A stretch of DNA of 64,000 bases, taken from NCBI GenBank assembly GCA_021790335.1, contig JAJYEE010000011.1, positions 1-64,000 of the forward strand, in the 5' to 3' direction. This DNA comes from Pseudomonadota bacterium (lineage in GTDB: Bacteria; Pseudomonadota; Gammaproteobacteria; Acidiferrobacterales; UBA6901). Under the pieces are notes generated by a model. The model was not told the DNA's origin. It saw nothing but the letters and a program-made list of their open reading frames with translations, and searched no databases. Positions within the stretch are counted from its first letter, which is position 1; every line of letters begins with the position of its first letter. A program made the translations under genes and the position numbers. Below are positions 1 to 64,000 of the stretch, one piece after another.

Positions 1-122
1 AGGACACCGCGCTTCACCATCGCATAAAGCGCCGGAAAGATCATCTTGTGCGCCAGGTCTCCGGTCACTCCGAAAAGCACCAGCGCGCCGGATGGTTCCG
101 GGCCTACCGTGGTCTTGCCCAT
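1..122 (-). CDS. zwf: Glucose-6-phosphate 1-dehydrogenase, N-terminal part (truncated by window edge)
   Basis: Reverse complement reads MGKTTVGPEPSGALVLFGVTGDLAHKMIFPALYAMVKRGVL; GxTGDLAxxxxxPALY is the G6PD nucleotide-binding signature. Confidence 0.8.
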   Translation of the reverse strand, partial: MGKTTVGPEPSGALVLFGVTGDLAHKMIFPALYAMVKRGV

Positions 123-673
123 CTCCGTCTCCTTCGTTCTTGTAGCCATGCCCATCACACCGTCTCAGCGGCTGCGTCCGTGCCGGCAGGCGCTGCAATT
201 TGAAAACCGCGGGAACAATCGAAGCGCCCTGCGCTGCCGCATCATTGATTTCGATCCCGTCCTGGGCTTTGCACCTGCATGGCATACCGCATCGCATCGC
301 CGCACACAACATAGGGCCTCCGCTCCCCCGAGATCAACACTTTCTGTAGCGATCGGAGACGTCGGCCGGTGCGATCCGAAGTCCGATCCTGACGGCAGGT
401 CACGTTCTCCGACCTCTCAGCCGGGGTTTGCTCCGCTTTTTGACAGTGCCCTTCGGGTATGTGCCGGTGGCAAAACCCGATCTATACCGGATGTACTATG
501 CAGACAGCTGGGCCGGTCCACAGTTCACCGGCTGCCGGTGTCGGCAGACCCTCTGCCAGCAACTTGTTGTTATGAATCAGGCAGCAACCGTTCCTTTTCG
601 GATTAGGGAACCCGGAAAACAGGCGAGAAGATTTGACTTCAGCCGCTACAACCCGCGGCCTGCCCGGCGGATG

Positions 674-2089
674 TTACAGCCGACGCCATACGAAAAACTC
701 CACCGCCCATGCGGCCAGGGGCAATGCGGCAGCGATCAGCACCATCAACGCCACGACGGCCCGCTGTCGCCGCGCCAGACGCCAGGCGAGCACCACACCC
801 CACGCTGTGCCAAGTGAAAGCAGCGCCATAGAAGCTGCGCCGACCCAGGGCGGCAGCATGACATTTCCGGCATCTTGTGAAAGGGCAAGCAAACCCGAAC
901 CGACGAACAGGTTTGTCCCTGCAAAAATGACAAGAACATCGGCAAGGCGCTGCCAGGGCAGCCCTGCCGCTGCGCCGGCCAGGCGCATCCAGCCACCGAG
1001 CCACGCACCCAGAACCGTCGCCTCGGTCACGATATAGGCGATCAGCATCCCGCCATCGAGCCAGGTGAAAGCGTGGCCCGCCACGGGATAGGAGGCAAAG
1101 AGCCACCAGTGGCCAGGCTGACTGAGCGGCCAGAGGATCTGGTGCGCGACAAGCCATCCGGCTGCAGCCCGCTGCATGGTCGAAAACCAGGGCGACACCC
1201 CCCACTGGAAAGCGCCGAGCGCGGCGCCGATCATGCCGAAGACCAGCAGCCGCGCCAGCCAGCGGTCCGATGCATCAACTTTCCACACGGCTTTCTGGGC
1301 AGAAACGCCAAGAATCTCGGTGCTCGGCGTCCGCAGAGTAAGCTGAACCGCTCCCCGCTCATCGGCGCAGCGCCCGCACATGTGGCAGGCAGAGGCGCTT
1401 TCCATGCGCCGGATGTCGATCAGCGGTGCACAGTTCACCGGATGCTGGAGACTCGTCCGCGACCCGGCCGGCGCCGCGTCCCAGGCAACTCGATTTACCT
1501 TGAAATGAACTGGTGCAACCTTCGCCAGGAGCGCGAACACCCCGCAGACCGGACATAGGTGCCGACACCAAACCCGCTTTCCGCGTCCGTATAACAATCC
1601 GACGGCGATGGCCGCCACTGTGGAGCCGCCCAAGATAAGCAGCGCAGGGTCAGGGTACCGATGCAGGCTGATCATCTGACCGTACAGCGCGACGACCATG
1701 AACGTTACGAACGGCCAGCCGGCCCACTTCATCCAGCGTGGAATGCCCAGACCCAGACCGTAATGCGAAACCCATTCGCTGAGCGCCCCTTCCGGACAGA
1801 GCAATCCGCACCACACGCGCCCGAATGCCATGATCGAGACGATGACAAAAGGCCACCAGATGGCCCAGAACATGAACTGTGCGAAGCGCGTGAAATTGCC
1901 CAGGATACGAGCGTCATTCGGAGGAAGAGGCAGGAATACCGGAACGACCAAAAGCACTGCATAGCCAATCACCATCACCCACTGCACGAGAACAATCAGG
2001 GCCTGATGGTGCCGCATGAAAACTCCGATGCGCGCAAGCCGCTCACCGCCAAGAGCCGTCGGCGCGACCTGTTCGGAGGCAATACTCAT
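674..2089 (-). CDS. Membrane polyferredoxin-like 4Fe-4S protein (NapH/NosR/CcoG-type)
   Basis: Multiple TM helices plus CGLLCPEGALSEW, CRHLCPVCGVF and CHMCGRCADE Cys clusters; start taken at MSIASEQV. Confidence 0.7.
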   Translation of the reverse strand: MSIASEQVAPTALGGERLARIGVFMRHHQALIVLVQWVMVIGYAVLLVVPVFLPLPPNDARILGNFTRFAQFMFWAIWWPFVIVSIMAFGRVWCGLLCPEGALSEWVSHYGLGLGIPRWMKWAGWPFVTFMVVALYGQMISLHRYPDPALLILGGSTVAAIAVGLLYGRGKRVWCRHLCPVCGVFALLAKVAPVHFKVNRVAWDAAPAGSRTSLQHPVNCAPLIDIRRMESASACHMCGRCADERGAVQLTLRTPSTEILGVSAQKAVWKVDASDRWLARLLVFGMIGAALGAFQWGVSPWFSTMQRAAAGWLVAHQILWPLSQPGHWWLFASYPVAGHAFTWLDGGMLIAYIVTEATVLGAWLGGWMRLAGAAAGLPWQRLADVLVIFAGTNLFVGSGLLALSQDAGNVMLPPWVGAASMALLSLGTAWGVVLAWRLARRQRAVVALMVLIAAALPLAAWAVEFFVWRRL

Positions 2090-3321
2090 GGGCGCGCCCG
2101 CCTGGATGGAGGCCAGCGGAATCTCCCGGTGGCGTACACCCGGTGGCGAATCACGAGCCGAATGACCATTTTTCTTGCGGGGCCCCGCGAAACGTGGAAA
2201 AGGCCGGCAACACGCGCCTGTCGCAGACACTGCCTTCGGATACTGCGTATGCAGTCCAGGACGGTTCGGCAAGCACACCCGGTACACACCGATCGAGCAG
2301 CAGTTTCACGCCGTTCACCAGCGACGCATCCGTACGGGAACAGACGCGCCACACCGCACAAAAATTCCCGCCACACGATGATGCAACGGCTGCAAAACGA
2401 AAACCGAGCCCCGGGCCGGACAGAGAAATCGGGGCAGCGCGCGAGGCGCCCACTGTCAGCCATGCCCTGGATCGGTCCGGAGAGAACAAGCCGCTGTCCA
2501 CACCCTCACCGTCTCCGCCGAGCCTGGCGATACGGACCGGGTGACAGCGTCCTTCACTCCTTCCTCACATTCGCGTTCGAGCTCCGCCTGGTGCGGGCGC
2601 CCACCTTGTAATAATAGTGTTAATAACAATTTGGGACCGACTGAATGATCGACCGTGCCGGCCCTGCGGGAAGCCTGCGAACCGTCACGCACCTTAACCC
2701 CGATCCCGGCTCTCGCGATCGCAACGACCGGAAAGCGGCGCCCGAACATCGCATCACCCAATAACGGTGGAACCCCAAATTCCGGGGAAAAATGCGACCT
2801 GCCCGCGCCACAATGGCCGATCACGCCTCCCGCCCCTGGGACTTCGCGCATGATGACGCAGAACACCCTGCCAGCCTCTTTTTTGAAATATATACCCGCG
2901 ACCAACGCGCTGTCGAATATTCACGTATCGCCAGGGAAACGATGCCGGTGAAATACGCAGGTCGCGCGATTGTCTCCCGATGACCCAAGGCTCCCGGGGA
3001 AATTTCCGCCTGCTCGCCAAAGCGACGGCATCAGCGTTGCTGCGGCGCCGCACACCCGGCCAATTTCCGAGCATTCCAGGCAAGCGCGGGGAAAAGCGTT
3101 CGGCGCAGGCCGTGGAACCACAGGCCGCCAGATAGCAGGTCACAATGCTCCGCGCCAGATCATCAGCGACAAGCGCGTGCGCCTCGACTGCAGCGAATTT
3201 CGATCGGGCCGTGTCCCTATCCGGCAGCAACCCGCTTTCGGCTCAAGGCTGCCACGACCCCTGGGCATGCGCCGACGGCTCTACGGCGGCCAATCCGGAT
3301 CATCCGCCTCGAAATGTTGAA

Positions 3322-3975
3322 TCAGGGCTTGAGCACCATGCCGTCCTTGAGATAGGCCGCCAGATCGGCAATGTTCTGATTGCTGAGCGGATTGACCAGC
3401 GTCGTCGACGATGTGCCACGCACGCCACCCAGCAGACTGGCGACCAGCTGTAGCGGCGGAAGGGTGCGCGCCATCGTGAACAGATCAGGTGCGGGGGCGG
3501 GTGACTTGGGATCGGGATAAGCGTGACAGGCCATGCACAGATTCCTGTACAGCGTGCGTCCGGTGTTCAACGCCAGTGGGGTCGCTGGCAGCGGCAGCAG
3601 GCCGCGCGTATCCAGGGGATAATGTTGCGAGAGGTGATCGATATCAGTCGCGAGCGCAGCGAGATGTCCATGCGCGTACATAACCTGCAACTGTCGCAAC
3701 TGCGCCAGCAGCTGCCGGTCGTTCGCGTGCCGCTGCTCTTCGAAATAGCCGCGTGCCAGCAGCGGCAGCACGCCGATCGCACTGCCTATCTTGGCACGCA
3801 ACCGAACGCGCTGCGCGGGTGTGAGCCCGGCGCCGAGAAGCCGGTGGCTGCGGATGGCCAGGACCGCGAGTTCAACAGCGAAACGCTGGGTGCGCTCCCC
3901 CGCGGCGATGGCACTGGAACAGACGGCCGTGGCGACCAACAGGATCGCCACGGCCACACAGCGACAACGGTTCAA
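3322..3975 (-). CDS. Secreted c-type cytochrome
   Basis: Signal peptide (MNRCRCVAVAILLVATAVCSSAIA) and CMACH haem-binding motif; 8 bp after the rhodanese gene on the same strand. Confidence 0.75.
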   Translation of the reverse strand: MNRCRCVAVAILLVATAVCSSAIAAGERTQRFAVELAVLAIRSHRLLGAGLTPAQRVRLRAKIGSAIGVLPLLARGYFEEQRHANDRQLLAQLRQLQVMYAHGHLAALATDIDHLSQHYPLDTRGLLPLPATPLALNTGRTLYRNLCMACHAYPDPKSPAPAPDLFTMARTLPPLQLVASLLGGVRGTSSTTLVNPLSNQNIADLAAYLKDGMVLKP

Positions 3976-3983
3976 CAGCAGCG

Positions 3984-4907
3984 TCAGTCACTCACCTTCT
4001 TCACGACCGGCAGCGACTTGTTACGCGACCACTGAGACATGGAACCCGCGTACATCCGCGCCTGCTTGTTGCCGAGCAGCTCATAGCTCGTAAACCATCC
4101 GAGCGCTGCCCAGTGCCCCGTATTGCAGAACGTGATTTGCTTGCCTTTCGTCGGTACTTTGGCGACCTTGTACAGAGCCCGCAGCTTCTGCGGCGAACGG
4201 AACATACCGCCATCGTTGCGGGTAATCCAGTTCTCGGGCAGATTGCGGGCACCCGGAATGGTACCGCTTCGCACATCGACGATATTGCGGTTGATGCCCA
4301 AATACTGGGCCGACGGCCGGTTGTCCACCAGTGAAATGCCGCTCTTCATGGCACTTTGCACGTTCTGCTCACTGGCGAGCAGTTCCGGACGCAGGTGCGC
4401 CACGAAGGTCGTCGCGCGGGGTTTGTTGAACCCGGCCTGGATCGGATGCTTCGCGGCGACATAGGCGGTGTAACCACCGTTCAGAATAGACACGTTGTTG
4501 TCACCGAGGTACTTGAAGGTCCAGAACACACGCGCTGCACCGCCCATGTCGGTCGCATTGTTGCCATCCGTATAGATGACCACATGTGCGTCGTTTCCTA
4601 TCCCCAGTCCGCCGATCAGTTTCTCCAGTGCCGGCACCGGCGGCACCAGGCCAGGCGCACCGTCGACCTTGATGCGCCAGCCGCCACTCGCATAGTTGCT
4701 GTACACCGCACACGGAATATGGCCACGCAGATAGGCAGTCAGGTCTCCACCGCCACCAATCGGGTTTCTAATGTCGAGCAGCACGACTCCTGGCTTGCAC
4801 GCATGTGTCGCCACCCAGCTGGCATCCACCAACGGCGGAGCTGAAGACGAGGCGTAGGCAGCCCCACTGGCCAACAGCGCAATTCCAAACAATAACGGTT
4901 TTTTCAT
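3984..4907 (-). CDS. Periplasmic two-domain rhodanese-like sulfurtransferase
   Basis: Signal peptide MKKPLLFGIALLASGAAYA; VVLLDIRNP, SGTIPGARNLPENW and active-site loop ITFCNTGHWAALGW with Cys retained. Confidence 0.85.
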   Translation of the reverse strand: MKKPLLFGIALLASGAAYASSSAPPLVDASWVATHACKPGVVLLDIRNPIGGGGDLTAYLRGHIPCAVYSNYASGGWRIKVDGAPGLVPPVPALEKLIGGLGIGNDAHVVIYTDGNNATDMGGAARVFWTFKYLGDNNVSILNGGYTAYVAAKHPIQAGFNKPRATTFVAHLRPELLASEQNVQSAMKSGISLVDNRPSAQYLGINRNIVDVRSGTIPGARNLPENWITRNDGGMFRSPQKLRALYKVAKVPTKGKQITFCNTGHWAALGWFTSYELLGNKQARMYAGSMSQWSRNKSLPVVKKVSD

Positions 4908-4926
4908 CGCACGTCTCCTCACCTCG

Positions 4927-5112
4927 TTAAAGGGTAACTACAACATCGGATGCCAACAATTCATCCAGCACCTGATTCCACTCCCCATCGGACATCGCCG
5001 TTCCAGTCACATCACATCTATAAACGTTGTGAAATGCCTCGAGCTCGGACAGCGCGTCTTCCATCATTTTTCTGTCCGGAAACAAGCCCGTGTTCAGCAC
5101 CGCGATGTTCAT
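4927..5112 (-). CDS. Small DsrE/TusBCD-like protein (61 aa)
   Basis: MNIAVLNTGLFPDRKMMEDALSELEAFHNVYRCDVTGTAMSDGEWNQVLDELLASDVVVTL; tightly packed in the operon; C-terminus resembles the two neighbouring ORFs. Confidence 0.55.
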   Translation of the reverse strand: MNIAVLNTGLFPDRKMMEDALSELEAFHNVYRCDVTGTAMSDGEWNQVLDELLASDVVVTL

Positions 5113-5125
5113 GCCCTCTTCCCTC

Positions 5126-5401
5126 CTACAGGCTGATGACGGCATCGGCTTCGATCATGGCCATGGACAGGCCCGCAGCACTCAAATGCGGCAGCCCCTG
5201 CCCTTCCACCGTGCTCTCCGGCTGGATGTCTGAAAGCTCGAGAAGTTCTGCCTGGCGTGCGTTATCCGGAGTCTCGGCCACCGGACCGGTCATAAAAACC
5301 AGCCGCACCCGGTGCCCGAAGATGGTCAGCCCGGCCGCTACACGCATGGCCTCGGTGTGGTCCTCACGCCCCAGCAACAGAATGGATTTGTGCCCTTGCA
5401 T
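5126..5401 (-). CDS. DsrE-like small protein
   Basis: 91 aa, MQGHKSILLLGREDHTEAMRVAAGLTIFGHRVRLVFMTGPV...ADAVISL; DsrE-like beta-alpha start. Confidence 0.6.
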   Translation of the reverse strand: MQGHKSILLLGREDHTEAMRVAAGLTIFGHRVRLVFMTGPVAETPDNARQAELLELSDIQPESTVEGQGLPHLSAAGLSMAMIEADAVISL

Positions 5402-5410
5402 TTCCGTTCC

Positions 5411-5704
5411 CTATAGACTGATTATCTTCGCGGCCTCAGCCGCAAGTGCGCTGTTGCCGGTCTGGCTTCCGAGCTCCACCGGGCACTGCGCATGACCCAT
5501 GTGGCGCACCCAGGAGTATTCGCAGGCCACGGCTTTGGATGCACAGGCCAGCAGGTCCACCACGCCGCGGTCGGCCAAAGTGCGCACACCTGCACTGGTG
5601 AAAAAGCACGACCAGGTTGTGCCTCGTCGCCGGCATGCGCGCATCAGCGCCGCCAGCGTCTGACCCGAATCAGGTCTGGAAACGAGAAACATCAGATCGG
5701 TCAC
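5411..5704 (-). CDS. DsrE/TusD-like sulfur-relay protein
   Basis: 97 aa, MTDLMFLVSRPDSGQTLAALMRACRRRGTTWSCFFTSAGV...AAKIISL; start overlaps the upstream gene's stop by 4 bp. Confidence 0.6.
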   Translation of the reverse strand: MTDLMFLVSRPDSGQTLAALMRACRRRGTTWSCFFTSAGVRTLADRGVVDLLACASKAVACEYSWVRHMGHAQCPVELGSQTGNSALAAEAAKIISL

Positions 5705-6663
5705 GCGCGCCGCCTCCCTAGGTAATAGCCGGTAACAGCGGCAAGCACCAATCCCGCGAACACCGACATAATGGACTTGTCGGAATCGGGCCTGTCTGCG
5801 CCCGTGAATGCAGCAAGCGCTCGCGGCCGCTCGCGATAGGTTTCGGCATCTACCGGCAGCCCGGTATGGTATGCCCAGTCTTCCCAGCCGCCGGGATAGA
5901 CCCTGGCATCAAAGCCCGCACCGGCACGCAGCAGCGTGAAATAGGCGATCGAATCGTAGGCATTGTTCGCATACACCACAGCCGAAGCCACCAGCGGAAG
6001 TTCAACGTCGTGCTGCGCCACGTCGATTCGCAGCGCTGCCATTGGCAGCGGCTGCGCCCCGGGTAAGTGCCCGCCACGCAGCGCGCGGATGCGCCGCCCC
6101 CAGTAGGATGCCCGACTGCGCCCGTCGAGCAGATAGGGCGGATGCGGCGACTGCAGTGCCCGTGCCAGATCTTCGCGCAGCACGATCAGCCCGGCACGCG
6201 GCTGGCCCTGGTACACCGGGTTGCGGAACATCCCGCGCGGAGTACCCGGTGCCGAGGGAGTGTGCGCGAGCAAAGGTGTGAGTGGCGCCGTGAGCACTGC
6301 CACCCGGGACTGTCCGGCCAAATACAGCAAGCCCGCCACGAAATCGCGCCGCACCGCGTCGTCGCCCGCCACCAGAACGGTCTCCCGGCCAGAGAGGCCG
6401 GTCGCCCCCAGCACCCAGACGATGTCGCGGAAGCTTGCGAGCCGATCGTGCGGTCCCAGAAATTCCCGCGGCGGCAGGCAGCGAGCCCCGGGCAGCGAGC
6501 GCGCAATGCAGTCGGCACGTGGCCTGGTATCGACCACCACCGCATTGTGCACGCGCGGATCCCCGAATCGCGACAAATAGAAAAAATTGCGTGTGCCTGG
6601 CGTCGCTGCCGCGACGCCGCTGACCAGCAGCAGGGTCAGGGCAAACACGGCCGATCGCAGCAT
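5701..6663 (-). CDS. Rhodanese-fold protein with signal peptide and C-terminal TM anchor; probable loss of catalytic Cys
   Basis: VVVDTRPRADC, YLLDGRSRASYWG, GGHLPGAQPLP and YPGGWEDW rhodanese motifs; active-site loop reads VVYANNAYDS; C-terminal FAGLVLAAVTGYYLGRRRA. Confidence 0.75.
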   Translation of the reverse strand: MLRSAVFALTLLLVSGVAAATPGTRNFFYLSRFGDPRVHNAVVVDTRPRADCIARSLPGARCLPPREFLGPHDRLASFRDIVWVLGATGLSGRETVLVAGDDAVRRDFVAGLLYLAGQSRVAVLTAPLTPLLAHTPSAPGTPRGMFRNPVYQGQPRAGLIVLREDLARALQSPHPPYLLDGRSRASYWGRRIRALRGGHLPGAQPLPMAALRIDVAQHDVELPLVASAVVYANNAYDSIAYFTLLRAGAGFDARVYPGGWEDWAYHTGLPVDAETYRERPRALAAFTGADRPDSDKSIMSVFAGLVLAAVTGYYLGRRRA

Positions 6664-6669
6664 GGCGGG

Positions 6670-6945
6670 TCAGCAGCCCCCGATTCGGACCACTGCCGCC
6701 GACGCGGTACCGGCAGCCGCAGCCTTGGGCGGGTGTTGCAGGTAGTAGCCGACCAGGTCGGTCATCGATACCGTGCCATAGGTGCTGCCCAGGTTGATGT
6801 CAGAAAACGAACCCATGGGTTGCGCCGTCTGGGCGTGCGCTAGCGCCTGCGGCGATATCGCGGCATACCGGAACATCACGGTCAGCCCGATCAGCGTCAC
6901 CACCAAGGACATAACGCAGTACAGCAGGATCTGTCTTGTGTTCAT
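6670..6945 (-). CDS. Small membrane-anchored protein ending in GGC
   Basis: 91 aa MNTRQILLYCVMSLVVTLIGLTVMF...VVRIGGC*; N-terminal TM; operon context. Confidence 0.6.
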   Translation of the reverse strand: MNTRQILLYCVMSLVVTLIGLTVMFRYAAISPQALAHAQTAQPMGSFSDINLGSTYGTVSMTDLVGYYLQHPPKAAAAGTASAAVVRIGGC

Positions 6946-6956
6946 CGCGACCCCCG

Positions 6957-7049
6957 TCAGAAGACGTCCTTCGTCAGCGCGACATACAGGATATAGAACA
7001 TGACCACGAACATGATGATCTGTAGCCAGGTTTGTAGGTCCAGATGCAT
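6957..7049 (-). CDS. 30-aa single-TM peptide (not in supplied ORF track)
   Basis: Manual translation MHLDLQTWLQIIMFVVMFYILYVALTKDVF*; upstream minus-strand sequence CAGGAGGCAATC supplies a strong ribosome-binding site. Confidence 0.65.
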   Translation of the reverse strand: MHLDLQTWLQIIMFVVMFYILYVALTKDVF

Positions 7050-7075
7050 GATTGCCTCCTGAGGTGTGGATTCGG

Positions 7076-7318
7076 TCAGTCGACGCCGGCAACTGCGCCG
7101 GGGCCGGCGGACCCCTTATAGTCGCGCACCAGCGTGTTCACGTTGAGTGGCTTGCCATCGACCGGATTGATCACCGGCGGCGTGAAGTATGGCACACCGT
7201 CCCGCGTGGCACGCAGAACGGCTGGTGGTTTTGCGAATAGATATACAAATGAACCCACAGTGGTCGCAGCAGCGACCAGCGCGAGGATCATCATCTGTAT
7301 CTGAGCTCTGGGCATCAT
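7076..7318 (-). CDS. Small membrane-anchored protein of unknown function (80 aa)
   Basis: N-terminal TM (MMILALVAAATTVGSFVYLF) and soluble tail; packed between tusA-like and 30-aa genes. Confidence 0.6.
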   Translation of the reverse strand: MMPRAQIQMMILALVAAATTVGSFVYLFAKPPAVLRATRDGVPYFTPPVINPVDGKPLNVNTLVRDYKGSAGPGAVAGVD

Positions 7319-7324
7319 AGCCTC

Positions 7325-7630
7325 CTAGTTCTTGCGCACGAACACGCGCCAGTAGCGTTCCGCCTTGAGCGTGCCCAAATGCGAGCCGTTGAGTTCCGGC
7401 ATCATCGGCGGAATAGCCTCCATAGAAGTCGGATTGTCCACCATAACCTCGATGATCGCCCCCGGGGCCGCCTTGCTGAGTGCCTTCTTCGTCATGAGCT
7501 GCGGCCTCGGGCAGGAGTCGCCCAAGACATCAACCACCTGGCTCACGGTATAGCGCTGATCACCGAGGGTAATCGTGCCAGTTGCCTGCGCGCTCGGTTC
7601 CTCGCTTTTTTTGCTGCCGAATAGGCCCAT
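7325..7630 (-). CDS. TusA-family sulfurtransferase
   Basis: VVDVLGDSCPRPQLMTKKALSKAAPGAIIEVMVDNPTS: TusA CPxP motif and fold pattern. Confidence 0.85.
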   Translation of the reverse strand: MGLFGSKKSEEPSAQATGTITLGDQRYTVSQVVDVLGDSCPRPQLMTKKALSKAAPGAIIEVMVDNPTSMEAIPPMMPELNGSHLGTLKAERYWRVFVRKN

Positions 7631-7633
7631 GGA

Positions 7634-8350
7634 TCATGCCTCCTCTTGGTAAGAACCGCTCGCGCCCGCCGCACCGGCCATGACCGCGCCGATTGCCGGC
7701 TCCGGCATGGCAGCGTCCACTTGCGGCGAGGACTTCGCGGCTTCAGGTTGAACTTGCCCGCGCGCGGTCTGTAGCGCACGCTCCTTGCGCAGAATCAGGC
7801 GATACAGTCCGAACAGTGCGGCGAACTGGATCAGGCCGAATACGATCGCGGGAATCCCGGTCTTCTGTTGCAGCGTCAAGGCATCGGCAAAACCGAACTG
7901 CAGTGCTGCCAGATTCGGCTGACCGGTCATGGTCGCCGGGGCCGGAGGCCAGTACGTGAACGACCACAACAACGAAGATACGAACAGTCCGATGATCAGA
8001 AACAGCAGCGCCCACAGCGCCCCGATATTGCCTTCTCCGGTCTTCACCCAGGACGATACGGTGCAGGCACCAGCCAGCACCATGCCGATGCCGAACAGAA
8101 AAAGCCCGATGAATTGATTGATCCCGACGTCGAAGCGCATGGGATTGCCGTTGCCGACGCTGATGAAACCCGTGAACCCGAGCGTGAGGATCATCATGGC
8201 CACCAGCAGCGCCTTGGTATTGCGATAGTTCTTGAACAGCATGGCGTCGCGCAACGCCGACGTGTTGCACCAGCGCGAGCGCTGTACCAGCAGACCCACA
8301 GTGCTGCCGAATATGAACGCCGCGACGCATTGGCCCGTCACCGTAATCAT
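7634..8350 (-). CDS. YeeE/YedE-family transporter
   Basis: Polytopic; QRSRWCNTSALRDAML and VLAGACTVSSWVKTGEGN conserved Cys-containing motifs. Confidence 0.8.
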   Translation of the reverse strand: MITVTGQCVAAFIFGSTVGLLVQRSRWCNTSALRDAMLFKNYRNTKALLVAMMILTLGFTGFISVGNGNPMRFDVGINQFIGLFLFGIGMVLAGACTVSSWVKTGEGNIGALWALLFLIIGLFVSSLLWSFTYWPPAPATMTGQPNLAALQFGFADALTLQQKTGIPAIVFGLIQFAALFGLYRLILRKERALQTARGQVQPEAAKSSPQVDAAMPEPAIGAVMAGAAGASGSYQEEA

Positions 8351-8354
8351 ATGT

Positions 8355-8849
8355 TCATGCCTCCAGAACCTTCTTGTAGATAAAACTTCCGACCCAGGCG
8401 CCCGCCACGATGCCGCTCACAGCAAGATACCCGCCGAGATTCATCTCGGGAGTCAGCCCGAAGAACGTGCTTACGTTGCAGACGAAGGACAGGCGTATGC
8501 CTATCCCCATGAGCAGTCCGCCTATGGTGATCATCACCCATTCCGACAGATGGCGCGGAACACGCCAGTAGAATTCTTTGCTGAGCACCGCGGCCACAAA
8601 CGCGCCGAAGCCCATACCAAGGCTGATGTAGATCTTCCAGTAGGCCCAGGTCGGCGTGAATACCAGGGTCCAGAACGGGATGCGCGCCAGGGTCTTGGCG
8701 CCGAGCACGTATTTCGCGACCAGACCAGCGAGCATGGTTTCGCCCCCGCCCACGGTCCAGGCTCCGACGATCACGAACAAGAACACGTCGAGCAGCGCGA
8801 TGATGGCAAGCGCGATGATTGGGTCGAGGGTCTTCTTAAACAGATCCAT
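8355..8849 (-). CDS. YeeE/YedE-family transporter (second half/subunit)
   Basis: Polytopic; GGLLMGIGIRLSFVCNVSTFFG motif; 4 bp upstream of the partner gene. Confidence 0.8.
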   Translation of the reverse strand: MDLFKKTLDPIIALAIIALLDVFLFVIVGAWTVGGGETMLAGLVAKYVLGAKTLARIPFWTLVFTPTWAYWKIYISLGMGFGAFVAAVLSKEFYWRVPRHLSEWVMITIGGLLMGIGIRLSFVCNVSTFFGLTPEMNLGGYLAVSGIVAGAWVGSFIYKKVLEA

Positions 8850-8915
8850 GCATGCTCTCCCGGGCAGTGAGCGACTTAGCGCATAACGGGCTTGTGCACC
8901 CGCTTCCGTTCATAG

Positions 8916-8931
8916 AGCAATTTCGATGCCA
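8916..8931 (-). promoter_or_regulatory. Sigma-54 (-24/-12) promoter for the sulfur operon
   Basis: Minus strand TGGCAT-CGAAA-TTGCT matches TGGCAC-N5-TTGCW with GG/GC elements intact; about 67 nt upstream of the first operon start codon. Confidence 0.75.
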
Positions 8932-9024
8932 GTGGCAAAACCGCATCGACAAAGATATGTTTCGTATTTACGACAGTAATTTACGATATGACATGGCAGG
9001 TTAGACCAACTCGCGCTGGCCGAT

Positions 9025-9046
9025 TTTGCGACAGATCTGTAGCAAA
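9025..9046. promoter_or_regulatory. 22-bp dyad, candidate upstream activator site for the sigma-54 response regulator
   Basis: TTTGC-G-ACAGATCTGT-A-GCAAA, palindromic except for one position pair; about 100 bp upstream of the sigma-54 promoter. Confidence 0.55.
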
Positions 9047-9051
9047 CTGAT

Positions 9052-10386
9052 TCAACCCGATTCCTCGAGCTTGCGCCGCAGAGTGGATCGGCTGATGCCA
9101 AGCACTCGCGCTGCCACGACCTGGTTACCACCATGGGCCGCGAGCACCCGGTGGATGTGGCGCGACTCTACTTCCGTAAGGCTGAGGCGTGTCTCGTCCT
9201 CCTTGCCCGCAGCGCCTGCCGGGATCGGCCCGAAGGCGATCTCGTCGACGTCCAGTACGGGTTTGGCGTGAAGCGCGAAGCTGCGCTCGATGATGTTCTC
9301 GAGCTGACGCACGTTTCCCGGCCAGTCGTACTCGACCAGCTTGCGGCGCGCCGCCTCTGTCAGGGAAAGATCGTCGCGGCCGCGACTCTTGCGCAACTGC
9401 TTCAGAAAGTGCTCTACCAGCAGCGCGATGTCCTCGCGCCGTTCGCGCAGCGGCGGAAGAGCGATCGGCAGCACGTTGAGCCGGAACAGGAGGTCGTTGC
9501 GGAAGCTGCCCTCCGCCACCATGGCATCGAGGTCGCGGTTGGTCGCGACGATCACACGCACGTCCACCTTTACCTCCGTTTCGCCTCCTACCGGCCGCAC
9601 TTCACCCTCCTGCAGTACCCGCAAGAGCTTCGCCTGCAGCCGTGGACTGATGTCGCCGATCTCGTCCAGGAACAACGTGCCCCCGTGGGCCCGCTGGAAC
9701 AGACCGCGCATGTTCGCGGTGGCGCCGGTAAATGCTCCTTTGACGTGACCGAACAACTCGGAATCGAGCAGTTCCTCAGGCAGAGCGCAGCAGTTGACGG
9801 CGATGAACGGCCCGCGCGCGCGCCGGCTGGTTGAATGGATGGCGCGGGCAACGACCTCTTTCCCGGTGCCGGTCTCACCCGTAACCAGAACCGGGATGTC
9901 CTGATTGCGGATGCGTTCGACCAGATCGAGAATCCCGCACATCGCTGGACTGCCCGCGATGATTTTGGACAGCTGGTCGCGCCCCGAAAGCTTCTCGCGC
10001 AAGCGAGTCACCTCCTCGCGCAGCGATTTCTTTTCAAGCACCTTGTTGATGCGCAGCATCAGCTCGTCGGGATTGATCGGCTTCGTCAGGTAGTCATAGG
10101 CGCCCAGCCGCATCGCCTCGACCGCAGTTTCTATCGATGCAAAAGCGGTCATCACGATGCTTTCCGCAGGATTCGCGCTCGCGCCGAGCTGTGCGAGCAG
10201 CGACATGCCATTGGCATCACCCAGACGCAGGTCGAGAACGACCAGATCCACCTGGTTGCGCTCGAGCGCGGCCCCGGCAGCTTCCAGCCCGTCCGCTTCG
10301 AGCGCCACATGGCCCTCTGAGCGCAGCAACATGCTCAGCGTCTTGCGGATCGAGGGTTCATCGTCGACGATCAGAATTGTAGCCAT
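9052..10386 (-). CDS. Sigma-54-dependent response regulator (NtrC family)
   Basis: Receiver (ILIVDDEPS, VVLDLRL), AAA+ GETGTGKEVVARAIH and GAFTGA motifs, Fis-type HTH at C-terminus. Confidence 0.95.
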   Translation of the reverse strand: MATILIVDDEPSIRKTLSMLLRSEGHVALEADGLEAAGAALERNQVDLVVLDLRLGDANGMSLLAQLGASANPAESIVMTAFASIETAVEAMRLGAYDYLTKPINPDELMLRINKVLEKKSLREEVTRLREKLSGRDQLSKIIAGSPAMCGILDLVERIRNQDIPVLVTGETGTGKEVVARAIHSTSRRARGPFIAVNCCALPEELLDSELFGHVKGAFTGATANMRGLFQRAHGGTLFLDEIGDISPRLQAKLLRVLQEGEVRPVGGETEVKVDVRVIVATNRDLDAMVAEGSFRNDLLFRLNVLPIALPPLRERREDIALLVEHFLKQLRKSRGRDDLSLTEAARRKLVEYDWPGNVRQLENIIERSFALHAKPVLDVDEIAFGPIPAGAAGKEDETRLSLTEVESRHIHRVLAAHGGNQVVAARVLGISRSTLRRKLEESG

Positions 10387-10391
10387 CGGAA

Positions 10392-11834
10392 TCAGACCGC
10401 CTCCAGATCGAAACTGATCTCGGTACCCACGTTCACGTGGCTGACGATCGACAGCGAGGTGCCATGCTGCATCAGAATCCGCTGCGCGATCGAGAGTCCC
10501 AGGCCGGTACCATGTTTGCGGCCGGTCACGAACGGCCGCACGATCTTGTCGAGCAGGTGATCGGGAATGCCGCATCCGTTGTCGGCAATACTGATTCTGA
10601 CAATGCGCCCGGCACGCTCGACCCGCACGTGAAGGTTGCCACCCTCGGGCATGGCCTGAACCGCGTTGAGCATCAGGTTCCATACCACCTGACGCAAATG
10701 ATCGGGATCATGACGCGCACGGCACGGACATACATCGCACTCCACCTCGACCCGCACCGCTACCGCCTGCGGGTTCTGGCGAATCAAGCTTGCGACCTCC
10801 TCGATCAGCGCGCATACATCGTCTTCCAGCAGCCGCGACTCGCGTATCCGCGCGAAATCCAGGAAATCGTTCAGGATGCGCTGCAAGCGCAGCGACTCGG
10901 TATTAAGAATCGCGATCGCCTGGGCACGATCGCTTACCGGAAGGTTCGACCGGTCGAGCAGCTTCACTGAGTTGATCACCGCCGACAGCGGATTGCGTAT
11001 CTCGTGGGCGATGCTGGCCGATAGCTCGCCCACACAGGCCAGCCGCTCGGCGTCGGTACGTTTCTCGTGTTCGCTGCGTACCTGATCGGAGATTCGCTGC
11101 AGCGACTCGGCCATGGCGTTGAATGCCCCACCCAGCAGACCCACCTCGTCGCGCGCTTGCAGGTCTACCCGCACGCCCAGATTGCCGCCGCCGATCTTGC
11201 GCACCGCCGCCATCAGCGTGTACAGATTGCGCGTAATGAGGACCGACAGTACCCATGCGGCGACGCTGCCCACCACCAGGGCCAACAGAATGAACAGCAG
11301 ACCCTCATTGCGCGTGGCGGCCAACTCGGATTTCAGATGCCGTGTGGACATTTCCAGAAACACCGTGCCAACACGCTGACCTGCCACCCGGATCTGTTCG
11401 TGCAGGCGCAGTCTGTTGCGTCTAGGCACCGCAACTCCATCCGGCGGCGCCGGCAATCGATGGCCAACCTGATGTGGGTCGGTGCTCGCCAGCACGTCGC
11501 CGCGCACGTCCACGATCGCCCCCTCGGTAACGTCGGGCTGTTGCTTCACGCGCTCGGTAACCTCGGCCAGCGAACCCAGGTCTTCGGCCAGCAGGGCGTT
11601 GGTGCTGGCCACCGCCATGAGCGTAATGAGCGAGTGCGCACGGTTATGGAGCTCCGCGCGGATCGCCTCGGACTGCTTGTTCACTGCCGACCAGACGAAC
11701 GCCCCCATCAGCACGGCATGCACAAGTGCGACTGACAGTACCAGCCGGAACCGCAGCGTCCGGAAGAAAGACAGTCGCGGCGACCGCTGCTCCGCGGCGA
11801 CAGTCTGTCCTCGATCGAGTTCGATGACACTCAT
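10392..11834 (-). CDS. Membrane sensor histidine kinase
   Basis: TM-periplasmic-TM, HAMP, SIAHEIRNPLSAV H-box, NLMLNAVQAMPEG N-box, GTGLGLSIAQRI. Confidence 0.95.
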   Translation of the reverse strand: MSVIELDRGQTVAAEQRSPRLSFFRTLRFRLVLSVALVHAVLMGAFVWSAVNKQSEAIRAELHNRAHSLITLMAVASTNALLAEDLGSLAEVTERVKQQPDVTEGAIVDVRGDVLASTDPHQVGHRLPAPPDGVAVPRRNRLRLHEQIRVAGQRVGTVFLEMSTRHLKSELAATRNEGLLFILLALVVGSVAAWVLSVLITRNLYTLMAAVRKIGGGNLGVRVDLQARDEVGLLGGAFNAMAESLQRISDQVRSEHEKRTDAERLACVGELSASIAHEIRNPLSAVINSVKLLDRSNLPVSDRAQAIAILNTESLRLQRILNDFLDFARIRESRLLEDDVCALIEEVASLIRQNPQAVAVRVEVECDVCPCRARHDPDHLRQVVWNLMLNAVQAMPEGGNLHVRVERAGRIVRISIADNGCGIPDHLLDKIVRPFVTGRKHGTGLGLSIAQRILMQHGTSLSIVSHVNVGTEISFDLEAV

Positions 11835-12670
11835 GGTTTCACACCGTCGTACTCGCTGTTGTGTGCGACCACGAAACCCCGGCTGAATCCGAGATGCCTG
11901 AGCACCATGCGTCCGCCGGCCGTCGCAGTGAGGTGCGTCAGCATCTTCCTGATGCGGTCAGTTTCATGTGCCGGCATGTCGTCGAGAACCGCAATCGGCA
12001 TCTGCGGCTGAGGCGGCGTCTGGGCAATCACCCGCAGTTCCCGCTGAACGCGCGGCGGCATGGAGCGCAGCGACGGCAACCAGGTGCCCGCCATGCCTAC
12101 CATCCCGTAATACACCGCCATCAGCGCCGAGTCCTGAGACCCAAAATACTTCACCTTCAGGTCCCGGTTAACGTGAATGCCGAGCGTCTCCATGTACTGC
12201 CGGGTCATGATCGTGGCGGCGTAGGCATTGGGATCCGGGAAGCCGACACGCAGACCCGGAGGCAGGACATGCGGTCCGAGCGCGTGGATCGGACTGTTGC
12301 GGCGCACGACCAGAATGCCGGCAAAGGGCTCGCCCGCAACCTTAACGATGACATGGTAGCCCCAGCGGCGGGCGCGGGTGTACAGCAGCGGATTCAGGTA
12401 GATGATGTCATACTCGCGGCGTTGGACACGACGCATGAAGGCCGCGAAATTGGGTGCGGTCACGAACTGCACCGGCCGGTGCAGCGCATGCTGCAGGGCG
12501 TCGGTCAGCGGCAGAAACATTCCGGCCAGCATGGTCGGGCTCTGCAGAGGAAGCACGCCGAAGCGCAGGTAGTGCGGTCGACGCGCGACGGCTGCACCGC
12601 TTACGGCGATCAGCACGATCGCCGTAAGCCAGCACAGCACCGATTGCAGCCGCCTGATCAACTGAAACAT
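11831..12670 (-). CDS. PhnD-like periplasmic substrate-binding protein, probable sensory accessory of the kinase
   Basis: Signal peptide; LRFGVLPLQSPTMLAGMFLPLTDALQ, NFAAFMRRVQRREYDIIYLNPLLY; 4-bp overlap with the kinase gene. Confidence 0.8.
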   Translation of the reverse strand: MFQLIRRLQSVLCWLTAIVLIAVSGAAVARRPHYLRFGVLPLQSPTMLAGMFLPLTDALQHALHRPVQFVTAPNFAAFMRRVQRREYDIIYLNPLLYTRARRWGYHVIVKVAGEPFAGILVVRRNSPIHALGPHVLPPGLRVGFPDPNAYAATIMTRQYMETLGIHVNRDLKVKYFGSQDSALMAVYYGMVGMAGTWLPSLRSMPPRVQRELRVIAQTPPQPQMPIAVLDDMPAHETDRIRKMLTHLTATAGGRMVLRHLGFSRGFVVAHNSEYDGVKP

Positions 12671-12877
12671 GTCTTGCACCCATGACGGGTCGATCCGCAT
12701 CGGACAACCCGCTGAACCTGACCCGCAACGCATATCGCCGTCCGAGCTTCTCCATAACCGGGCCCGTCCCTGCTGCCGGTCCCCGTTCACCGGGCGGGTG
12801 TGCGCCCCTGACCCATCGCCGACAGTGTAGCCCAGGCGCGTGACCGCCGCGAGACTGACAGGCCGCCGCGCGGCAGC

Positions 12878-14617
12878 TCAACGGACCGCGGATTTCCGGC
12901 CCCATTCCAGACGGCGGTGGAGTGCCAGGTGCAGTGGCGTCCAGGAATGCGGAATGCGGTGTACGAAGTGGTAGCGGGCGACATGGTAGCTCGGGTCGAA
13001 TCCGTAGAAATTCATCCGCAGCCGCTCGAGTTCCTCATCCCTGTAGGACTGCAGCGGCCGCTCAGCTTCTTCCCGAATGCGGCACCGGTTCTTCTCATCC
13101 AGCGCGCGGCGGAACGCATCGTCGCCCGCCAGATCGCGCGCCAGCATCCGCACGCGTAGCTCAAACTCCTCCACGGTGGTCCCGAAATGATCGTCGATGA
13201 GTCCGAGGCGCTTGGCCGCGTGCACCCCGATCGGCAGGCGGTTTTCCGTGATCGTCTCGGCCCGCTCCCCGCCGACGCGCCTCGGCAGCAGGTAAGTCCA
13301 GTATTCGGAACCAAAAAGATTGCCCATGCCCTTGTAGTGCGGATTCAGGATGACGCCGGTGCGTGCGCAGACACGGTCCGCCGCCAGTGCCAGGAATACA
13401 CCCCCGGCCCCGGCATTGCCGCGCACGGCCGCCACCGTTAGGTGCGTCTGGGTCGTGATGATTGCATGCGCCAGATCGTTCATCGCGTTGATGTTGCGCC
13501 AGGACTCGTCAGCCGGGCTTTCTGCCGATTCGATGATATTGAGATGGATACCGTTCGACCAGAAATCCCTGCCGCCCAGAAGCACGATGACGCGTGTCGG
13601 GCGTGCGCAGGCATGGCGGTAGGCGTGCAACAGGCGCCGACACTGCTCTGTGCTCATCGCCCCGTTGTAGAAATCAAAATACAGGTAGCCGACACGCCCC
13701 TCCTCCGCATACCGAATCTCCCGGTATGTCGTCACATCTTCCGGCCCATCGAGGGACAGCGGCGACTCGGGCACGCTGCCCGCCTGAGGGCCAAGAGCGG
13801 TGACGGCGGGAAGCTTGAAGGTCTTCTCGTGCGTATCGATCCTGCGCAGATGCCCGATCCACACCGCGCCGTCGATTGTGGCGCGGCAGATCGCGCCATC
13901 GCGCCGGGCGATTATTTCACCGGGGCGGCCACTCAAATCCGCCTCGCCACAAGCATCGAACAGCAGGTACGGCTGGCCGAGGATTTCATCCTCGACCCCC
14001 GGGGCTCCGTCGGCCGATCTGATTTTCCGCAGGATTGCGGCGCTGTCGTCATTCAGCCAATCTATCCGGCGCTGCGCCTGGGACATGAGCGGCCGTGCAC
14101 GGCCGTGCACGGCCGGATCCCGGTCGTCCAGCACCTGCGGCACGAATGACCTGGAAGTGAAACGCTCTACGGCGGAAAGAAGCGCGGCCGCCGCCGCCTC
14201 GGTCACTTCGTTGCGATAAAGACTGCTCTTGCGCGCCACGCGCATCGGAAAGTCTGCCGATGCCCAGATGTCGCCACCATCAAGCTGGGCGTTCGCCTGC
14301 AGGACCGTGACACCCCACTTCGCTTCGCCATCGATTATCGCCCAATCAAGCGCGGAAGGGCCGCGGTCACCCCGGATTCCCGGATGCACCACCAGACACA
14401 CATGCTGCCGCCAGACCTCCTCCGGTATGGCACGCCGCAGATAAGGCGCGACGACCAGATCCGGCCGGTAGAGCCTCACGGCCTCAGCGGTAACCGCGTC
14501 GTTGATGTCGAATTCGACTGAGACCTCGTGGCCGCGTTCCGACAGTTCGACGTACAACCGCTGGGTCAGGCTGTTGAAGCTGTGGCTCAGGAACAGGATC
14601 CGGAGCGGTCTACTCAT
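12878..14617 (-). CDS. hypX: Hydrogenase maturation protein HypX/HoxX
   Basis: N-terminal formyltransferase-like region (RPLRILFLSHSFNSLTQRLYVELSERGHEVSVEFDIND; VHPGIRGDRGPSALDWAI) fused to enoyl-CoA-hydratase-like region. Confidence 0.9.
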   Translation of the reverse strand: MSRPLRILFLSHSFNSLTQRLYVELSERGHEVSVEFDINDAVTAEAVRLYRPDLVVAPYLRRAIPEEVWRQHVCLVVHPGIRGDRGPSALDWAIIDGEAKWGVTVLQANAQLDGGDIWASADFPMRVARKSSLYRNEVTEAAAAALLSAVERFTSRSFVPQVLDDRDPAVHGRARPLMSQAQRRIDWLNDDSAAILRKIRSADGAPGVEDEILGQPYLLFDACGEADLSGRPGEIIARRDGAICRATIDGAVWIGHLRRIDTHEKTFKLPAVTALGPQAGSVPESPLSLDGPEDVTTYREIRYAEEGRVGYLYFDFYNGAMSTEQCRRLLHAYRHACARPTRVIVLLGGRDFWSNGIHLNIIESAESPADESWRNINAMNDLAHAIITTQTHLTVAAVRGNAGAGGVFLALAADRVCARTGVILNPHYKGMGNLFGSEYWTYLLPRRVGGERAETITENRLPIGVHAAKRLGLIDDHFGTTVEEFELRVRMLARDLAGDDAFRRALDEKNRCRIREEAERPLQSYRDEELERLRMNFYGFDPSYHVARYHFVHRIPHSWTPLHLALHRRLEWGRKSAVR

Positions 14618-15761
14618 TACTGCCCGCCTGCAGCGTGGGTGCATCGTTACGCCGCCGGAACTTGTAGTAGGCCGCGCAGGCGCCTTCCGAGGAAACCATG
14701 CACGATCCGATCGGATTGCGCGGCGTGCAGACGGTACCGAAGATCCTGCAGTCAAGCGGCTTCTTGACCCCGCGCAGTATCGCGCCGCATTCGCAGGCTT
14801 TGTTCTCGGCGACCGGACGCGGCTGCACCGCAAAACGCGCCTCGGCATCGTACCGGGCATACTGCTTCTTGATGCGCAGTCCGCTGTACGGAACCACTCC
14901 CAGTCCACGCCACTCGAACGTGCGACGCAACTCGAACACATCGGCCACCAGCGCCTGGGCCTTGGTATTGCCAGTACGGGTCACCCCGCGGCTGAACTGG
15001 TTTTCGACCTCGGCGCGGTGCTCATTCAGCTGACGCACCAACATGAGTATCCCCTGCAGCACATCCAGTGGCTCGAACCCGGATATGACCACCGGACGCT
15101 GGTATTCGCGCGCAAAGTATTCGTAGGCACGACTGCCTATGATCGTGCTCACGTGCGAGGGGCCGATGAATCCGTCCACGCGCACACTGCCGATCTGGCG
15201 CACATCGGGCGAATTCAGGATGCTCTGGATCGCCGACGGCGTCAGCACGTGATTACAGAACACGCTGAAATTCGACAAACCCAGGCGATGCGCCTCCCTG
15301 ATCGCCACCGCCGTGGGCGGCGTGGTTGTCTCAAAGCCGATTGCGAAAAACACTACTTCCTTCCCCGGATTATCGACCGCGAGCCGGATGGCCTCGGCGC
15401 ACGAATAGACCATGCGAACGTCGCGCCCCTCGGCCCTGGCCTTGAGCAGACTGCGCTTGCGCGAGCCTGGCACCCGCAGCATATCGCCATAGCTGCACAG
15501 CATGACGTTCGGGATCCCAGCCAGTTCGATCGCGCTGTCCAGGCGACCTATGGGCAGCACGCACACCGGGCAGCCAGGACCATGAACCAGCCGGATGTTG
15601 GCCGGCAGCAGATCCTGGATGCCGTAGCGGAAAATCGCATGCGTGTGCCCACCACAGAACTCCATCAAGTGGTAGTCGCGTGCCGGATCAGCTTCGCGCG
15701 CGATGGCAGCGGCGATGGCCGAAGCAACACGCCCGTCGCGAAACTCGCTAATGTATTTCAC
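14610..15761 (-). CDS. hypD: Hydrogenase formation protein HypD
   Basis: MEFCGGHTHAIFRYGI, VHGPGCPVCVLP, FFAIGFETTTPPTA, CECGAILRG. Confidence 0.95.
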   Translation of the reverse strand: MKYISEFRDGRVASAIAAAIAREADPARDYHLMEFCGGHTHAIFRYGIQDLLPANIRLVHGPGCPVCVLPIGRLDSAIELAGIPNVMLCSYGDMLRVPGSRKRSLLKARAEGRDVRMVYSCAEAIRLAVDNPGKEVVFFAIGFETTTPPTAVAIREAHRLGLSNFSVFCNHVLTPSAIQSILNSPDVRQIGSVRVDGFIGPSHVSTIIGSRAYEYFAREYQRPVVISGFEPLDVLQGILMLVRQLNEHRAEVENQFSRGVTRTGNTKAQALVADVFELRRTFEWRGLGVVPYSGLRIKKQYARYDAEARFAVQPRPVAENKACECGAILRGVKKPLDCRIFGTVCTPRNPIGSCMVSSEGACAAYYKFRRRNDAPTLQAGSNE

Positions 15762-15993
15762 CGGATGATCCCTCGTGCTCGCTCACCATCTGTGCAAACA
15801 GGGCGAGCGTCCGGTCCGCCTCGTCCGCGTCCAGACGCGCGATCGCATAGCCGACGTGAACGATAACGTAGTCGCCCACAGCGACATCCTCGACCAGTCC
15901 CAGCGAGATTTCATTGTGCACGCCGCCAATGTCGATCAGCGCCTTGTCGTCATCCAGAAGCCGGACTACCCGGGCAGGTATGGCCAGACACAT
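15748..15993 (-). CDS. hypC: Hydrogenase chaperone HypC
   Basis: MCLAIPARVVRL..., GDYVIVHVGYAI. Confidence 0.95.
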   Translation of the reverse strand: MCLAIPARVVRLLDDDKALIDIGGVHNEISLGLVEDVAVGDYVIVHVGYAIARLDADEADRTLALFAQMVSEHEGSSGEIH

Positions 15994-15995
15994 TT

Positions 15996-17096
15996 CTACA
16001 GTTCCTCCGTAGGGGCCGGTTCGACAATCACCTCGTGCTCCACGCAGGGATCCAGTGCGACGACCAGCATGGCCACGCGGCGCCGAAGTTCCTGCACACC
16101 CGTGACCGGCAGGGCCAAGAGCGCGTGCACCAGCGCGCCTTCGGGATGAAAATTCCACTCTGTCGGCGCCACGATCCGGTAACGCTCAACGATACCGCCG
16201 CGCAGATTCACACGATGCACCAGGCAACCGCGCGCAGTCTCGACGATGCCGGTGCCGGATTGCGTGGCCGATGCCCCGCCGCCGCTGCCGCGCAGCGTAC
16301 GCCGTCCGGTGCCACCGTGCATCACCTGCAGATAGCGCCCCATTCTGCGCGGCAAAGAAGCGAGCTCCGTCAGGCGCGCCACAAACCGCGTCATCAAACC
16401 ATTTCCCTGCAGCCGCTGCATCTCGGCTACCAGGCTGCGTCGGCTCTGGCGCGCAAGAGGACCCGTCTCACAGGCCCGCCCGTCCCATACCGGACGGGCG
16501 GTGAACCTGTCGGCCGTATCCGCATCCAGGACCGCGGAAAACGTGCCCGAAGTGATGCGCGGCAAAACTCCGACACTGCTGCGACCGAGTTCTGCCAGCC
16601 GACAGTCCTCAACCGCTCCCAAAGTGCGTGCAGCGACGGTTGGCGCGCGGCGATACCATTGCCGCAATGCCGCCCTGTCGCGAATCTGCAGCCAATCGTC
16701 CGCGGACATGGCAAAGACGCCGTGCGCAAGCGCCGCGTCGATCTCGGACAATTGTTCGCTGGCAACGCTCAGGTCCATATCTGGCGGCACTCCGCCAGCC
16801 GTAGCCTGCCATATTCCTCCACCGAGCGCGCACCGCAGAGCGACCACGCTCCGGTGCAGAACAGCGAGATCCTCGAGCCCGGGCGGGGCATCGATGAACA
16901 GCCTCGGCCAGTCGAGCAGCAGCCGGCCGGCATGCTCCCGAACGGCTTCGGCGGCGACCAGAAGGCTGCGCCGCGCACGCTCAGCCCCCGTTGCCGCAAT
17001 ACCCTGGGCTTCCTCGCACGCCGCCATGCCGGCGCTCGCCTGGGCGACACCGCAAATGCTGAACAGCAGGGGCAACGCCTGCAGCGCCTCGTTCAC
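15996..17096 (-). CDS. HupK/HoxV-like hydrogenase large-subunit-related protein (start codon uncertain; frame is open to about 17253)
   Basis: LPLLFSICGVAQASAGMAACEEAQG, NiFe large-subunit-like; directly upstream of hypC. Confidence 0.7.
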   Translation of the reverse strand: MNEALQALPLLFSICGVAQASAGMAACEEAQGIAATGAERARRSLLVAAEAVREHAGRLLLDWPRLFIDAPPGLEDLAVLHRSVVALRCALGGGIWQATAGGVPPDMDLSVASEQLSEIDAALAHGVFAMSADDWLQIRDRAALRQWYRRAPTVAARTLGAVEDCRLAELGRSSVGVLPRITSGTFSAVLDADTADRFTARPVWDGRACETGPLARQSRRSLVAEMQRLQGNGLMTRFVARLTELASLPRRMGRYLQVMHGGTGRRTLRGSGGGASATQSGTGIVETARGCLVHRVNLRGGIVERYRIVAPTEWNFHPEGALVHALLALPVTGVQELRRRVAMLVVALDPCVEHEVIVEPAPTEEL

Positions 17097-17311
17097 CGGC
17101 CTGCCTTCCAGGATGCGGCTGGCATTCGTCCGCCTGGTCGACTCTACCCTGACTGCCGCTACCCTGTCTGAATCGACGGAAACGCGAATGCGTATCCGTC
17201 CTTCGATGTCTTGCGCGGTTGCGATGATCTTCTCCGCAGTCTGAGCGCCGGGTCATGATTCCGGTCCGGATTTCAATGCCAACACGGCAACACAAGCCGA
17301 AACCGGCAGCC

Positions 17312-17325
17312 TTGATTCAAATCAA
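17312..17325. promoter_or_regulatory. FNR/ANR-type box upstream of the hyp operon
   Basis: Perfect TTGAT-TCAA-ATCAA. Confidence 0.65.
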
Positions 17326-18218
17326 AATACCCGCTGGCAACATTACGATTCGGCATATGCGGTATACGGACCATCTCTGTGGCATGTCCCGTTATAATGT
17401 CGAATCGACCTTATAAATACATTGCAAGTATTTATTATTAATAATAAAACATGCCACTCCCGTCTGGTGGCACGGGAGAAAGCACTACGCAGCCAGAGTC
17501 GGACTACGGGAAGCCCGGACTGCAGGCAGGCCTGTCCTTGCGCACCTGCGCAATGAGGGTTGGGCCTTTGGCTGGCGCTGTGCGTCGGCCCGGCCAGTCC
17601 GGCTTCGCCGCCTGACGCAAAGGCAGCGTTCGAGCCCCGGGCCAGAACACGCTCTTGATATTAAAGAACGCCGGTCGGCATCAAATTGACTGCGCCTTCA
17701 GAAAATAGGCCGCCGGCGAGACCCTGCCCGAATCCCGCGGTGCGGGCGCGTAACCGGGGATGCTGGACTCTTAATCAATGCGCTTCCCGGTCTCACCCCG
17801 CCATCAGCACACTGTCATCTTGGCCAACCCAGCATGCGTGGCACCATTAGGCACAGGGCCGAACCGCCAAGAAACTATCACGACTTCTACCCGTCTCCCT
17901 ACCGCCCCGAAGCCTCTTTCATGCCCTGGGGTGACACAACCGCCATGACCGTTAGGCCGGAGTGGTTTACTGCCGCAGCTGTTCCAGTTACGCTCGGCGG
18001 TACCCGTGACATACCCTTGTTGCGCCAATTCTCACGACACGCTCCAGAATCGCAACTGGTCGAAGTGCAGCTTAGCTGCCCATCTTTAAAGACTAGCCGG
18101 AAGACCTTTTTTTAAGGCTCTTCGGACTTTTGTGTGGGTGATTTTCGATCATTTTCAATGAGTCAATTCGCTCCCTTGACAGCCACCGGTCTCACGTGCA
18201 AGATTTTTTGATCGGAAA

Positions 18219-18677
18219 ATGACCACTATTGGGAGGCGGAAAATAAAACTCATCCATTTACTTGCGGCCGGCGCGGGTGCTCTGGTGGCCATGACATCAA
18301 CACCCGCGATGGCGGCGATAGTTTCTCTGCAATGCACCTTCAGCCAGTCTCTCGTCGGTGATGGCTATGACGGTAGTTTTCCACGGGCCATAAACATTTG
18401 GGTTCATACCAGTAAGTCGGTAGCCGACGTGCAGCGCTACCTCGATGGGTATGGCTGGGATCCTGCGCCTGCACCGCATCCTGTGCGGATATCAACCGGG
18501 TTTTATAAGGTGGATGTGGGAAATGGCGGCTTTCTGATCGCAATCATCATTAATCGCATGACCGGGATAGGGCAATATTATAATTCGGTTATGTTTGTTC
18601 CACAGAATCACGAACCATTGACGGCCAACTATAACTGCGTAAAAAACGATGCGCCATTGCCGGTGGGAAAATTCTAG
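18219..18677 (+). CDS. Small secreted protein of unknown function
   Basis: Signal peptide LLAAGAGALVAMTSTPAMA; mature part with two Cys and an INRMTG motif. Confidence 0.6.
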   Translation: MTTIGRRKIKLIHLLAAGAGALVAMTSTPAMAAIVSLQCTFSQSLVGDGYDGSFPRAINIWVHTSKSVADVQRYLDGYGWDPAPAPHPVRISTGFYKVDVGNGGFLIAIIINRMTGIGQYYNSVMFVPQNHEPLTANYNCVKNDAPLPVGKF

Positions 18678-18948
18678 AACTGTCTCCGCGAAAGCAGGCG
18701 CAACTTTGGTGAAGAAAATGCTCTGTCTTGCGACATTTCGCATGACTACGAGACTGGTGTTCACAGATCCCATTATGCGTGTTCAAACTGTGCAAACTTG
18801 CCACAAGACGGACGATCCGGTTGTGTCCAGAATCTTTCGCACTTTGGTGCGGCGGCTCGCACCTCCGGTTACGCGCTCTCCGCAGTCAAGGTTCTCTGTC
18901 TCAGTAGGGCCATGGGGCGGTATCGCTGGCCGACCAGCGTGTGCCGGG

Positions 18949-19364
18949 CGGATACGGATATCGCGGGCCGTCGTCGCGCTCACGCTGTCGGCGCTTGTTC
19001 TTCCATGCCTGCATTCGCGCGCATGGGCCAACCAAATCCTGAATCTGGCCTGTAACACCACGGCGCGCTGGCAGGGTATGCGGGAACCCAGTATCTCGTC
19101 ACGCTCGATCTAGACGCGAAGACGGTCAACGAGACCCAGGTCTACCCCAACGGAAGCCACACCATATTTCGGCCCGGCGACATCACCTTCGTTTCCGCCG
19201 GGGCCGTTGCCGGACATCTCGACAGCGGGATTTTCCCCAATGACGGTCTCACAGATGCATTCAGCCTGAACCGATATACTGGGGTTCTTACCTTGCAAGT
19301 GGTCTTGAACGAACCGCCTCATCCGCACGCTCTTATCTGCGAGAGCGGGCAGCGGCGGTTCTGA
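18949..19364 (+). pseudogene. Frameshifted small secreted protein, probably related to 18219..18677
   Basis: Signal-peptide-like RISRAVVALTLSALVLPCLHSRAWA|NQILNLACNTTARW in one frame, continued in another by AGYAGTQYLVTLDLDAKTVNETQVYPNGSHTIFRPGD...LNRYTGVLTLQVVL...CESGQRRF*; frames switch near 19070. Confidence 0.55.
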
Positions 19365-19382
19365 CGCGGTAACGGTCAGCCA

Positions 19383-19794
19383 TGCGATTTGTCGCCGTAA
19401 TGGAGACGAACTTGCCGACCTCGACCAAGAGGAGGCCAACCAGTGCCTCCTCGTCGTGATCGGCGCCACCGTAGACGGCAAAAAGGAGCTCGTGGCGTTG
19501 AGTGACGGATTCCGGGAATCCGAGGAATCCTGGAAGGGTCTGCTCCGGGACATGAAGCGCCGGGGCTTGACCGTCGACCCGAGGCTGGCCGTCGGCGATG
19601 GGGCCTTGGGTTTCTGGAAGGCGCTGCCCCAGGTGTATGGCGAGACGCGCACCCAGCGCTGCTGGGTCCATAAGACCGTCAACATCCTGAACAAGCCGCC
19701 CAAACGTAAGTGCCCAACCGCCCCCTCACCGCACTCACCTCCCAGGGGGCCGTCAGACCCAGAAGCATTTGATAGAGTTCGATATCGCGCATAG
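19383..19794 (+). mobile_element. IS256-family transposase remnant
   Basis: CLLVVIGATVDGKKELVALSDGFRESEESWKGLLRDMKRRGL...LAVGDGALGFWKAL...RCWVHKTVNILNK; N- and C-terminal parts absent. Confidence 0.8.
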
Positions 19795-20105
19795 GGGCGC
19801 GATACTCGCAAGGCGGCGGGGTTTAGGCAAGATCACCCTGACCCACACAGAACCCTGAAGAGCCTTTTTTAACGGGAAGCTCGATCCGGCAGTCTTGACC
19901 ACAGATGCGCAGGCGTAAAAAATAGAGGTCATCGCAGTGGTCATCGAATTGCCGGGCATAGGTCGGACACCCTGCCCCTTGCCAGGACGGAACCGTCTTG
20001 CGGTTGCCCGGTCTGCTGGCTGCGGGCCGGCACGGGCTGCGGACGAGATCGACCCACCGCACCACACACAGCCGGGCGGCAGCCGGCACCTAACTGAGCC
20101 AGCCG

Positions 20106-20972
20106 ATGTCTCCTGAGTTTGCCGCGACGCACGTCGCACTGAGCACCGGACAGCATGTGCTGTCGGTGATTTCGGGTTTCGCGGTCGGCTTTTCCCTTAG
20201 CCTCATCGGCGGCGGAGGATCCATCCTGGCCGTGCCGCTGCTGCTGTATCTGGTCGGCTATCCCAAGCCACACGTCGTCATCGGCACCACCGCGCTGGCG
20301 GTATCGGCAAACGCATTCCTCAACCTGGTGCCACACGCGTACGCGGGCAACGTGCGCTGGAAGGAAGCGATACTGTTCGCGATCGTCGGCGCCATCGCGG
20401 CGTTCGCTGGCTCCACGGCCGGCAAGGCGGTGGGATCGGAGAAACTGCTTTTTCTGTTCGCCATCCTGATGCTCGTGATCGCTGGCCTGATGTTGCGCCG
20501 CGGCAGACCCGCCGATCACCAGGTGCCGATCACGACTCCCCCGTCGGAAAAGAAACGCAAAACGCTGAAGCTGGTCGTTGCCGCCTGTGCCGTTGGGCTG
20601 CTGTCGGGATTTTTTGGAATAGGCGGCGGGTTCCTGATCGTTCCGGGCCTGGTGTTTCCGACAGGAATGTCGATGATCTCCGCCATCGGATCCTCGCTGG
20701 TGTCCGTGGGCACTTTCGGACTGGTCACAGCGCTGAACTATGCCCTTTCCGGCCTGCTGGATTGGCGGGTGGCAGGGCTTTACCTTGCTGGTGGCGCTGT
20801 CGGCGGCTGGATCGGCTCGCGGCTGGCCACCCGCCTCGGCCGCAGCAGCAAGGGCACACTCAACTTGATCTTCTCTGCCGTGGTGGCACTCGTGGCGCTG
20901 TACATCCTTTACCGGAATCTCTCCGCCTTCGCTCCCCGGCTGCAAAACCTTTCGCCTGGAAGTCACGCCTGA
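20106..20972 (+). CDS. TSUP (TauE/SafE) family membrane transporter
   Basis: GFSLSLIGGGGSILAVPLLLYLVGY...GLLSGFFGIGGGFLIVPGLV duplicated motif. Confidence 0.9.
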   Translation: MSPEFAATHVALSTGQHVLSVISGFAVGFSLSLIGGGGSILAVPLLLYLVGYPKPHVVIGTTALAVSANAFLNLVPHAYAGNVRWKEAILFAIVGAIAAFAGSTAGKAVGSEKLLFLFAILMLVIAGLMLRRGRPADHQVPITTPPSEKKRKTLKLVVAACAVGLLSGFFGIGGGFLIVPGLVFPTGMSMISAIGSSLVSVGTFGLVTALNYALSGLLDWRVAGLYLAGGAVGGWIGSRLATRLGRSSKGTLNLIFSAVVALVALYILYRNLSAFAPRLQNLSPGSHA

Positions 20973-21083
20973 GTCATACCGGCTGCAGCAATTCCCGCCC
21001 AGAAGCGTGAATCGCGACGCAACCATCCCGCGGAACCGGTCCGGCCGACCCACAGGCGGGCGGGGTCAGGACGCCACGCGGGA

Positions 21084-22121
21084 TCAGTCGGTGCGCGGCC
21101 CAGTTAACTCTTCGACAGCCTGGATTATGCTCTTTGTCCCGGGAATGGACGCGCGCTCCAGCTCTGCGTTGTACGGGGTCGGCACGTCGCTGGCAGCCAG
21201 TCTGCGCACCGGCGATGCCAGGTCCGAGTGCGCGACCTCGCCCAGCGTCGCGGCGATTTCAGCACCGACACCACCAAACCGGCAGTCCTCTTCGACCACG
21301 ATCGCGTGGCGCGTCTTGCGTACCGATTCGCGCAGCAACGGCAAATCGATCGGGCGCAGACTGCGCAGATCGATGATTTCCACATCGATGCCGCGCGTGG
21401 AAAGCTGTGCTGCGGCTTCCATAGCAAGAGCTACCATCCGGTGCCAGGCAATCAGAGTCACGTCACGCCCTTCCCGCCGCACCGCCGCGGCGTGCATGGG
21501 CAGCGGTGCGGCACCCGGGTCGAACGGTCCCTTGGCGAAGTACAGCAGTTCGTGTTCCAGTACGATGATCGGGTCATCGGCAACGATCGCCTGTGACAGC
21601 TGCCAGTAGGAGTCCTGCGGCGTTGCGGGCGCAACAACGCGCAAACCCGGAACGTTGACCAAAGTATGTTCCAGCCGCTGTGAATGCTGGGCTCCGAGCT
21701 GCTTCGCCACCCCTCCCGGCACGCGTATCACCAGGGGTACCTGCAGCTGCCCGCCGGACATGTAGCGCAGCTTGGCCGCCATGTTGATGATGGAATCCAT
21801 GGCCAGCAGCGCGAAGTTGATGGTCATGATTTCGACTACGGGCCGTCCGCCGGCCAATGCCGCCCCCACCCCGATGCCGACGAAACTGTTTTCAGAGATC
21901 GGCGTGTCGCGCACGCGCCATTCACCGTATTTCGCGTAAAGACCCTGGGTCACGCGATAGCTTCCGCCGAACAGACCCACGTCCTCACCAAGAATGAACA
22001 CACCGCTGTCGCGCTCCATGGCCCGGTCCAGCGCTATGTTCAGCGCCTGCCAGACCTCCAGTTCCGGCGCCGGGCGTGCCGTCCCGATGATACCGACATT
22101 GTCGTTGCGCTGCCGGGTCAT
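21084..22121 (-). CDS. Pyruvate dehydrogenase-type E1 component, beta subunit
   Basis: ALNIALDRAMERDSGVFILGEDVGLFGGSYRVTQGLY... Confidence 0.9.
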   Translation of the reverse strand: MTRQRNDNVGIIGTARPAPELEVWQALNIALDRAMERDSGVFILGEDVGLFGGSYRVTQGLYAKYGEWRVRDTPISENSFVGIGVGAALAGGRPVVEIMTINFALLAMDSIINMAAKLRYMSGGQLQVPLVIRVPGGVAKQLGAQHSQRLEHTLVNVPGLRVVAPATPQDSYWQLSQAIVADDPIIVLEHELLYFAKGPFDPGAAPLPMHAAAVRREGRDVTLIAWHRMVALAMEAAAQLSTRGIDVEIIDLRSLRPIDLPLLRESVRKTRHAIVVEEDCRFGGVGAEIAATLGEVAHSDLASPVRRLAASDVPTPYNAELERASIPGTKSIIQAVEELTGPRTD

Positions 22122-23095
22122 GGCCGACCGCCGTACAGATCCAGAGGTTCGCTGTAAACGTCCTTTCCGAGATCCGTCGGCTGCGGGCTTTCGGCAGCGA
22201 AGCGCACGGCCTCTGCAACCACTCCTTCGACCGTCTTTTCAACTTCCTGGCAGTCGGCCTCGTTGAGCCACCCCTGCCCGAGAGCACGCTCGCGAAAGAT
22301 CTCCAGCGGATCTCGCGCCCGCAGTTCCGCGAGCTCCAGTGCCGAGCGATAGGCCCCGGAGTCCGCCATGGAGTGCCCGCGATAGCGATAGGTCTCGCAC
22401 TCGATCAGATACGGTCCGTTGCCCGACCGCACATGCTGCACCGCGGCACGGGTCGCTTCGTGAACCGCCACCACATCCATGCCGTCGACATGGCGGCCGT
22501 CTATGCCATACGCGGACGCATGACGGTAGATATCTGGCACCGCCGAATGCCGATGGATTTCAGTTCCGATCTGGTAGTGATTATTTTCGCAGATAAACAG
22601 CACCGGCAGTTTCCATAGTGCCGCCATGTTGAGCGTCTCGTGGAACGTTCCCTGGTTGGCAGCACCGTCGCCGAAATAACACAATACAATCTGCGTGGAA
22701 TCGTTCAGGTGCAGCCAGTACCCGACACCGGCCGCGATCGCGAACGTCTCCCCGACGATGGCATAGCCCCCGAGAAACCTGCGGCTGACATCGTAGAGAT
22801 GCATGGAGCCGCCGTAGCCGCCGGAGCAGCCGGTGGCCCGTCCGAACAGTTCCGCCATCACCGCCGAGGGACTCACGCCCCAGACCATAGCGTGCACATG
22901 CTCGCGATAGGTGCTGACCACGTAATCGCCGGGCTCGGCGGCATGCAGGCTGCCGACTGCCACCGCCTCCTCTCCGGGATACAGATGCAGAAACCCGCCG
23001 ATATTTCCCTGCATGTACTGATCTGCAGCAGCCTGCTCGAACTGACGCGCAAGCGTCATGTCGTAAAAAAACTGCCGTGCGAGTTTACGTTGCAT
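22118..23095 (-). CDS. Pyruvate dehydrogenase-type E1 component, alpha subunit
   Basis: GGSMHLYDVSRRFLGGYAIVGE...GDGAANQGTFHETLNMAALWKLP ThDP-binding motif; 4-bp overlap with the beta subunit. Confidence 0.9.
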   Translation of the reverse strand: MQRKLARQFFYDMTLARQFEQAAADQYMQGNIGGFLHLYPGEEAVAVGSLHAAEPGDYVVSTYREHVHAMVWGVSPSAVMAELFGRATGCSGGYGGSMHLYDVSRRFLGGYAIVGETFAIAAGVGYWLHLNDSTQIVLCYFGDGAANQGTFHETLNMAALWKLPVLFICENNHYQIGTEIHRHSAVPDIYRHASAYGIDGRHVDGMDVVAVHEATRAAVQHVRSGNGPYLIECETYRYRGHSMADSGAYRSALELAELRARDPLEIFRERALGQGWLNEADCQEVEKTVEGVVAEAVRFAAESPQPTDLGKDVYSEPLDLYGGRP

Positions 23096-23420
23096 CGACG
23101 ATCCCCTGGGCACCTGATACCGCGCCGACGTGAATTCGGAATTTCCGACGGCGACGCACGTTACCCGGGTCCATCGCAAGCCTGAAAACGGCTATACGCC
23201 ATTGCACCCGGCACTGGCACAGCCGTGCGGCACGCCTATTTCATAGCACGCGGATGCCGCAGCAGACATTGACGCGCATCAAAACGCGATATCCGCGGGA
23301 TTATTCTCTCCGCCGCCTTTGCGTCACGCGGGTCGCAACACGCTGGGCACCCGCCACCAGGCGGCTTGCGTCCCGCAGAGACCGCATTCCCGCCTGACAC
23401 CAATGCGGTGCGCGCGCCAC

Positions 23421-25070
23421 TCATTTCCCTGCAGTCTGCTGCTGGGCAAGAAAACGGTCCGCAGACAGCGCCGCCTGGGCGCCATCCCCGACGGCAATGG
23501 TGATCTGCTTGTCGCGCTGGTCGGTGACATCTCCGGCCGCAAACAGTCCTGGCACGACAGTCGACTGATCCCGGCCCACCGGAATTTCTCCGGCACTGTT
23601 CAAGTCGAGCAGTCGGCTTACCGGCTTGGTATTCGGTACCAGACCCACTTCGAGGAATACACCGTCCACCCGCAGGTCATACCGTTCCTTTCCATCGACC
23701 GACGCCAGACGCACCCCGGAGAGCGCCTCCTTGCCCAGAAATTCCCGCACTTCCATGTGCATATGCACAGTCACATTGGGCGCTGCGCGCACTTCATCGA
23801 CCAGGACCTGGTCGGCCTGGAGCTGATCCAGCATGTGTATGAGATGGATTTCGCGCGCGTACGCGCGCAGGTCGCGCACAGCGGTGAGGGCGGAATTGCC
23901 GCCGCCGACCACCGCCACCGGCTTGTCCTTGAAAAGCGGCGCGTCGCAGGTGGCGCAAAACGCGATGCCGTGGCCGATGAAGCGCGATTCCCCTGGAACA
24001 TTCAGTCGCCGATACTGCTTGCCGGCCGCGTAAACCACGCTGCGGGCATGGTAGATGGCTCCGTCGTCCGCCTGAACCTCGAATGCGACACCCGACCTGC
24101 GCACCTCGGTCACGCGCGCATGCATGCGCTCGGCGACCGGATAACTCTCGAGGTGATGGCGAAACATCTCGGCAAGATCGCTGCCGCCGATTTCCATCAT
24201 GCCGAGATAATTCTCGACGATGGCCGTGTCGGTGATCTGCCCGCCCGGATGCGCTCCAAGGACTGCAACCCGCCGCCCCTTGCGCACCGCATAAAGCGCC
24301 GCGGCCATGGCTGCCGGTCCGGCACCCACGACCAACAGGTCATACTCGTGCTCGGCTCCTGCCTCGGTCGCTTTGCGCTGCCCCTGCGCCGTGCGCAGTG
24401 CCGCATCGACCACTTCGTAGGTTTGCGGGTCGGCCAGCTTGAGGATTTCCATGACCGCCGCCGGCGGGGGCAAGGCCCCTTCGAACGCAGGTCGTTCGTT
24501 GACTACGGTGCGAGGAACGCCCTGCACTTGGTAGCGCTGCGTCAACGCCGGAAATTCCGCAGCATCGATCATGTCGGCGCGAATCCCGGCGTTGACAAAC
24601 GACAGCTGATGCGCGAGGCGCACCATGTTCGGGCAGTACGGGCAGGTGAGGGTCACCATGATCTCGAGATGTACCGGCACGGCGATGCGCTGCGCGAGCG
24701 CCTCGACTTGCCGATCGAGTCCGGACTCGCCGGTCGACACCATCAAGACCGCCTCGAGCAGCGAGCCGAATTCGTATCCCCCGGTCAGTCCGTAGAAACG
24801 GATGCCGTAGTCCCGATCCCCGAGAACGATGGTCGCCGGCACCTTGTCGATGCCGTAACGCTTTGCCTCGGCGGCGTCGGCAATGAGCTCCCGAACTTCC
24901 AGGGCCAGCTTGGGCGAGAGTGCGGTGAGCTCTTCCAGCAGCTGCTGCTGCTCGCGGCATACACCGCAGGCATTCTTCTGTGTGAAGCACACGAGCCGCA
25001 CCGGCCTGTTCATGCCGGCAAGGTGTGTGCGCACCTCTTTTTTTGCCGCGTCGGTTAAGGATGTTGCCAT
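23421..25070 (-). CDS. Fused dithiol oxidoreductase-thioredoxin reductase (AhpF-like)
   Basis: Two Trx folds with CGVC and CPYC, then FAD/NAD domains (VVGAGPAAMAAALYA; CATCDAPLF; GLFAAGDVTD). Confidence 0.85.
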   Translation of the reverse strand: MATSLTDAAKKEVRTHLAGMNRPVRLVCFTQKNACGVCREQQQLLEELTALSPKLALEVRELIADAAEAKRYGIDKVPATIVLGDRDYGIRFYGLTGGYEFGSLLEAVLMVSTGESGLDRQVEALAQRIAVPVHLEIMVTLTCPYCPNMVRLAHQLSFVNAGIRADMIDAAEFPALTQRYQVQGVPRTVVNERPAFEGALPPPAAVMEILKLADPQTYEVVDAALRTAQGQRKATEAGAEHEYDLLVVGAGPAAMAAALYAVRKGRRVAVLGAHPGGQITDTAIVENYLGMMEIGGSDLAEMFRHHLESYPVAERMHARVTEVRRSGVAFEVQADDGAIYHARSVVYAAGKQYRRLNVPGESRFIGHGIAFCATCDAPLFKDKPVAVVGGGNSALTAVRDLRAYAREIHLIHMLDQLQADQVLVDEVRAAPNVTVHMHMEVREFLGKEALSGVRLASVDGKERYDLRVDGVFLEVGLVPNTKPVSRLLDLNSAGEIPVGRDQSTVVPGLFAAGDVTDQRDKQITIAVGDGAQAALSADRFLAQQQTAGK

Positions 25071-25259
25071 GATGACCTCCGGGGCTATCCACCCCACTTG
25101 ATCCATGCCTGGATTGCGCGGAGGCTGTGCCGACCCGGTCTGGTCACTGGTCGCGGCACATTGCTCTATCAGTCTTTCATTCGTAGCACGCGCGACACCG
25201 TGTGGATACGCCGCATCGCAGCATCCGCCCTCTACACTTTATGGGGGTCACTTTGGCGT

Positions 25260-26096
25260 TCAAAAGAGCAGACCCAGACCAACTCCGGTATAATGGGTAA
25301 ACCCTCCGAGCTGCCCGTGCAGCCGCACCCCCTCCTCCACATCCACTTCCCACTGCGGCGTGATCAGGTACTGCAGTCCCCCGTCCGCATTGAAGCCGGC
25401 TCCCTGACCGGGTCCGATACGGCTTTGCCCGTACACCTCGAGGTAATACTGCAGATTCCAGCGCGGATCCCAGGTGAACGTGAGCAGCGGATTGAAGCTC
25501 GTATACCGGGCCCCGCCTGCCAGAGAGGGATTGGTCTGGGTGCTGACTCCGGCCTGAAGGGAGATCCCGGTCGTGCTGCTGGGGGCATAGGCGACGATAC
25601 CGTTCACAGCGGCACCGGTACGTGCGCTGCCGTAGGCGGCGCTGCCCGATGAGGGCGTGACCAGGCCCTCGACTGCGCCCAGCCAACGTCGCGTATAACC
25701 GAGTTCGTGCTTGATCCCCACGGTCGTGGACGACCATCCGCTGAGTGTGTCCACCGCACCGTACTGACGAGTGAAATTCGGGGGAAGCAAAACCAGCTCG
25801 TTGTGTCCGGGCAGACCGAACCGCAATTCCAGTTCGGGAAGATTGTCAGCGGAACCGCCCGCCCCGCTGAGCGCTGCATGCGCGTAACCGGCTTCCGCGA
25901 TCACCCGCCCCTGCGGTACTACGCAGGCACTGTCGGAAACCGTGGGTCGGTCGAGCTCAGCCAGCAGCCCCGAACGTCCCGAACAGGGATCGGAGACCGC
26001 AGACGTGCTCTGCGCCAGGACAGTGCGCTCACTGAGAAGAAGAAATCCATTCAGCACCCAGACCAACCATCGCTTATTGCCATGCCAACTCATCAT
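25260..26096 (-). CDS. Putative outer-membrane beta-barrel protein
   Basis: Signal peptide; GYAHAALSGAGGSADNLPELELRFGLPGHNELVLLPPNF...; alternating amphipathic strands ending in F. Confidence 0.55.
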   Translation of the reverse strand: MMSWHGNKRWLVWVLNGFLLLSERTVLAQSTSAVSDPCSGRSGLLAELDRPTVSDSACVVPQGRVIAEAGYAHAALSGAGGSADNLPELELRFGLPGHNELVLLPPNFTRQYGAVDTLSGWSSTTVGIKHELGYTRRWLGAVEGLVTPSSGSAAYGSARTGAAVNGIVAYAPSSTTGISLQAGVSTQTNPSLAGGARYTSFNPLLTFTWDPRWNLQYYLEVYGQSRIGPGQGAGFNADGGLQYLITPQWEVDVEEGVRLHGQLGGFTHYTGVGLGLLF

Positions 26097-26190
26097 CGGG
26101 ATTCTCGCGTAGTGGTCGGAAGAATTGATCAGCGTTCAGGGTAGGCACGCGGTCGCCTATCGGGAACCGACGGCACCGCAGATTTTTTTC

Positions 26191-26204
26191 AATGTTATAA
26201 CATT
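26191..26204. promoter_or_regulatory. Zur-type operator
   Basis: Perfect palindrome AATGTTATAACATT between divergent genes, upstream of the znuA-like gene. Confidence 0.7.
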
Positions 26205-26321
26205 GCATCAGGGCGGACAAGAATGTACGATGGCGCGCGCATCGCAGGGCGCACGCGTCTCCGGGTTCCGGAAACGGAGACCGTCGAATCCCCAAGAAAA
26301 GCCGGCTCGGGAAAAACCCGC

Positions 26322-27191
26322 ATGAAGCGACTACTGCTCGCTGTCGCCCTGATTCTCGCCACCCCGGCGCTGGCTGCTGCTGCGGGGCGGATTGACATTG
26401 TCGCCGCCGAGAATTTCTACGGTGGTGTCGCCGGGCAGATCGGCGGCCCGCAGGTCGAAGTGTCGAGCGTTCTCAACAACCCCGCCATGAATCCACACCT
26501 TTTCGAAGTGAGCCCGTCGGTGGCACGCGCCGTCTCGCGCGCGCGGATCGTCATCTACAACGGAATTGACTATGACCCCTGGATGCCGAAACTGCTGGCC
26601 GCCGCCCAGAATGCCCGCCGCACGGCCATCGACGTTGCCGCGCTTGCAGGCAAGCGCCCGGGCGACAATCCGCACATCTGGTACGATACGAAAACGATGC
26701 TCGCCATGGCCAAGACGCTGGCGCAGACCCTCGCCAGAGCCGACCCTGCTCACCAAGCCGAATACCTGCGGCGTCTGGCGCAATTTCAGGACTCCATGCA
26801 GCCGATCGAGGCAAAGATCTCCGCTCTGCGCACGCGCCTGGCTGGCACGCCAGTCACGGCGACCGAGCCGGTCTTCGGCTACATGTTCGAAGCGCTCGGA
26901 ATGCCGGTGCGCAATCGCTCATTTCAGCTTGCCGTCATGAACGGCACGGAACCGGGCGCGTCCGAAGTCGCTGCCTTCGAGAATGACCTCAGGAAGCGCC
27001 GGGTACGGTTGCTGGTTTATAATAGCCAGACGTCGGACCCGCTGACCGACCGCATGCGCCGTCTGGCAAAGGCATCGGGTATCCCGGTGCTGGCGGTCAG
27101 CGAGACCGAACCACCGGGCACGACATACCAGACGTGGATGATGGGCGAACTGGATGCGGTCGACCGGGCGCTGGGAGCCAGTCACCGGTGA
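26322..27191 (+). CDS. znuA: Zinc/manganese ABC transporter substrate-binding protein (ZnuA-like)
   Basis: RIDIVAAENFYGGVAGQIGG...NPAMNPHLFEVSPS...NPHIWYDTKTM. Confidence 0.85.
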   Translation: MKRLLLAVALILATPALAAAAGRIDIVAAENFYGGVAGQIGGPQVEVSSVLNNPAMNPHLFEVSPSVARAVSRARIVIYNGIDYDPWMPKLLAAAQNARRTAIDVAALAGKRPGDNPHIWYDTKTMLAMAKTLAQTLARADPAHQAEYLRRLAQFQDSMQPIEAKISALRTRLAGTPVTATEPVFGYMFEALGMPVRNRSFQLAVMNGTEPGASEVAAFENDLRKRRVRLLVYNSQTSDPLTDRMRRLAKASGIPVLAVSETEPPGTTYQTWMMGELDAVDRALGASHR

Positions 27192-28021
27192 ATGCAGTCG
27201 AACTTCGAGACGTCTCGCTGACCCTGGGCGGCCGGACTATCCTGGCCGGCATCGGCCTCGATATCGCGATGGGCGAATTCGTCGGCGTGCTCGGCCCGAA
27301 CGGCTCCGGCAAGACCACGCTGATGCGCGCCATCCTCGGTCTGGTGCCACCGAGCCGCGGCAGCATTCATGTTCTGGGGCAGCCGGCCACGCGCGGCAAT
27401 CCCGCCATCGGTTACATGCCGCAGGCCCGTCATTTCGCTTCGGATCTGCGACTGAGCGGACGCGATTTCGTGGCAAGCGTATCCAATGGCCATCGCCTCG
27501 GCCTCCCCGTTCGGGGCCGGATCGCCCGCGCGGAGATGGAGCAAGCGCTCCGGCTGGTCGGGGCACAGGAACTTGCCCGCCGCCCGCTTGCCGAGCTCTC
27601 GGGCGGTGAGCGCCAGCGCCTGCTGCTGGCCCAGGCGCTCATCGGCAAGCCACAACTGCTGCTGCTCGATGAACCGCTGATCAGTCTCGACCCGCACCGT
27701 CAGCAGGAAGTCGTTGATCTGGTGAAAACCTTGAAGGCCGATCTCGGAATCGCCGTGCTGTTCAGCGCCCACGATGTGAACTCTCTGCTCGGCGCCATCG
27801 ACAAGGTGCTCTACCTCGGGAGCGGCCAGGCGGCGCTCGGGACAATTGACGAAGTCATCACCGGGCCGGTCCTGTCACGCCTGTACGGATCGCACATCGA
27901 CGTCGTGCGTGTAGGTGGCCGCATTTTCGTTATGTCCGGCAGCTGTTGTGCGGAGACCGAGGAACATCGGCACGAGCCCGCACCAGCGGACCGGCAGCCG
28001 AGGCACTCAGGTCATGCTTGA
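27188..28021 (+). CDS. znuC: Zinc/manganese ABC transporter ATP-binding protein
   Basis: GPNGSGKTTLMRAIL, LSGGERQRLLLAQAL, LLLDEPL; GTG start overlapping znuA. Confidence 0.9.
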   Translation: MNAVELRDVSLTLGGRTILAGIGLDIAMGEFVGVLGPNGSGKTTLMRAILGLVPPSRGSIHVLGQPATRGNPAIGYMPQARHFASDLRLSGRDFVASVSNGHRLGLPVRGRIARAEMEQALRLVGAQELARRPLAELSGGERQRLLLAQALIGKPQLLLLDEPLISLDPHRQQEVVDLVKTLKADLGIAVLFSAHDVNSLLGAIDKVLYLGSGQAALGTIDEVITGPVLSRLYGSHIDVVRVGGRIFVMSGSCCAETEEHRHEPAPADRQPRHSGHA

Positions 28022-28835
28022 GATGCTCCAGTATGACTTCATGCGCAACGCCTTCGCCGCAGCAGCAGTCGTTGCGATCGTTGCCGGCACGGTCGGCTAC
28101 TTCCTGGTTCTGCGCGGCCAGACCTTTGCCGGCCACGCCCTGGCGCATGTCGGTTTCACCGGCGCCACGGGCGCCGTGCTTCTCGGCATTGCCCCGATCT
28201 GGGGCATGGTGCTCGCCACCGTGGCCGCGGGAATCGGTATGGGCTTCATGGGCGAACGGCTGGCGCAGCGGGATGTCGCTATCGGGCTCGTACTGGCGCT
28301 CGCGCTCGGTCTCGGATTGCTGTTTCTGCATTTCTTCACGGCATTCGCGACCCAGGCAACGACTTTGCTGTTCGGCAACGTGCTCGCGGTCGATATGCGC
28401 ACCGTCTGGGTGCTGCTGGCTCTGGGCTCGGTAAGCCTCGCGACCCTGGCGGTCATCTCCCGTCCGCTGCTGTTCGCTAGCCTGCATCCGGAGCTGGCCG
28501 AGGCAAAGGGGGTGTCGCTGCGGCTCTATTCGGTACTGTTTCTGGCCATCGTAGCGCTCGCGACGGCGGAATGCGCACAGATCGTCGGCGTACTGCTGGT
28601 TTTTGCGCTCATGGTGGGGCCGGCCGCAGCAGCTCAACGCCTCACGAGCGCCATGGCGGCAGGCGTCCTGCTTTCCGCCGTGCTCGCGCTGCTCGAAGCG
28701 TGGTCCGGCATCGCGCTCGCCTACTACACCGATTGGCCGAGCAGCTTCTGGATCACCGCGCTGAGTGCGGCTGTCTATCTCATCGCGACCCTTCCCCGGC
28801 CGATGGGCAGATTCGCATCCGCGGCACCGCGCTAG
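28014..28835 (+). CDS. znuB: Zinc/manganese ABC transporter permease
   Basis: MLEMLQYDFMRNAFAAAAVVAIVAGTVGYFLVLRGQTFAGHALAHVGFTGATGAVLLG. Confidence 0.9.
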   Translation: MLEMLQYDFMRNAFAAAAVVAIVAGTVGYFLVLRGQTFAGHALAHVGFTGATGAVLLGIAPIWGMVLATVAAGIGMGFMGERLAQRDVAIGLVLALALGLGLLFLHFFTAFATQATTLLFGNVLAVDMRTVWVLLALGSVSLATLAVISRPLLFASLHPELAEAKGVSLRLYSVLFLAIVALATAECAQIVGVLLVFALMVGPAAAAQRLTSAMAAGVLLSAVLALLEAWSGIALAYYTDWPSSFWITALSAAVYLIATLPRPMGRFASAAPR

Positions 28836-29132
28836 TGTGTCTAGAAGCATAATCTTGCGCGTTTCGCTACGTTATGGTTCCGACCGGGTGTAAAAGCCGA
28901 TGTTGGTCAGATCGAGGGGTTAATGGCAACATCCGGCCAGAATCAGCTCCACCAGTGTACGATTGCGGAGATCAGCTACTCGCCCTAACCGGCCAGCCGA
29001 GCATTGAGTCGTCAACGACTGCTGACACGCCCCGAACGGCCCGATGCATTCGGCCGGGCGCCTAGATCTAAAACACCCACTCTGGCCATCTGTCGTTTGC
29101 GCTAAATTGGACGGCAAACGCCGGATGAAGAA

Positions 29133-29426
29133 CTACACGCAGCCTGTAGGTTTGGGCAAGCCGCCGTACTTGGTGATAGGCTTCATCGGCCCCGTCAGCC
29201 AAAGCTTGAACATATCCTTCTGATCGACCTCGACAAACTTGGCGAATTTGCGAATCGGCGGAACGACGCCGAACTCGTCATAATATTCACGCGCCTTAAC
29301 GATGTGCGACCATTTCAACTCATCCAGCGCAAAACCGTCGGCTTGCGCCATGGCCCTGGCAATTTCCGATGTCCATAAGCCACGGTCAATGAGATATCCA
29401 TCGCCGTCGCGTTGAGGAATTTCCAT
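29133..29426 (-). CDS. DsrC/TusE-family sulfur-relay protein
   Basis: DGDGYLIDRGLWTSEIARAMAQADG...FGVVPPIRKFAKFV...GGLPKPTGCV*. Confidence 0.9.
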   Translation of the reverse strand: MEIPQRDGDGYLIDRGLWTSEIARAMAQADGFALDELKWSHIVKAREYYDEFGVVPPIRKFAKFVEVDQKDMFKLWLTGPMKPITKYGGLPKPTGCV

Positions 29427-30186
29427 GGTAAAGGTCTCGCTGAAATTGAACATGCATGCGATTATGCAATTGGTGAGTGATTTGGTCAACTATTAAGATG
29501 CGCCAGTCGCTCAGAGCGCGCACCAAAATCGTCCCAGTTGATGTTATTCCACTCTTGTCCAAAACAAATCTCTGAGAAACCTGTCTTGGACAGCATCTGA
29601 CGGGTTCCGCGGGCTGCGTGATGAGCATCGGGAAGCGCAAAGGGTTCCAAAAATGCCCATTCTGCAACAGGTATGGCTTGTCCCTGCCGCTCGGAGGTGC
29701 AAGCCGTCGTCTTGGACGGCATATTCCGAGACACGGGGCAGGATCGGCAGATCAAGAATGGCGTCATGAAAAATCAATGGCTTAGCACATGAACAGGGCT
29801 GTTTGGCCGCTGTTTTGGGCGGCAGTGATGTTATTCATAAATTGAGCGATGAGCGAACGTCTCTTTCGGGTCAGACACGGTAAATCACCGCTGACGGATC
29901 ACCGAGGCAGCGTAGTGTGTCAATGCCCGAAAATCTGCGAGCTGCCGTATAGCGTATGCGTACACCTCGGCCATTGCGGCCGGTGGCGTTGACTCAGCGG
30001 AAAGACCGGTGTCGCGGCAGCTTGCCGACGTTGACGCGGTGCGCTGCGTGAATGGCCGCTATCGTCCGCGGTGAAGGACCGTACCCGACCTTCAACAGTC
30101 TCTCAGATCCGCTGTCCGGTTTTCCCAAAATTGGTCATTCCCGACCTTAAGGTTGGTCTGGTCCCTGGCATACGAACCACCCGCGC

Positions 30187-30221
30187 TACCCGGCGTGATA
30201 AAACGTTCATCACGCCGGGTA
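30187..30221. repeat. Perfect 13-bp inverted repeat with 9-nt loop
   Basis: TACCCGGCGTGAT-aaaacgttc-ATCACGCCGGGTA. Confidence 0.7.
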
Positions 30222-30265
30222 CCGATCATGGCGTGCAATGCACTTTGCGTTAAGGGCGTAGCTGC

Positions 30266-30706
30266 TTAGGTCCAGACGACCTCGCCAGGTACGATCTTGC
30301 CGTCGCTGATGTCGCTTTGTGCGAGCGATCCGGCGCGAGCCTGAATCACAAGAAACACCAGTGCGTCCTTGCCGGTATTGCGCCAGGCGCGCTTGCCGTT
30401 GGGCGCTACACGCACGGCGCTGCCCTCGGTCACGGCAATCACTTCGCCATCCACCTGCATTTCTCCGTGGCCGGAAAGGAAAAGATACAACTCCTCGTTG
30501 GCGTTATGCCGGTGATAAAAAGGAATGGCGGCGTTCGCAGGCACATTGTTGACACTCACCTCCATACTGCTCAGGCCCAGATCATTCTTTACAAATGCCT
30601 TGCCCGGCACAGGCCGGGGAAACGCGGAGTGGATGAAGCTGTGTTTAACCCAGTCGTTGAGCTTCCCCAGATGCGCGACCGCGTAGTTTTTTGCGTTCTG
30701 ATGCAT
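30266..30706 (-). CDS. Cupin-domain protein
   Basis: IPFYHRHNANEELYLFLSGHGEMQVDGEVIAVTEGSAVRVAPNGKRAWRN. Confidence 0.8.
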   Translation of the reverse strand: MHQNAKNYAVAHLGKLNDWVKHSFIHSAFPRPVPGKAFVKNDLGLSSMEVSVNNVPANAAIPFYHRHNANEELYLFLSGHGEMQVDGEVIAVTEGSAVRVAPNGKRAWRNTGKDALVFLVIQARAGSLAQSDISDGKIVPGEVVWT

Positions 30707-30757
30707 TGCAACGCCTCCATATTGGTTTGGGTGCGGCGCCACACAATACGGTAAAGT

Positions 30758-30781
30758 AATATATGTTCAACAACATATATT
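30758..30781. promoter_or_regulatory. Probable TetR operator
   Basis: AATATATGTT-CAAC-AACATATATT, perfect 10-bp arms between the divergent cupin and TetR genes. Confidence 0.65.
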
Positions 30782-30792
30782 GAGGGGGTCCC

Positions 30793-31449
30793 ATGCCCTA
30801 TTCCCGTGAGCACAAGGTCCGGACGCGCGAGCGCGTGCTGGCCGGCGCCCTGCGCCTGTTTTCGGAGCGCGGCTTTGCGCAAGTCACCATCGACGAGGTG
30901 ATGGCCCATGCTGGTCTCACGCGTGGTGCGTTCTATGCCCACTTCACTTCCAAGGAGCATCTCTACGCCGAAGCCATCGATCATGGCATTCGCACCAGCG
31001 CGATTGCTGCCTTGGCTGGCGGCCCAAAGGGTCTCAAGACATTGCAGAACATAGTGGACAGTTACCTGAGCCGCGGGCACGTGGACGGGAAAATGGCCCC
31101 GTGCCCGCTGGCGTTTTTCTCTACCGACGTGGGGGTGCGCGAACACCGGGTGCGCAGCACCTATACCACCGCGTTCCTTTCACTGGTCGGTGCGATAGGC
31201 TCACATGCAAGCGGACCGAAAACCGAAGAGCGCACGCTCGCCATTGCCGTGCTCATGGTGGGTGGCGTGGCCGTGAGCACCGCGGTGACTGACTCGATAC
31301 TGAAGGACAATATTCTTTCTGGGTGCCGGCGCGCCATCATGGACTTGGTCGCAACAACGCAGACAAAGGCATCGTCACAATCAGCGGCCAGATTAAGTCC
31401 GGCATCGCGCAAGCGCAGGGTGCGCACAGCCTACCGCAGGCTGCGGTGA
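30793..31449 (+). CDS. TetR-family transcriptional regulator
   Basis: TRERVLAGALRLFSERGFAQVTIDEVMAHAGLTRGAFYAHFTSKEHLYAEAI. Confidence 0.9.
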   Translation: MPYSREHKVRTRERVLAGALRLFSERGFAQVTIDEVMAHAGLTRGAFYAHFTSKEHLYAEAIDHGIRTSAIAALAGGPKGLKTLQNIVDSYLSRGHVDGKMAPCPLAFFSTDVGVREHRVRSTYTTAFLSLVGAIGSHASGPKTEERTLAIAVLMVGGVAVSTAVTDSILKDNILSGCRRAIMDLVATTQTKASSQSAARLSPASRKRRVRTAYRRLR

Positions 31450-31775
31450 CGAATGGAATGTGGGGTTAACGGACCGGATAGTGTTGTTCTTGTGGCCTCG
31501 AGGCGTAGGCCGGCGAGCTCGCACCTGAGCATCTGCTTTCGACTCATCTCGGACACTCGCAAGCGCGGTCCAATTTATCGCATTCCGGTCATTCGCGATG
31601 AGGGCATGACCCGTGCCGCCCATCTCCCTGGTCCGTATATCATGGTCAATGATATGCGGACCGGACAACAGGAAATGTCTGCTTGAATATACAGTCGGGA
31701 ACGAATTACAACCGGCGACGTGGTGGAGGATATACTGACAGAATCGTCGGCATAACATCTGTTAGACCTAAAACA

Positions 31776-32357
31776 ATGCCCCCGGATAGGAAAATGATAA
31801 AAGACCTCCACACGTTACCCGCTAATTTACCGGTTCCAGTCGATGACGGTGCATGCGACCATTTACTGGGAAGCACCTTACCTTCGGTTTCACTGACTAG
31901 CATCGCAGGGAAGGCCGTTGATCTCAGCGCATATGCGGGCACACTGGTTATTTATTTCTACCCCATGCTGGGTCGTCCCGATAGCCCACCTCTCATCGGC
32001 TGGAATGACATACCCGGTGCCAGAGGATGCACACCGCAAACATGCGCCTTTCGCGATTTACACGCCGAGTTGAAGCAGCTTGGTGTCGAGGTGTTTGGTG
32101 TGAGCGCGCAGCATTTGGAAGACCAACAAGAAGCCCATGCCAGGCTACACCTCCCCTTTGTGTTGCTCAATGATGGACAACTTGCTTTAGCTAAAGCGCT
32201 GAAGCTGCCAACATTTGAGTATCGGGGCACACGTCTGATGAAGCGGTTAACGATCATTGCAACGGGTGGCCTTATTCGGAAGGTTTTCTATCCCGTATTT
32301 CCGCCCAATAATAATGCGGGTGAGGTCATCGCATGGCTTACGGCACAACCGGTCTAA
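31776..32357 (+). CDS. Peroxiredoxin-like protein (integron cassette)
   Basis: LPSVSLTSIAGKAVDLSAYAGTLVIYFYP...GARGCTPQTCAFRDLHAELKQLGVEVFGVSAQ; stop lies inside an attC R'' box. Confidence 0.75.
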   Translation: MPPDRKMIKDLHTLPANLPVPVDDGACDHLLGSTLPSVSLTSIAGKAVDLSAYAGTLVIYFYPMLGRPDSPPLIGWNDIPGARGCTPQTCAFRDLHAELKQLGVEVFGVSAQHLEDQQEAHARLHLPFVLLNDGQLALAKALKLPTFEYRGTRLMKRLTIIATGGLIRKVFYPVFPPNNNAGEVIAWLTAQPV

Positions 32358-32418
32358 CTCTGCATTCGAAAGGGACGCCGCGAAAACGCGGTGTCATCCC
32401 TCAATTTGAACGTTGGGC
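32352..32418 (+). repeat. attC-like site 1
   Basis: GTCTAAC (R'') ... GTTGGGC (R'), 67 bp, internal AGGGA/TCCCT and CCGCG/CGCGG stems. Confidence 0.7.
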
Positions 32419-32430
32419 TCAAAACGCACA

Positions 32431-32873
32431 TGCCTGAAGTCATCGGAATCGATCACATCTACGTTACAACCTCAAATCTGGAGAGGTCGGAGAAATTCTA
32501 TGATGTGGTCATGAAGGTTCTTGGCTTCCGAAAGAATCAATTTCAAATTGATGGCGAGAAACATATTCAATACTACAACCGACACTTCGGGTATGTGCTG
32601 CGGCCCGCTCGGTCCAAAGACCCACATAACCCCTATGCTCCCGGGCTCCATCATTTCTGCTTGAGAGTTGAGGGCGAAAAAGAAGTGAAAGAAGCAGCGC
32701 GAAGACTGAAAGAACAAAACATTTCAGTGAGCGAACCCAAGCGGTATCCTGAGTATGCACCGGACTATTTCGCAGCGTTCTTCTCAGACCCCGATGGGGT
32801 GCGGCTGGAAATTACAAACTATCGCCAGGAGCGCCGGCAGCGGCATGACAACTGGGAAAACATTGAGCCCTAA
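32431..32873 (+). CDS. VOC (glyoxalase-fold) protein (integron cassette)
   Basis: EVIGIDHIYVTTSNLERSEKFYDVVMKVLGFRKN...AAFFSDPDGVRLEI; TAA stop inside the next attC. Confidence 0.8.
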
Positions 32874-32948
32874 CAAGCACGTCGAGTCGGACTTGCCACC
32901 TCGACGCTTCGCGCCGCCTCCGCTCGCCGCTCACGCGCAGCGTTGGGC
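32868..32948 (+). repeat. attC-like site 2
   Basis: CCCTAAC ... GTTGGGC, 81 bp, internal GTCGAG/CTCGAC stem. Confidence 0.6.
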
Positions 32949-32968
32949 ATCACAAAACGGGGAGCACC

Positions 32969-33328
32969 ATGATTGACAAGTCCTTTGCAGAATACTTCGC
33001 GGCTGAATGGATCGCAGCCTGGAACAGTCGCAACCTCGACCGTGTTCTGGCGCACTACACCGATGATTTTGAGTTTTCCTCGCCGTTCATCGTCAAGGTC
33101 GTGGGAGAGCCGTCTAACATCCTGTGCGGCAAACAAACCGTTGGTACTTATTGGGCAACGGCGCTGGCGGGTCATCCCAATCCCGTGTTCACGCTCGATG
33201 CAGCGCATTGGGGCGTCAAAAGCATCGTCCTTCACTATCACCGGAACGATGAGCGCATTGCCTCGGAGTGGTTTGAATTCAGCCCTGACGGCAAGGTTGT
33301 CAGGTCATCAGCGCACTATGCAGGCTGA
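32969..33328 (+). CDS. SnoaL/NTF2-like protein (integron cassette)
   Basis: FAAEWIAAWNSRNLDRVLAHYTDDFEFSSPFI...DGKVVRSSAHY. Confidence 0.75.
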   Translation: MIDKSFAEYFAAEWIAAWNSRNLDRVLAHYTDDFEFSSPFIVKVVGEPSNILCGKQTVGTYWATALAGHPNPVFTLDAAHWGVKSIVLHYHRNDERIASEWFEFSPDGKVVRSSAHYAG

Positions 33329-33350
33329 ATTCAGGTATGTTGGCTGTGCT

Positions 33351-33429
33351 GCCCAACAAGACGCTCCAGCCGACCGCTACAGTGGTCTTTGCCCGCCTCC
33401 GCGGTCGGCTGAGCTTGAACATTATAACG
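33351..33429 (+). repeat. attC-like site 3 (degenerate R' side)
   Basis: GCCCAAC R'' box, AGCCGACCGC/GCGGTCGGCT stem, GCTTGAAC then ATTATAAC in place of GTTRRRY. Confidence 0.5.
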
Positions 33430-33430
33430 C

Positions 33431-33895
33431 ATGAAGCTCAGACACTACCGAGCAACAGATATCGAACCCCTCCTTCTGCTTCGGTGGGACTCTTGGCACT
33501 CCTCAGCCAGCTTCCGGCACTCCAAACCGCTGGCCGAATGGAGAAATCGTTGGGAAAACATTTTGAAGAACCACGCTGTCATGGTGGCGGAATCAAACGG
33601 CACCCTGGTCGGGTTTTCCGCCCTCGACATCGAGCGAGCCGTTTTATCTAAAATCTTCGTGGCCCCAAATGCCAAACGTGTGCGCACCGAACGCCTGGCG
33701 GAGTGGCGCAATGCGTTCGGCGAAATCGGACCTCGCTCGACCTTCCGCCGCGCGGAACTGATCGCAGGGCAAATCTATGATCACGCCGCACCCATCCCCG
33801 ACGTAACTCCTTCGCCGGACCGCAACGCTTTCCTGCAGGAGGTCGCCGAGGCAACACGCGAGGCAGCCGAGTCCATGGGAGCAACGATCTTATGA
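33431..33895 (+). CDS. Truncated GNAT acetyltransferase N-terminus fused to unrelated tail
   Basis: MKLRHYRATDIEPLLLL...MVAESNGTLVGFSALDIERAVLSKIFVAP, then non-GNAT sequence. Confidence 0.5.
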   Translation: MKLRHYRATDIEPLLLLRWDSWHSSASFRHSKPLAEWRNRWENILKNHAVMVAESNGTLVGFSALDIERAVLSKIFVAPNAKRVRTERLAEWRNAFGEIGPRSTFRRAELIAGQIYDHAAPIPDVTPSPDRNAFLQEVAEATREAAESMGATIL

Positions 33896-34299
33896 CGGGA
33901 AAATCGAGTGGTGTCACGGCGACCGAGAGGATGCTCGCGGAGTTCTGCGAGAAGTCCTTCCTGAAACTCTGGAACTATCCGAACCCGTACAAGGACGACG
34001 GGCACGAGCTGTGCGACCTGCTGGCAGTCTTCGGTAACTATGTCCCTGGCAATCACCGTCCATCAACGTTCCATGCCGATCGCATCCAACATCGTTTCAG
34101 CCTCTTCTGCTACAACTTCGGCCAGTACGTCATGCCGGCACTTCAGGCACCAGATCGCAGGGTATGCCGTCTGACAGACACGATTGCGATTCGTGACGAT
34201 ATCGACCATGCGAGAAAACGTACACTGCATGGTGCGCTTCACGCACCCGCAATTTCTCCCGCGACTGAAATCGCGAGTTTCCTTGCGAGGAGTCTATAG
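33892..34299 (+). CDS. Hypothetical protein, possibly truncated
   Basis: MTGKSSGVTATERMLAEFCEKSFLKLWNYPNPYKDDGHELCDLLAVFGNYV; remainder low complexity and unconvincing. Confidence 0.35.
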   Translation: MTGKSSGVTATERMLAEFCEKSFLKLWNYPNPYKDDGHELCDLLAVFGNYVPGNHRPSTFHADRIQHRFSLFCYNFGQYVMPALQAPDRRVCRLTDTIAIRDDIDHARKRTLHGALHAPAISPATEIASFLARSL

Positions 34300-34426
34300 A
34301 AGAGGCAGACTTCGGGCTGCGTCACCCTGGTCTGGATGCCAGTGCGATGTGTTCATCCGGCGGGCTGTCCGCACTGGGCGCGCTCGTCGATAGCTGCCGC
34401 AACGCGGCCTGCGCGGCAGGCTTACC

Positions 34427-34885
34427 CTAGGACGGACGGAAGCAGGCCGCGCAGACTCCCTCGATCTCGACGACAGTATTGCGCGGGCGGAATCCTTCCT
34501 GTTCGGCTGCATGTTCCAGTGCATTTGCAGCCGCACGGTTTTCTATCTCCGAGACGACACCGCACTGGCAGCAAATCAGGAATTGTGCTGGATGCCTGTG
34601 GCCCGCTTCCACGCACGGAACGAATGCATTCAGGCGCTCGATCTTGTGGACCAGGTGCTGCTCCATCAGAAAATCGAGTGCGCGATAGATCGTCGGCGGT
34701 GCAGCGCCTTTGTGGGTCAGCTTGAGCCTGTCGAGGAGCTGGTAGGCGGTCAGAGGGGCGCCAACCTCCAGAATCAGGCCGAGGACATGCCGGCGCAATG
34801 GGGTGAGTTGCGCACCCTGCCGTGCGCATACCCGCGCCGCCCTGTCCATCTGGGCGGTCATGCGGCGGCGGGCTTTCACGCTCAT
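34427..34885 (-). CDS. zur: Fur-family regulator, probable Zur
   Basis: LTPLRRHVLGLILEVGAPLTAYQLLDRLK...PPTIYRALDFLMEQHLVHKIERLNAFVPC...FLICCQCGVVSEI...GVCAACF. Confidence 0.85.
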   Translation of the reverse strand: MSVKARRRMTAQMDRAARVCARQGAQLTPLRRHVLGLILEVGAPLTAYQLLDRLKLTHKGAAPPTIYRALDFLMEQHLVHKIERLNAFVPCVEAGHRHPAQFLICCQCGVVSEIENRAAANALEHAAEQEGFRPRNTVVEIEGVCAACFRPS

Positions 34886-34918
34886 CCCCGGACCTCCGAG
34901 AATCATGACCTTTCCAAG

Positions 34919-34932
34919 CAATATTATATCAT
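34919..34932 (-). promoter_or_regulatory. Second Zur-type site upstream of zur
   Basis: Minus strand ATGATATAATATTG, 12/14 match to ATGTTATAACATTG at the znu site; about 35 bp upstream of the zur start. Confidence 0.5.
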
Positions 34933-35018
34933 ACCGGCCTGCGACTCCCCGGATCTGGCCGGTTATCGCAGTCAATGACCATCGCTAACAGCCGGCCCAG
35001 CGACAATCTCACCTGGCT

Positions 35019-37528
<2,510 letters not shown>

Positions 37529-37563
37529 GATCGATTCGCCCTGGATCCGGATAAGGTTGATGG

Positions 37564-37761
37564 TCAGCGGTTCACGATATACAGCAACACCAGCCCGAGC
37601 AACATGCTGGTTATGCCGATGAATCGCAATTGCTGGTCCCCCATGTTGTCAACCAGCCGCAGGATCCTGCGCAGGCGCTCAGGACTGAGAAACGGCAGGA
37701 TCCCCTCCAACACCAGCAGCAGGGCAAGCGCCGCGCCCAGGTCATGCCATCTTATCATCAT
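37564..37761 (-). CDS. DUF2065 membrane protein
   Basis: MIRWHDLGAALALLLVLEGILPFLSPERLRRILRLVDNMGDQQLRFIGITSMLLGLVLLYIV. Confidence 0.85.
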   Translation of the reverse strand: MMIRWHDLGAALALLLVLEGILPFLSPERLRRILRLVDNMGDQQLRFIGITSMLLGLVLLYIVNR

Positions 37762-37807
37762 GCCCGCCGCAGGCTCCGTCCACGGTCGATGGAACACACC
37801 ACCCGGT

Positions 37808-38677
37808 TCACTGCCGCGGGTTTTTCAGGTACTTGAAGAAGGCCGCGCTCGGATCGACGACCATCACGTCATGCTTGCTCTTGAAGCTCTTGCGGTACGC
37901 ATTCATGCTCCCGTAGAACGAGTAGAACCGCGGGTTCACGCGGTACGCACGCGCGTAGATTTCCGCCGCCTTGGCATCGCCTTCGCCGCGTATGCGCTGC
38001 GCATCGCGGTAGGCATCGGCCAGGATGATCTCGCGCTCGCGGTCGGCTTTGGCACGGATCTTCTCCGCCGCCTCTGCGCCCTTGGCCCGCAGCTGCGCGG
38101 CAATGCGCGTGCGCTCCGCCCGCATCCTCTGATATACGGACTCGCTCACCTGCTTGGGGAGATCTACGCGGTCGATGCGCACGTCCAGCACCTTGATGCC
38201 ATACTCGCCCGCTTCCTTGTCGGTAGCGGTGGTAATGACGTGCATGATCTTGCTGCGGTCGCTGGAGACGACCTCCTGCACCGTATGCTTGCCGAACTGG
38301 TTGCGCAGGCCACTGTTGACCAGCTGAGCGAGGCGCTCGCGCGCCTGAAGCTCGTTGCCACCAACCGAGACATAGAATCTCAGAAGATCCGCGATCTGCC
38401 ACTTGACATAGGAATCGACGACGACGCTTTTCTTCTCCACCGTCAGGAACGTCTCCGGTTCGGTGTCAAGCGTCTGTACCCGTCCGTCGTAGTAATGCAC
38501 GACCTCGACAAACGGCGTCTTGAAATGCAGGCCCGGCTGATCGCTGTACCGGATCACCTGGCCAAACCGGGTCACGATCGCCTTCTGGCCCTCGGTGACG
38601 GTGTAGACCGACCCATTCGCGACGATGAACAGCAGAACAACAATGCCGACCAGCGCGAGCACTTTGTTGTGAGTCAT
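37808..38677 (-). CDS. hflC: FtsH modulator HflC
   Basis: SPFH protein: VFTVTEGQKAIVTRFGQ-like N-terminus, RAERTRIAAQLRAKGAE; adjacent to hflK. Confidence 0.95.
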   Translation of the reverse strand: MTHNKVLALVGIVVLLFIVANGSVYTVTEGQKAIVTRFGQVIRYSDQPGLHFKTPFVEVVHYYDGRVQTLDTEPETFLTVEKKSVVVDSYVKWQIADLLRFYVSVGGNELQARERLAQLVNSGLRNQFGKHTVQEVVSSDRSKIMHVITTATDKEAGEYGIKVLDVRIDRVDLPKQVSESVYQRMRAERTRIAAQLRAKGAEAAEKIRAKADREREIILADAYRDAQRIRGEGDAKAAEIYARAYRVNPRFYSFYGSMNAYRKSFKSKHDVMVVDPSAAFFKYLKNPRQ

Positions 38678-38679
38678 GT

Positions 38680-39873
38680 CTACCTCCCCCTGCCGCGCAG
38701 CGAATCGTTGATGCTGCTTTGGCCGGGGCTTCCCGGCGGAATCGAGGTACCTGGCTCCGGCAGAGGCTGCGGCGTTCCGGCCGGCCCGGCGGCGGCGCCG
38801 GATTTGCCCACGATTTTGTCAAGCGGCAGATAAATCACGTTGTTCCCGTGCGGAAGATCGACAAACACCTTGGTGGTGCTGCCGAGAACCTTCTGCATGG
38901 TCTGCAGATACAGCCGTTCGCGCGTGACCTCCGGCGCCTTGTCGTACTGGGTCACAATCTGACCGAAGCGACTGGCATCGCCCTCGGCCCGGGCGATAAC
39001 GCTTGCCTGGTAGCCCTGGGCCTCGAGCACCAGGCGCGCCGCAGCGCCCTTGGCACGCGGAATGACGTCGTTCGCATAGGCCTGCGCCTCGTCCTTCAAC
39101 CGCTGCTCGTCCTCACGCGCCTTGACCGCATCCTCGAACGCGGCGGTCACCTGCTGCGGCGGCCTCGCATCCTGCATCCGCACGGTCACGATGTGAATGC
39201 CCGTATGGTATTTGTCCAGGATCTTTTGCAGCAGCGTCTGCGCGTCCTGGGCAACGACGTTGCGTCCGTCGGTAAGCACAAAATTCATCTTGTTCTGGCC
39301 CACCACCTCGCGCACCGCGGACTGTGCGCCCTGGATGATGGTCTCGGTCGGATCGCGGACATTGAACAGGTAATCGGCAGGATCCTTGATCTTGTACTGG
39401 ATGGCGAGTTCTATATCGACGATATTCTCGTCCGAAGTGAGCATCTGCGACTCGTCCGGGACCTTGCGCGACCCCCCGGCACGGTCACTGCTGCGGTATC
39501 CGATCTGCACGACATACACCCGCTGGACATTGACTTTGTCCACCTTTTCAACGGGAAACGGAATATGCCAGTGAAGGCCGGCCTGGGTCACTTGCACACT
39601 GCGTCCGAATTCGAGCACCACACCGCGCTCGCCTTGCCGGATCATGTAGAAACCGCTGACCAACCACAGGACAGCCGCGGCAATCAGAATGGCGCTGAAA
39701 CTGAACCGGCCCATGTGTCCGGCACCCGCGCCCCCGGAACCACCCCCGAAAACCTTGCCGAGCCGCCGCTGGATATTCCTGACAATCTGATCCAGGTCAG
39801 GTGGTCCCTGGTCTCTCTTGCGCTGCCCCCAGGGATCTTTCCCCCCCGAGCCGCCGGGTTCGTTCCAAGCCAC
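38680..39873 (-). CDS. hflK: FtsH modulator HflK
   Basis: Gly-rich N-terminus, GFYMIRQGERGVVLEFGR, SPFH domain. Confidence 0.95.
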   Translation of the reverse strand: MAWNEPGGSGGKDPWGQRKRDQGPPDLDQIVRNIQRRLGKVFGGGSGGAGAGHMGRFSFSAILIAAAVLWLVSGFYMIRQGERGVVLEFGRSVQVTQAGLHWHIPFPVEKVDKVNVQRVYVVQIGYRSSDRAGGSRKVPDESQMLTSDENIVDIELAIQYKIKDPADYLFNVRDPTETIIQGAQSAVREVVGQNKMNFVLTDGRNVVAQDAQTLLQKILDKYHTGIHIVTVRMQDARPPQQVTAAFEDAVKAREDEQRLKDEAQAYANDVIPRAKGAAARLVLEAQGYQASVIARAEGDASRFGQIVTQYDKAPEVTRERLYLQTMQKVLGSTTKVFVDLPHGNNVIYLPLDKIVGKSGAAAGPAGTPQPLPEPGTSIPPGSPGQSSINDSLRGRGR

Positions 39874-40004
39874 GATCTACCCCTCATTGTTATGCGTCGT
39901 GCACCGGATGCACGTGCCTGCAGCATTTTAGCAGGACGCAAGAAAACTTCACTCTGGGCATGGGATTATCCCGATGCACCGCCTTGCCGGACCGGAACCG
40001 CCGT

Positions 40005-41372
40005 TCAGAGTGCAGTCTCTGCCGGTTCCCCGGACTGGGCCCGCACGAGATACTCGGGGCAGAAATCGGCCTGCTGCATGAGCCAGTCGAAATCCGACTG
40101 GCCGAGTTCCACCTCCATCTGCCACTGCCCGCCGGGCAACACCGACTCATCGGCGACATGCAATCTGGCGTGGATGAGGGCATGAAGCCTGCCTGCGGCC
40201 GTAGGCAGCAGCAGCCGGCGCGTGATGCGGTGACGACGGTAGTGCTCGGCGAGCGCTTCCAGCAACAGCGGCACGCCGGCGCCGGTGGCTGCCGACAGCC
40301 AAACCTTCCTGACCGCGCCGCTCGCATCCCGCTCCACACGCGGCAGCTCGTTCACCACGTCGATCTTGTTGAAAACCGTGATCCGCTCCACGTGCTCGGC
40401 GTGAATTTCTGCAAGAACCTCGTCTACCTGCTGTGCCTGGTCACGCCGTTCGGGGTGGGCCGTATCGACCACGTGCAGCAACAGGTCGGCTTCCGCCACC
40501 TCCTCGAGCGTGGACTTGAAAGCCTCGACCAGCTTGTGGGGAAGATGCCGGATGAACCCGACGGTATCCGCAAGAATGATGCTGGCGCGACCGGGAAGCT
40601 CGATCCGGCGCATGGTCGGGTCAAGCGTCGCAAACAGCTGGTCGGCAGCGTACACCTGGGCTCCGGTCAGCCGGTTGAACAGCGAGGACTTGCCGGCATT
40701 GGTATAACCCACCAACGACACCGTCGGTATGGGGATCTTGTTGCGTGCCCTGCGCCGTCCCTCCCTTTGGCCGCGTACCTTATCCAGCCGCCGGTTGAGG
40801 TGCTTTACACGCTCGCGGATCAGCCGCCGGTCTGACTCAAGCTGGGTCTCGCCGGGACCACGCAGGCCGATGCCGCCCTTTTGCCGCTCCAGATGCGTCC
40901 AGCCGCGCACAAGACGGCTGGCGAGATGGTCGAGCTGCGCCAGCTCGACCTGCAGCTTGCCCTCGTGGCTGCGGGCGCGTTGCGCAAAGATATCGAGAAT
41001 CAGCCCGGTGCGGTCGAGTACGCGGGAGTCCGTGATTTTCTCGAGATTGCGCTCCTGGGCCGGTGAAAGATCGTGGTTGACCAGAACCAGATCTGCCTCC
41101 TGGCGCGCCACGGCGGCACGGACCTCATCCGCCTTGCCCTTGCCGAGGTAGGTGGCGGCGTCCGGCCGCTGGCGATTGCCCAGCACCACCTCGCACACCT
41201 CGGCACCCGCGGATTGAGCCAGCAGTTTCAGCTCCCCTACCTCGTTTTCCGCATCGCTGCCGGGGAAACACAGATGTACCAGCACGGCGCGCTCTGCGCC
41301 GCGCCGTGCTGCGTGCTGCCGCGCCGGACTATTCGTTTCCTGGGGTTTTTTCGTTGTCGTCGGAATGCTCAA
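40005..41372 (-). CDS. hflX: GTPase HflX
   Basis: [44 protein letters not shown]. Confidence 0.97.
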
Positions 41373-41592
41373 TGGAAAACTTCACCGGCCGGCTGGGCAC
41401 AACAGTGGAAATAGCATGCTTGTAGATCATCTGACTGACGGAATTCTTCAGCAACACAACAAACTGATCGAAAGATTCGATTTGTCCCTGCAGCTTGATC
41501 CCATTGACCAGAAAAATCGACACTGGAACCCGTTCCTTTCTCAGTACATTTAAGTAAGGGTCTTGTAGCGCCTGCCCTCTCTGCTGACTCAT
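41329..41592 (-). CDS. hfq: RNA chaperone Hfq
   Basis: [42 protein letters not shown]...VYKHAIST-type Sm2. Confidence 0.98.
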
Positions 41593-41686
41593 GACAGTTC
41601 TCCTGTTCTTATCATGCGTGCCAACTTCGGCACTCTGGTTCGGATAATCCCGGGGATCCGCGCCGGGCCCAATGAAATTATACCCT

Positions 41687-42628
41687 TTAAGGCCACAAAC
41701 TTCCGGACAAATGATCGGCGACTGCACGTTCGAATCCGTTTTGACTGCTGTCAAACCACTTTATATCCCGGATGGCACGCAACCACGTCAGCTGGCGCTT
41801 CGCAAGCTGACGTGTGGAGATAATACCCCTTTCAGTCATTTCTTGGTAGTTGACATTCCCGCTCAGGTATCCCCAGACCTGGCGATAGCCCACCGTGCGC
41901 ACCGAAGGCAGTTCCGGCGACAAGTCCCCACGCCGCCACAGTGCTTCGACCTCGGCGACGAATCCCTGTTGCAACATATTATGAAAGCGCGCGGCAATGC
42001 GCCGATGCAGCTCGGTGCGCTCCGCCGGACAAGCAACCAGCCTGATCGCACGATAGGGGAAGCGCGGGAGCGGGCTCGTCGCGAATTCGCTCAGGGGCCG
42101 GCCGCTGACTTCGATCACCTCCAGGGCCCGCTGAATGCGCTGCGCGTCGTGCGGATCGATGCGTCGGGCGGCGACCGGATCGCACTGGCGCAAACGCTCA
42201 TGCAGTGCCGGCCAACCGGCACGCGTGGCCTCGCCGGCAAGCCGGCGGCGCACCGCCGGATCGGCCGAGGGCAGCGGCGACAATCCCGCCTCCAGCGCCC
42301 GAAAGTAGAACATCGTGCCACCGGCAAGCAGCGGTATGCGGCCGGCAGCGGTGACTTCGGCCATTTCCCGCAAAGCGTCAGCGCGGAACTCCGCCGCCGA
42401 ATAGGGCTGCGCCGGATCACGGATGTCAATCAGCCGATGGGCGGCGCGCGCCTGCTCCTCACGACTCGGCTTGGCGGTACCGATATCCATGCCGCGGTAC
42501 ACCTGGGAGGAATCGACGCTGATGATTTCCAGCGGCAGCCAGTCGTGCAGGGCCAGCGCGAGCCCGGTCTTGCCGGCTGCGGTCGGCCCCATAAGAAAGA
42601 TTGCCGGCGGCAAGGTCTCATAACTCAT
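41687..42628 (-). CDS. miaA: tRNA dimethylallyltransferase
   Basis: [37 protein letters not shown]. Confidence 0.97.
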
Positions 42629-42785
42629 GGGAAAAATTATGCCATGCATGGCCGGTTTCACAACCGCACTGCCGGCTGGCCGGCAATCGTCTATGCTTCA
42701 TAGAGGCCCCCGGCATCCGAACACGGCCGGGCGGCCGTACGCAAGCGGCGAACCGGACTGACACTACCAAGAGGCAAAGGATAAC

Positions 42786-43625
42786 GTGCAGACATCCATC
42801 GATCACTTCGTGTCCACTCTGCTGGACGACATTCGCCACAACCGGCTCAAGCTGCCGATCCTTCCGGAGGTTGCCCTCAAGGTCCGCGAAGCGGTTTCCG
42901 ATGCAAATGCCCCCGCCGCCCGCATCGCCAAGATCGTCAGCGCCGATACGGCACTGAGCGCACGCCTGATCCAGGTGGCGAACAGCCCGCTGTTCCGCGG
43001 CACCAACCGCATCGAGAGCGTACAGACTGCGATCGCACGCCTTGGGGTACCGCAGGTACGCAGCCTCGTCACCAGCCTGATCATGCAGCAGATGTACCGG
43101 ACCCAGGTGCCGACTCTCAGGCAACGCATGAAGCAGCTGTGGGAGCACAGCACCGACGTGGCCGCAATCAGTCACGCGCTGGCGCGCAAATTCACGACGC
43201 TCAAGCCCGACGAGGCGCTGCTTGCCGGCCTGGTCCACGACATCGGCGCCCTCCCCATCCTGGCGCGCGCCGAGCACGTTCCCGAGCTTGCCGGCGATCC
43301 ACGCGCCCTCGACGAAGTCATTGACAAGCTGCATGCGTCGGTGGGGCGGGTCATACTGGAGGCGTGGAAGTTTCCGCCCGAGCTGGTGGACGTCGCCGCC
43401 CAGCACGAAGACCTGATGCGCATTCCCGACAAGATCGCGTATGTCGACGTCGTGCTCGTGGCCAATCTGCACAGCTACCTCGGTACCGACCACCGCCTTA
43501 CCCGAATCGACTGGAGAACGATCCCGGCTTTCACCATCCTCGGCCTTACCCCGGATCAGAGTATCGCAGCGCTGGAAGAGGCGCGCGCCGACGTCAACGA
43601 AATGAAGAATCTGCTGGCCGCATAG
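42786..43625 (+). CDS. HDOD-domain protein
   Basis: LPILPEVALKVREAVSD...AKIVSADTALSARLIQVANSPLF...AGLVHDIGALP. Confidence 0.9.
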   Translation: MQTSIDHFVSTLLDDIRHNRLKLPILPEVALKVREAVSDANAPAARIAKIVSADTALSARLIQVANSPLFRGTNRIESVQTAIARLGVPQVRSLVTSLIMQQMYRTQVPTLRQRMKQLWEHSTDVAAISHALARKFTTLKPDEALLAGLVHDIGALPILARAEHVPELAGDPRALDEVIDKLHASVGRVILEAWKFPPELVDVAAQHEDLMRIPDKIAYVDVVLVANLHSYLGTDHRLTRIDWRTIPAFTILGLTPDQSIAALEEARADVNEMKNLLAA

Positions 43626-43639
43626 GGCCCTGCGGCGCC

Positions 43640-45172
43640 TCAGCTTCCCCCGGATTCCGGACGCATGTGCGGGAACAGGATCACGTCGCGTATGCTCGGT
43701 GAATCCGTGAACAGCATCACCAGCCGGTCGACCCCTATGCCCTCGCCGGCCGTCGGCGGCATTCCGTGCTCGAGCGCACGTATGTAGTCGGCGTCGAAAT
43801 GCATGGCTTCCTCGTCGCCGGCCTCCTTCTCCTGGACCTGTTTGCGGAAACGCTCGGCCTGGTCCTCGGCGTCGTTCAGCTCCGAGAAGCCGTTGGCGAT
43901 CTCGCGTCCGCCCACAAAGAATTCGAAGCGGTCGGTCACGGACGGATCACGGTCGTTGCGCCGCGCCAGCGGTGAGACCTCGGTCGGATAGGCCGTGATG
44001 AACGTCGGGTTCCTGAGCCTCGGCTCGACCGTTTTCTCGAAGATCTCGATCTGGACCTTGCCGAGCCCGTAACTGTCCTTGAGCGGTAGGTGCAGGCCCG
44101 CCGCGACGCACCGCGCGGCCTCCAGCGTCTCGAGATCCGCGGGTGCGACCCCGGGATTGAAGTGCAGAATCGACTCCTTGACGGTCATGCGCGCAAACGG
44201 TCTGGCAAAATCGTACTCCTCGCCCTGGTAGGACAACGTGCTCGCACCGATGACTTCGTGAGCCAGCGCACGCAGCATCTCTTCGGTCAGGTTCATCAGG
44301 TCGTGGTAATCCGCATAGGCCTGGTAGAACTCCAGCATCGTGAACTCCGGGTTGTGTCGCGTGGACAGTCCCTCGTTGCGGAAATTGCGGTTGATCTCGA
44401 AGACCTTCTCGAATCCGCCCACAACCAGGCGCTTGAGATAGAGCTCCGGCGCGATGCGCAAAAACAGCTGCATGTCGAGGGCGTGATGATGGGTGACGAA
44501 CGGCCGCGCCGTGGCGCCGCCCGGTATCGCCTGCATCATCGGTGTCTCGACCTCCATGAAGTCGCGCTCGATCAGAAAGCGGCGCAGGAAGCCGACGACA
44601 TCGGAGCGCACCCGGAAGGTCTTGCGCGCCACCTCGTTCATGATCAGGTCGAGGTAGCGCCGCCGGTAGCGTGTTTCCTGATCGGCCAGGCCGTGAAACT
44701 TCTCCGGCAGCGGCCGCAGCGCCTTGGTAAGAAGTCTCACTCCGTCGACCCTGACAGAGAGCTCCCCGGACTTGGTCTTGAACAGCACCCCCTCGGCCCC
44801 GAGGATGTCGCCGATGTCCCATTTCTTGAATTCGTCGTACGCCGCCTGCCCAAGCACGTCGCGCTGCACATAGAGCTGGATGCGGCCCGACATGTCCTGC
44901 AGATGCGCAAAGCTCGCCTTGCCCATGATGCGGCGCGTCATGAGGCGGCCCGCCACCCGCACGCGCAGCGGCTGCGCTTCGAGCGCCGCGGCGTCGTGCC
45001 CGCCGTACTCGGCGTGCAGCTCGCCCGCGACGACGTTGCGGCGGAAATCGTTGGGAAACGCCAGCCCGCGTTCACGCAGCTCCGCAAGCTTGGCACGGCG
45101 CTGGGCGATCTGGGTGTTCTCGTCCGACAGGGGTCGGGGCGTATCGTCTTCGGGAATCGCGGTCATGGTCAT
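43640..45172 (-). CDS. lysS: Lysyl-tRNA synthetase, class II
   Basis: [61 protein letters not shown]. Confidence 0.97.
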
Positions 45173-45252
45173 GTGCCGGCGGCTGATGTTATGGGACAGC
45201 CCGGCAGCGGGCGTGTGCGGCGCGCACCGCAAGCAGGGTGTGGTTGCATGTC

Positions 45253-46351
45253 CTAGAGTCCGCTCTTCAGGCTGGCTTCGATGAAGCGGTCGAGGTCACC
45301 GTCGAGCACCGCCTGAGTATTCGCGATCTCCACACCGGTGCGCAAGTCCTTGATGCGCGACTGGTCGAGCACGTAGGAGCGGATCTGGCTGCCCCAGCTG
45401 ATGTCGGACTTGGTCTCCTCCAGTTTCTGCTGAGTCTCGCGTTTGCGGCGCAGCTCCGCCTCATACAGGCGTGCCTTGAGCATGGCCATCGCGGCCGAAC
45501 GGTTCTTGTGCTGGGACCGGTCGCTCTGGCACTGGACCACGATGCCGGTAGGAACATGGGTAATGCGTATGGCCGATTCGGTGCGATTCACGTGCTGGCC
45601 GCCGGCACCGCTGGCACGGTAGGTGTCTACGCGCAGATCTGCAGGATTGATATCGATGTCGATGTCTTCGTCCACCTCCGGATACACGAACACAGAGGCG
45701 AACGAGGTATGCCGCCGGTTGCCGGAATCGAACGGGGACTTGCGCACCAGGCGGTGGACACCGGTCTCCGTGCGAAGCCAGCCGTAAGCGTGGTCGGCGC
45801 TGAATTTAACGGTTGCACTCTTGATTCCGGCCACTTCACCGTCGGACTGTTCGATCAGCTCGGTACGAAAACCCCGCCGCTCGCCCCAGCGCAGGTACAT
45901 GCGCAGCAGCATCGCCGCCCAGTCCTGGGCCTCGGTTCCGCCCGAACCGGCCTGGATGTCGAGATACGCGTTGGCATGATCCATCTCACCGGAGAACATC
46001 CGCTCGAACTCAAGCTCGGCCAGCCGCCGATCGAGCCCCTCGATATCGTGCGCAACCGATGCAAGCACCGCCTCATCGCGCTCTTCGCGTGCGAGCTGCA
46101 GCAGCTCATCCGCCTCGTTGAGTCCTGCGTCGAGGCGCAGCAGGGTGGCGACCACGTTTTCCAGGCGTGCCCGTTCACGACCGAGTTCCTGCGCGCGTTC
46201 CGGACTGGACCAGATGTTCGGCTGCTCGAGCTCCCTCACCACCTCCGCCAGACGTTCCTGCTTGGCAGCGAAGTCAAAGATACCCCCTGAGCGCATCAGC
46301 ACGCTGGCGGAGATCGTCGAGTTTATGCAACAGCGGATTGATGTCTTCCAT
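45253..46351 (-). CDS. prfB: Peptide chain release factor 2 with programmed +1 frameshift
   Basis: Zero frame [25 protein letters not shown] then AGGGGGTATCTTTGAC slip site; main frame [20 protein letters not shown]...[11 protein letters not shown]...[13 protein letters not shown]. Confidence 0.95.
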
Positions 46352-46439
46352 ACGGTCTCGAGCCTTCCGCCCTGATCATTCAGTCAGCAGGGAAAATGGC
46401 AATTTAATGTTTTAAAAACAAACAATTATATATTATAAT

Positions 46440-47018
46440 TTAGGTCTTACCTGAATTTCCAGGCACGTGCACGCCGAGGACCTCGCCGATCACGCGCTTG
46501 ACCGTCTTAATCGCCTCCGGCGCTTCGATCTCCATGATGTGTTCGATGACCCAGCGGTTATCGGTAACCGCCATCACTTCCGCTGCCTTCTCGCCGAGAT
46601 AGCGCAGAAAACCGTAACCTGGACCGCCGTCCCCGAACTCAAACTCTGCGTAGTCGCGGGCACGTTCGTTGAGCGTGGCGATGAACGGCCCGACATGATC
46701 GCCGGGACCCAGAAAGTCGGCCAGATTCGAATCCATGGTTTTGGCCAGGTGCTGGCCCAGTGCATTCATGAATGTCGCGCGGTCCTGCTCGTTGAGTTGA
46801 CCATACACGATCCGGTCCGTGATCTGGAGTAAGAACGCGATGAGCTCCGTAAGCAGCGCCGTGTACTGGGCATCCGAGCTGATCCGGAATTCCTCCTTCT
46901 CCATGTGCCGGCCCACTTCGTGCGCCACACGCCAGATGGTCACACCCACGACGCTGGCACGATCCGCCAGGCTTTTCGGGCCTTTCGATCGCCACCGCGT
47001 GTTGACTCGTATCGCCAT
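46440..47018 (-). CDS. Conserved hypothetical protein
   Basis: MAIRVNTRWRSKGPKSLADRASVVGVTIWRVAHEVGRHMEKEEF...; coherent 192-aa ORF. Confidence 0.75.
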   Translation of the reverse strand: MAIRVNTRWRSKGPKSLADRASVVGVTIWRVAHEVGRHMEKEEFRISSDAQYTALLTELIAFLLQITDRIVYGQLNEQDRATFMNALGQHLAKTMDSNLADFLGPGDHVGPFIATLNERARDYAEFEFGDGGPGYGFLRYLGEKAAEVMAVTDNRWVIEHIMEIEAPEAIKTVKRVIGEVLGVHVPGNSGKT

Positions 47019-47177
47019 CGAACCTCCGCGAACTTGCAAACCGCCATTATAGAGGGATAGTCGTCGGAGCAGAAACCTCAAAGCAGCCGACGACAACCGG
47101 TTTGCGATTCGCCGCCGGCCGGCCGCTCTGATAGAGTAACGGTTGTTTGGCAAAATCACAGCGGGCAGGATTGATCC

Positions 47178-47609
47178 ATGTCGGGACTCGATATCGAAAT
47201 GGCAAGCGGAATGGCGGCATTCGAGGCCAAGGAATTTGCACGTGCGTGGCAGCTGCTCAAGCCGATTGCCGAACAGGGCGACGCGCAGGCGCAGCATCGC
47301 ATGGCCATCATGTGCCAGAACGGGCTCGGAATGGTCAAGAACGACATGATGGCGTTCAAATGGATGCAGGCCGCTGCCGATCAGGGCTACGCCCTGGCGC
47401 AGCACGGTCTCGGCTTCATGTATCTCTACGGCGAATGCGTCGAAAAGGATCCGCTCAAAGCCATCGAATGGCTGCGCCGCGCAGCCGAGCAGGGAATGAC
47501 GGGGTCACAGATGACGCTCGGGATGATCTACGAACAGGGGCTGGGCGTCGAGAAGGATGAGGCGCAGGCCCGTCGGTGGTACCAGATGGCGGAAGCAGCC
47601 GCACGCTGA
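47178..47609 (+). CDS. Sel1-repeat protein
   Basis: ADQGYALAQHGLGFMYLYGECVEKDPLKAIEWLRRAAEQGMTGSQMTLGMIYEQGLGVEKD. Confidence 0.85.
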   Translation: MSGLDIEMASGMAAFEAKEFARAWQLLKPIAEQGDAQAQHRMAIMCQNGLGMVKNDMMAFKWMQAAADQGYALAQHGLGFMYLYGECVEKDPLKAIEWLRRAAEQGMTGSQMTLGMIYEQGLGVEKDEAQARRWYQMAEAAAR

Positions 47610-47672
47610 CCGGCCCCCGCTGCTATGCTGTCCCAGGCCTGCCCGTCCTTGGGCAACCTGGCGCCGCAACCG

Positions 47673-47867
47673 TTACTTCTTTACCCAGGCCTTGAAGCCG
47701 TCGGTTTTCTGGGCAACGCCGTCATTGTAACCGGCATCGTAGGCCTCATTGACGCGCTGTTCTTCGCGCTTGGGATTGTGCAGATAGCCACATGCCCAGC
47801 CATTGACGTATTCCTTGTCCACACCGGTCTTCTCCATCTTGGTGAGGGTATCGTAGTAGACGTTAGC
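47673..47867 (-). CDS. Small conserved hypothetical protein
   Basis: MANVYYDTLTKMEKTGVDKEYVNGWACGYLHNPKREEQRVNEAYDAGYNDGVAQKTDGFKAWVKK. Confidence 0.6.
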   Translation of the reverse strand, partial: ANVYYDTLTKMEKTGVDKEYVNGWACGYLHNPKREEQRVNEAYDAGYNDGVAQKTDGFKAWVKK

Positions 47868-48226
47868 CATGAATCTCTGATCCTCTTTCAAAAAGTGTGG
47901 TTAATCGCGGCCACCATAGCGAGCCTGGGCCGATATATTACTCAGGCGGGCCGGGTTTTCAACCGCCAGCGAATGGGATTCGATCCCTGGCCTTGCCCAG
48001 TAACGGCAGAATACTTGACTCCTCCGGATCCGTGCCCGCTTCGCAGCGCTACGCGGGCCTCGCTAGCATGCGCCTTCGCACCCGCGCGGATTTGGACGTC
48101 GTTCAGCCTGCGGCGGGCGACGCAACATCGCGGAAAACCATTGCACAGCGCAGACGCAAGAGAGACATGGAGCGCCCATGGTCGCCCCGTCGACTGCGCC
48201 GGGACTACGGCCGCTATGAGCCGTGC

Positions 48227-48284
48227 GCACAGGGCCCGTGATTGCCGGCCGCAGTGCACAGGGCCCGTGATTGCCGGCCGCAGT
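48227..48284. repeat. Two tandem 29-bp direct repeats
   Basis: gcacagggcccgtgattgccggccgcagt twice, head to tail. Confidence 0.85.
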
Positions 48285-48743
48285 ACACAGATGCACCTCA
48301 ATGCGCGCCGATTGTGCGCGCCCGCGACAGTGAACGCCAAGGTTCCAAGGTGCACGTCATCGATTTTTTGCATACAATACCGCCGCTGAATGTCCCCACC
48401 CCGGCACCGGCGTACAGAACCGGCAACCGATGGCCTGATTCAGCAACGTGCAAAATGGCGAGAACGGCCGCGCCCGCCCGAGTTTCGAAACGGAATAAAC
48501 GAATTCAGGAGTTAATACACCATGTTTTGTGCAGCTCGTTCAATTTCCGATGCATGCTGGCGGCATTGTTCCGCAGCTTCGCGAGATCATGGCACGCTGC
48601 ATCCATACTCTGCGAGACGAAGGACCGTTGCGGTGCGAATCGCCCGAGTCTCGCAGCTGGCTCGAAATCCGATTGCAGACGAAATGAACCCGTCGCAGCA
48701 GCCCCTGCCGTTCCCGACCTGATCACAGAAACCAGCCGATAGC

Positions 48744-50051
48744 GTGCGCTACCGCATCATCAGCGAGCAGGCCGACCGGACAGTCCGATGGCTGGCCGTG
48801 GCCTTGGTATTCGCCATTCCCATCTCCACGGCCTTGGATGGGGTCCTGCTTGCGCTGATCCTGCTGCTGTGGCTAGCGAGTGCCGGATACCGGGAGAAGC
48901 TGCACAACATCCGCCACAATCCGGTGGCGCGCGCAGCACTAGCCTTGCTCGCCATGATCGCTATCGGCACTCTCTATGGCAGCGGTTCGCTTACCGAAAC
49001 GCTGAATTACGGCGGTAAATACGCCAGCCTACTATACCTAATCCTGTTGATCCCACTGTTTCGCGACGAGCGGACTCGCCGCCATGGGATGGCGGCATTC
49101 ATCGCTGCGATGCTGCTGACGCTGGCTCTGTCCTATCTGTTGGCATTGCGGCTGCTGCCTGTCGGCAACTGGATGTGGGGCACACCGACCGACGCGGCGA
49201 TATTCAAGGACCACATTACACAAAATATCCTCATGGCCTACCTGGCGTTCGTGTGCGCTATGAACGCGAGAGCGGCACCGACGCTGCGCGCGCGAATCAT
49301 CTGGTGGACGCTCGTGGCCCTGGCAGTCTTCGACGTACTGTTCCTGGTCCAGGGACGCAGCGGGTACCTCGTCCTCGCGCTGCTGATCCCCTACTTTCTT
49401 TATGAATGGCGGCGATGGCAGGGACTCGCCATTGCCGCTGTGGTCACTGTTCTGCTCGGGAGTGTCGGCTATCTCGCCTCCACCACGATGCACGTCCGCG
49501 TGAACGAGGCGGTGAATGAATATATCGGCTGGCGTCACGGTCACGACAAGGGGACACCCATCGGTCTGCGCATGGGCTTCTATCAGAACAGCCTCGCCAT
49601 CATCCGTAAGCATCCGGTCTTCGGTGTAGGTACCGGCGGCTTCGTGCACGCTTATGCGAAACAGGTCAAGGGAACCAGCTTTCCGATGACGACAAACCCC
49701 CACAACCAGTTCCTACTCACTGCCATCGAGCTCGGGGTAATAGGCCTCGTGCTGTTGTTGTACCTATTCTATACGCAATGGCATGCCGCACGGATGCTGA
49801 CTCCCCGGGACCGCGTGCTCGCTCGTGCCCTAATCCTGACAATTGCATCTGGCAGCCTGGTGAACTCGCTGCTCATCGACCAGACAGAACGCTTGTTCTT
49901 CGAACTGCTCAGCGCACTATTGTACGGAGGACTCGTGTCCACGGCCGCCTCATTGCCGCACTGCACTGGAGACAGCGCGCCGCTGAAAAAACGAAAGTCG
50001 AATGATAGTAGCGTTATTGACTTTATTTCGTCGTCGAACGGCCAGGGCTAG
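48744..50051 (+). CDS. O-antigen ligase family protein
   Basis: About 10 TM; VFGVGTGGFVHAYAKQV...NPHNQFLLTAIELGVIGLVLLLYLF. Confidence 0.85.
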   Translation: MRYRIISEQADRTVRWLAVALVFAIPISTALDGVLLALILLLWLASAGYREKLHNIRHNPVARAALALLAMIAIGTLYGSGSLTETLNYGGKYASLLYLILLIPLFRDERTRRHGMAAFIAAMLLTLALSYLLALRLLPVGNWMWGTPTDAAIFKDHITQNILMAYLAFVCAMNARAAPTLRARIIWWTLVALAVFDVLFLVQGRSGYLVLALLIPYFLYEWRRWQGLAIAAVVTVLLGSVGYLASTTMHVRVNEAVNEYIGWRHGHDKGTPIGLRMGFYQNSLAIIRKHPVFGVGTGGFVHAYAKQVKGTSFPMTTNPHNQFLLTAIELGVIGLVLLLYLFYTQWHAARMLTPRDRVLARALILTIASGSLVNSLLIDQTERLFFELLSALLYGGLVSTAASLPHCTGDSAPLKKRKSNDSSVIDFISSSNGQG

Positions 50052-50130
50052 TATTGCCTTTACTCTGGAACTCGGACTTGGCAAAGGTCCTGGTAACCGC
50101 CCCGAAAGCAACAATGCACCCTGAACTCCC

Positions 50131-51123
50131 ATGTCGCTACGAACCCTGACCGGAGCTGACTGCGCCAACCGCTTTTCAGTTATCGTCGTCAATTACAACG
50201 GCGGCGGAATGTTGGCGGCATGTCTGCGCTCAGTTCTGGAACAAGGCATACCTGCAGGAAGAATCGTGATTGTCGACAACGGCAGCCATGATGATTCCCT
50301 GAACCTTGCAGAACAGGCGGCGCCTGGCATACGTTTAATCGGCAACACTTGCAACGCAGGATTTGCCCGCGCCGTCAATCAGGGGCTGGACCTAGCCAGT
50401 GGCGAATTTGTGTTGCTGCTCAACAACGATGCGCAGCTAGTGGCGAACAGTCTATGCGCCTTCGCCGAGGTCTTCGACCAAATTCCCGCGCTCCTCATCG
50501 CCGGAGGCCAGCTGTATTACCCGGACGGGCGCCCACAAAACGCGATCGCGGCGATACCGAGCCTTACTGGTGAGCTGCTGCCGAAATTCCTGCTGAAATG
50601 GCTCATGCCGCAGCAGTTATACGGCAAGTCGCAATCGAACCGCCCGGCACCAGTAGAGAGCGTCATCGGCGCCTGCTTGGCACTGCGCCGCACCGAGCTC
50701 GCGCACCTGGGGAAATTAGACGAGGACTATTTCTTTTTTCTGGAAGAAACCGAGTGGTGCCAACGCGCCAGGCGACTCGGTTATCAGGTCTACCACGTGC
50801 CGGCGGCGCACGCCTTGCACGCACAGGGGCAAACTGCCAATCGCTTTCACAGCGCAGCCCGAATCGAGTTTCAGCGCTCAAAACTGACTTTTTTCCGAAA
50901 AACACAAGGCCGGGCGGCTTACCTTATCGTTTCGGTGGTTCTGCCGATCAAGGCGCTGGTAAATGCGGTCTCCAACAGCCTGGCCTGCATTTTTACCTTG
51001 TGCCTGCTGCGTCGCCAGCGTACCCGCGCGCTCGGCTACTGGCGCATCGTGCTTTGGCATGGTCTCGGCCGGCCCAAAGATTGGGGGTTACCGGATAAGT
51101 GCCCGCGCCTGACAGATCGCTGA
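50131..51123 (+). CDS. Family 2 glycosyltransferase
   Basis: FSVIVVNYNGGGMLAACLRSVLEQ...IVDNGSHDDSL...LLLNNDAQL. Confidence 0.92.
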   Translation: MSLRTLTGADCANRFSVIVVNYNGGGMLAACLRSVLEQGIPAGRIVIVDNGSHDDSLNLAEQAAPGIRLIGNTCNAGFARAVNQGLDLASGEFVLLLNNDAQLVANSLCAFAEVFDQIPALLIAGGQLYYPDGRPQNAIAAIPSLTGELLPKFLLKWLMPQQLYGKSQSNRPAPVESVIGACLALRRTELAHLGKLDEDYFFFLEETEWCQRARRLGYQVYHVPAAHALHAQGQTANRFHSAARIEFQRSKLTFFRKTQGRAAYLIVSVVLPIKALVNAVSNSLACIFTLCLLRRQRTRALGYWRIVLWHGLGRPKDWGLPDKCPRLTDR

Positions 51124-51601
51124 ACACACACAGACTAGATTGAATCGGTGACCCTTACGTCATTCTATTGATGCATCGGCCGAATGCCCGACCAGCCTGC
51201 AAAATGGCAGATTACGTTCGAATTGCTCCAACAGCGTCCGGAAACCACGCACGGCAACAGAGATTTGAATCAACAGCGCACACCAATTTCTCCAGATCGG
51301 TCGAGGACCGTCCCATCGGCGGATGGGACGCATGGAAATCCATCTCATCACCGATGACGGCGTAACTCATGCAGCGGGTGATAATCCGGAATACGATATT
51401 CTGGCGATACGCACGAGATGAATCATCATATCTGGTGACAGTGCCACCCAACGTTTCAAAACTTGTCGCGATATCAAGCTATTTTTGATAATTTCCGGAC
51501 GGAGGCTCGAGAGAACTGGGACTTTTTAGTGACCTGCTCAGACAGCCACAGCTTGGTCTAAACTTGCCCATTCTCCCTGATAGCAAAGCGGAACCACTGC
51601 C

Positions 51602-52393
51602 ATGACAGACCTGAGCGTCGCCTATATCACCTATAATGCCGCCCGTTGTTTTGCCGACAGCTTGGCGAGCATTGCCGGTCTGACCGACGACATCGTGGTC
51701 GTGGATTCCGGCAGCACCGACGACACGCTTGCCATCGCTGCCCAGTACAGTGCGCGCACTCAGGTGCGCGAATGGCCGGGTTTCGGGCCGCAGAAACAAT
51801 TTGCTGCCGAGCAGGCGCGCCATGGCTGGGTATTGGTTCTGGACGCCGATGAAATATTGCTGCCCCAGGCCGTTACGGCAATCAAACAGGCGTTTCTCGC
51901 AGACGACTTGCCCGCCGGCTTTCTGCTGCCGCGGTACAATTTCTTTCACGGTAAGCGCATTCGCTTCGGCGACTGGGGCAAAGACAGGGTACTGCGCCTT
52001 GTCGACCAGCGGCGCGGTCGGTTTTCGGACGATGCAGTCCATGAGCACTGGATCACTGACGGACCGGTCCGCCGGCTCAATGCCCCAATCGGTCACTATT
52101 CCTTTGAAAATTATCAGTCCATGCTAGCCAAGCTAGATCGCTACTCTGACCTGAATGCGCGCAGCCTGCTGGCACGCGGCCGCACTGTAGGTCGGCATGA
52201 ACCCATCCTGCACGCGTTCGCAGCTTTTCTTAAAGGATATGTCTTGCGCCTCGGATTCTTGGATGGCAACGATGGTGCCGGCATTGCTCTCACCACTGCC
52301 TTGGGCTCATTCATGAAATACGCCAAGACGCTGGAATTACAGCAGGCGTCGCCTTCGAAAACGCCCGCCGCGCCTTGCAAGCACAAACCGTAG
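51602..52393 (+). CDS. Family 2 glycosyltransferase (WaaE-like)
   Basis: LSVAYITYNAARCFADSLASIAGLTDDIVVVDSGSTDDTLAIA...VLVLDADEIL. Confidence 0.92.
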   Translation: MTDLSVAYITYNAARCFADSLASIAGLTDDIVVVDSGSTDDTLAIAAQYSARTQVREWPGFGPQKQFAAEQARHGWVLVLDADEILLPQAVTAIKQAFLADDLPAGFLLPRYNFFHGKRIRFGDWGKDRVLRLVDQRRGRFSDDAVHEHWITDGPVRRLNAPIGHYSFENYQSMLAKLDRYSDLNARSLLARGRTVGRHEPILHAFAAFLKGYVLRLGFLDGNDGAGIALTTALGSFMKYAKTLELQQASPSKTPAAPCKHKP

Positions 52394-52398
52394 CTCAC

Positions 52399-53511
52399 AT
52401 GACACAACCCCCAAAAACAATTCTGGTGGTCGTTACCCAACGTATCGGCGATGTGCTGCTTGCGACACCGCTGATCCGTTCTCTGCACTGCGCCTGGCCG
52501 GAAGCACGCATCGATGTGCTGGTTTTCAAGAGCACCGAGAGCATATTGAGTGGCAACCTCGACATTCACCACGTGATTACCGTACCGATACGGCGCAAGT
52601 TCTGGAGCCACTTGCGCCTGCTCATCAGCTTGTTCCGTAAATACGATCTGGCGGTAACCACCCAGACCGGCGACCGGCCGGTTCTGTACACGTGCCTAGC
52701 CGGAAGACAACGGGCCGGTCTGCGCGCACTGCGCGAGAAGGAGCAGTGGAAGGCGCGGCTGCTGACATACTCAACCCCGCTCGACAATCTGAACACGCAT
52801 ACAGTGTTGATGAATCTGGCAATCGCTGACCTGCTGGCGATCCCACGCCGCTACAAGGTGGTGGTTTCCTGGACCACCACAGATGAGATTTCACTTGACG
52901 CCCAACTGCCGTTCGACAGCCGCACACAGGCTTTTGCATTGCTCCATGTCTATCCCAAGTTTCCTTACAAGATGTGGACCCAGCAAGGTTGGATCGAACT
53001 CGTGAACTGGTTGCACGCACAAGGCCTGCGGATTGTTCTGTCTTGCAGCAGCGACACCGAAGAACTCGCCTACGTTCAGACACTTGCTGCTCACCTGCCT
53101 CCAGACACGGTGAATATTGCTGGGAAGCTGAGCCTCAGCCAGGTGGCGTGTCTGACCAACAGGGCTAGACTCTATGTCGGCCCGGACACCGCGCTGACCC
53201 ACATTGCCGCAGCGCTTGGCACCCCAACCGTCGCCTTATATGGCCCGTCCAATCCGGTGAAATGGGGGCCATGGCCCGCGCATTATCGTGATCAGCGTAA
53301 CCCTTACTCGATGCATGGCAGTCAGCGAGTCGGAAATGTGTTCCTGCTTCAAGGGTCAGGCGAATGTGTGCCCTGCCGAGAGGAAGGCTGTGAGCGTCAC
53401 GTGCGGAGCCTCAGCGATTGTCTGCAGAATCTGCAAGCCGACATTGTCATCGATGCCGCCAAAATTATGTTGGCCGCCCCAGACATAAACAACAGAATTC
53501 GCCTTTCGTGA
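52399..53511 (+). CDS. Family 9 glycosyltransferase (heptosyltransferase-like)
   Basis: ILVVVTQRIGDVLLATPLIRSLHCAWPEARIDVLV...YVGPDTALTHIAAALGTPTVALYGPSNPVKWGPW. Confidence 0.93.
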   Translation: MTQPPKTILVVVTQRIGDVLLATPLIRSLHCAWPEARIDVLVFKSTESILSGNLDIHHVITVPIRRKFWSHLRLLISLFRKYDLAVTTQTGDRPVLYTCLAGRQRAGLRALREKEQWKARLLTYSTPLDNLNTHTVLMNLAIADLLAIPRRYKVVVSWTTTDEISLDAQLPFDSRTQAFALLHVYPKFPYKMWTQQGWIELVNWLHAQGLRIVLSCSSDTEELAYVQTLAAHLPPDTVNIAGKLSLSQVACLTNRARLYVGPDTALTHIAAALGTPTVALYGPSNPVKWGPWPAHYRDQRNPYSMHGSQRVGNVFLLQGSGECVPCREEGCERHVRSLSDCLQNLQADIVIDAAKIMLAAPDINNRIRLS

Positions 53512-53765
53512 CAAACTTCATTTTCACGCGCGTAATCTCCGGCATCGACGTGGCTGGGTCCATATTTCTCTCCCCATATGCTATGATCGCCGCAACCGCG
53601 CAGATGCTGGCACCGGCACTTCAGCGACGCACGAGCCCCCACCCTGCTCCACAGACACCACGAATACTGTGGATACAAAGCATCGCGGAACTGGTTCCCC
53701 CGCGGATGCCCGCGCCTATACTAACGATAGTGACCAACCAGATCGGCGACCAGGGCTGAACCTCC

Positions 53766-54806
53766 ATGTGGAACCTCGGCAAACTCACGAGCACTGTTCA
53801 GCACAACTGCCACATCTCCGATGCACAGCACGCCGACGACTTCACACTGTGCATATATCTGCTGAGAATGCGTGAGTTCTATCGCTGGGAACACGAGATC
53901 CCGCTTTCTGGCCCGCTGCCCAACGATGAAGTGGGTGCCTGGCTCGAGGAGCGGGAACGCCTGTGGGATCAGCTGGCATCCAGTTCCTACGAAGCGCTCC
54001 CTCTCGGCGACACCCTGACGGATCCCTTCGATTCGGCCGCGATCAACCGAGAGCTTGCACCGCGCGGCTATATCTACAGTGCCGGCTACGGACGCTACAA
54101 CAAGCCTCATTTCTTTCTCGGCGCGCTCGCCCGTGCCGAGACGCGCTCGGGCTTCGCGGTCTATACCTCATCCTGCGAATATGCCCGCGACCTCGTGGCG
54201 CCGCCGGCGATGCTGCAGGGCCGCAACATCTTCGTGTGCCGGGAATCAGTGCGGCGCTTCCTGTGGGAGAAAATCGAGGAATGGCGCTGGAACCGAAAGA
54301 ACGAAGCCATGGGGCGAGCGCTCGCCGAATCCGGCTTCGACACCGAGCTACACCGCGGGCTCGAGCGCATGACGGACGAACAGACCGAATCGATGATCCT
54401 TCACGAGCTTGGCGAGGGCATGGCGGGAGCCCTGCTCGGCGAGGACTGGAACGCGATGCTGCTCACGCTCTCGCGTTCCAAGGCGGAGATCATGGCGCGC
54501 GCCGTGCGCGACCTGCTCGCTGACTGCCTCTCGACCTTGCCCGTCCTGCTGGACGACGGCAGCGTGGCCGCCCTGCACTTCTATTTCGCGACCTTCTCCG
54601 GCATGCGCAGGCATCTGTATCCCGAGGCGCTCGAAGCCTACCGTCTGTGGGCATCGGACCACGATCCGCAGCCACTGCGGCGTGCGATCGCCGACGGCGC
54701 GGATCGCTGGCTGACGGCTGCCCAGGCGATACTCGATCTCTATCGCCGCACCGGGTCGCTGGCCGGTGATGCCATCGAAAACCTTCTGGAAGCGGCTCCC
54801 TACTGA
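53766..54806 (+). CDS. Conserved hypothetical protein
   Basis: TVQHNCHISDAQHADDFTLCIYLLRMREFYRWEHEIP; long coherent ORF. Confidence 0.8.
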   Translation: MWNLGKLTSTVQHNCHISDAQHADDFTLCIYLLRMREFYRWEHEIPLSGPLPNDEVGAWLEERERLWDQLASSSYEALPLGDTLTDPFDSAAINRELAPRGYIYSAGYGRYNKPHFFLGALARAETRSGFAVYTSSCEYARDLVAPPAMLQGRNIFVCRESVRRFLWEKIEEWRWNRKNEAMGRALAESGFDTELHRGLERMTDEQTESMILHELGEGMAGALLGEDWNAMLLTLSRSKAEIMARAVRDLLADCLSTLPVLLDDGSVAALHFYFATFSGMRRHLYPEALEAYRLWASDHDPQPLRRAIADGADRWLTAAQAILDLYRRTGSLAGDAIENLLEAAPY

Positions 54807-54908
54807 AACACGGGCCCGGACTTCCCGCTGCCGGCCAGTCCTGATAATGTGACCGCCAGCCGGCGCCCGCAGGGCGCGTGTATGCGCCGGCGTCGACGCG
54901 AGGCAGGC

Positions 54909-55502
54909 ATGAAGCTCAAGATCATCATCGACGACAGTGTGCGGGAAATCGACGTGCCGCAGGACCTGCTGGCGAGCGCGGAAGACTTTTTCCGGAAGAT
55001 GGACAGAGACATGGACCGCGGCTGGCGCATGGGTCCCGAATTCATCGACAACCCCGACCAAACCAACCGCTGCCAGATCGCCGCCGACAAGCTGCTCGCG
55101 TCTATCAGCACCGGCAACTCCAGCCTGGCCATGCTGATGGCCGGATACATCCTCAAACGCCGGCCAGGCGTTACCGGCGTGCGCATCGACACCGGCGGAG
55201 AGCCGCTCGGCACCGAACTCATCTTCGGATCCGATGGCTCCGGCGAACCGCCGCATACCGGCGCAGCTTCGGGCGAAAAGACCGCCTCCACCGGCATGGC
55301 GCGCGCCGACGCCAGCGCCCTCGCCGAAAAGGAAGTAACCCAGGTATACCGTGTCGGACAGGCATACCGCTTCGCCGCGCGCGATCCCGGGACAGGCCGG
55401 TGGATCGAGTCGCCCCTCATGTCGAGCCTTGAAGAAGCACAGCAGCAGCGGATGGAAGCCTTCGATGAGCGATTCGAGAAACTGACGGGCTGCACACGCT
55501 GA
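54909..55502 (+). CDS. Conserved hypothetical protein
   Basis: MKLKIIIDDSVREIDVPQDLLASAEDFFRKMDRDMDRGWRMGPEFIDNP. Confidence 0.65.
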   Translation: MKLKIIIDDSVREIDVPQDLLASAEDFFRKMDRDMDRGWRMGPEFIDNPDQTNRCQIAADKLLASISTGNSSLAMLMAGYILKRRPGVTGVRIDTGGEPLGTELIFGSDGSGEPPHTGAASGEKTASTGMARADASALAEKEVTQVYRVGQAYRFAARDPGTGRWIESPLMSSLEEAQQQRMEAFDERFEKLTGCTR

Positions 55503-55562
55503 AGGCCGCGCAGCGGCAGCGATAATCCACCACGGGCGGACTGGTGCCCGCCTCCGACAGAA

Positions 55563-56135
55563 ATGATCGAAGTCAAACCGCACAGCTTCATCTACGAAAT
55601 CCGAGGCGCGCTCGCCGGCGACGTGTGCCGGGAGATGGTCCTGCGCTTCGAAGCCAGTCCGGAACAGCAGTACGCCGGACGCATCGGGCAGATTGCCGGT
55701 CTGGAACAGTCGATAAAGAAATCCACCGACCTGCGCATCAGCGGCCGCGCGGACTGGAAGGACATCGACGGCATACTGGTGCGCTCACTGATGCAGAACT
55801 TCCGGATCCTGGCGACCCGGTATCCATTTTTCGCCGCCAATTCCTTCAAGGATATGGGTTACAACCTGCAGCGCACCCTGCCCGGGGAGTACTACCACTG
55901 GCACGTCGACGGAGGACCAGGCGAGTTCAGCCAGCGCCAGCTGGTGGCAATCTGGTATCTCAATGATGTTCCCGGCCCCGGGGGCGAAACCGAGTTTCTA
56001 TCCCAGGACGTCAGAATTCGGCCCGAGGAAGGCAAGTTGCTTCTGTTTCCGCCCTTCTGGACCCACGGTCATCGCGGCGTCACCCTGCAGCAAGGCGTCA
56101 AGTACATCGCGACCACCTGGGTCTGCTTCGCCTGA
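55563..56135 (+). CDS. 2OG-Fe(II) oxygenase
   Basis: GEYYHWHVDGG...LVAIWYLNDVPGPGGETEF...GKLLLFPPFWTHGHRG. Confidence 0.85.
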   Translation: MIEVKPHSFIYEIRGALAGDVCREMVLRFEASPEQQYAGRIGQIAGLEQSIKKSTDLRISGRADWKDIDGILVRSLMQNFRILATRYPFFAANSFKDMGYNLQRTLPGEYYHWHVDGGPGEFSQRQLVAIWYLNDVPGPGGETEFLSQDVRIRPEEGKLLLFPPFWTHGHRGVTLQQGVKYIATTWVCFA

Positions 56136-56159
56136 CCCATTGCCCTGCACCGTCATCTC

Positions 56160-56882
56160 GTGACCGCCGCCCCCGTCCCGTTCATCGTCACGCTGGTCTG
56201 CGCGCTCACCTATTCCTTCGAGATCGTCTTCGGGCTCGCCGGAACCATTCTGATGCTCGCCGTGCTCACCTTGTTCTACAGCGCCAAGACCCTGGTGGTC
56301 TACTCGGTCCTGCCGCAGATCCTGGTCGGCATCATCGGCCTCGCGCGCTCGCCACGCACCGTGCGCATCGGTTTCCTCGGCGGCATGCTTGCCTTCGCCA
56401 CCCTCGGGGGCGGCATCGGCTTCTTTCTCTTCTACCGCGTCCCGGTGCATGTCTTCCGCTATCTCCTCGCGACGATCATCACCCTGGCCGGCCTTCATCT
56501 GGTCACAGGCCCCCGTCGCCTGCGCCTGCACGCGGCCGGCGGGCGCGTACTGGACACCCTGGCAGGGATGTCGCAGGCGCTGTTCGGCATCAGCGGCCCG
56601 ATCGCCATAACCCGGCTGCTCGGTACCTTCAGCGACAAAACCACCGTGCGCAATTATGCGCTTGCGTTCTTCCTGGCGCTCAACATCCTGCGCGCAACCG
56701 GCTACCTGCTCGCCCACACGATCACCCCTCAGATCGGCCGGCTTATGCTTGATTCCGGGCCGTTCGTTGCGGTGACACTTTGGTTCAGCAACCACCTGCA
56801 CTTCCGGGTCAATGAGACGCTGTTTCGCCGCGTGGTGGCGTGGATCATTCTGGCCAGCGGATTGTCGATGTTCTTTCACTGA
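56160..56882 (+). CDS. TSUP family membrane transporter
   Basis: Polytopic; FLGGMLAFATLGGGIGFFLFYRVPVHVFRYLLATIITLAGLHLV; GMSQALFGISGPIAI. Confidence 0.75.
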   Translation: MTAAPVPFIVTLVCALTYSFEIVFGLAGTILMLAVLTLFYSAKTLVVYSVLPQILVGIIGLARSPRTVRIGFLGGMLAFATLGGGIGFFLFYRVPVHVFRYLLATIITLAGLHLVTGPRRLRLHAAGGRVLDTLAGMSQALFGISGPIAITRLLGTFSDKTTVRNYALAFFLALNILRATGYLLAHTITPQIGRLMLDSGPFVAVTLWFSNHLHFRVNETLFRRVVAWIILASGLSMFFH

Positions 56883-56950
56883 ACCGGCGGCAACTTGGCT
56901 GTGCCGGATCCCAATGTATAATCCGGTCGTTACAACATCTGCGAGTAACC

Positions 56951-57265
56951 ATGAAAACCAAGTTCATCAAGGCGGCTTCGGCACGCACCATCCGGCCCGG
57001 AACGATGCAGCGGATCGATCTGGACGGCAGCAGGATCCTTATCGCCAACGTCGACGGCAGCTACTACGCGGTGGATGATACCTGTTCGCACGAAGATGCC
57101 TCGCTCGCCACCGGATCGCTCAAAGGCGAGCTCGTGAAATGCCCCTTGCATGGCAGCCGCTTCAATGTGCGTACCGGCGAGGTGATGGAGGAACCGGCGC
57201 AGCAGAACCTGCGCACCTACGCGGTCCGCGTGGAGGGTGATGACATTCTGGTTGGTCTCGGCTGA
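56951..57265 (+). CDS. Rieske 2Fe-2S ferredoxin
   Basis: CSHEDASLATGSLKGELVKCPLHGSRFNVRTGEV. Confidence 0.93.
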   Translation: MKTKFIKAASARTIRPGTMQRIDLDGSRILIANVDGSYYAVDDTCSHEDASLATGSLKGELVKCPLHGSRFNVRTGEVMEEPAQQNLRTYAVRVEGDDILVGLG

Positions 57266-57373
57266 ACGGCAGCTGCCGCCAGCACAAGTCGGTGCCGGCC
57301 CTGTATGGCACTAGCGCCACAATTGTATAATCGGACCATCCGCTAGACCGGGACCACTCCAGGAGTTTTTCTC

Positions 57374-58489
57374 ATGACCAAACCTGCCAACGCCGTACCT
57401 AGCCACGAAACGTCCCTCAGCTCCGTGATCCAGCGCATCGCCACCGGTCCGGAGCTCAGCAAGGACATTTCGCAGGAAGAGGCGCACAGCGCCATGCGCC
57501 AGATTCTCGAGAAGCGTGCGGATCCGGTTCAGGCCGGGGTGTTCCTCATCGCGCTGCGCATGAAGCGCGAGACCGACGATGAGAACCTGGGCATCCTCGA
57601 TGCGCTGCGCGAGAAGACCCTGACGGTCACCGCGGCGGTTGATGAAGTCGTGGACATTGGCGATCCCTACGACGGCTACGCACGCTCGCTGCCGGCATCG
57701 CCCTTTCTGCCAGCGCTCCTTGCTGCCTGCGGCGTACCTGCGGTCTCGCACGGCGTGGAGAGCATCGGCCCCAAGTACGGCGTGACCCATCATCAGGTTC
57801 TGCGTGCTGCCGGCGTCCCGGTTGACCTCACGCCCGAGCAGGCGGCAGCGCGCGTGGCGGATCCGGCGATCGGCTGGTCGTATGTGGATCAGAGCGCGTT
57901 CTGTCCATCGTTGTACGATCTCACCGGCTTGCGCCGCCTGATCGTCAAGCGTCCGGTACTCACGACCATCGAAACGCTTCTCGGACCCATCCGCGGCCGG
58001 CGGAGCACGCATCTGATGACCGGCTACGTGCACAAGCCCTACGCGCGCGTCTATGCCATGCTCGCACGCCATTCCGGCTTCGATACGGCGCTGCTCGTGC
58101 GCGGCGTCGAGGGCGGCGTCATCCCCTCTCTGCGCCAGGCCGGAAAGCTCTATTTTTATCATGACCGCGGCGAAGAGCAGTCCCTGGACCTTGATCCGCT
58201 CGCACTCGGCATCGACCAGGCGCAGCGCGCCGCACCTCTGCCGCCCGAACTCGCTTTGCCGGAAGGTGCCGAGAATGCGCGGCTCGACACCGCCGCAGTA
58301 GCCGCGGCCGCAGCGCACGCCGGTGCTGCAGCGCTCGGTGGTGCGGCTGGGCCGGTGCGCGACAGCCTGATCTATGCGGCGTCGATCTGCCTGTGGCACC
58401 TGGGGCGCCACGATTCCCTTGCCGCCGCCGCACAGCAAGTGCGGCATGTGCTCGACTCGGGCACCGCACGCGCACGTCTGCAGCCCTGA
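57374..58489 (+). CDS. Anthranilate phosphoribosyltransferase-like protein (TrpD2/YbiB)
   Basis: LEKRADPVQAGVFLIALRMKRET..., GVTHHQVLRAAGVPVDL. Confidence 0.8.
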   Translation: MTKPANAVPSHETSLSSVIQRIATGPELSKDISQEEAHSAMRQILEKRADPVQAGVFLIALRMKRETDDENLGILDALREKTLTVTAAVDEVVDIGDPYDGYARSLPASPFLPALLAACGVPAVSHGVESIGPKYGVTHHQVLRAAGVPVDLTPEQAAARVADPAIGWSYVDQSAFCPSLYDLTGLRRLIVKRPVLTTIETLLGPIRGRRSTHLMTGYVHKPYARVYAMLARHSGFDTALLVRGVEGGVIPSLRQAGKLYFYHDRGEEQSLDLDPLALGIDQAQRAAPLPPELALPEGAENARLDTAAVAAAAAHAGAAALGGAAGPVRDSLIYAASICLWHLGRHDSLAAAAQQVRHVLDSGTARARLQP

Positions 58490-58499
58490 GGCCACGCCC

Positions 58500-59174
58500 A
58501 TGATGCTTCGCATCCCATCGGTCCTCGCCCCGGATGAACTCGCTGCTGCCACCGGCATCCTCGCCGCGGCGCGCTTCGTCGATGGCCGCCTGTCGGCCGG
58601 TTCGGCCGCGCGCCGGGTGAAGAACAACGAGGAAGCCGACAGAGCTTCGCGCGAACTGACCCAGCTCGACAATCTGGTGATGGGAAAACTCGTACAGCAT
58701 CCCATATACCGCAACGGCGCACTGCCCCTGAGGGTCGCCGCGCCCTACTATGCCCGCTACCTGCCGGGACGGGCCTACGGCGATCACGTGGACGACCCGG
58801 TGATGGGCGCGGACGGAACGCTGTACCGTTCGGACATCGCCATCACGATTTTTCTCAATGACCCGGCGCGCTATGATGGCGGCGAACTCGAAATTCGCAC
58901 ATCCTTCGGAAGCAACAGCGTCAAGCTGCCGGCGGGCGATGCCGTGCTGTACCCCGCGTCCAGTCTGCACCGCGTCGCACCGGTGACGTGCGGTGAGCGC
59001 CTGGTGGCCGTGACCTGGGCGCAAAGCCTGGTGCGCGACCCGGCGAGGCGCGAGCTGTTGTATGAACTCAATCAGGCGCGCGAAGCCCTGCTGGAGAAAT
59101 CCCCGGACGCGCCCGAGACGGCACGCGTCAATACGGCCTACGTCAACCTGGTGCGCATGTGGAGTGAATTCTGA
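58500..59174 (+). CDS. PKHD-type Fe(II)/2OG hydroxylase (YbiX/PiuC-like)
   Basis: [13 protein letters not shown]...[23 protein letters not shown]...[25 protein letters not shown]. Confidence 0.9.
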
Positions 59175-59209
59175 CAGTGCACGACACGTCTCGCGCAAGG
59201 GAGGATGCC

Positions 59210-59608
59210 ATGGATACAAAAGTGGTCAGAAGCGATGCCGAATGGCAGGAGCAGCTCACACCCGAGCAGTACCGCGTGACCCGCGAAAAAGGCACGGAAC
59301 GCGCCTTCACCGGACAGTACCACGCCTGCAAGGACGACGGCATCTACCGCTGCGTCTGCTGTGGCGCAGCGTTGTTCGATTCGCAGGCCAAGTTCGACTC
59401 CGGCACCGGCTGGCCGAGCTTCTGGCAGCCGTTCGCCCAGGGGAATGTCGCAACCGAAGAGGACCGGAGCCTGTTCATGAAACGCGTCGAGGTCCACTGC
59501 AGCCACTGCCAGGCGCATCTCGGTCACCTGTTCGAAGACGGTCCCGCACCGACCGGCCTGCGCTACTGCATCAACTCCGCCTCGCTGCGTCTCGACCGGA
59601 AACGCTAG
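59210..59608 (+). CDS. msrB: Peptide-methionine (R)-S-oxide reductase
   Basis: [20 protein letters not shown]...[29 protein letters not shown]...[11 protein letters not shown]. Confidence 0.97.
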
Positions 59609-59627
59609 CCGCCGGGCTGACGCGGAC

Positions 59628-60044
59628 ATGCACAACCCGTTCCATTACGCCTTCCCGGTACACGATCTTGGTGCCGCGCGCGCCTTCTATGGGGGCGTGC
59701 TCGGGTGCCCCGAGGGACGCAGCGACCGGACCTGGGTGGACTTCAATCTCTACGGGCACCAGATCGTCGCCCATCTCGATCCCTGCGCCGACGCCGTGCA
59801 GGTACACAACGCAGTCGACGGCCATGACGTCCCGGTGCCGCATTTCGGGATCGTGCTCTCCATGGCGCAGTGGCAGGAACTCGCCGGACGTCTGCGCGCA
59901 GCCGACGTGAAATTCCTCATCGAGCCCGGGGTCCGTTTCCGCGGACTGGTCGGAGAGCAGGCAACTCTGTTCCTGCTGGATCCGAGCGGCAACGCCCTGG
60001 AATTCAAGGCCTTCGCCGATCCCGATCAGCTGTTCGCGAAGTAG
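59628..60044 (+). CDS. VOC (glyoxalase-fold) protein
   Basis: [27 protein letters not shown]...[15 protein letters not shown]. Confidence 0.9.
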
Positions 60045-60099
60045 CACTTCCTCCCTTCCCGGCGGTTGCGAGCAACTGCATGCATGCCTGTATACTTAT

Positions 60100-60116
60100 A
60101 TATCGTCTTACGATAT
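60100..60116. promoter_or_regulatory. Candidate operator dyad
   Basis: ATATCGT-CTT-ACGATAT perfect 7-bp arms in an AT-rich stretch upstream of the ClC gene. Confidence 0.4.
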
Positions 60117-60342
60117 TGTTTAGCGCGTGTTCAGATGCTGAAAGCGGAAATTCCGTGCCATGAACCCATCCGGAGTGCGCGCCGTCCAGTTCGCCCGGAC
60201 CCTGATCCGATGACCATTCCAGCGCTGCCCGCACATTCGCGCCGCCTGTGCGCGTGTCCGCCCTGCGGACAAGGCGGCGAGGGACGACATCCGTACCCCG
60301 TCCAGGCGCGGGCTTGTCTCCGACATATGGACCATCCCTGAC

Positions 60343-62133
60343 ATGGCAACGAATGCCGAAAGAATCACTTCGAGAAAGGACGAACTGTCCGACTTCACCC
60401 GCGATGTCCGCGTACTGCTGCTCGCGGCGATGGCGATGGTGATCGGGGCGGTGGGCGCGGGAACCGCCTACGTCCTGATCAAGCTCATCGGCGTGATCAC
60501 CAATATCGCTTTTTATGCGCGCTTTTCGTCCGCCTTCGTTTCCCCGACCGCAAGCGTCTTCGGCCTCTGGATCGTGCTGGTTCCGGTGGCGGGTGGGCTG
60601 ATCGTCGGACTTATGGCACGCTATGGTTCGGAAAAGATTCGCGGACACGGCATCCCCGAGGCACTGGAGGCGATATTGACCGGCGGCAGCCGCATGGAAG
60701 CCAAGGTGGCGTTGCTCAAGCCCCTGGCCTCCGCGATATCCATCGGCACGGGCGGCCCATTCGGCGCGGAAGGACCGATCATCATGACCGGGGGAGCGTT
60801 CGGTTCGCTGTTCGCGCAGCTATTCCGGCTTTCTGCGGCAGAGCGCAAAACCCTGCTCGTCGCTGGCGCCGCTGCCGGCATGGCGGCAATCTTCGCCACA
60901 CCCGTCGCGGCCGTGCTCATCGCGGTCGAACTGCTGCTGTTCGAGTGGAAGCCGCGCAGCTTCATTCCAGTGGCGATAGCCGCCGTAGTTGCGGCATCGC
61001 TGCGTCCCTTCCTGCTCGGCAGCGGCCCCATGTTTCCGGTAGCGTCCCATCCGGCTCTCGGACTGCACGGCATGCTGGCCGCTTTCGCCGTCGGCATCGG
61101 CGCGGGCCTCGCCTCAAGCCTCCTGACCCTCCTCGTATACGCGGTGGAAGACCTGTTTGCCCACATTCCGCTCCACTGGATGTGGTGGCCCGCGATCGGC
61201 GGTCTGTTCGTCGGCATCGGCGGCGCGTTCGATCCGCAGGTCCTCGGGGTCGGCTACGACACGATTCGCGCGCTGCTCGGCGGAACTCTCGTCGGCCGGG
61301 CCCTGCTGGAACTGCTGGTCGGAAAAACCCTCGTCTGGGGCATCGCGCTCGGCTCCGGCACATCCGGAGGCGTTCTGGCGCCGCTGCTCATCATCGGCGG
61401 CGCGCTGGGTGCCCTTGAGGCGCACTGGATCCCGATCGGCGATCCGGGCCTGTGGGCAATGATCAGCATGGCCGCCATCATGGGCGGAACCATGCGCGCC
61501 CCCTTCACGGCCATCGTGTTCGTGGTGGAGTTGACCCACGATCTGAACGTCATGCCAGCACTGCTGGTCGGCTGCATCGCATCCCATGCGGTCACCGTGC
61601 TGCTCATGCGCCGCTCCATCCTGACCGAGAAGATCGCGCGGCGCGGTCACCACATAGCGCGCGAATACAGCGTCGACGCCCTGGAAAGGCTGCGCGTTCG
61701 CGATGTCATGGACGCAAATCCCGCGACCGTTCCAGCGAGCATGCTGGTAGCCGACCTGGCCGGCGGAATCGCGCGCGGCGACCCGGCGCTCACCCATCAT
61801 CATGCCCTGCCAATCACGGACGAGGATGGGAGTCTGGCGGGCATCATCACGCGCAGCGACATCCTGCGCTCTTTGGACGCCGCCGCCGGGCGCACAGTGC
61901 TGGAGGCCGGCAGTCGCGAACTCATCGTTGCCTATGCGGACGAGACGCTGGGCAGCGCCACCGCCCGCATGCTGCGGCGCAATGTCGGACGGCTACCCGT
62001 CGTAAACCGCGATGCTCCGCAGCAACTCGTGGGCTATCTGGGGCGCCCGAACATACTGGCGGCACGGCTGCGGGAACTCGACGAGGAACAGCTGCGGGAG
62101 GCGAGCTGGCCTTCCCGTCCCGGCCGGCAATGA
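60343..62133 (+). CDS. ClC-family chloride channel/transporter with C-terminal CBS domains
   Basis: GTGGPFGAEGPIIMTGGAFGSL, GSGTSGGVLAPLLIIGG, two CBS repeats. Confidence 0.95.
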   Translation: MATNAERITSRKDELSDFTRDVRVLLLAAMAMVIGAVGAGTAYVLIKLIGVITNIAFYARFSSAFVSPTASVFGLWIVLVPVAGGLIVGLMARYGSEKIRGHGIPEALEAILTGGSRMEAKVALLKPLASAISIGTGGPFGAEGPIIMTGGAFGSLFAQLFRLSAAERKTLLVAGAAAGMAAIFATPVAAVLIAVELLLFEWKPRSFIPVAIAAVVAASLRPFLLGSGPMFPVASHPALGLHGMLAAFAVGIGAGLASSLLTLLVYAVEDLFAHIPLHWMWWPAIGGLFVGIGGAFDPQVLGVGYDTIRALLGGTLVGRALLELLVGKTLVWGIALGSGTSGGVLAPLLIIGGALGALEAHWIPIGDPGLWAMISMAAIMGGTMRAPFTAIVFVVELTHDLNVMPALLVGCIASHAVTVLLMRRSILTEKIARRGHHIAREYSVDALERLRVRDVMDANPATVPASMLVADLAGGIARGDPALTHHHALPITDEDGSLAGIITRSDILRSLDAAAGRTVLEAGSRELIVAYADETLGSATARMLRRNVGRLPVVNRDAPQQLVGYLGRPNILAARLRELDEEQLREASWPSRPGRQ

Positions 62134-62784
62134 AGAAAGCTGGCGGCACGCACCCCCGGAGCGACGTGGAAACATCGAGCAATCTCGCCTAACAACATGT
62201 TACAGCTGACGCCGGACCCTCCATTCACTTTTGCTGATGCAAAATGGCCCATCAATCGGGGACGCCCAGCCATGCGCCTTGAAAGTCCCCCTTCGGCTTA
62301 TCGCACTCCGACGCATCCGCTGGCGCGCTTGCCCGCCAGCTCAGACTGGCCCGGCCTTGTCTAACCCGAGCGCTTTGTCGCACACACCGGGTGTGGTGCG
62401 GAAGGCCACATTGACGCGAATCCAAGTGTTGATGGCCATCGCACGTCCACGTGTCCACTAAAACGGAGGAAGTCCAGCAAATGAAACCGGAATGCATGTA
62501 CCAAACCGCCTCGGTTGCCCGGCGTGTCTCCAACCCCGTTTTCAAAGTGGTGCGGGTCGATACGGGGAGACGTGACCGGATCGCTTCGCCACGCGCCTTT
62601 CCCGATACTCGTTCACTGGGTATCGGGGCGGTGTGGAGCGCCTCTGGACGCCAACACTGCAGCGGGTGCAGGAAGCGGTGGGCGGCGGGCAGTCGGACCA
62701 GGATAAAACGCGGCACTTCAGACTTCAGGTGCGCTTGCTTGCAGAAAAACCAGGCATGCAGTTTGCCCCGTTAGTCCGGAGATG

Positions 62785-63258
62785 TCATGGGGTTAGCGTT
62801 TTCGTCATTGGGATGCAGGGAATTTCAATGCCCCGCGACGATTTGTAGATGGAAGTTTGCTCTCCGGCATAGCCCATGGCTCGATAGAAAGAGGCCGCGT
62901 TTAATGAAGCATCAAGCGTGACTACTTGCAGGCCATGCCGCGTTGCAAGAGACTCGAGGTGCAACACCATTCTCTTTCCCACACCCATCCTCATGTGGGA
63001 AGGGCGAACAAATATCGCATCGATTCTGCCCGTTTCAAGATCAATCATTCCCGTCCCGACGATCAGGCTGTCTGCGAGTGCCACAAAGAACTTGTCCTCC
63101 GCGTTTTGCGGGAAGTCATCTGGAGGCGTGGAATTGCCGGTCCATTGATCGATCAGTTCCCGCGGGTAGGCGGACAGGCACTGGGCCAGAATGGCCTGAT
63201 TGCGAACGTCCCAGATGGCCTGGGCATCTGATCGCCGGGCGCGCCGGATTTCGAACAT
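62785..63258 (-). CDS. GNAT-family acetyltransferase
   Basis: FEIRRARRSDAQAIWDVRNQAI...IDAIFVRPSHMRMGVGKRMVLHLESLA...NAASFYRAMGY. Confidence 0.9.
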   Translation of the reverse strand: MFEIRRARRSDAQAIWDVRNQAILAQCLSAYPRELIDQWTGNSTPPDDFPQNAEDKFFVALADSLIVGTGMIDLETGRIDAIFVRPSHMRMGVGKRMVLHLESLATRHGLQVVTLDASLNAASFYRAMGYAGEQTSIYKSSRGIEIPCIPMTKTLTP

Positions 63259-63282
63259 GGGTAAGCGCATCCCTATCACGCC

Positions 63283-63945
63283 CTACGCTGCTGTTTTCCT
63301 CGACATCGATCCGGTGCCGGCGGTCTCAAGCCGTTTCCACGGCAGGAGCTGCCCGCAGTCATCGAGGTTCCCGGCTCGCGGCAGCGTCGTGAACACGTCG
63401 TCCGGGTACCGGTACGGCTCGATCCGGCTGGCCTTGGCGGTTTCGATCAGGCTGAAGAGCTTGGCGGACGCTGTCGCGCCTTTCGGGCTCGCGCCGACGA
63501 GCCAGTTTCTTCTTCCCGGGGCAAAGGGCCGGATGGCGATCTCGACGAGGTTCGTGTCGATCGAGATGCGGCCGTCCTCGATATAGCGGATGAGCTTCGG
63601 CCACCGGGCGTGGAGATAGTGAAGCGCCTTGCCGAAGAGGCTGCCCGGCGGAACGTCGGGGGGCGGTGGCTTCCAGCCTGGTGTGGAGTTCATTCGGGAT
63701 CGGCCGGCTTCGCTTTTGGCGTGCGGTTCGCCGTGCCTCATCACCGGCGTCCTTCGTTTCCCGCCCGATGTCATAGAGTTTGCCGATGAGCAGGATGGCG
63801 TGGCTGGCCTCGCTCTGTGTCTGGGCAGCGTTCGGTAAACTCTGTGCGGTCTCGACGAACCTGCGCCGGGCATGGGCCATGCCGTCTCGCCGCAACACCG
63901 GCAGCCGTAGGCATGCCGCGCACCGCGGATCACTCGGATTTGCAT
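63283..63945 (-). pseudogene. IS66-family transposase C-terminal part, frameshifted
   Basis: MAHARRRFVETAQSLPNAAQTQSEASHAILLIGKLYDIGRETKD in one frame; SLFGKALHYLHARWPKLIRYIEDGRISIDTNLVEIAIRPFAPGRRNWLVGASPKGATASAKLFSLIETAKASRIEPYRY in another. Confidence 0.85.
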
Positions 63946-64000
63946 CGGGACGATGTCGAGCTACTCGCTCACCATCTCGCCAGTGCGATAAAGCGCGCTA

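Follow-up and report, generated by a model that had tools for sequence, protein, structure and literature searches.

In a major lithotrophic pathway, the route by which periplasmic sulfane sulfur is delivered to the Dsr enzymes of the cytoplasm is still unresolved. A 2024 study presented SoxT1A as the only importer demonstrated experimentally, and this protein is absent from some sHdr-type sulfur oxidizers (PMC11582611). Twelve genes at 3322-8849 of the window (the whole stretch of 64,000 nucleotides that was analysed) were proposed in the initial annotation to form one module for uptake, persulfide relay and electron exit, with extra small membrane proteins. All 12 ORFs were confirmed on the minus strand, on which all features given below lie, with intergenic distances ranging from -4 (an overlap) to 26 bases. 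Shine-Dalgarno sequences precede several of the genes, e.g., AGGAGG ahead of the 30-aa ORF. The interval contains the genes of the cassette and leaves out its control elements, a promoter (8931-8917) and a regulator triple (9052-12790). The probable function of the cassette, which is inferred, is to bring sulfur across the inner membrane to the enzymes within.

YeeE is not encoded as a single full-length chain at this locus. The first two genes had been read as YeeE/YedE halves, and the Pfam profiles agree: the first (8355..8849, 164 aa, PmpA-like) covers positions 172-310 of PF04143 (72.7 bits), i.e., the C-terminal half, and the second (7634..8350, 238 aa, PmpB-like) covers positions 1-189 (84.4 bits), the N-terminal half. 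C124 of the C-terminal half is invariant in a protein that is 80-100% identical among 16 relatives, and the N-terminal half keeps C28 and C96 in 61/61 and C8 in 55/61 distinct sequences. The cysteines of SoxT1A-type importers are kept in the cassette as C28, C96, and C124. Both halves miss the TsuA equivalog cut-off of NCBIfam (49.5 and 62.7 bits vs. 400). They are followed by a gene for a TusA-like sulfur carrier (7325..7630, 101 aa; PF01206, 60.6 bits), as expected from the initial annotation, with a CPRP motif whose C40 is kept in 60/60 sequences.

Three small membrane proteins come next, and the TM segments claimed for them are predicted in all three, each of which is conserved across proteobacterial classes. 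The protein tm80 (7076..7318, 80 aa) has an N-terminal TM helix at residues 10-28 and a conserved soluble tail. The peptide tm30 (6957..7049, 30 aa, TM 7-25) is found in essentially every locus having a complete tusA-tm91 interval; compared with locus L047 it shows 7 synonymous changes and 1 nonsynonymous change (pN/pS 0.04), and, as judged from these substitutions, the ORF is under strong purifying selection. The protein tm91 (6670..6945, 91 aa, TM 6-24) ends in Gly-Gly-Cys-COOH. Since Gly-Cys-COOH is the C-terminus in 59/59 distinct sequences, usually as GGC (C10 is kept in 53/59), this end suggests a tethered, putative persulfide-carrier arm. The topology of the arm is inferred; an N-in/C-out orientation is assumed, and with the reversed one the arm and its Cys would work in the cytoplasm instead. 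Pfam and NCBIfam searches returned nothing usable for tm80 or tm91. A weak profile similarity relates these two proteins (probability 69%), and in the deepest relative, L104, tm80-like and tm91-like proteins share the C-terminal tail ...SAKAISAPTGC.

Two rhodanese-family proteins and a cytochrome c belong to the envelope part. The first, a membrane-anchored tandem pseudo-rhodanese (5701..6663, 320 aa; PF00581, 43.3 bits), was predicted with AF2 pLDDT 88.8 and matched the tandem rhodaneses 1uar and 1e0c in Foldseek. It had been described as a tail-anchored rhodanese-like protein; the rhodanese fold and the C-terminal TM helix hold, and there is also an N-terminal signal-peptide-like helix, so that the body of the protein is probably periplasmic. 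Its only cysteines, C52 and C62, form a CX9C pair in the N-terminal domain in 51/51 sequences; the active-site loop has no catalytic Cys, and the protein therefore cannot be a classical sulfurtransferase. The second, an exported tandem rhodanese (3984..4907; PF00581, 72 bits), does have a catalytic Cys, in agreement with the periplasmic rhodanese expected here: C266 (numbered in the 312-aa product from GTG 4922) is aligned with the CRKG catalytic Cys of bovine rhodanese 1boh (E 1.5e-28) and is kept in 44/44. Because 40/44 homologues share Met6 of the ORF read from GTG, the start was moved to ATG 4907, the most likely one on alignment grounds, which gives a predicted 307 aa. The operon ends, as annotated, with an exported cytochrome c (3322..3975; PF13442, 30.4 bits), whose single CXXCH is kept in 49/49. 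No conserved distal Met or His was found in the homologue alignment, and the alignment with fructose dehydrogenase cytochrome has a gap at the MPxF loop, i.e., the distal-Met loop is absent.

The three small proteins labelled DsrE/TusBCD-like are supported unequally. The 97-aa DsrE-1 (5411..5704, DsrE/TusD-like) is predicted to have the DsrE/TusBCD fold (AF2 pLDDT 97.9; Foldseek top matches 2qs7, 2d1p_C, 3pnx, and 2pd2, probability 1.00), and its C61 is kept in 53/53. PF02635 is matched weakly by 10/40 DsrE-1 homologues and no NCBIfam model matches; the sole match to the canonical TusD/DsrE model TIGR03012 in genome G000 lies at another locus, C107, and not in the trio. The second (5126..5401, 91 aa, small, cytoplasmic, without Cys) and the third (4927..5112, 61 aa, small, cytoplasmic) are conserved in order and have no usable Pfam, NCBIfam or PDB sequence match. 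Profile comparison of the trio proteins with each other gave no convincing relationship, and the DsrF and DsrH labels therefore rest on position only: the second is inferred to be DsrF/TusC-like from position and size, the third DsrH/TusB-like from position alone.

The proposal would have been refuted by a lack of conservation of the small genes or of gene order, and both are kept across three proteobacterial classes. About 60 genomes of Alpha-, Beta-, and Gammaproteobacteria contain the cassette with its 30-aa TM peptide, in most cases amid unrelated neighbours, and the synteny search recovered the same order in distant sulfur oxidizers. Carriers include Magnetovibrio blakemorei MV-1, Rhodobium orientis DSM 11290, Marimonas arenosa KCTC 52189, and Maritimibacter sp. 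HL-12. The cassette is not a chance arrangement, since distant genomes show the complete order again and purifying selection acts on the 30-aa ORF. The module reading is further supported by its hosts, which on gene content are Sox and probable reverse-Dsr sulfur oxidizers: SoxB was found in 37/46 carrier genomes, DsrA in 37/46, canonical DsrE in 39/46, and SoxC in only 8/46. Sox and Dsr occur jointly in 30 of the 46 carriers, compared with 11/249 genomes of the phylum or 9/247 in the non-carrier background (Fisher p about 1e-21, not corrected for relatedness), and both carriers within the 249-genome sample are Sox+ Dsr+. The phylum sample was used because co-occurrence within the window's own order is uninformative, nearly all members having Sox and Dsr (of 57 genomes, the cassette is in 18, SoxB in 47 and DsrA in 43). 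Many Sox and Dsr genomes lack the cassette, which therefore is not the sole solution. Five loci from other classes showed no sox or dsr linkage among those flanking genes that were identified. The genome from which the window comes has dsrA about 5 kb past the end of the window, and in G000 SoxB is on a different contig from the cassette. The DsrA of carriers is accompanied by type I dsrE, often contiguous, and SoxB is also present, which points to Dsr of the oxidative type, without a DsrA phylogeny.

A sigma54-type promoter, TGGCATCGAAATTGC (8917..8931), precedes the first cassette gene and is the single exact match to TGGCAYN5TTGC in the window (0.64 expected by chance). With the f4 group set apart, such a promoter stands ahead of the first gene in all loci adjoined by a regulator triple (14/14) and in 1/39 of those without one. 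The triple consists of a sigma54-dependent response regulator (9052..10683; receiver, AAA+, and Fis HTH domains, PF00072, PF00158, PF02954), a membrane sensor histidine kinase (10392..11834; HAMP, HisKA, HATPase) and a PhnD/ArrX-type periplasmic binding protein (11831..12790; PF12974, 154 bits), a probable ligand sensor whose closest solved relative is ArrX (6x8w, E 1.2e-7). It adjoins the operon in 14 non-f4 loci; most alphaproteobacterial copies have no such triple beside them. An activator site was considered for a 22-base palindrome lying upstream of the promoter (9046-9025) but rejected, because even the nearest relative does not conserve the palindrome.

The reading we favour, with somewhat better than even confidence and without expression, biochemical or mutant data, is that the cassette is an inner-membrane sulfane-sulfur import relay joining SoxCD-less Sox to reverse Dsr. 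It builds on the observed gene order, conservation, protein families, invariant cysteines and Sox/Dsr association and on the predicted DsrE-1 fold; the substrate and every transfer step are inferred. Sulfur would come from Sox lacking SoxCD, or from thiosulfate cleavage, and would be destined for reverse dissimilatory sulfite reductase and its pathway in the cytoplasm. The catalytic Cys of the exported rhodanese would be loaded from thiosulfate or from sulfane sulfur bound to SoxYZ and would pass the sulfur to the C-terminal arm of membrane-tethered tm91 and thence to the cysteine relay of the split YeeE (C28, C96, C124), perhaps assembled with tm80 and tm30. From YeeE it may move to C40 of TusA, to C61 of the DsrE-like trio, and on to canonical DsrEFH/DsrC and DsrAB. 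Periplasmic thiol/disulfide turnover and electron exit would probably fall to the pseudo-rhodanese with its CX9C pair and to the cytochrome c without distal Met, the role of the cytochrome being inferred. The relay is supported by the import of sulfane sulfur for oxidation by YeeE-family SoxT1A (PMC11582611) and by the in vitro transfer of sulfur from TusA to DsrC with DsrEFH type II encoded beside yeeE-tusA (PMC13293266).

Several points tell against the relay: the many Sox and Dsr genomes without the cassette, the merely assumed orientation of tm91, the five loci without sox or dsr linkage, and the possibility that the YeeE pair carries thiosulfate itself. In this last case the split YeeE, like TsuA, would bring in thiosulfate whole; its breakdown in the cytoplasm would fall to TusA and the DsrE trio, and proteins of the periplasm would handle by-products. 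YeeE/TsuA and its TusA-like partner YeeD do import and decompose thiosulfate (PMC11073785), the transport cysteines are all kept in the split YeeE, and tusA directly follows the pair; however, the TsuA scores are far under the cut-off, the invariant C-terminal Cys arm and the active periplasmic rhodanese are left unexplained, and the carriers' periplasmic SoxB would compete for thiosulfate, so we regard this as unlikely. A signalling role, in which a small sulfur flux would report external sulfur and control sox/dsr genes, has a precedent in SoxT1B (PMC11582611) and could draw on the sensor adjoining the operon in those 14 loci. It seems very improbable, as no cytoplasmic regulator such as SoxR is inside the cassette, the triple is missing beside most alphaproteobacterial copies, and a sensor would hardly need twelve genes, with a cytochrome and two rhodaneses among their products.

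A role with some other chalcogen or metalloid (selenium, tellurium, thioarsenate), or in detoxifying persulfide, might be read from weak resemblance to selenium-linked YedE/YedF models and ExtH and from the ArrX relative of the binding protein, but every score is under the family cut-off, the ArrX-like sensor is not in most copies, and the Sox and Dsr association is strong; we give this very little credence. It is just as hard to believe that several separate units of unrelated role share a conserved neighbourhood. The active rhodanese does vary in position, being mostly downstream, upstream in L066, L069, L074, and L106, and divergent in L100/L101, where the cytochrome gene is also divergent; against this, the core yeeE-yeeE-tusA-tm80-tm30-tm91-rhodanese-dsrE holds across classes and its gaps in the window are tiny.

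Within the import relay, a more specific proposal is offered tentatively, as a possibility to which we give somewhat less than even weight: tm91, with tm80 as a probable paralogue and tm30 as a small subunit, would form a new class of membrane-tethered carrier whose Gly-Gly-Cys arm loads the split YeeE channel, giving a trans-envelope persulfide relay in part of the SoxCD-less Sox and reverse-Dsr bacteria. If true, this would solve sulfur import for these organisms. Three small membrane proteins invisible to annotation gain a probable role, and the import step becomes directly testable, because the cassette is bounded and conserved, has invariant cysteines at each station where they are expected, and occurs in named strains.

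The cassette had been judged not to be a described system, which holds in part. Its cytoplasmic half resembles the YTD cluster, now yeeE-tusA-dsrEFH type II, of cable bacteria, Desulfobulbales and disproportionators (PMC13293266, PMC13047784), in combining a YeeE-family protein and TusA with a run of three small proteins, of which at least one has the DsrE fold, with one active Cys; this likeness stops short of established orthology between the trio and DsrEFH type II. The cassette differs in its split YeeE, in carriers with SoxB and type I dsrE, usually beside dsrAB, and in seven more genes (tm80, tm30, tm91, pseudo-rhodanese, active rhodanese, cytochrome c, and the second YeeE half). For the envelope half, and for the extended cassette, no description was found in the literature searched, which mostly did not cover subscription papers. 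SoxT1A of Hyphomicrobium denitrificans is also of the YeeE family, imports sulfane sulfur for cytoplasmic oxidation after truncated Sox, and has nearby a small TM protein of 56 aa, without Cys and of unknown role (PMC11582611). It is, however, a full-length YeeE encoded with sox-sHdr genes and is not reported together with a Gly-Cys arm protein, a rhodanese pair or a cytochrome, whereas the cassette flanks examined are unrelated and sulfur from the cassette is inferred to enter reverse Dsr. PmpA and PmpB likewise place C- and N-terminal YeeE halves on two genes, as a proposed heterodimer (PMC11582611), but have about 130 aa each compared with 164 and 238 aa. The regulator triple recalls AioX-AioS-AioR in combining a PhnD/ArrX-like periplasmic binding protein with a histidine kinase and a sigma54-dependent regulator, and in the sigma54 promoter of its target; AioXSR answers arsenite (PMC7565993), whereas the ligand of the cassette triple is unidentified and its target is a sulfur cassette. 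In Escherichia coli TsuA(YeeE)-TsuB(YeeD), YeeE also adjoins a TusA-like partner, but it is a single chain serving assimilation, and the cassette halves fall under the equivalog cut-offs. SoxY ends in GGCGG, and the C-terminal Gly-Gly-Cys of tm91 could carry sulfur in a similar way; in contrast to SoxY, tm91 has no SoxY domain (no Pfam match), is tethered to the membrane, and bears its Cys as the very last residue.

The initial annotation read a run of minus-strand genes as a putative single sulfur-trafficking unit, and the twelve ORFs are indeed tightly packed from 8849 to 3322, the intergenic distances ranging from -4 to 26 bases. In this minus-strand cassette, the YeeE C-half is followed by the YeeE N-half, TusA, three small single-TM proteins (tm80, tm30 and tm91, named for their lengths in amino acids), an anchored rhodanese-like protein (pseudo-rhodanese, 5701-6663), three small proteins (the trio, DsrE-1 first), an exported rhodanese (3984-4907) and an exported cytochrome c. 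The families proposed for the larger products were recovered in Pfam: PF04143 for both YeeE halves, PF01206 for TusA, PF00581 twice for the rhodaneses and PF13442 for the cytochrome. No Pfam family is matched directly by any trio protein or by tm80, tm30 or tm91. For DsrE-1, the DsrE-like assignment is supported by a structure model (pLDDT 97.9, matches to DsrE/TusBCD structures at probability 1.00); PF02635 is touched by 10 of 40 DsrE-1 homologues. The genome (3.08 Mb, 97.6% complete) has further YeeE-family genes outside the cassette (G000:C47:17756-18715 and G000:C20:1772-2484), one full-length and one apparently split.

Sixteen relatives, drawn from the same genus and from a second family of the order, keep the cassette order and all small TM genes; one of these contigs is truncated, and a few have no detectable third trio gene. 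Among the relatives in the window genome's order is a MAG labelled Acidiferrobacter sp. (L056). A wider scan, with the YeeE C-half as query and one genome per species, gave 63 loci in alpha-, beta- and gammaproteobacteria, among them Rhodobium orientis, Marimonas arenosa, Maritimibacter sp. HL-12, Magnetovibrio blakemorei, and Thiobacillus and Thioglobus MAGs. Nearly all loci of sufficient length share the gene order across classes. tm30 is present in essentially all complete intervals, in some found only by small-ORF inspection, and differs from that of locus L047 by 7 synonymous and 1 nonsynonymous changes. The position of the exported rhodanese varies between loci, and in Thioglobus both this protein and the cytochrome are divergent. 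No link to sulfur oxidation was seen among the identified flanking genes of loci in other classes, and the cassette is therefore sharply bounded. In the tree of the YeeE pair the classes are intermixed, alpha requiring six changes and beta three, a pattern consistent with some transfer. The cassette of a MAG labelled Rhizobium sp. (L095) is almost identical to those of Thiobacillus; this MAG is probably mislabelled.

Cysteines were counted over distinct sequences, except for C124 of the YeeE C-half, which is invariant in near relatives. Conserved are C28 and C96 of the YeeE N-half (61/61), C40 of TusA (60/60), C61 of DsrE-1 (53/53), C266 of the exported rhodanese (44/44), C52 and C62 of the pseudo-rhodanese (51/51) and the terminal Cys of tm91 (59/59), where the C-terminus is GGC in most sequences and EGC, QGC or HGC in others. 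In one acidophile relative (G023) the first tm91 is directly followed by another, partial copy that likewise ends in GGC (L038:10383-10770). The cytochrome keeps its CXXCH in 49/49 sequences. Because it has no conserved Met, His or Cys beyond this motif, and its alignment with a fructose dehydrogenase cytochrome has a gap at the distal-Met loop, the distal heme position is possibly vacant or unusual.

The anchored rhodanese is modelled as a tandem rhodanese and has no catalytic Cys. In bacterium BMS3Bbin13 (L104; 11575-11865, 11991-12284), the longest branch of the YeeE-pair tree, the tm80-like and tm91-like C-termini are identical (SAKAISAPTGC), and the second-domain loop of the TM-anchored rhodanese retains a Cys (YCQTG). 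These features, with a weak match between the tm80 and tm91 profiles (probability 69%), suggest a paralogous relationship between tm80 and tm91 and an active ancestor for the anchored rhodanese.

Among carrier genomes, SoxB and DsrA are each above cut-off in 37 of 46, canonical DsrE in 39/46, and SoxC in only 8/46, an absence to which MAG incompleteness may contribute. Sox and Dsr are both above cut-off in 30/46 carriers (22/34 without the acidophile cluster). A background of 249 Pseudomonadota genomes with completeness of 90% or more has DsrA above cut-off in 36, SoxB in 40 and both in 11; the cassette is present in 2, both Sox+ Dsr+. The enrichment is strong (Fisher p ~1e-21 and ~1e-17), relatedness being ignored. 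The converse does not hold: within the order, the cassette is found in 18/57 genomes, SoxB in 47 and DsrA in 43. On the cassette's own contig, dsrA lies about 5 kb past the window end (G000:C71:69091-70275); a second copy is on contig C100, and same-genus relatives also have two.

A sigma54-type site, TGGCATCGAAATTGC, lies ~80 bases upstream of the first cassette gene. In the window alone 0.64 such sites are expected, so chance is possible. The site is present in 14/14 loci with adjacent genes for a binding protein, a kinase and a sigma54 regulator (9052-12790 in the window), and in 1/39 loci (a hand count) without them. The f4 family of loci, left out of this comparison, has the site throughout and the regulator within locus reach in only some. 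Since the nearest solved relative of the binding protein is ArrX, the triple resembles AioX-AioS-AioR. A near-perfect palindrome upstream of the site, TTTGCTACAGATCTGTCGCAAA (9025-9046), is not kept in relatives. Upstream of the triple, in part of a hydrogenase region, are a HypX-like protein with formyltransferase and enoyl-CoA hydratase domains (12878-14941) and a short protein resembling the NiFe-hydrogenase large subunit (15996-17096); HypX remains beside the triple in the closest relatives.

In truncated Sox systems without SoxCD, sulfane sulfur is established to stay on SoxYZ, and in a Magnetovibrio relative sulfur is thought to reach the cytoplasm as persulfide (PMC10305379). Every station of such a relay from periplasm to cytoplasm could be supplied by the cassette; tm91 topology is the weakest assumption of this reading. 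New here, with roles that are inferred, are the Gly-Gly-Cys arm, the small TM subunits, the CX9C pseudo-rhodanese and the Met-less cytochrome. The earlier remark that the combination was not recognised as a described system stands for the envelope part, of which no description was found in the searchable literature, and not for the cytoplasmic core, which is of the same kind as the YTD cluster. SoxT1A, a YeeE protein importing sulfane sulfur (PMC11582611), is a precedent for the import proposed for the cassette, and in vitro transfer from TusA to DsrEFH type II and on to DsrC (PMC13293266) is one for the proposed cytoplasmic transfer.
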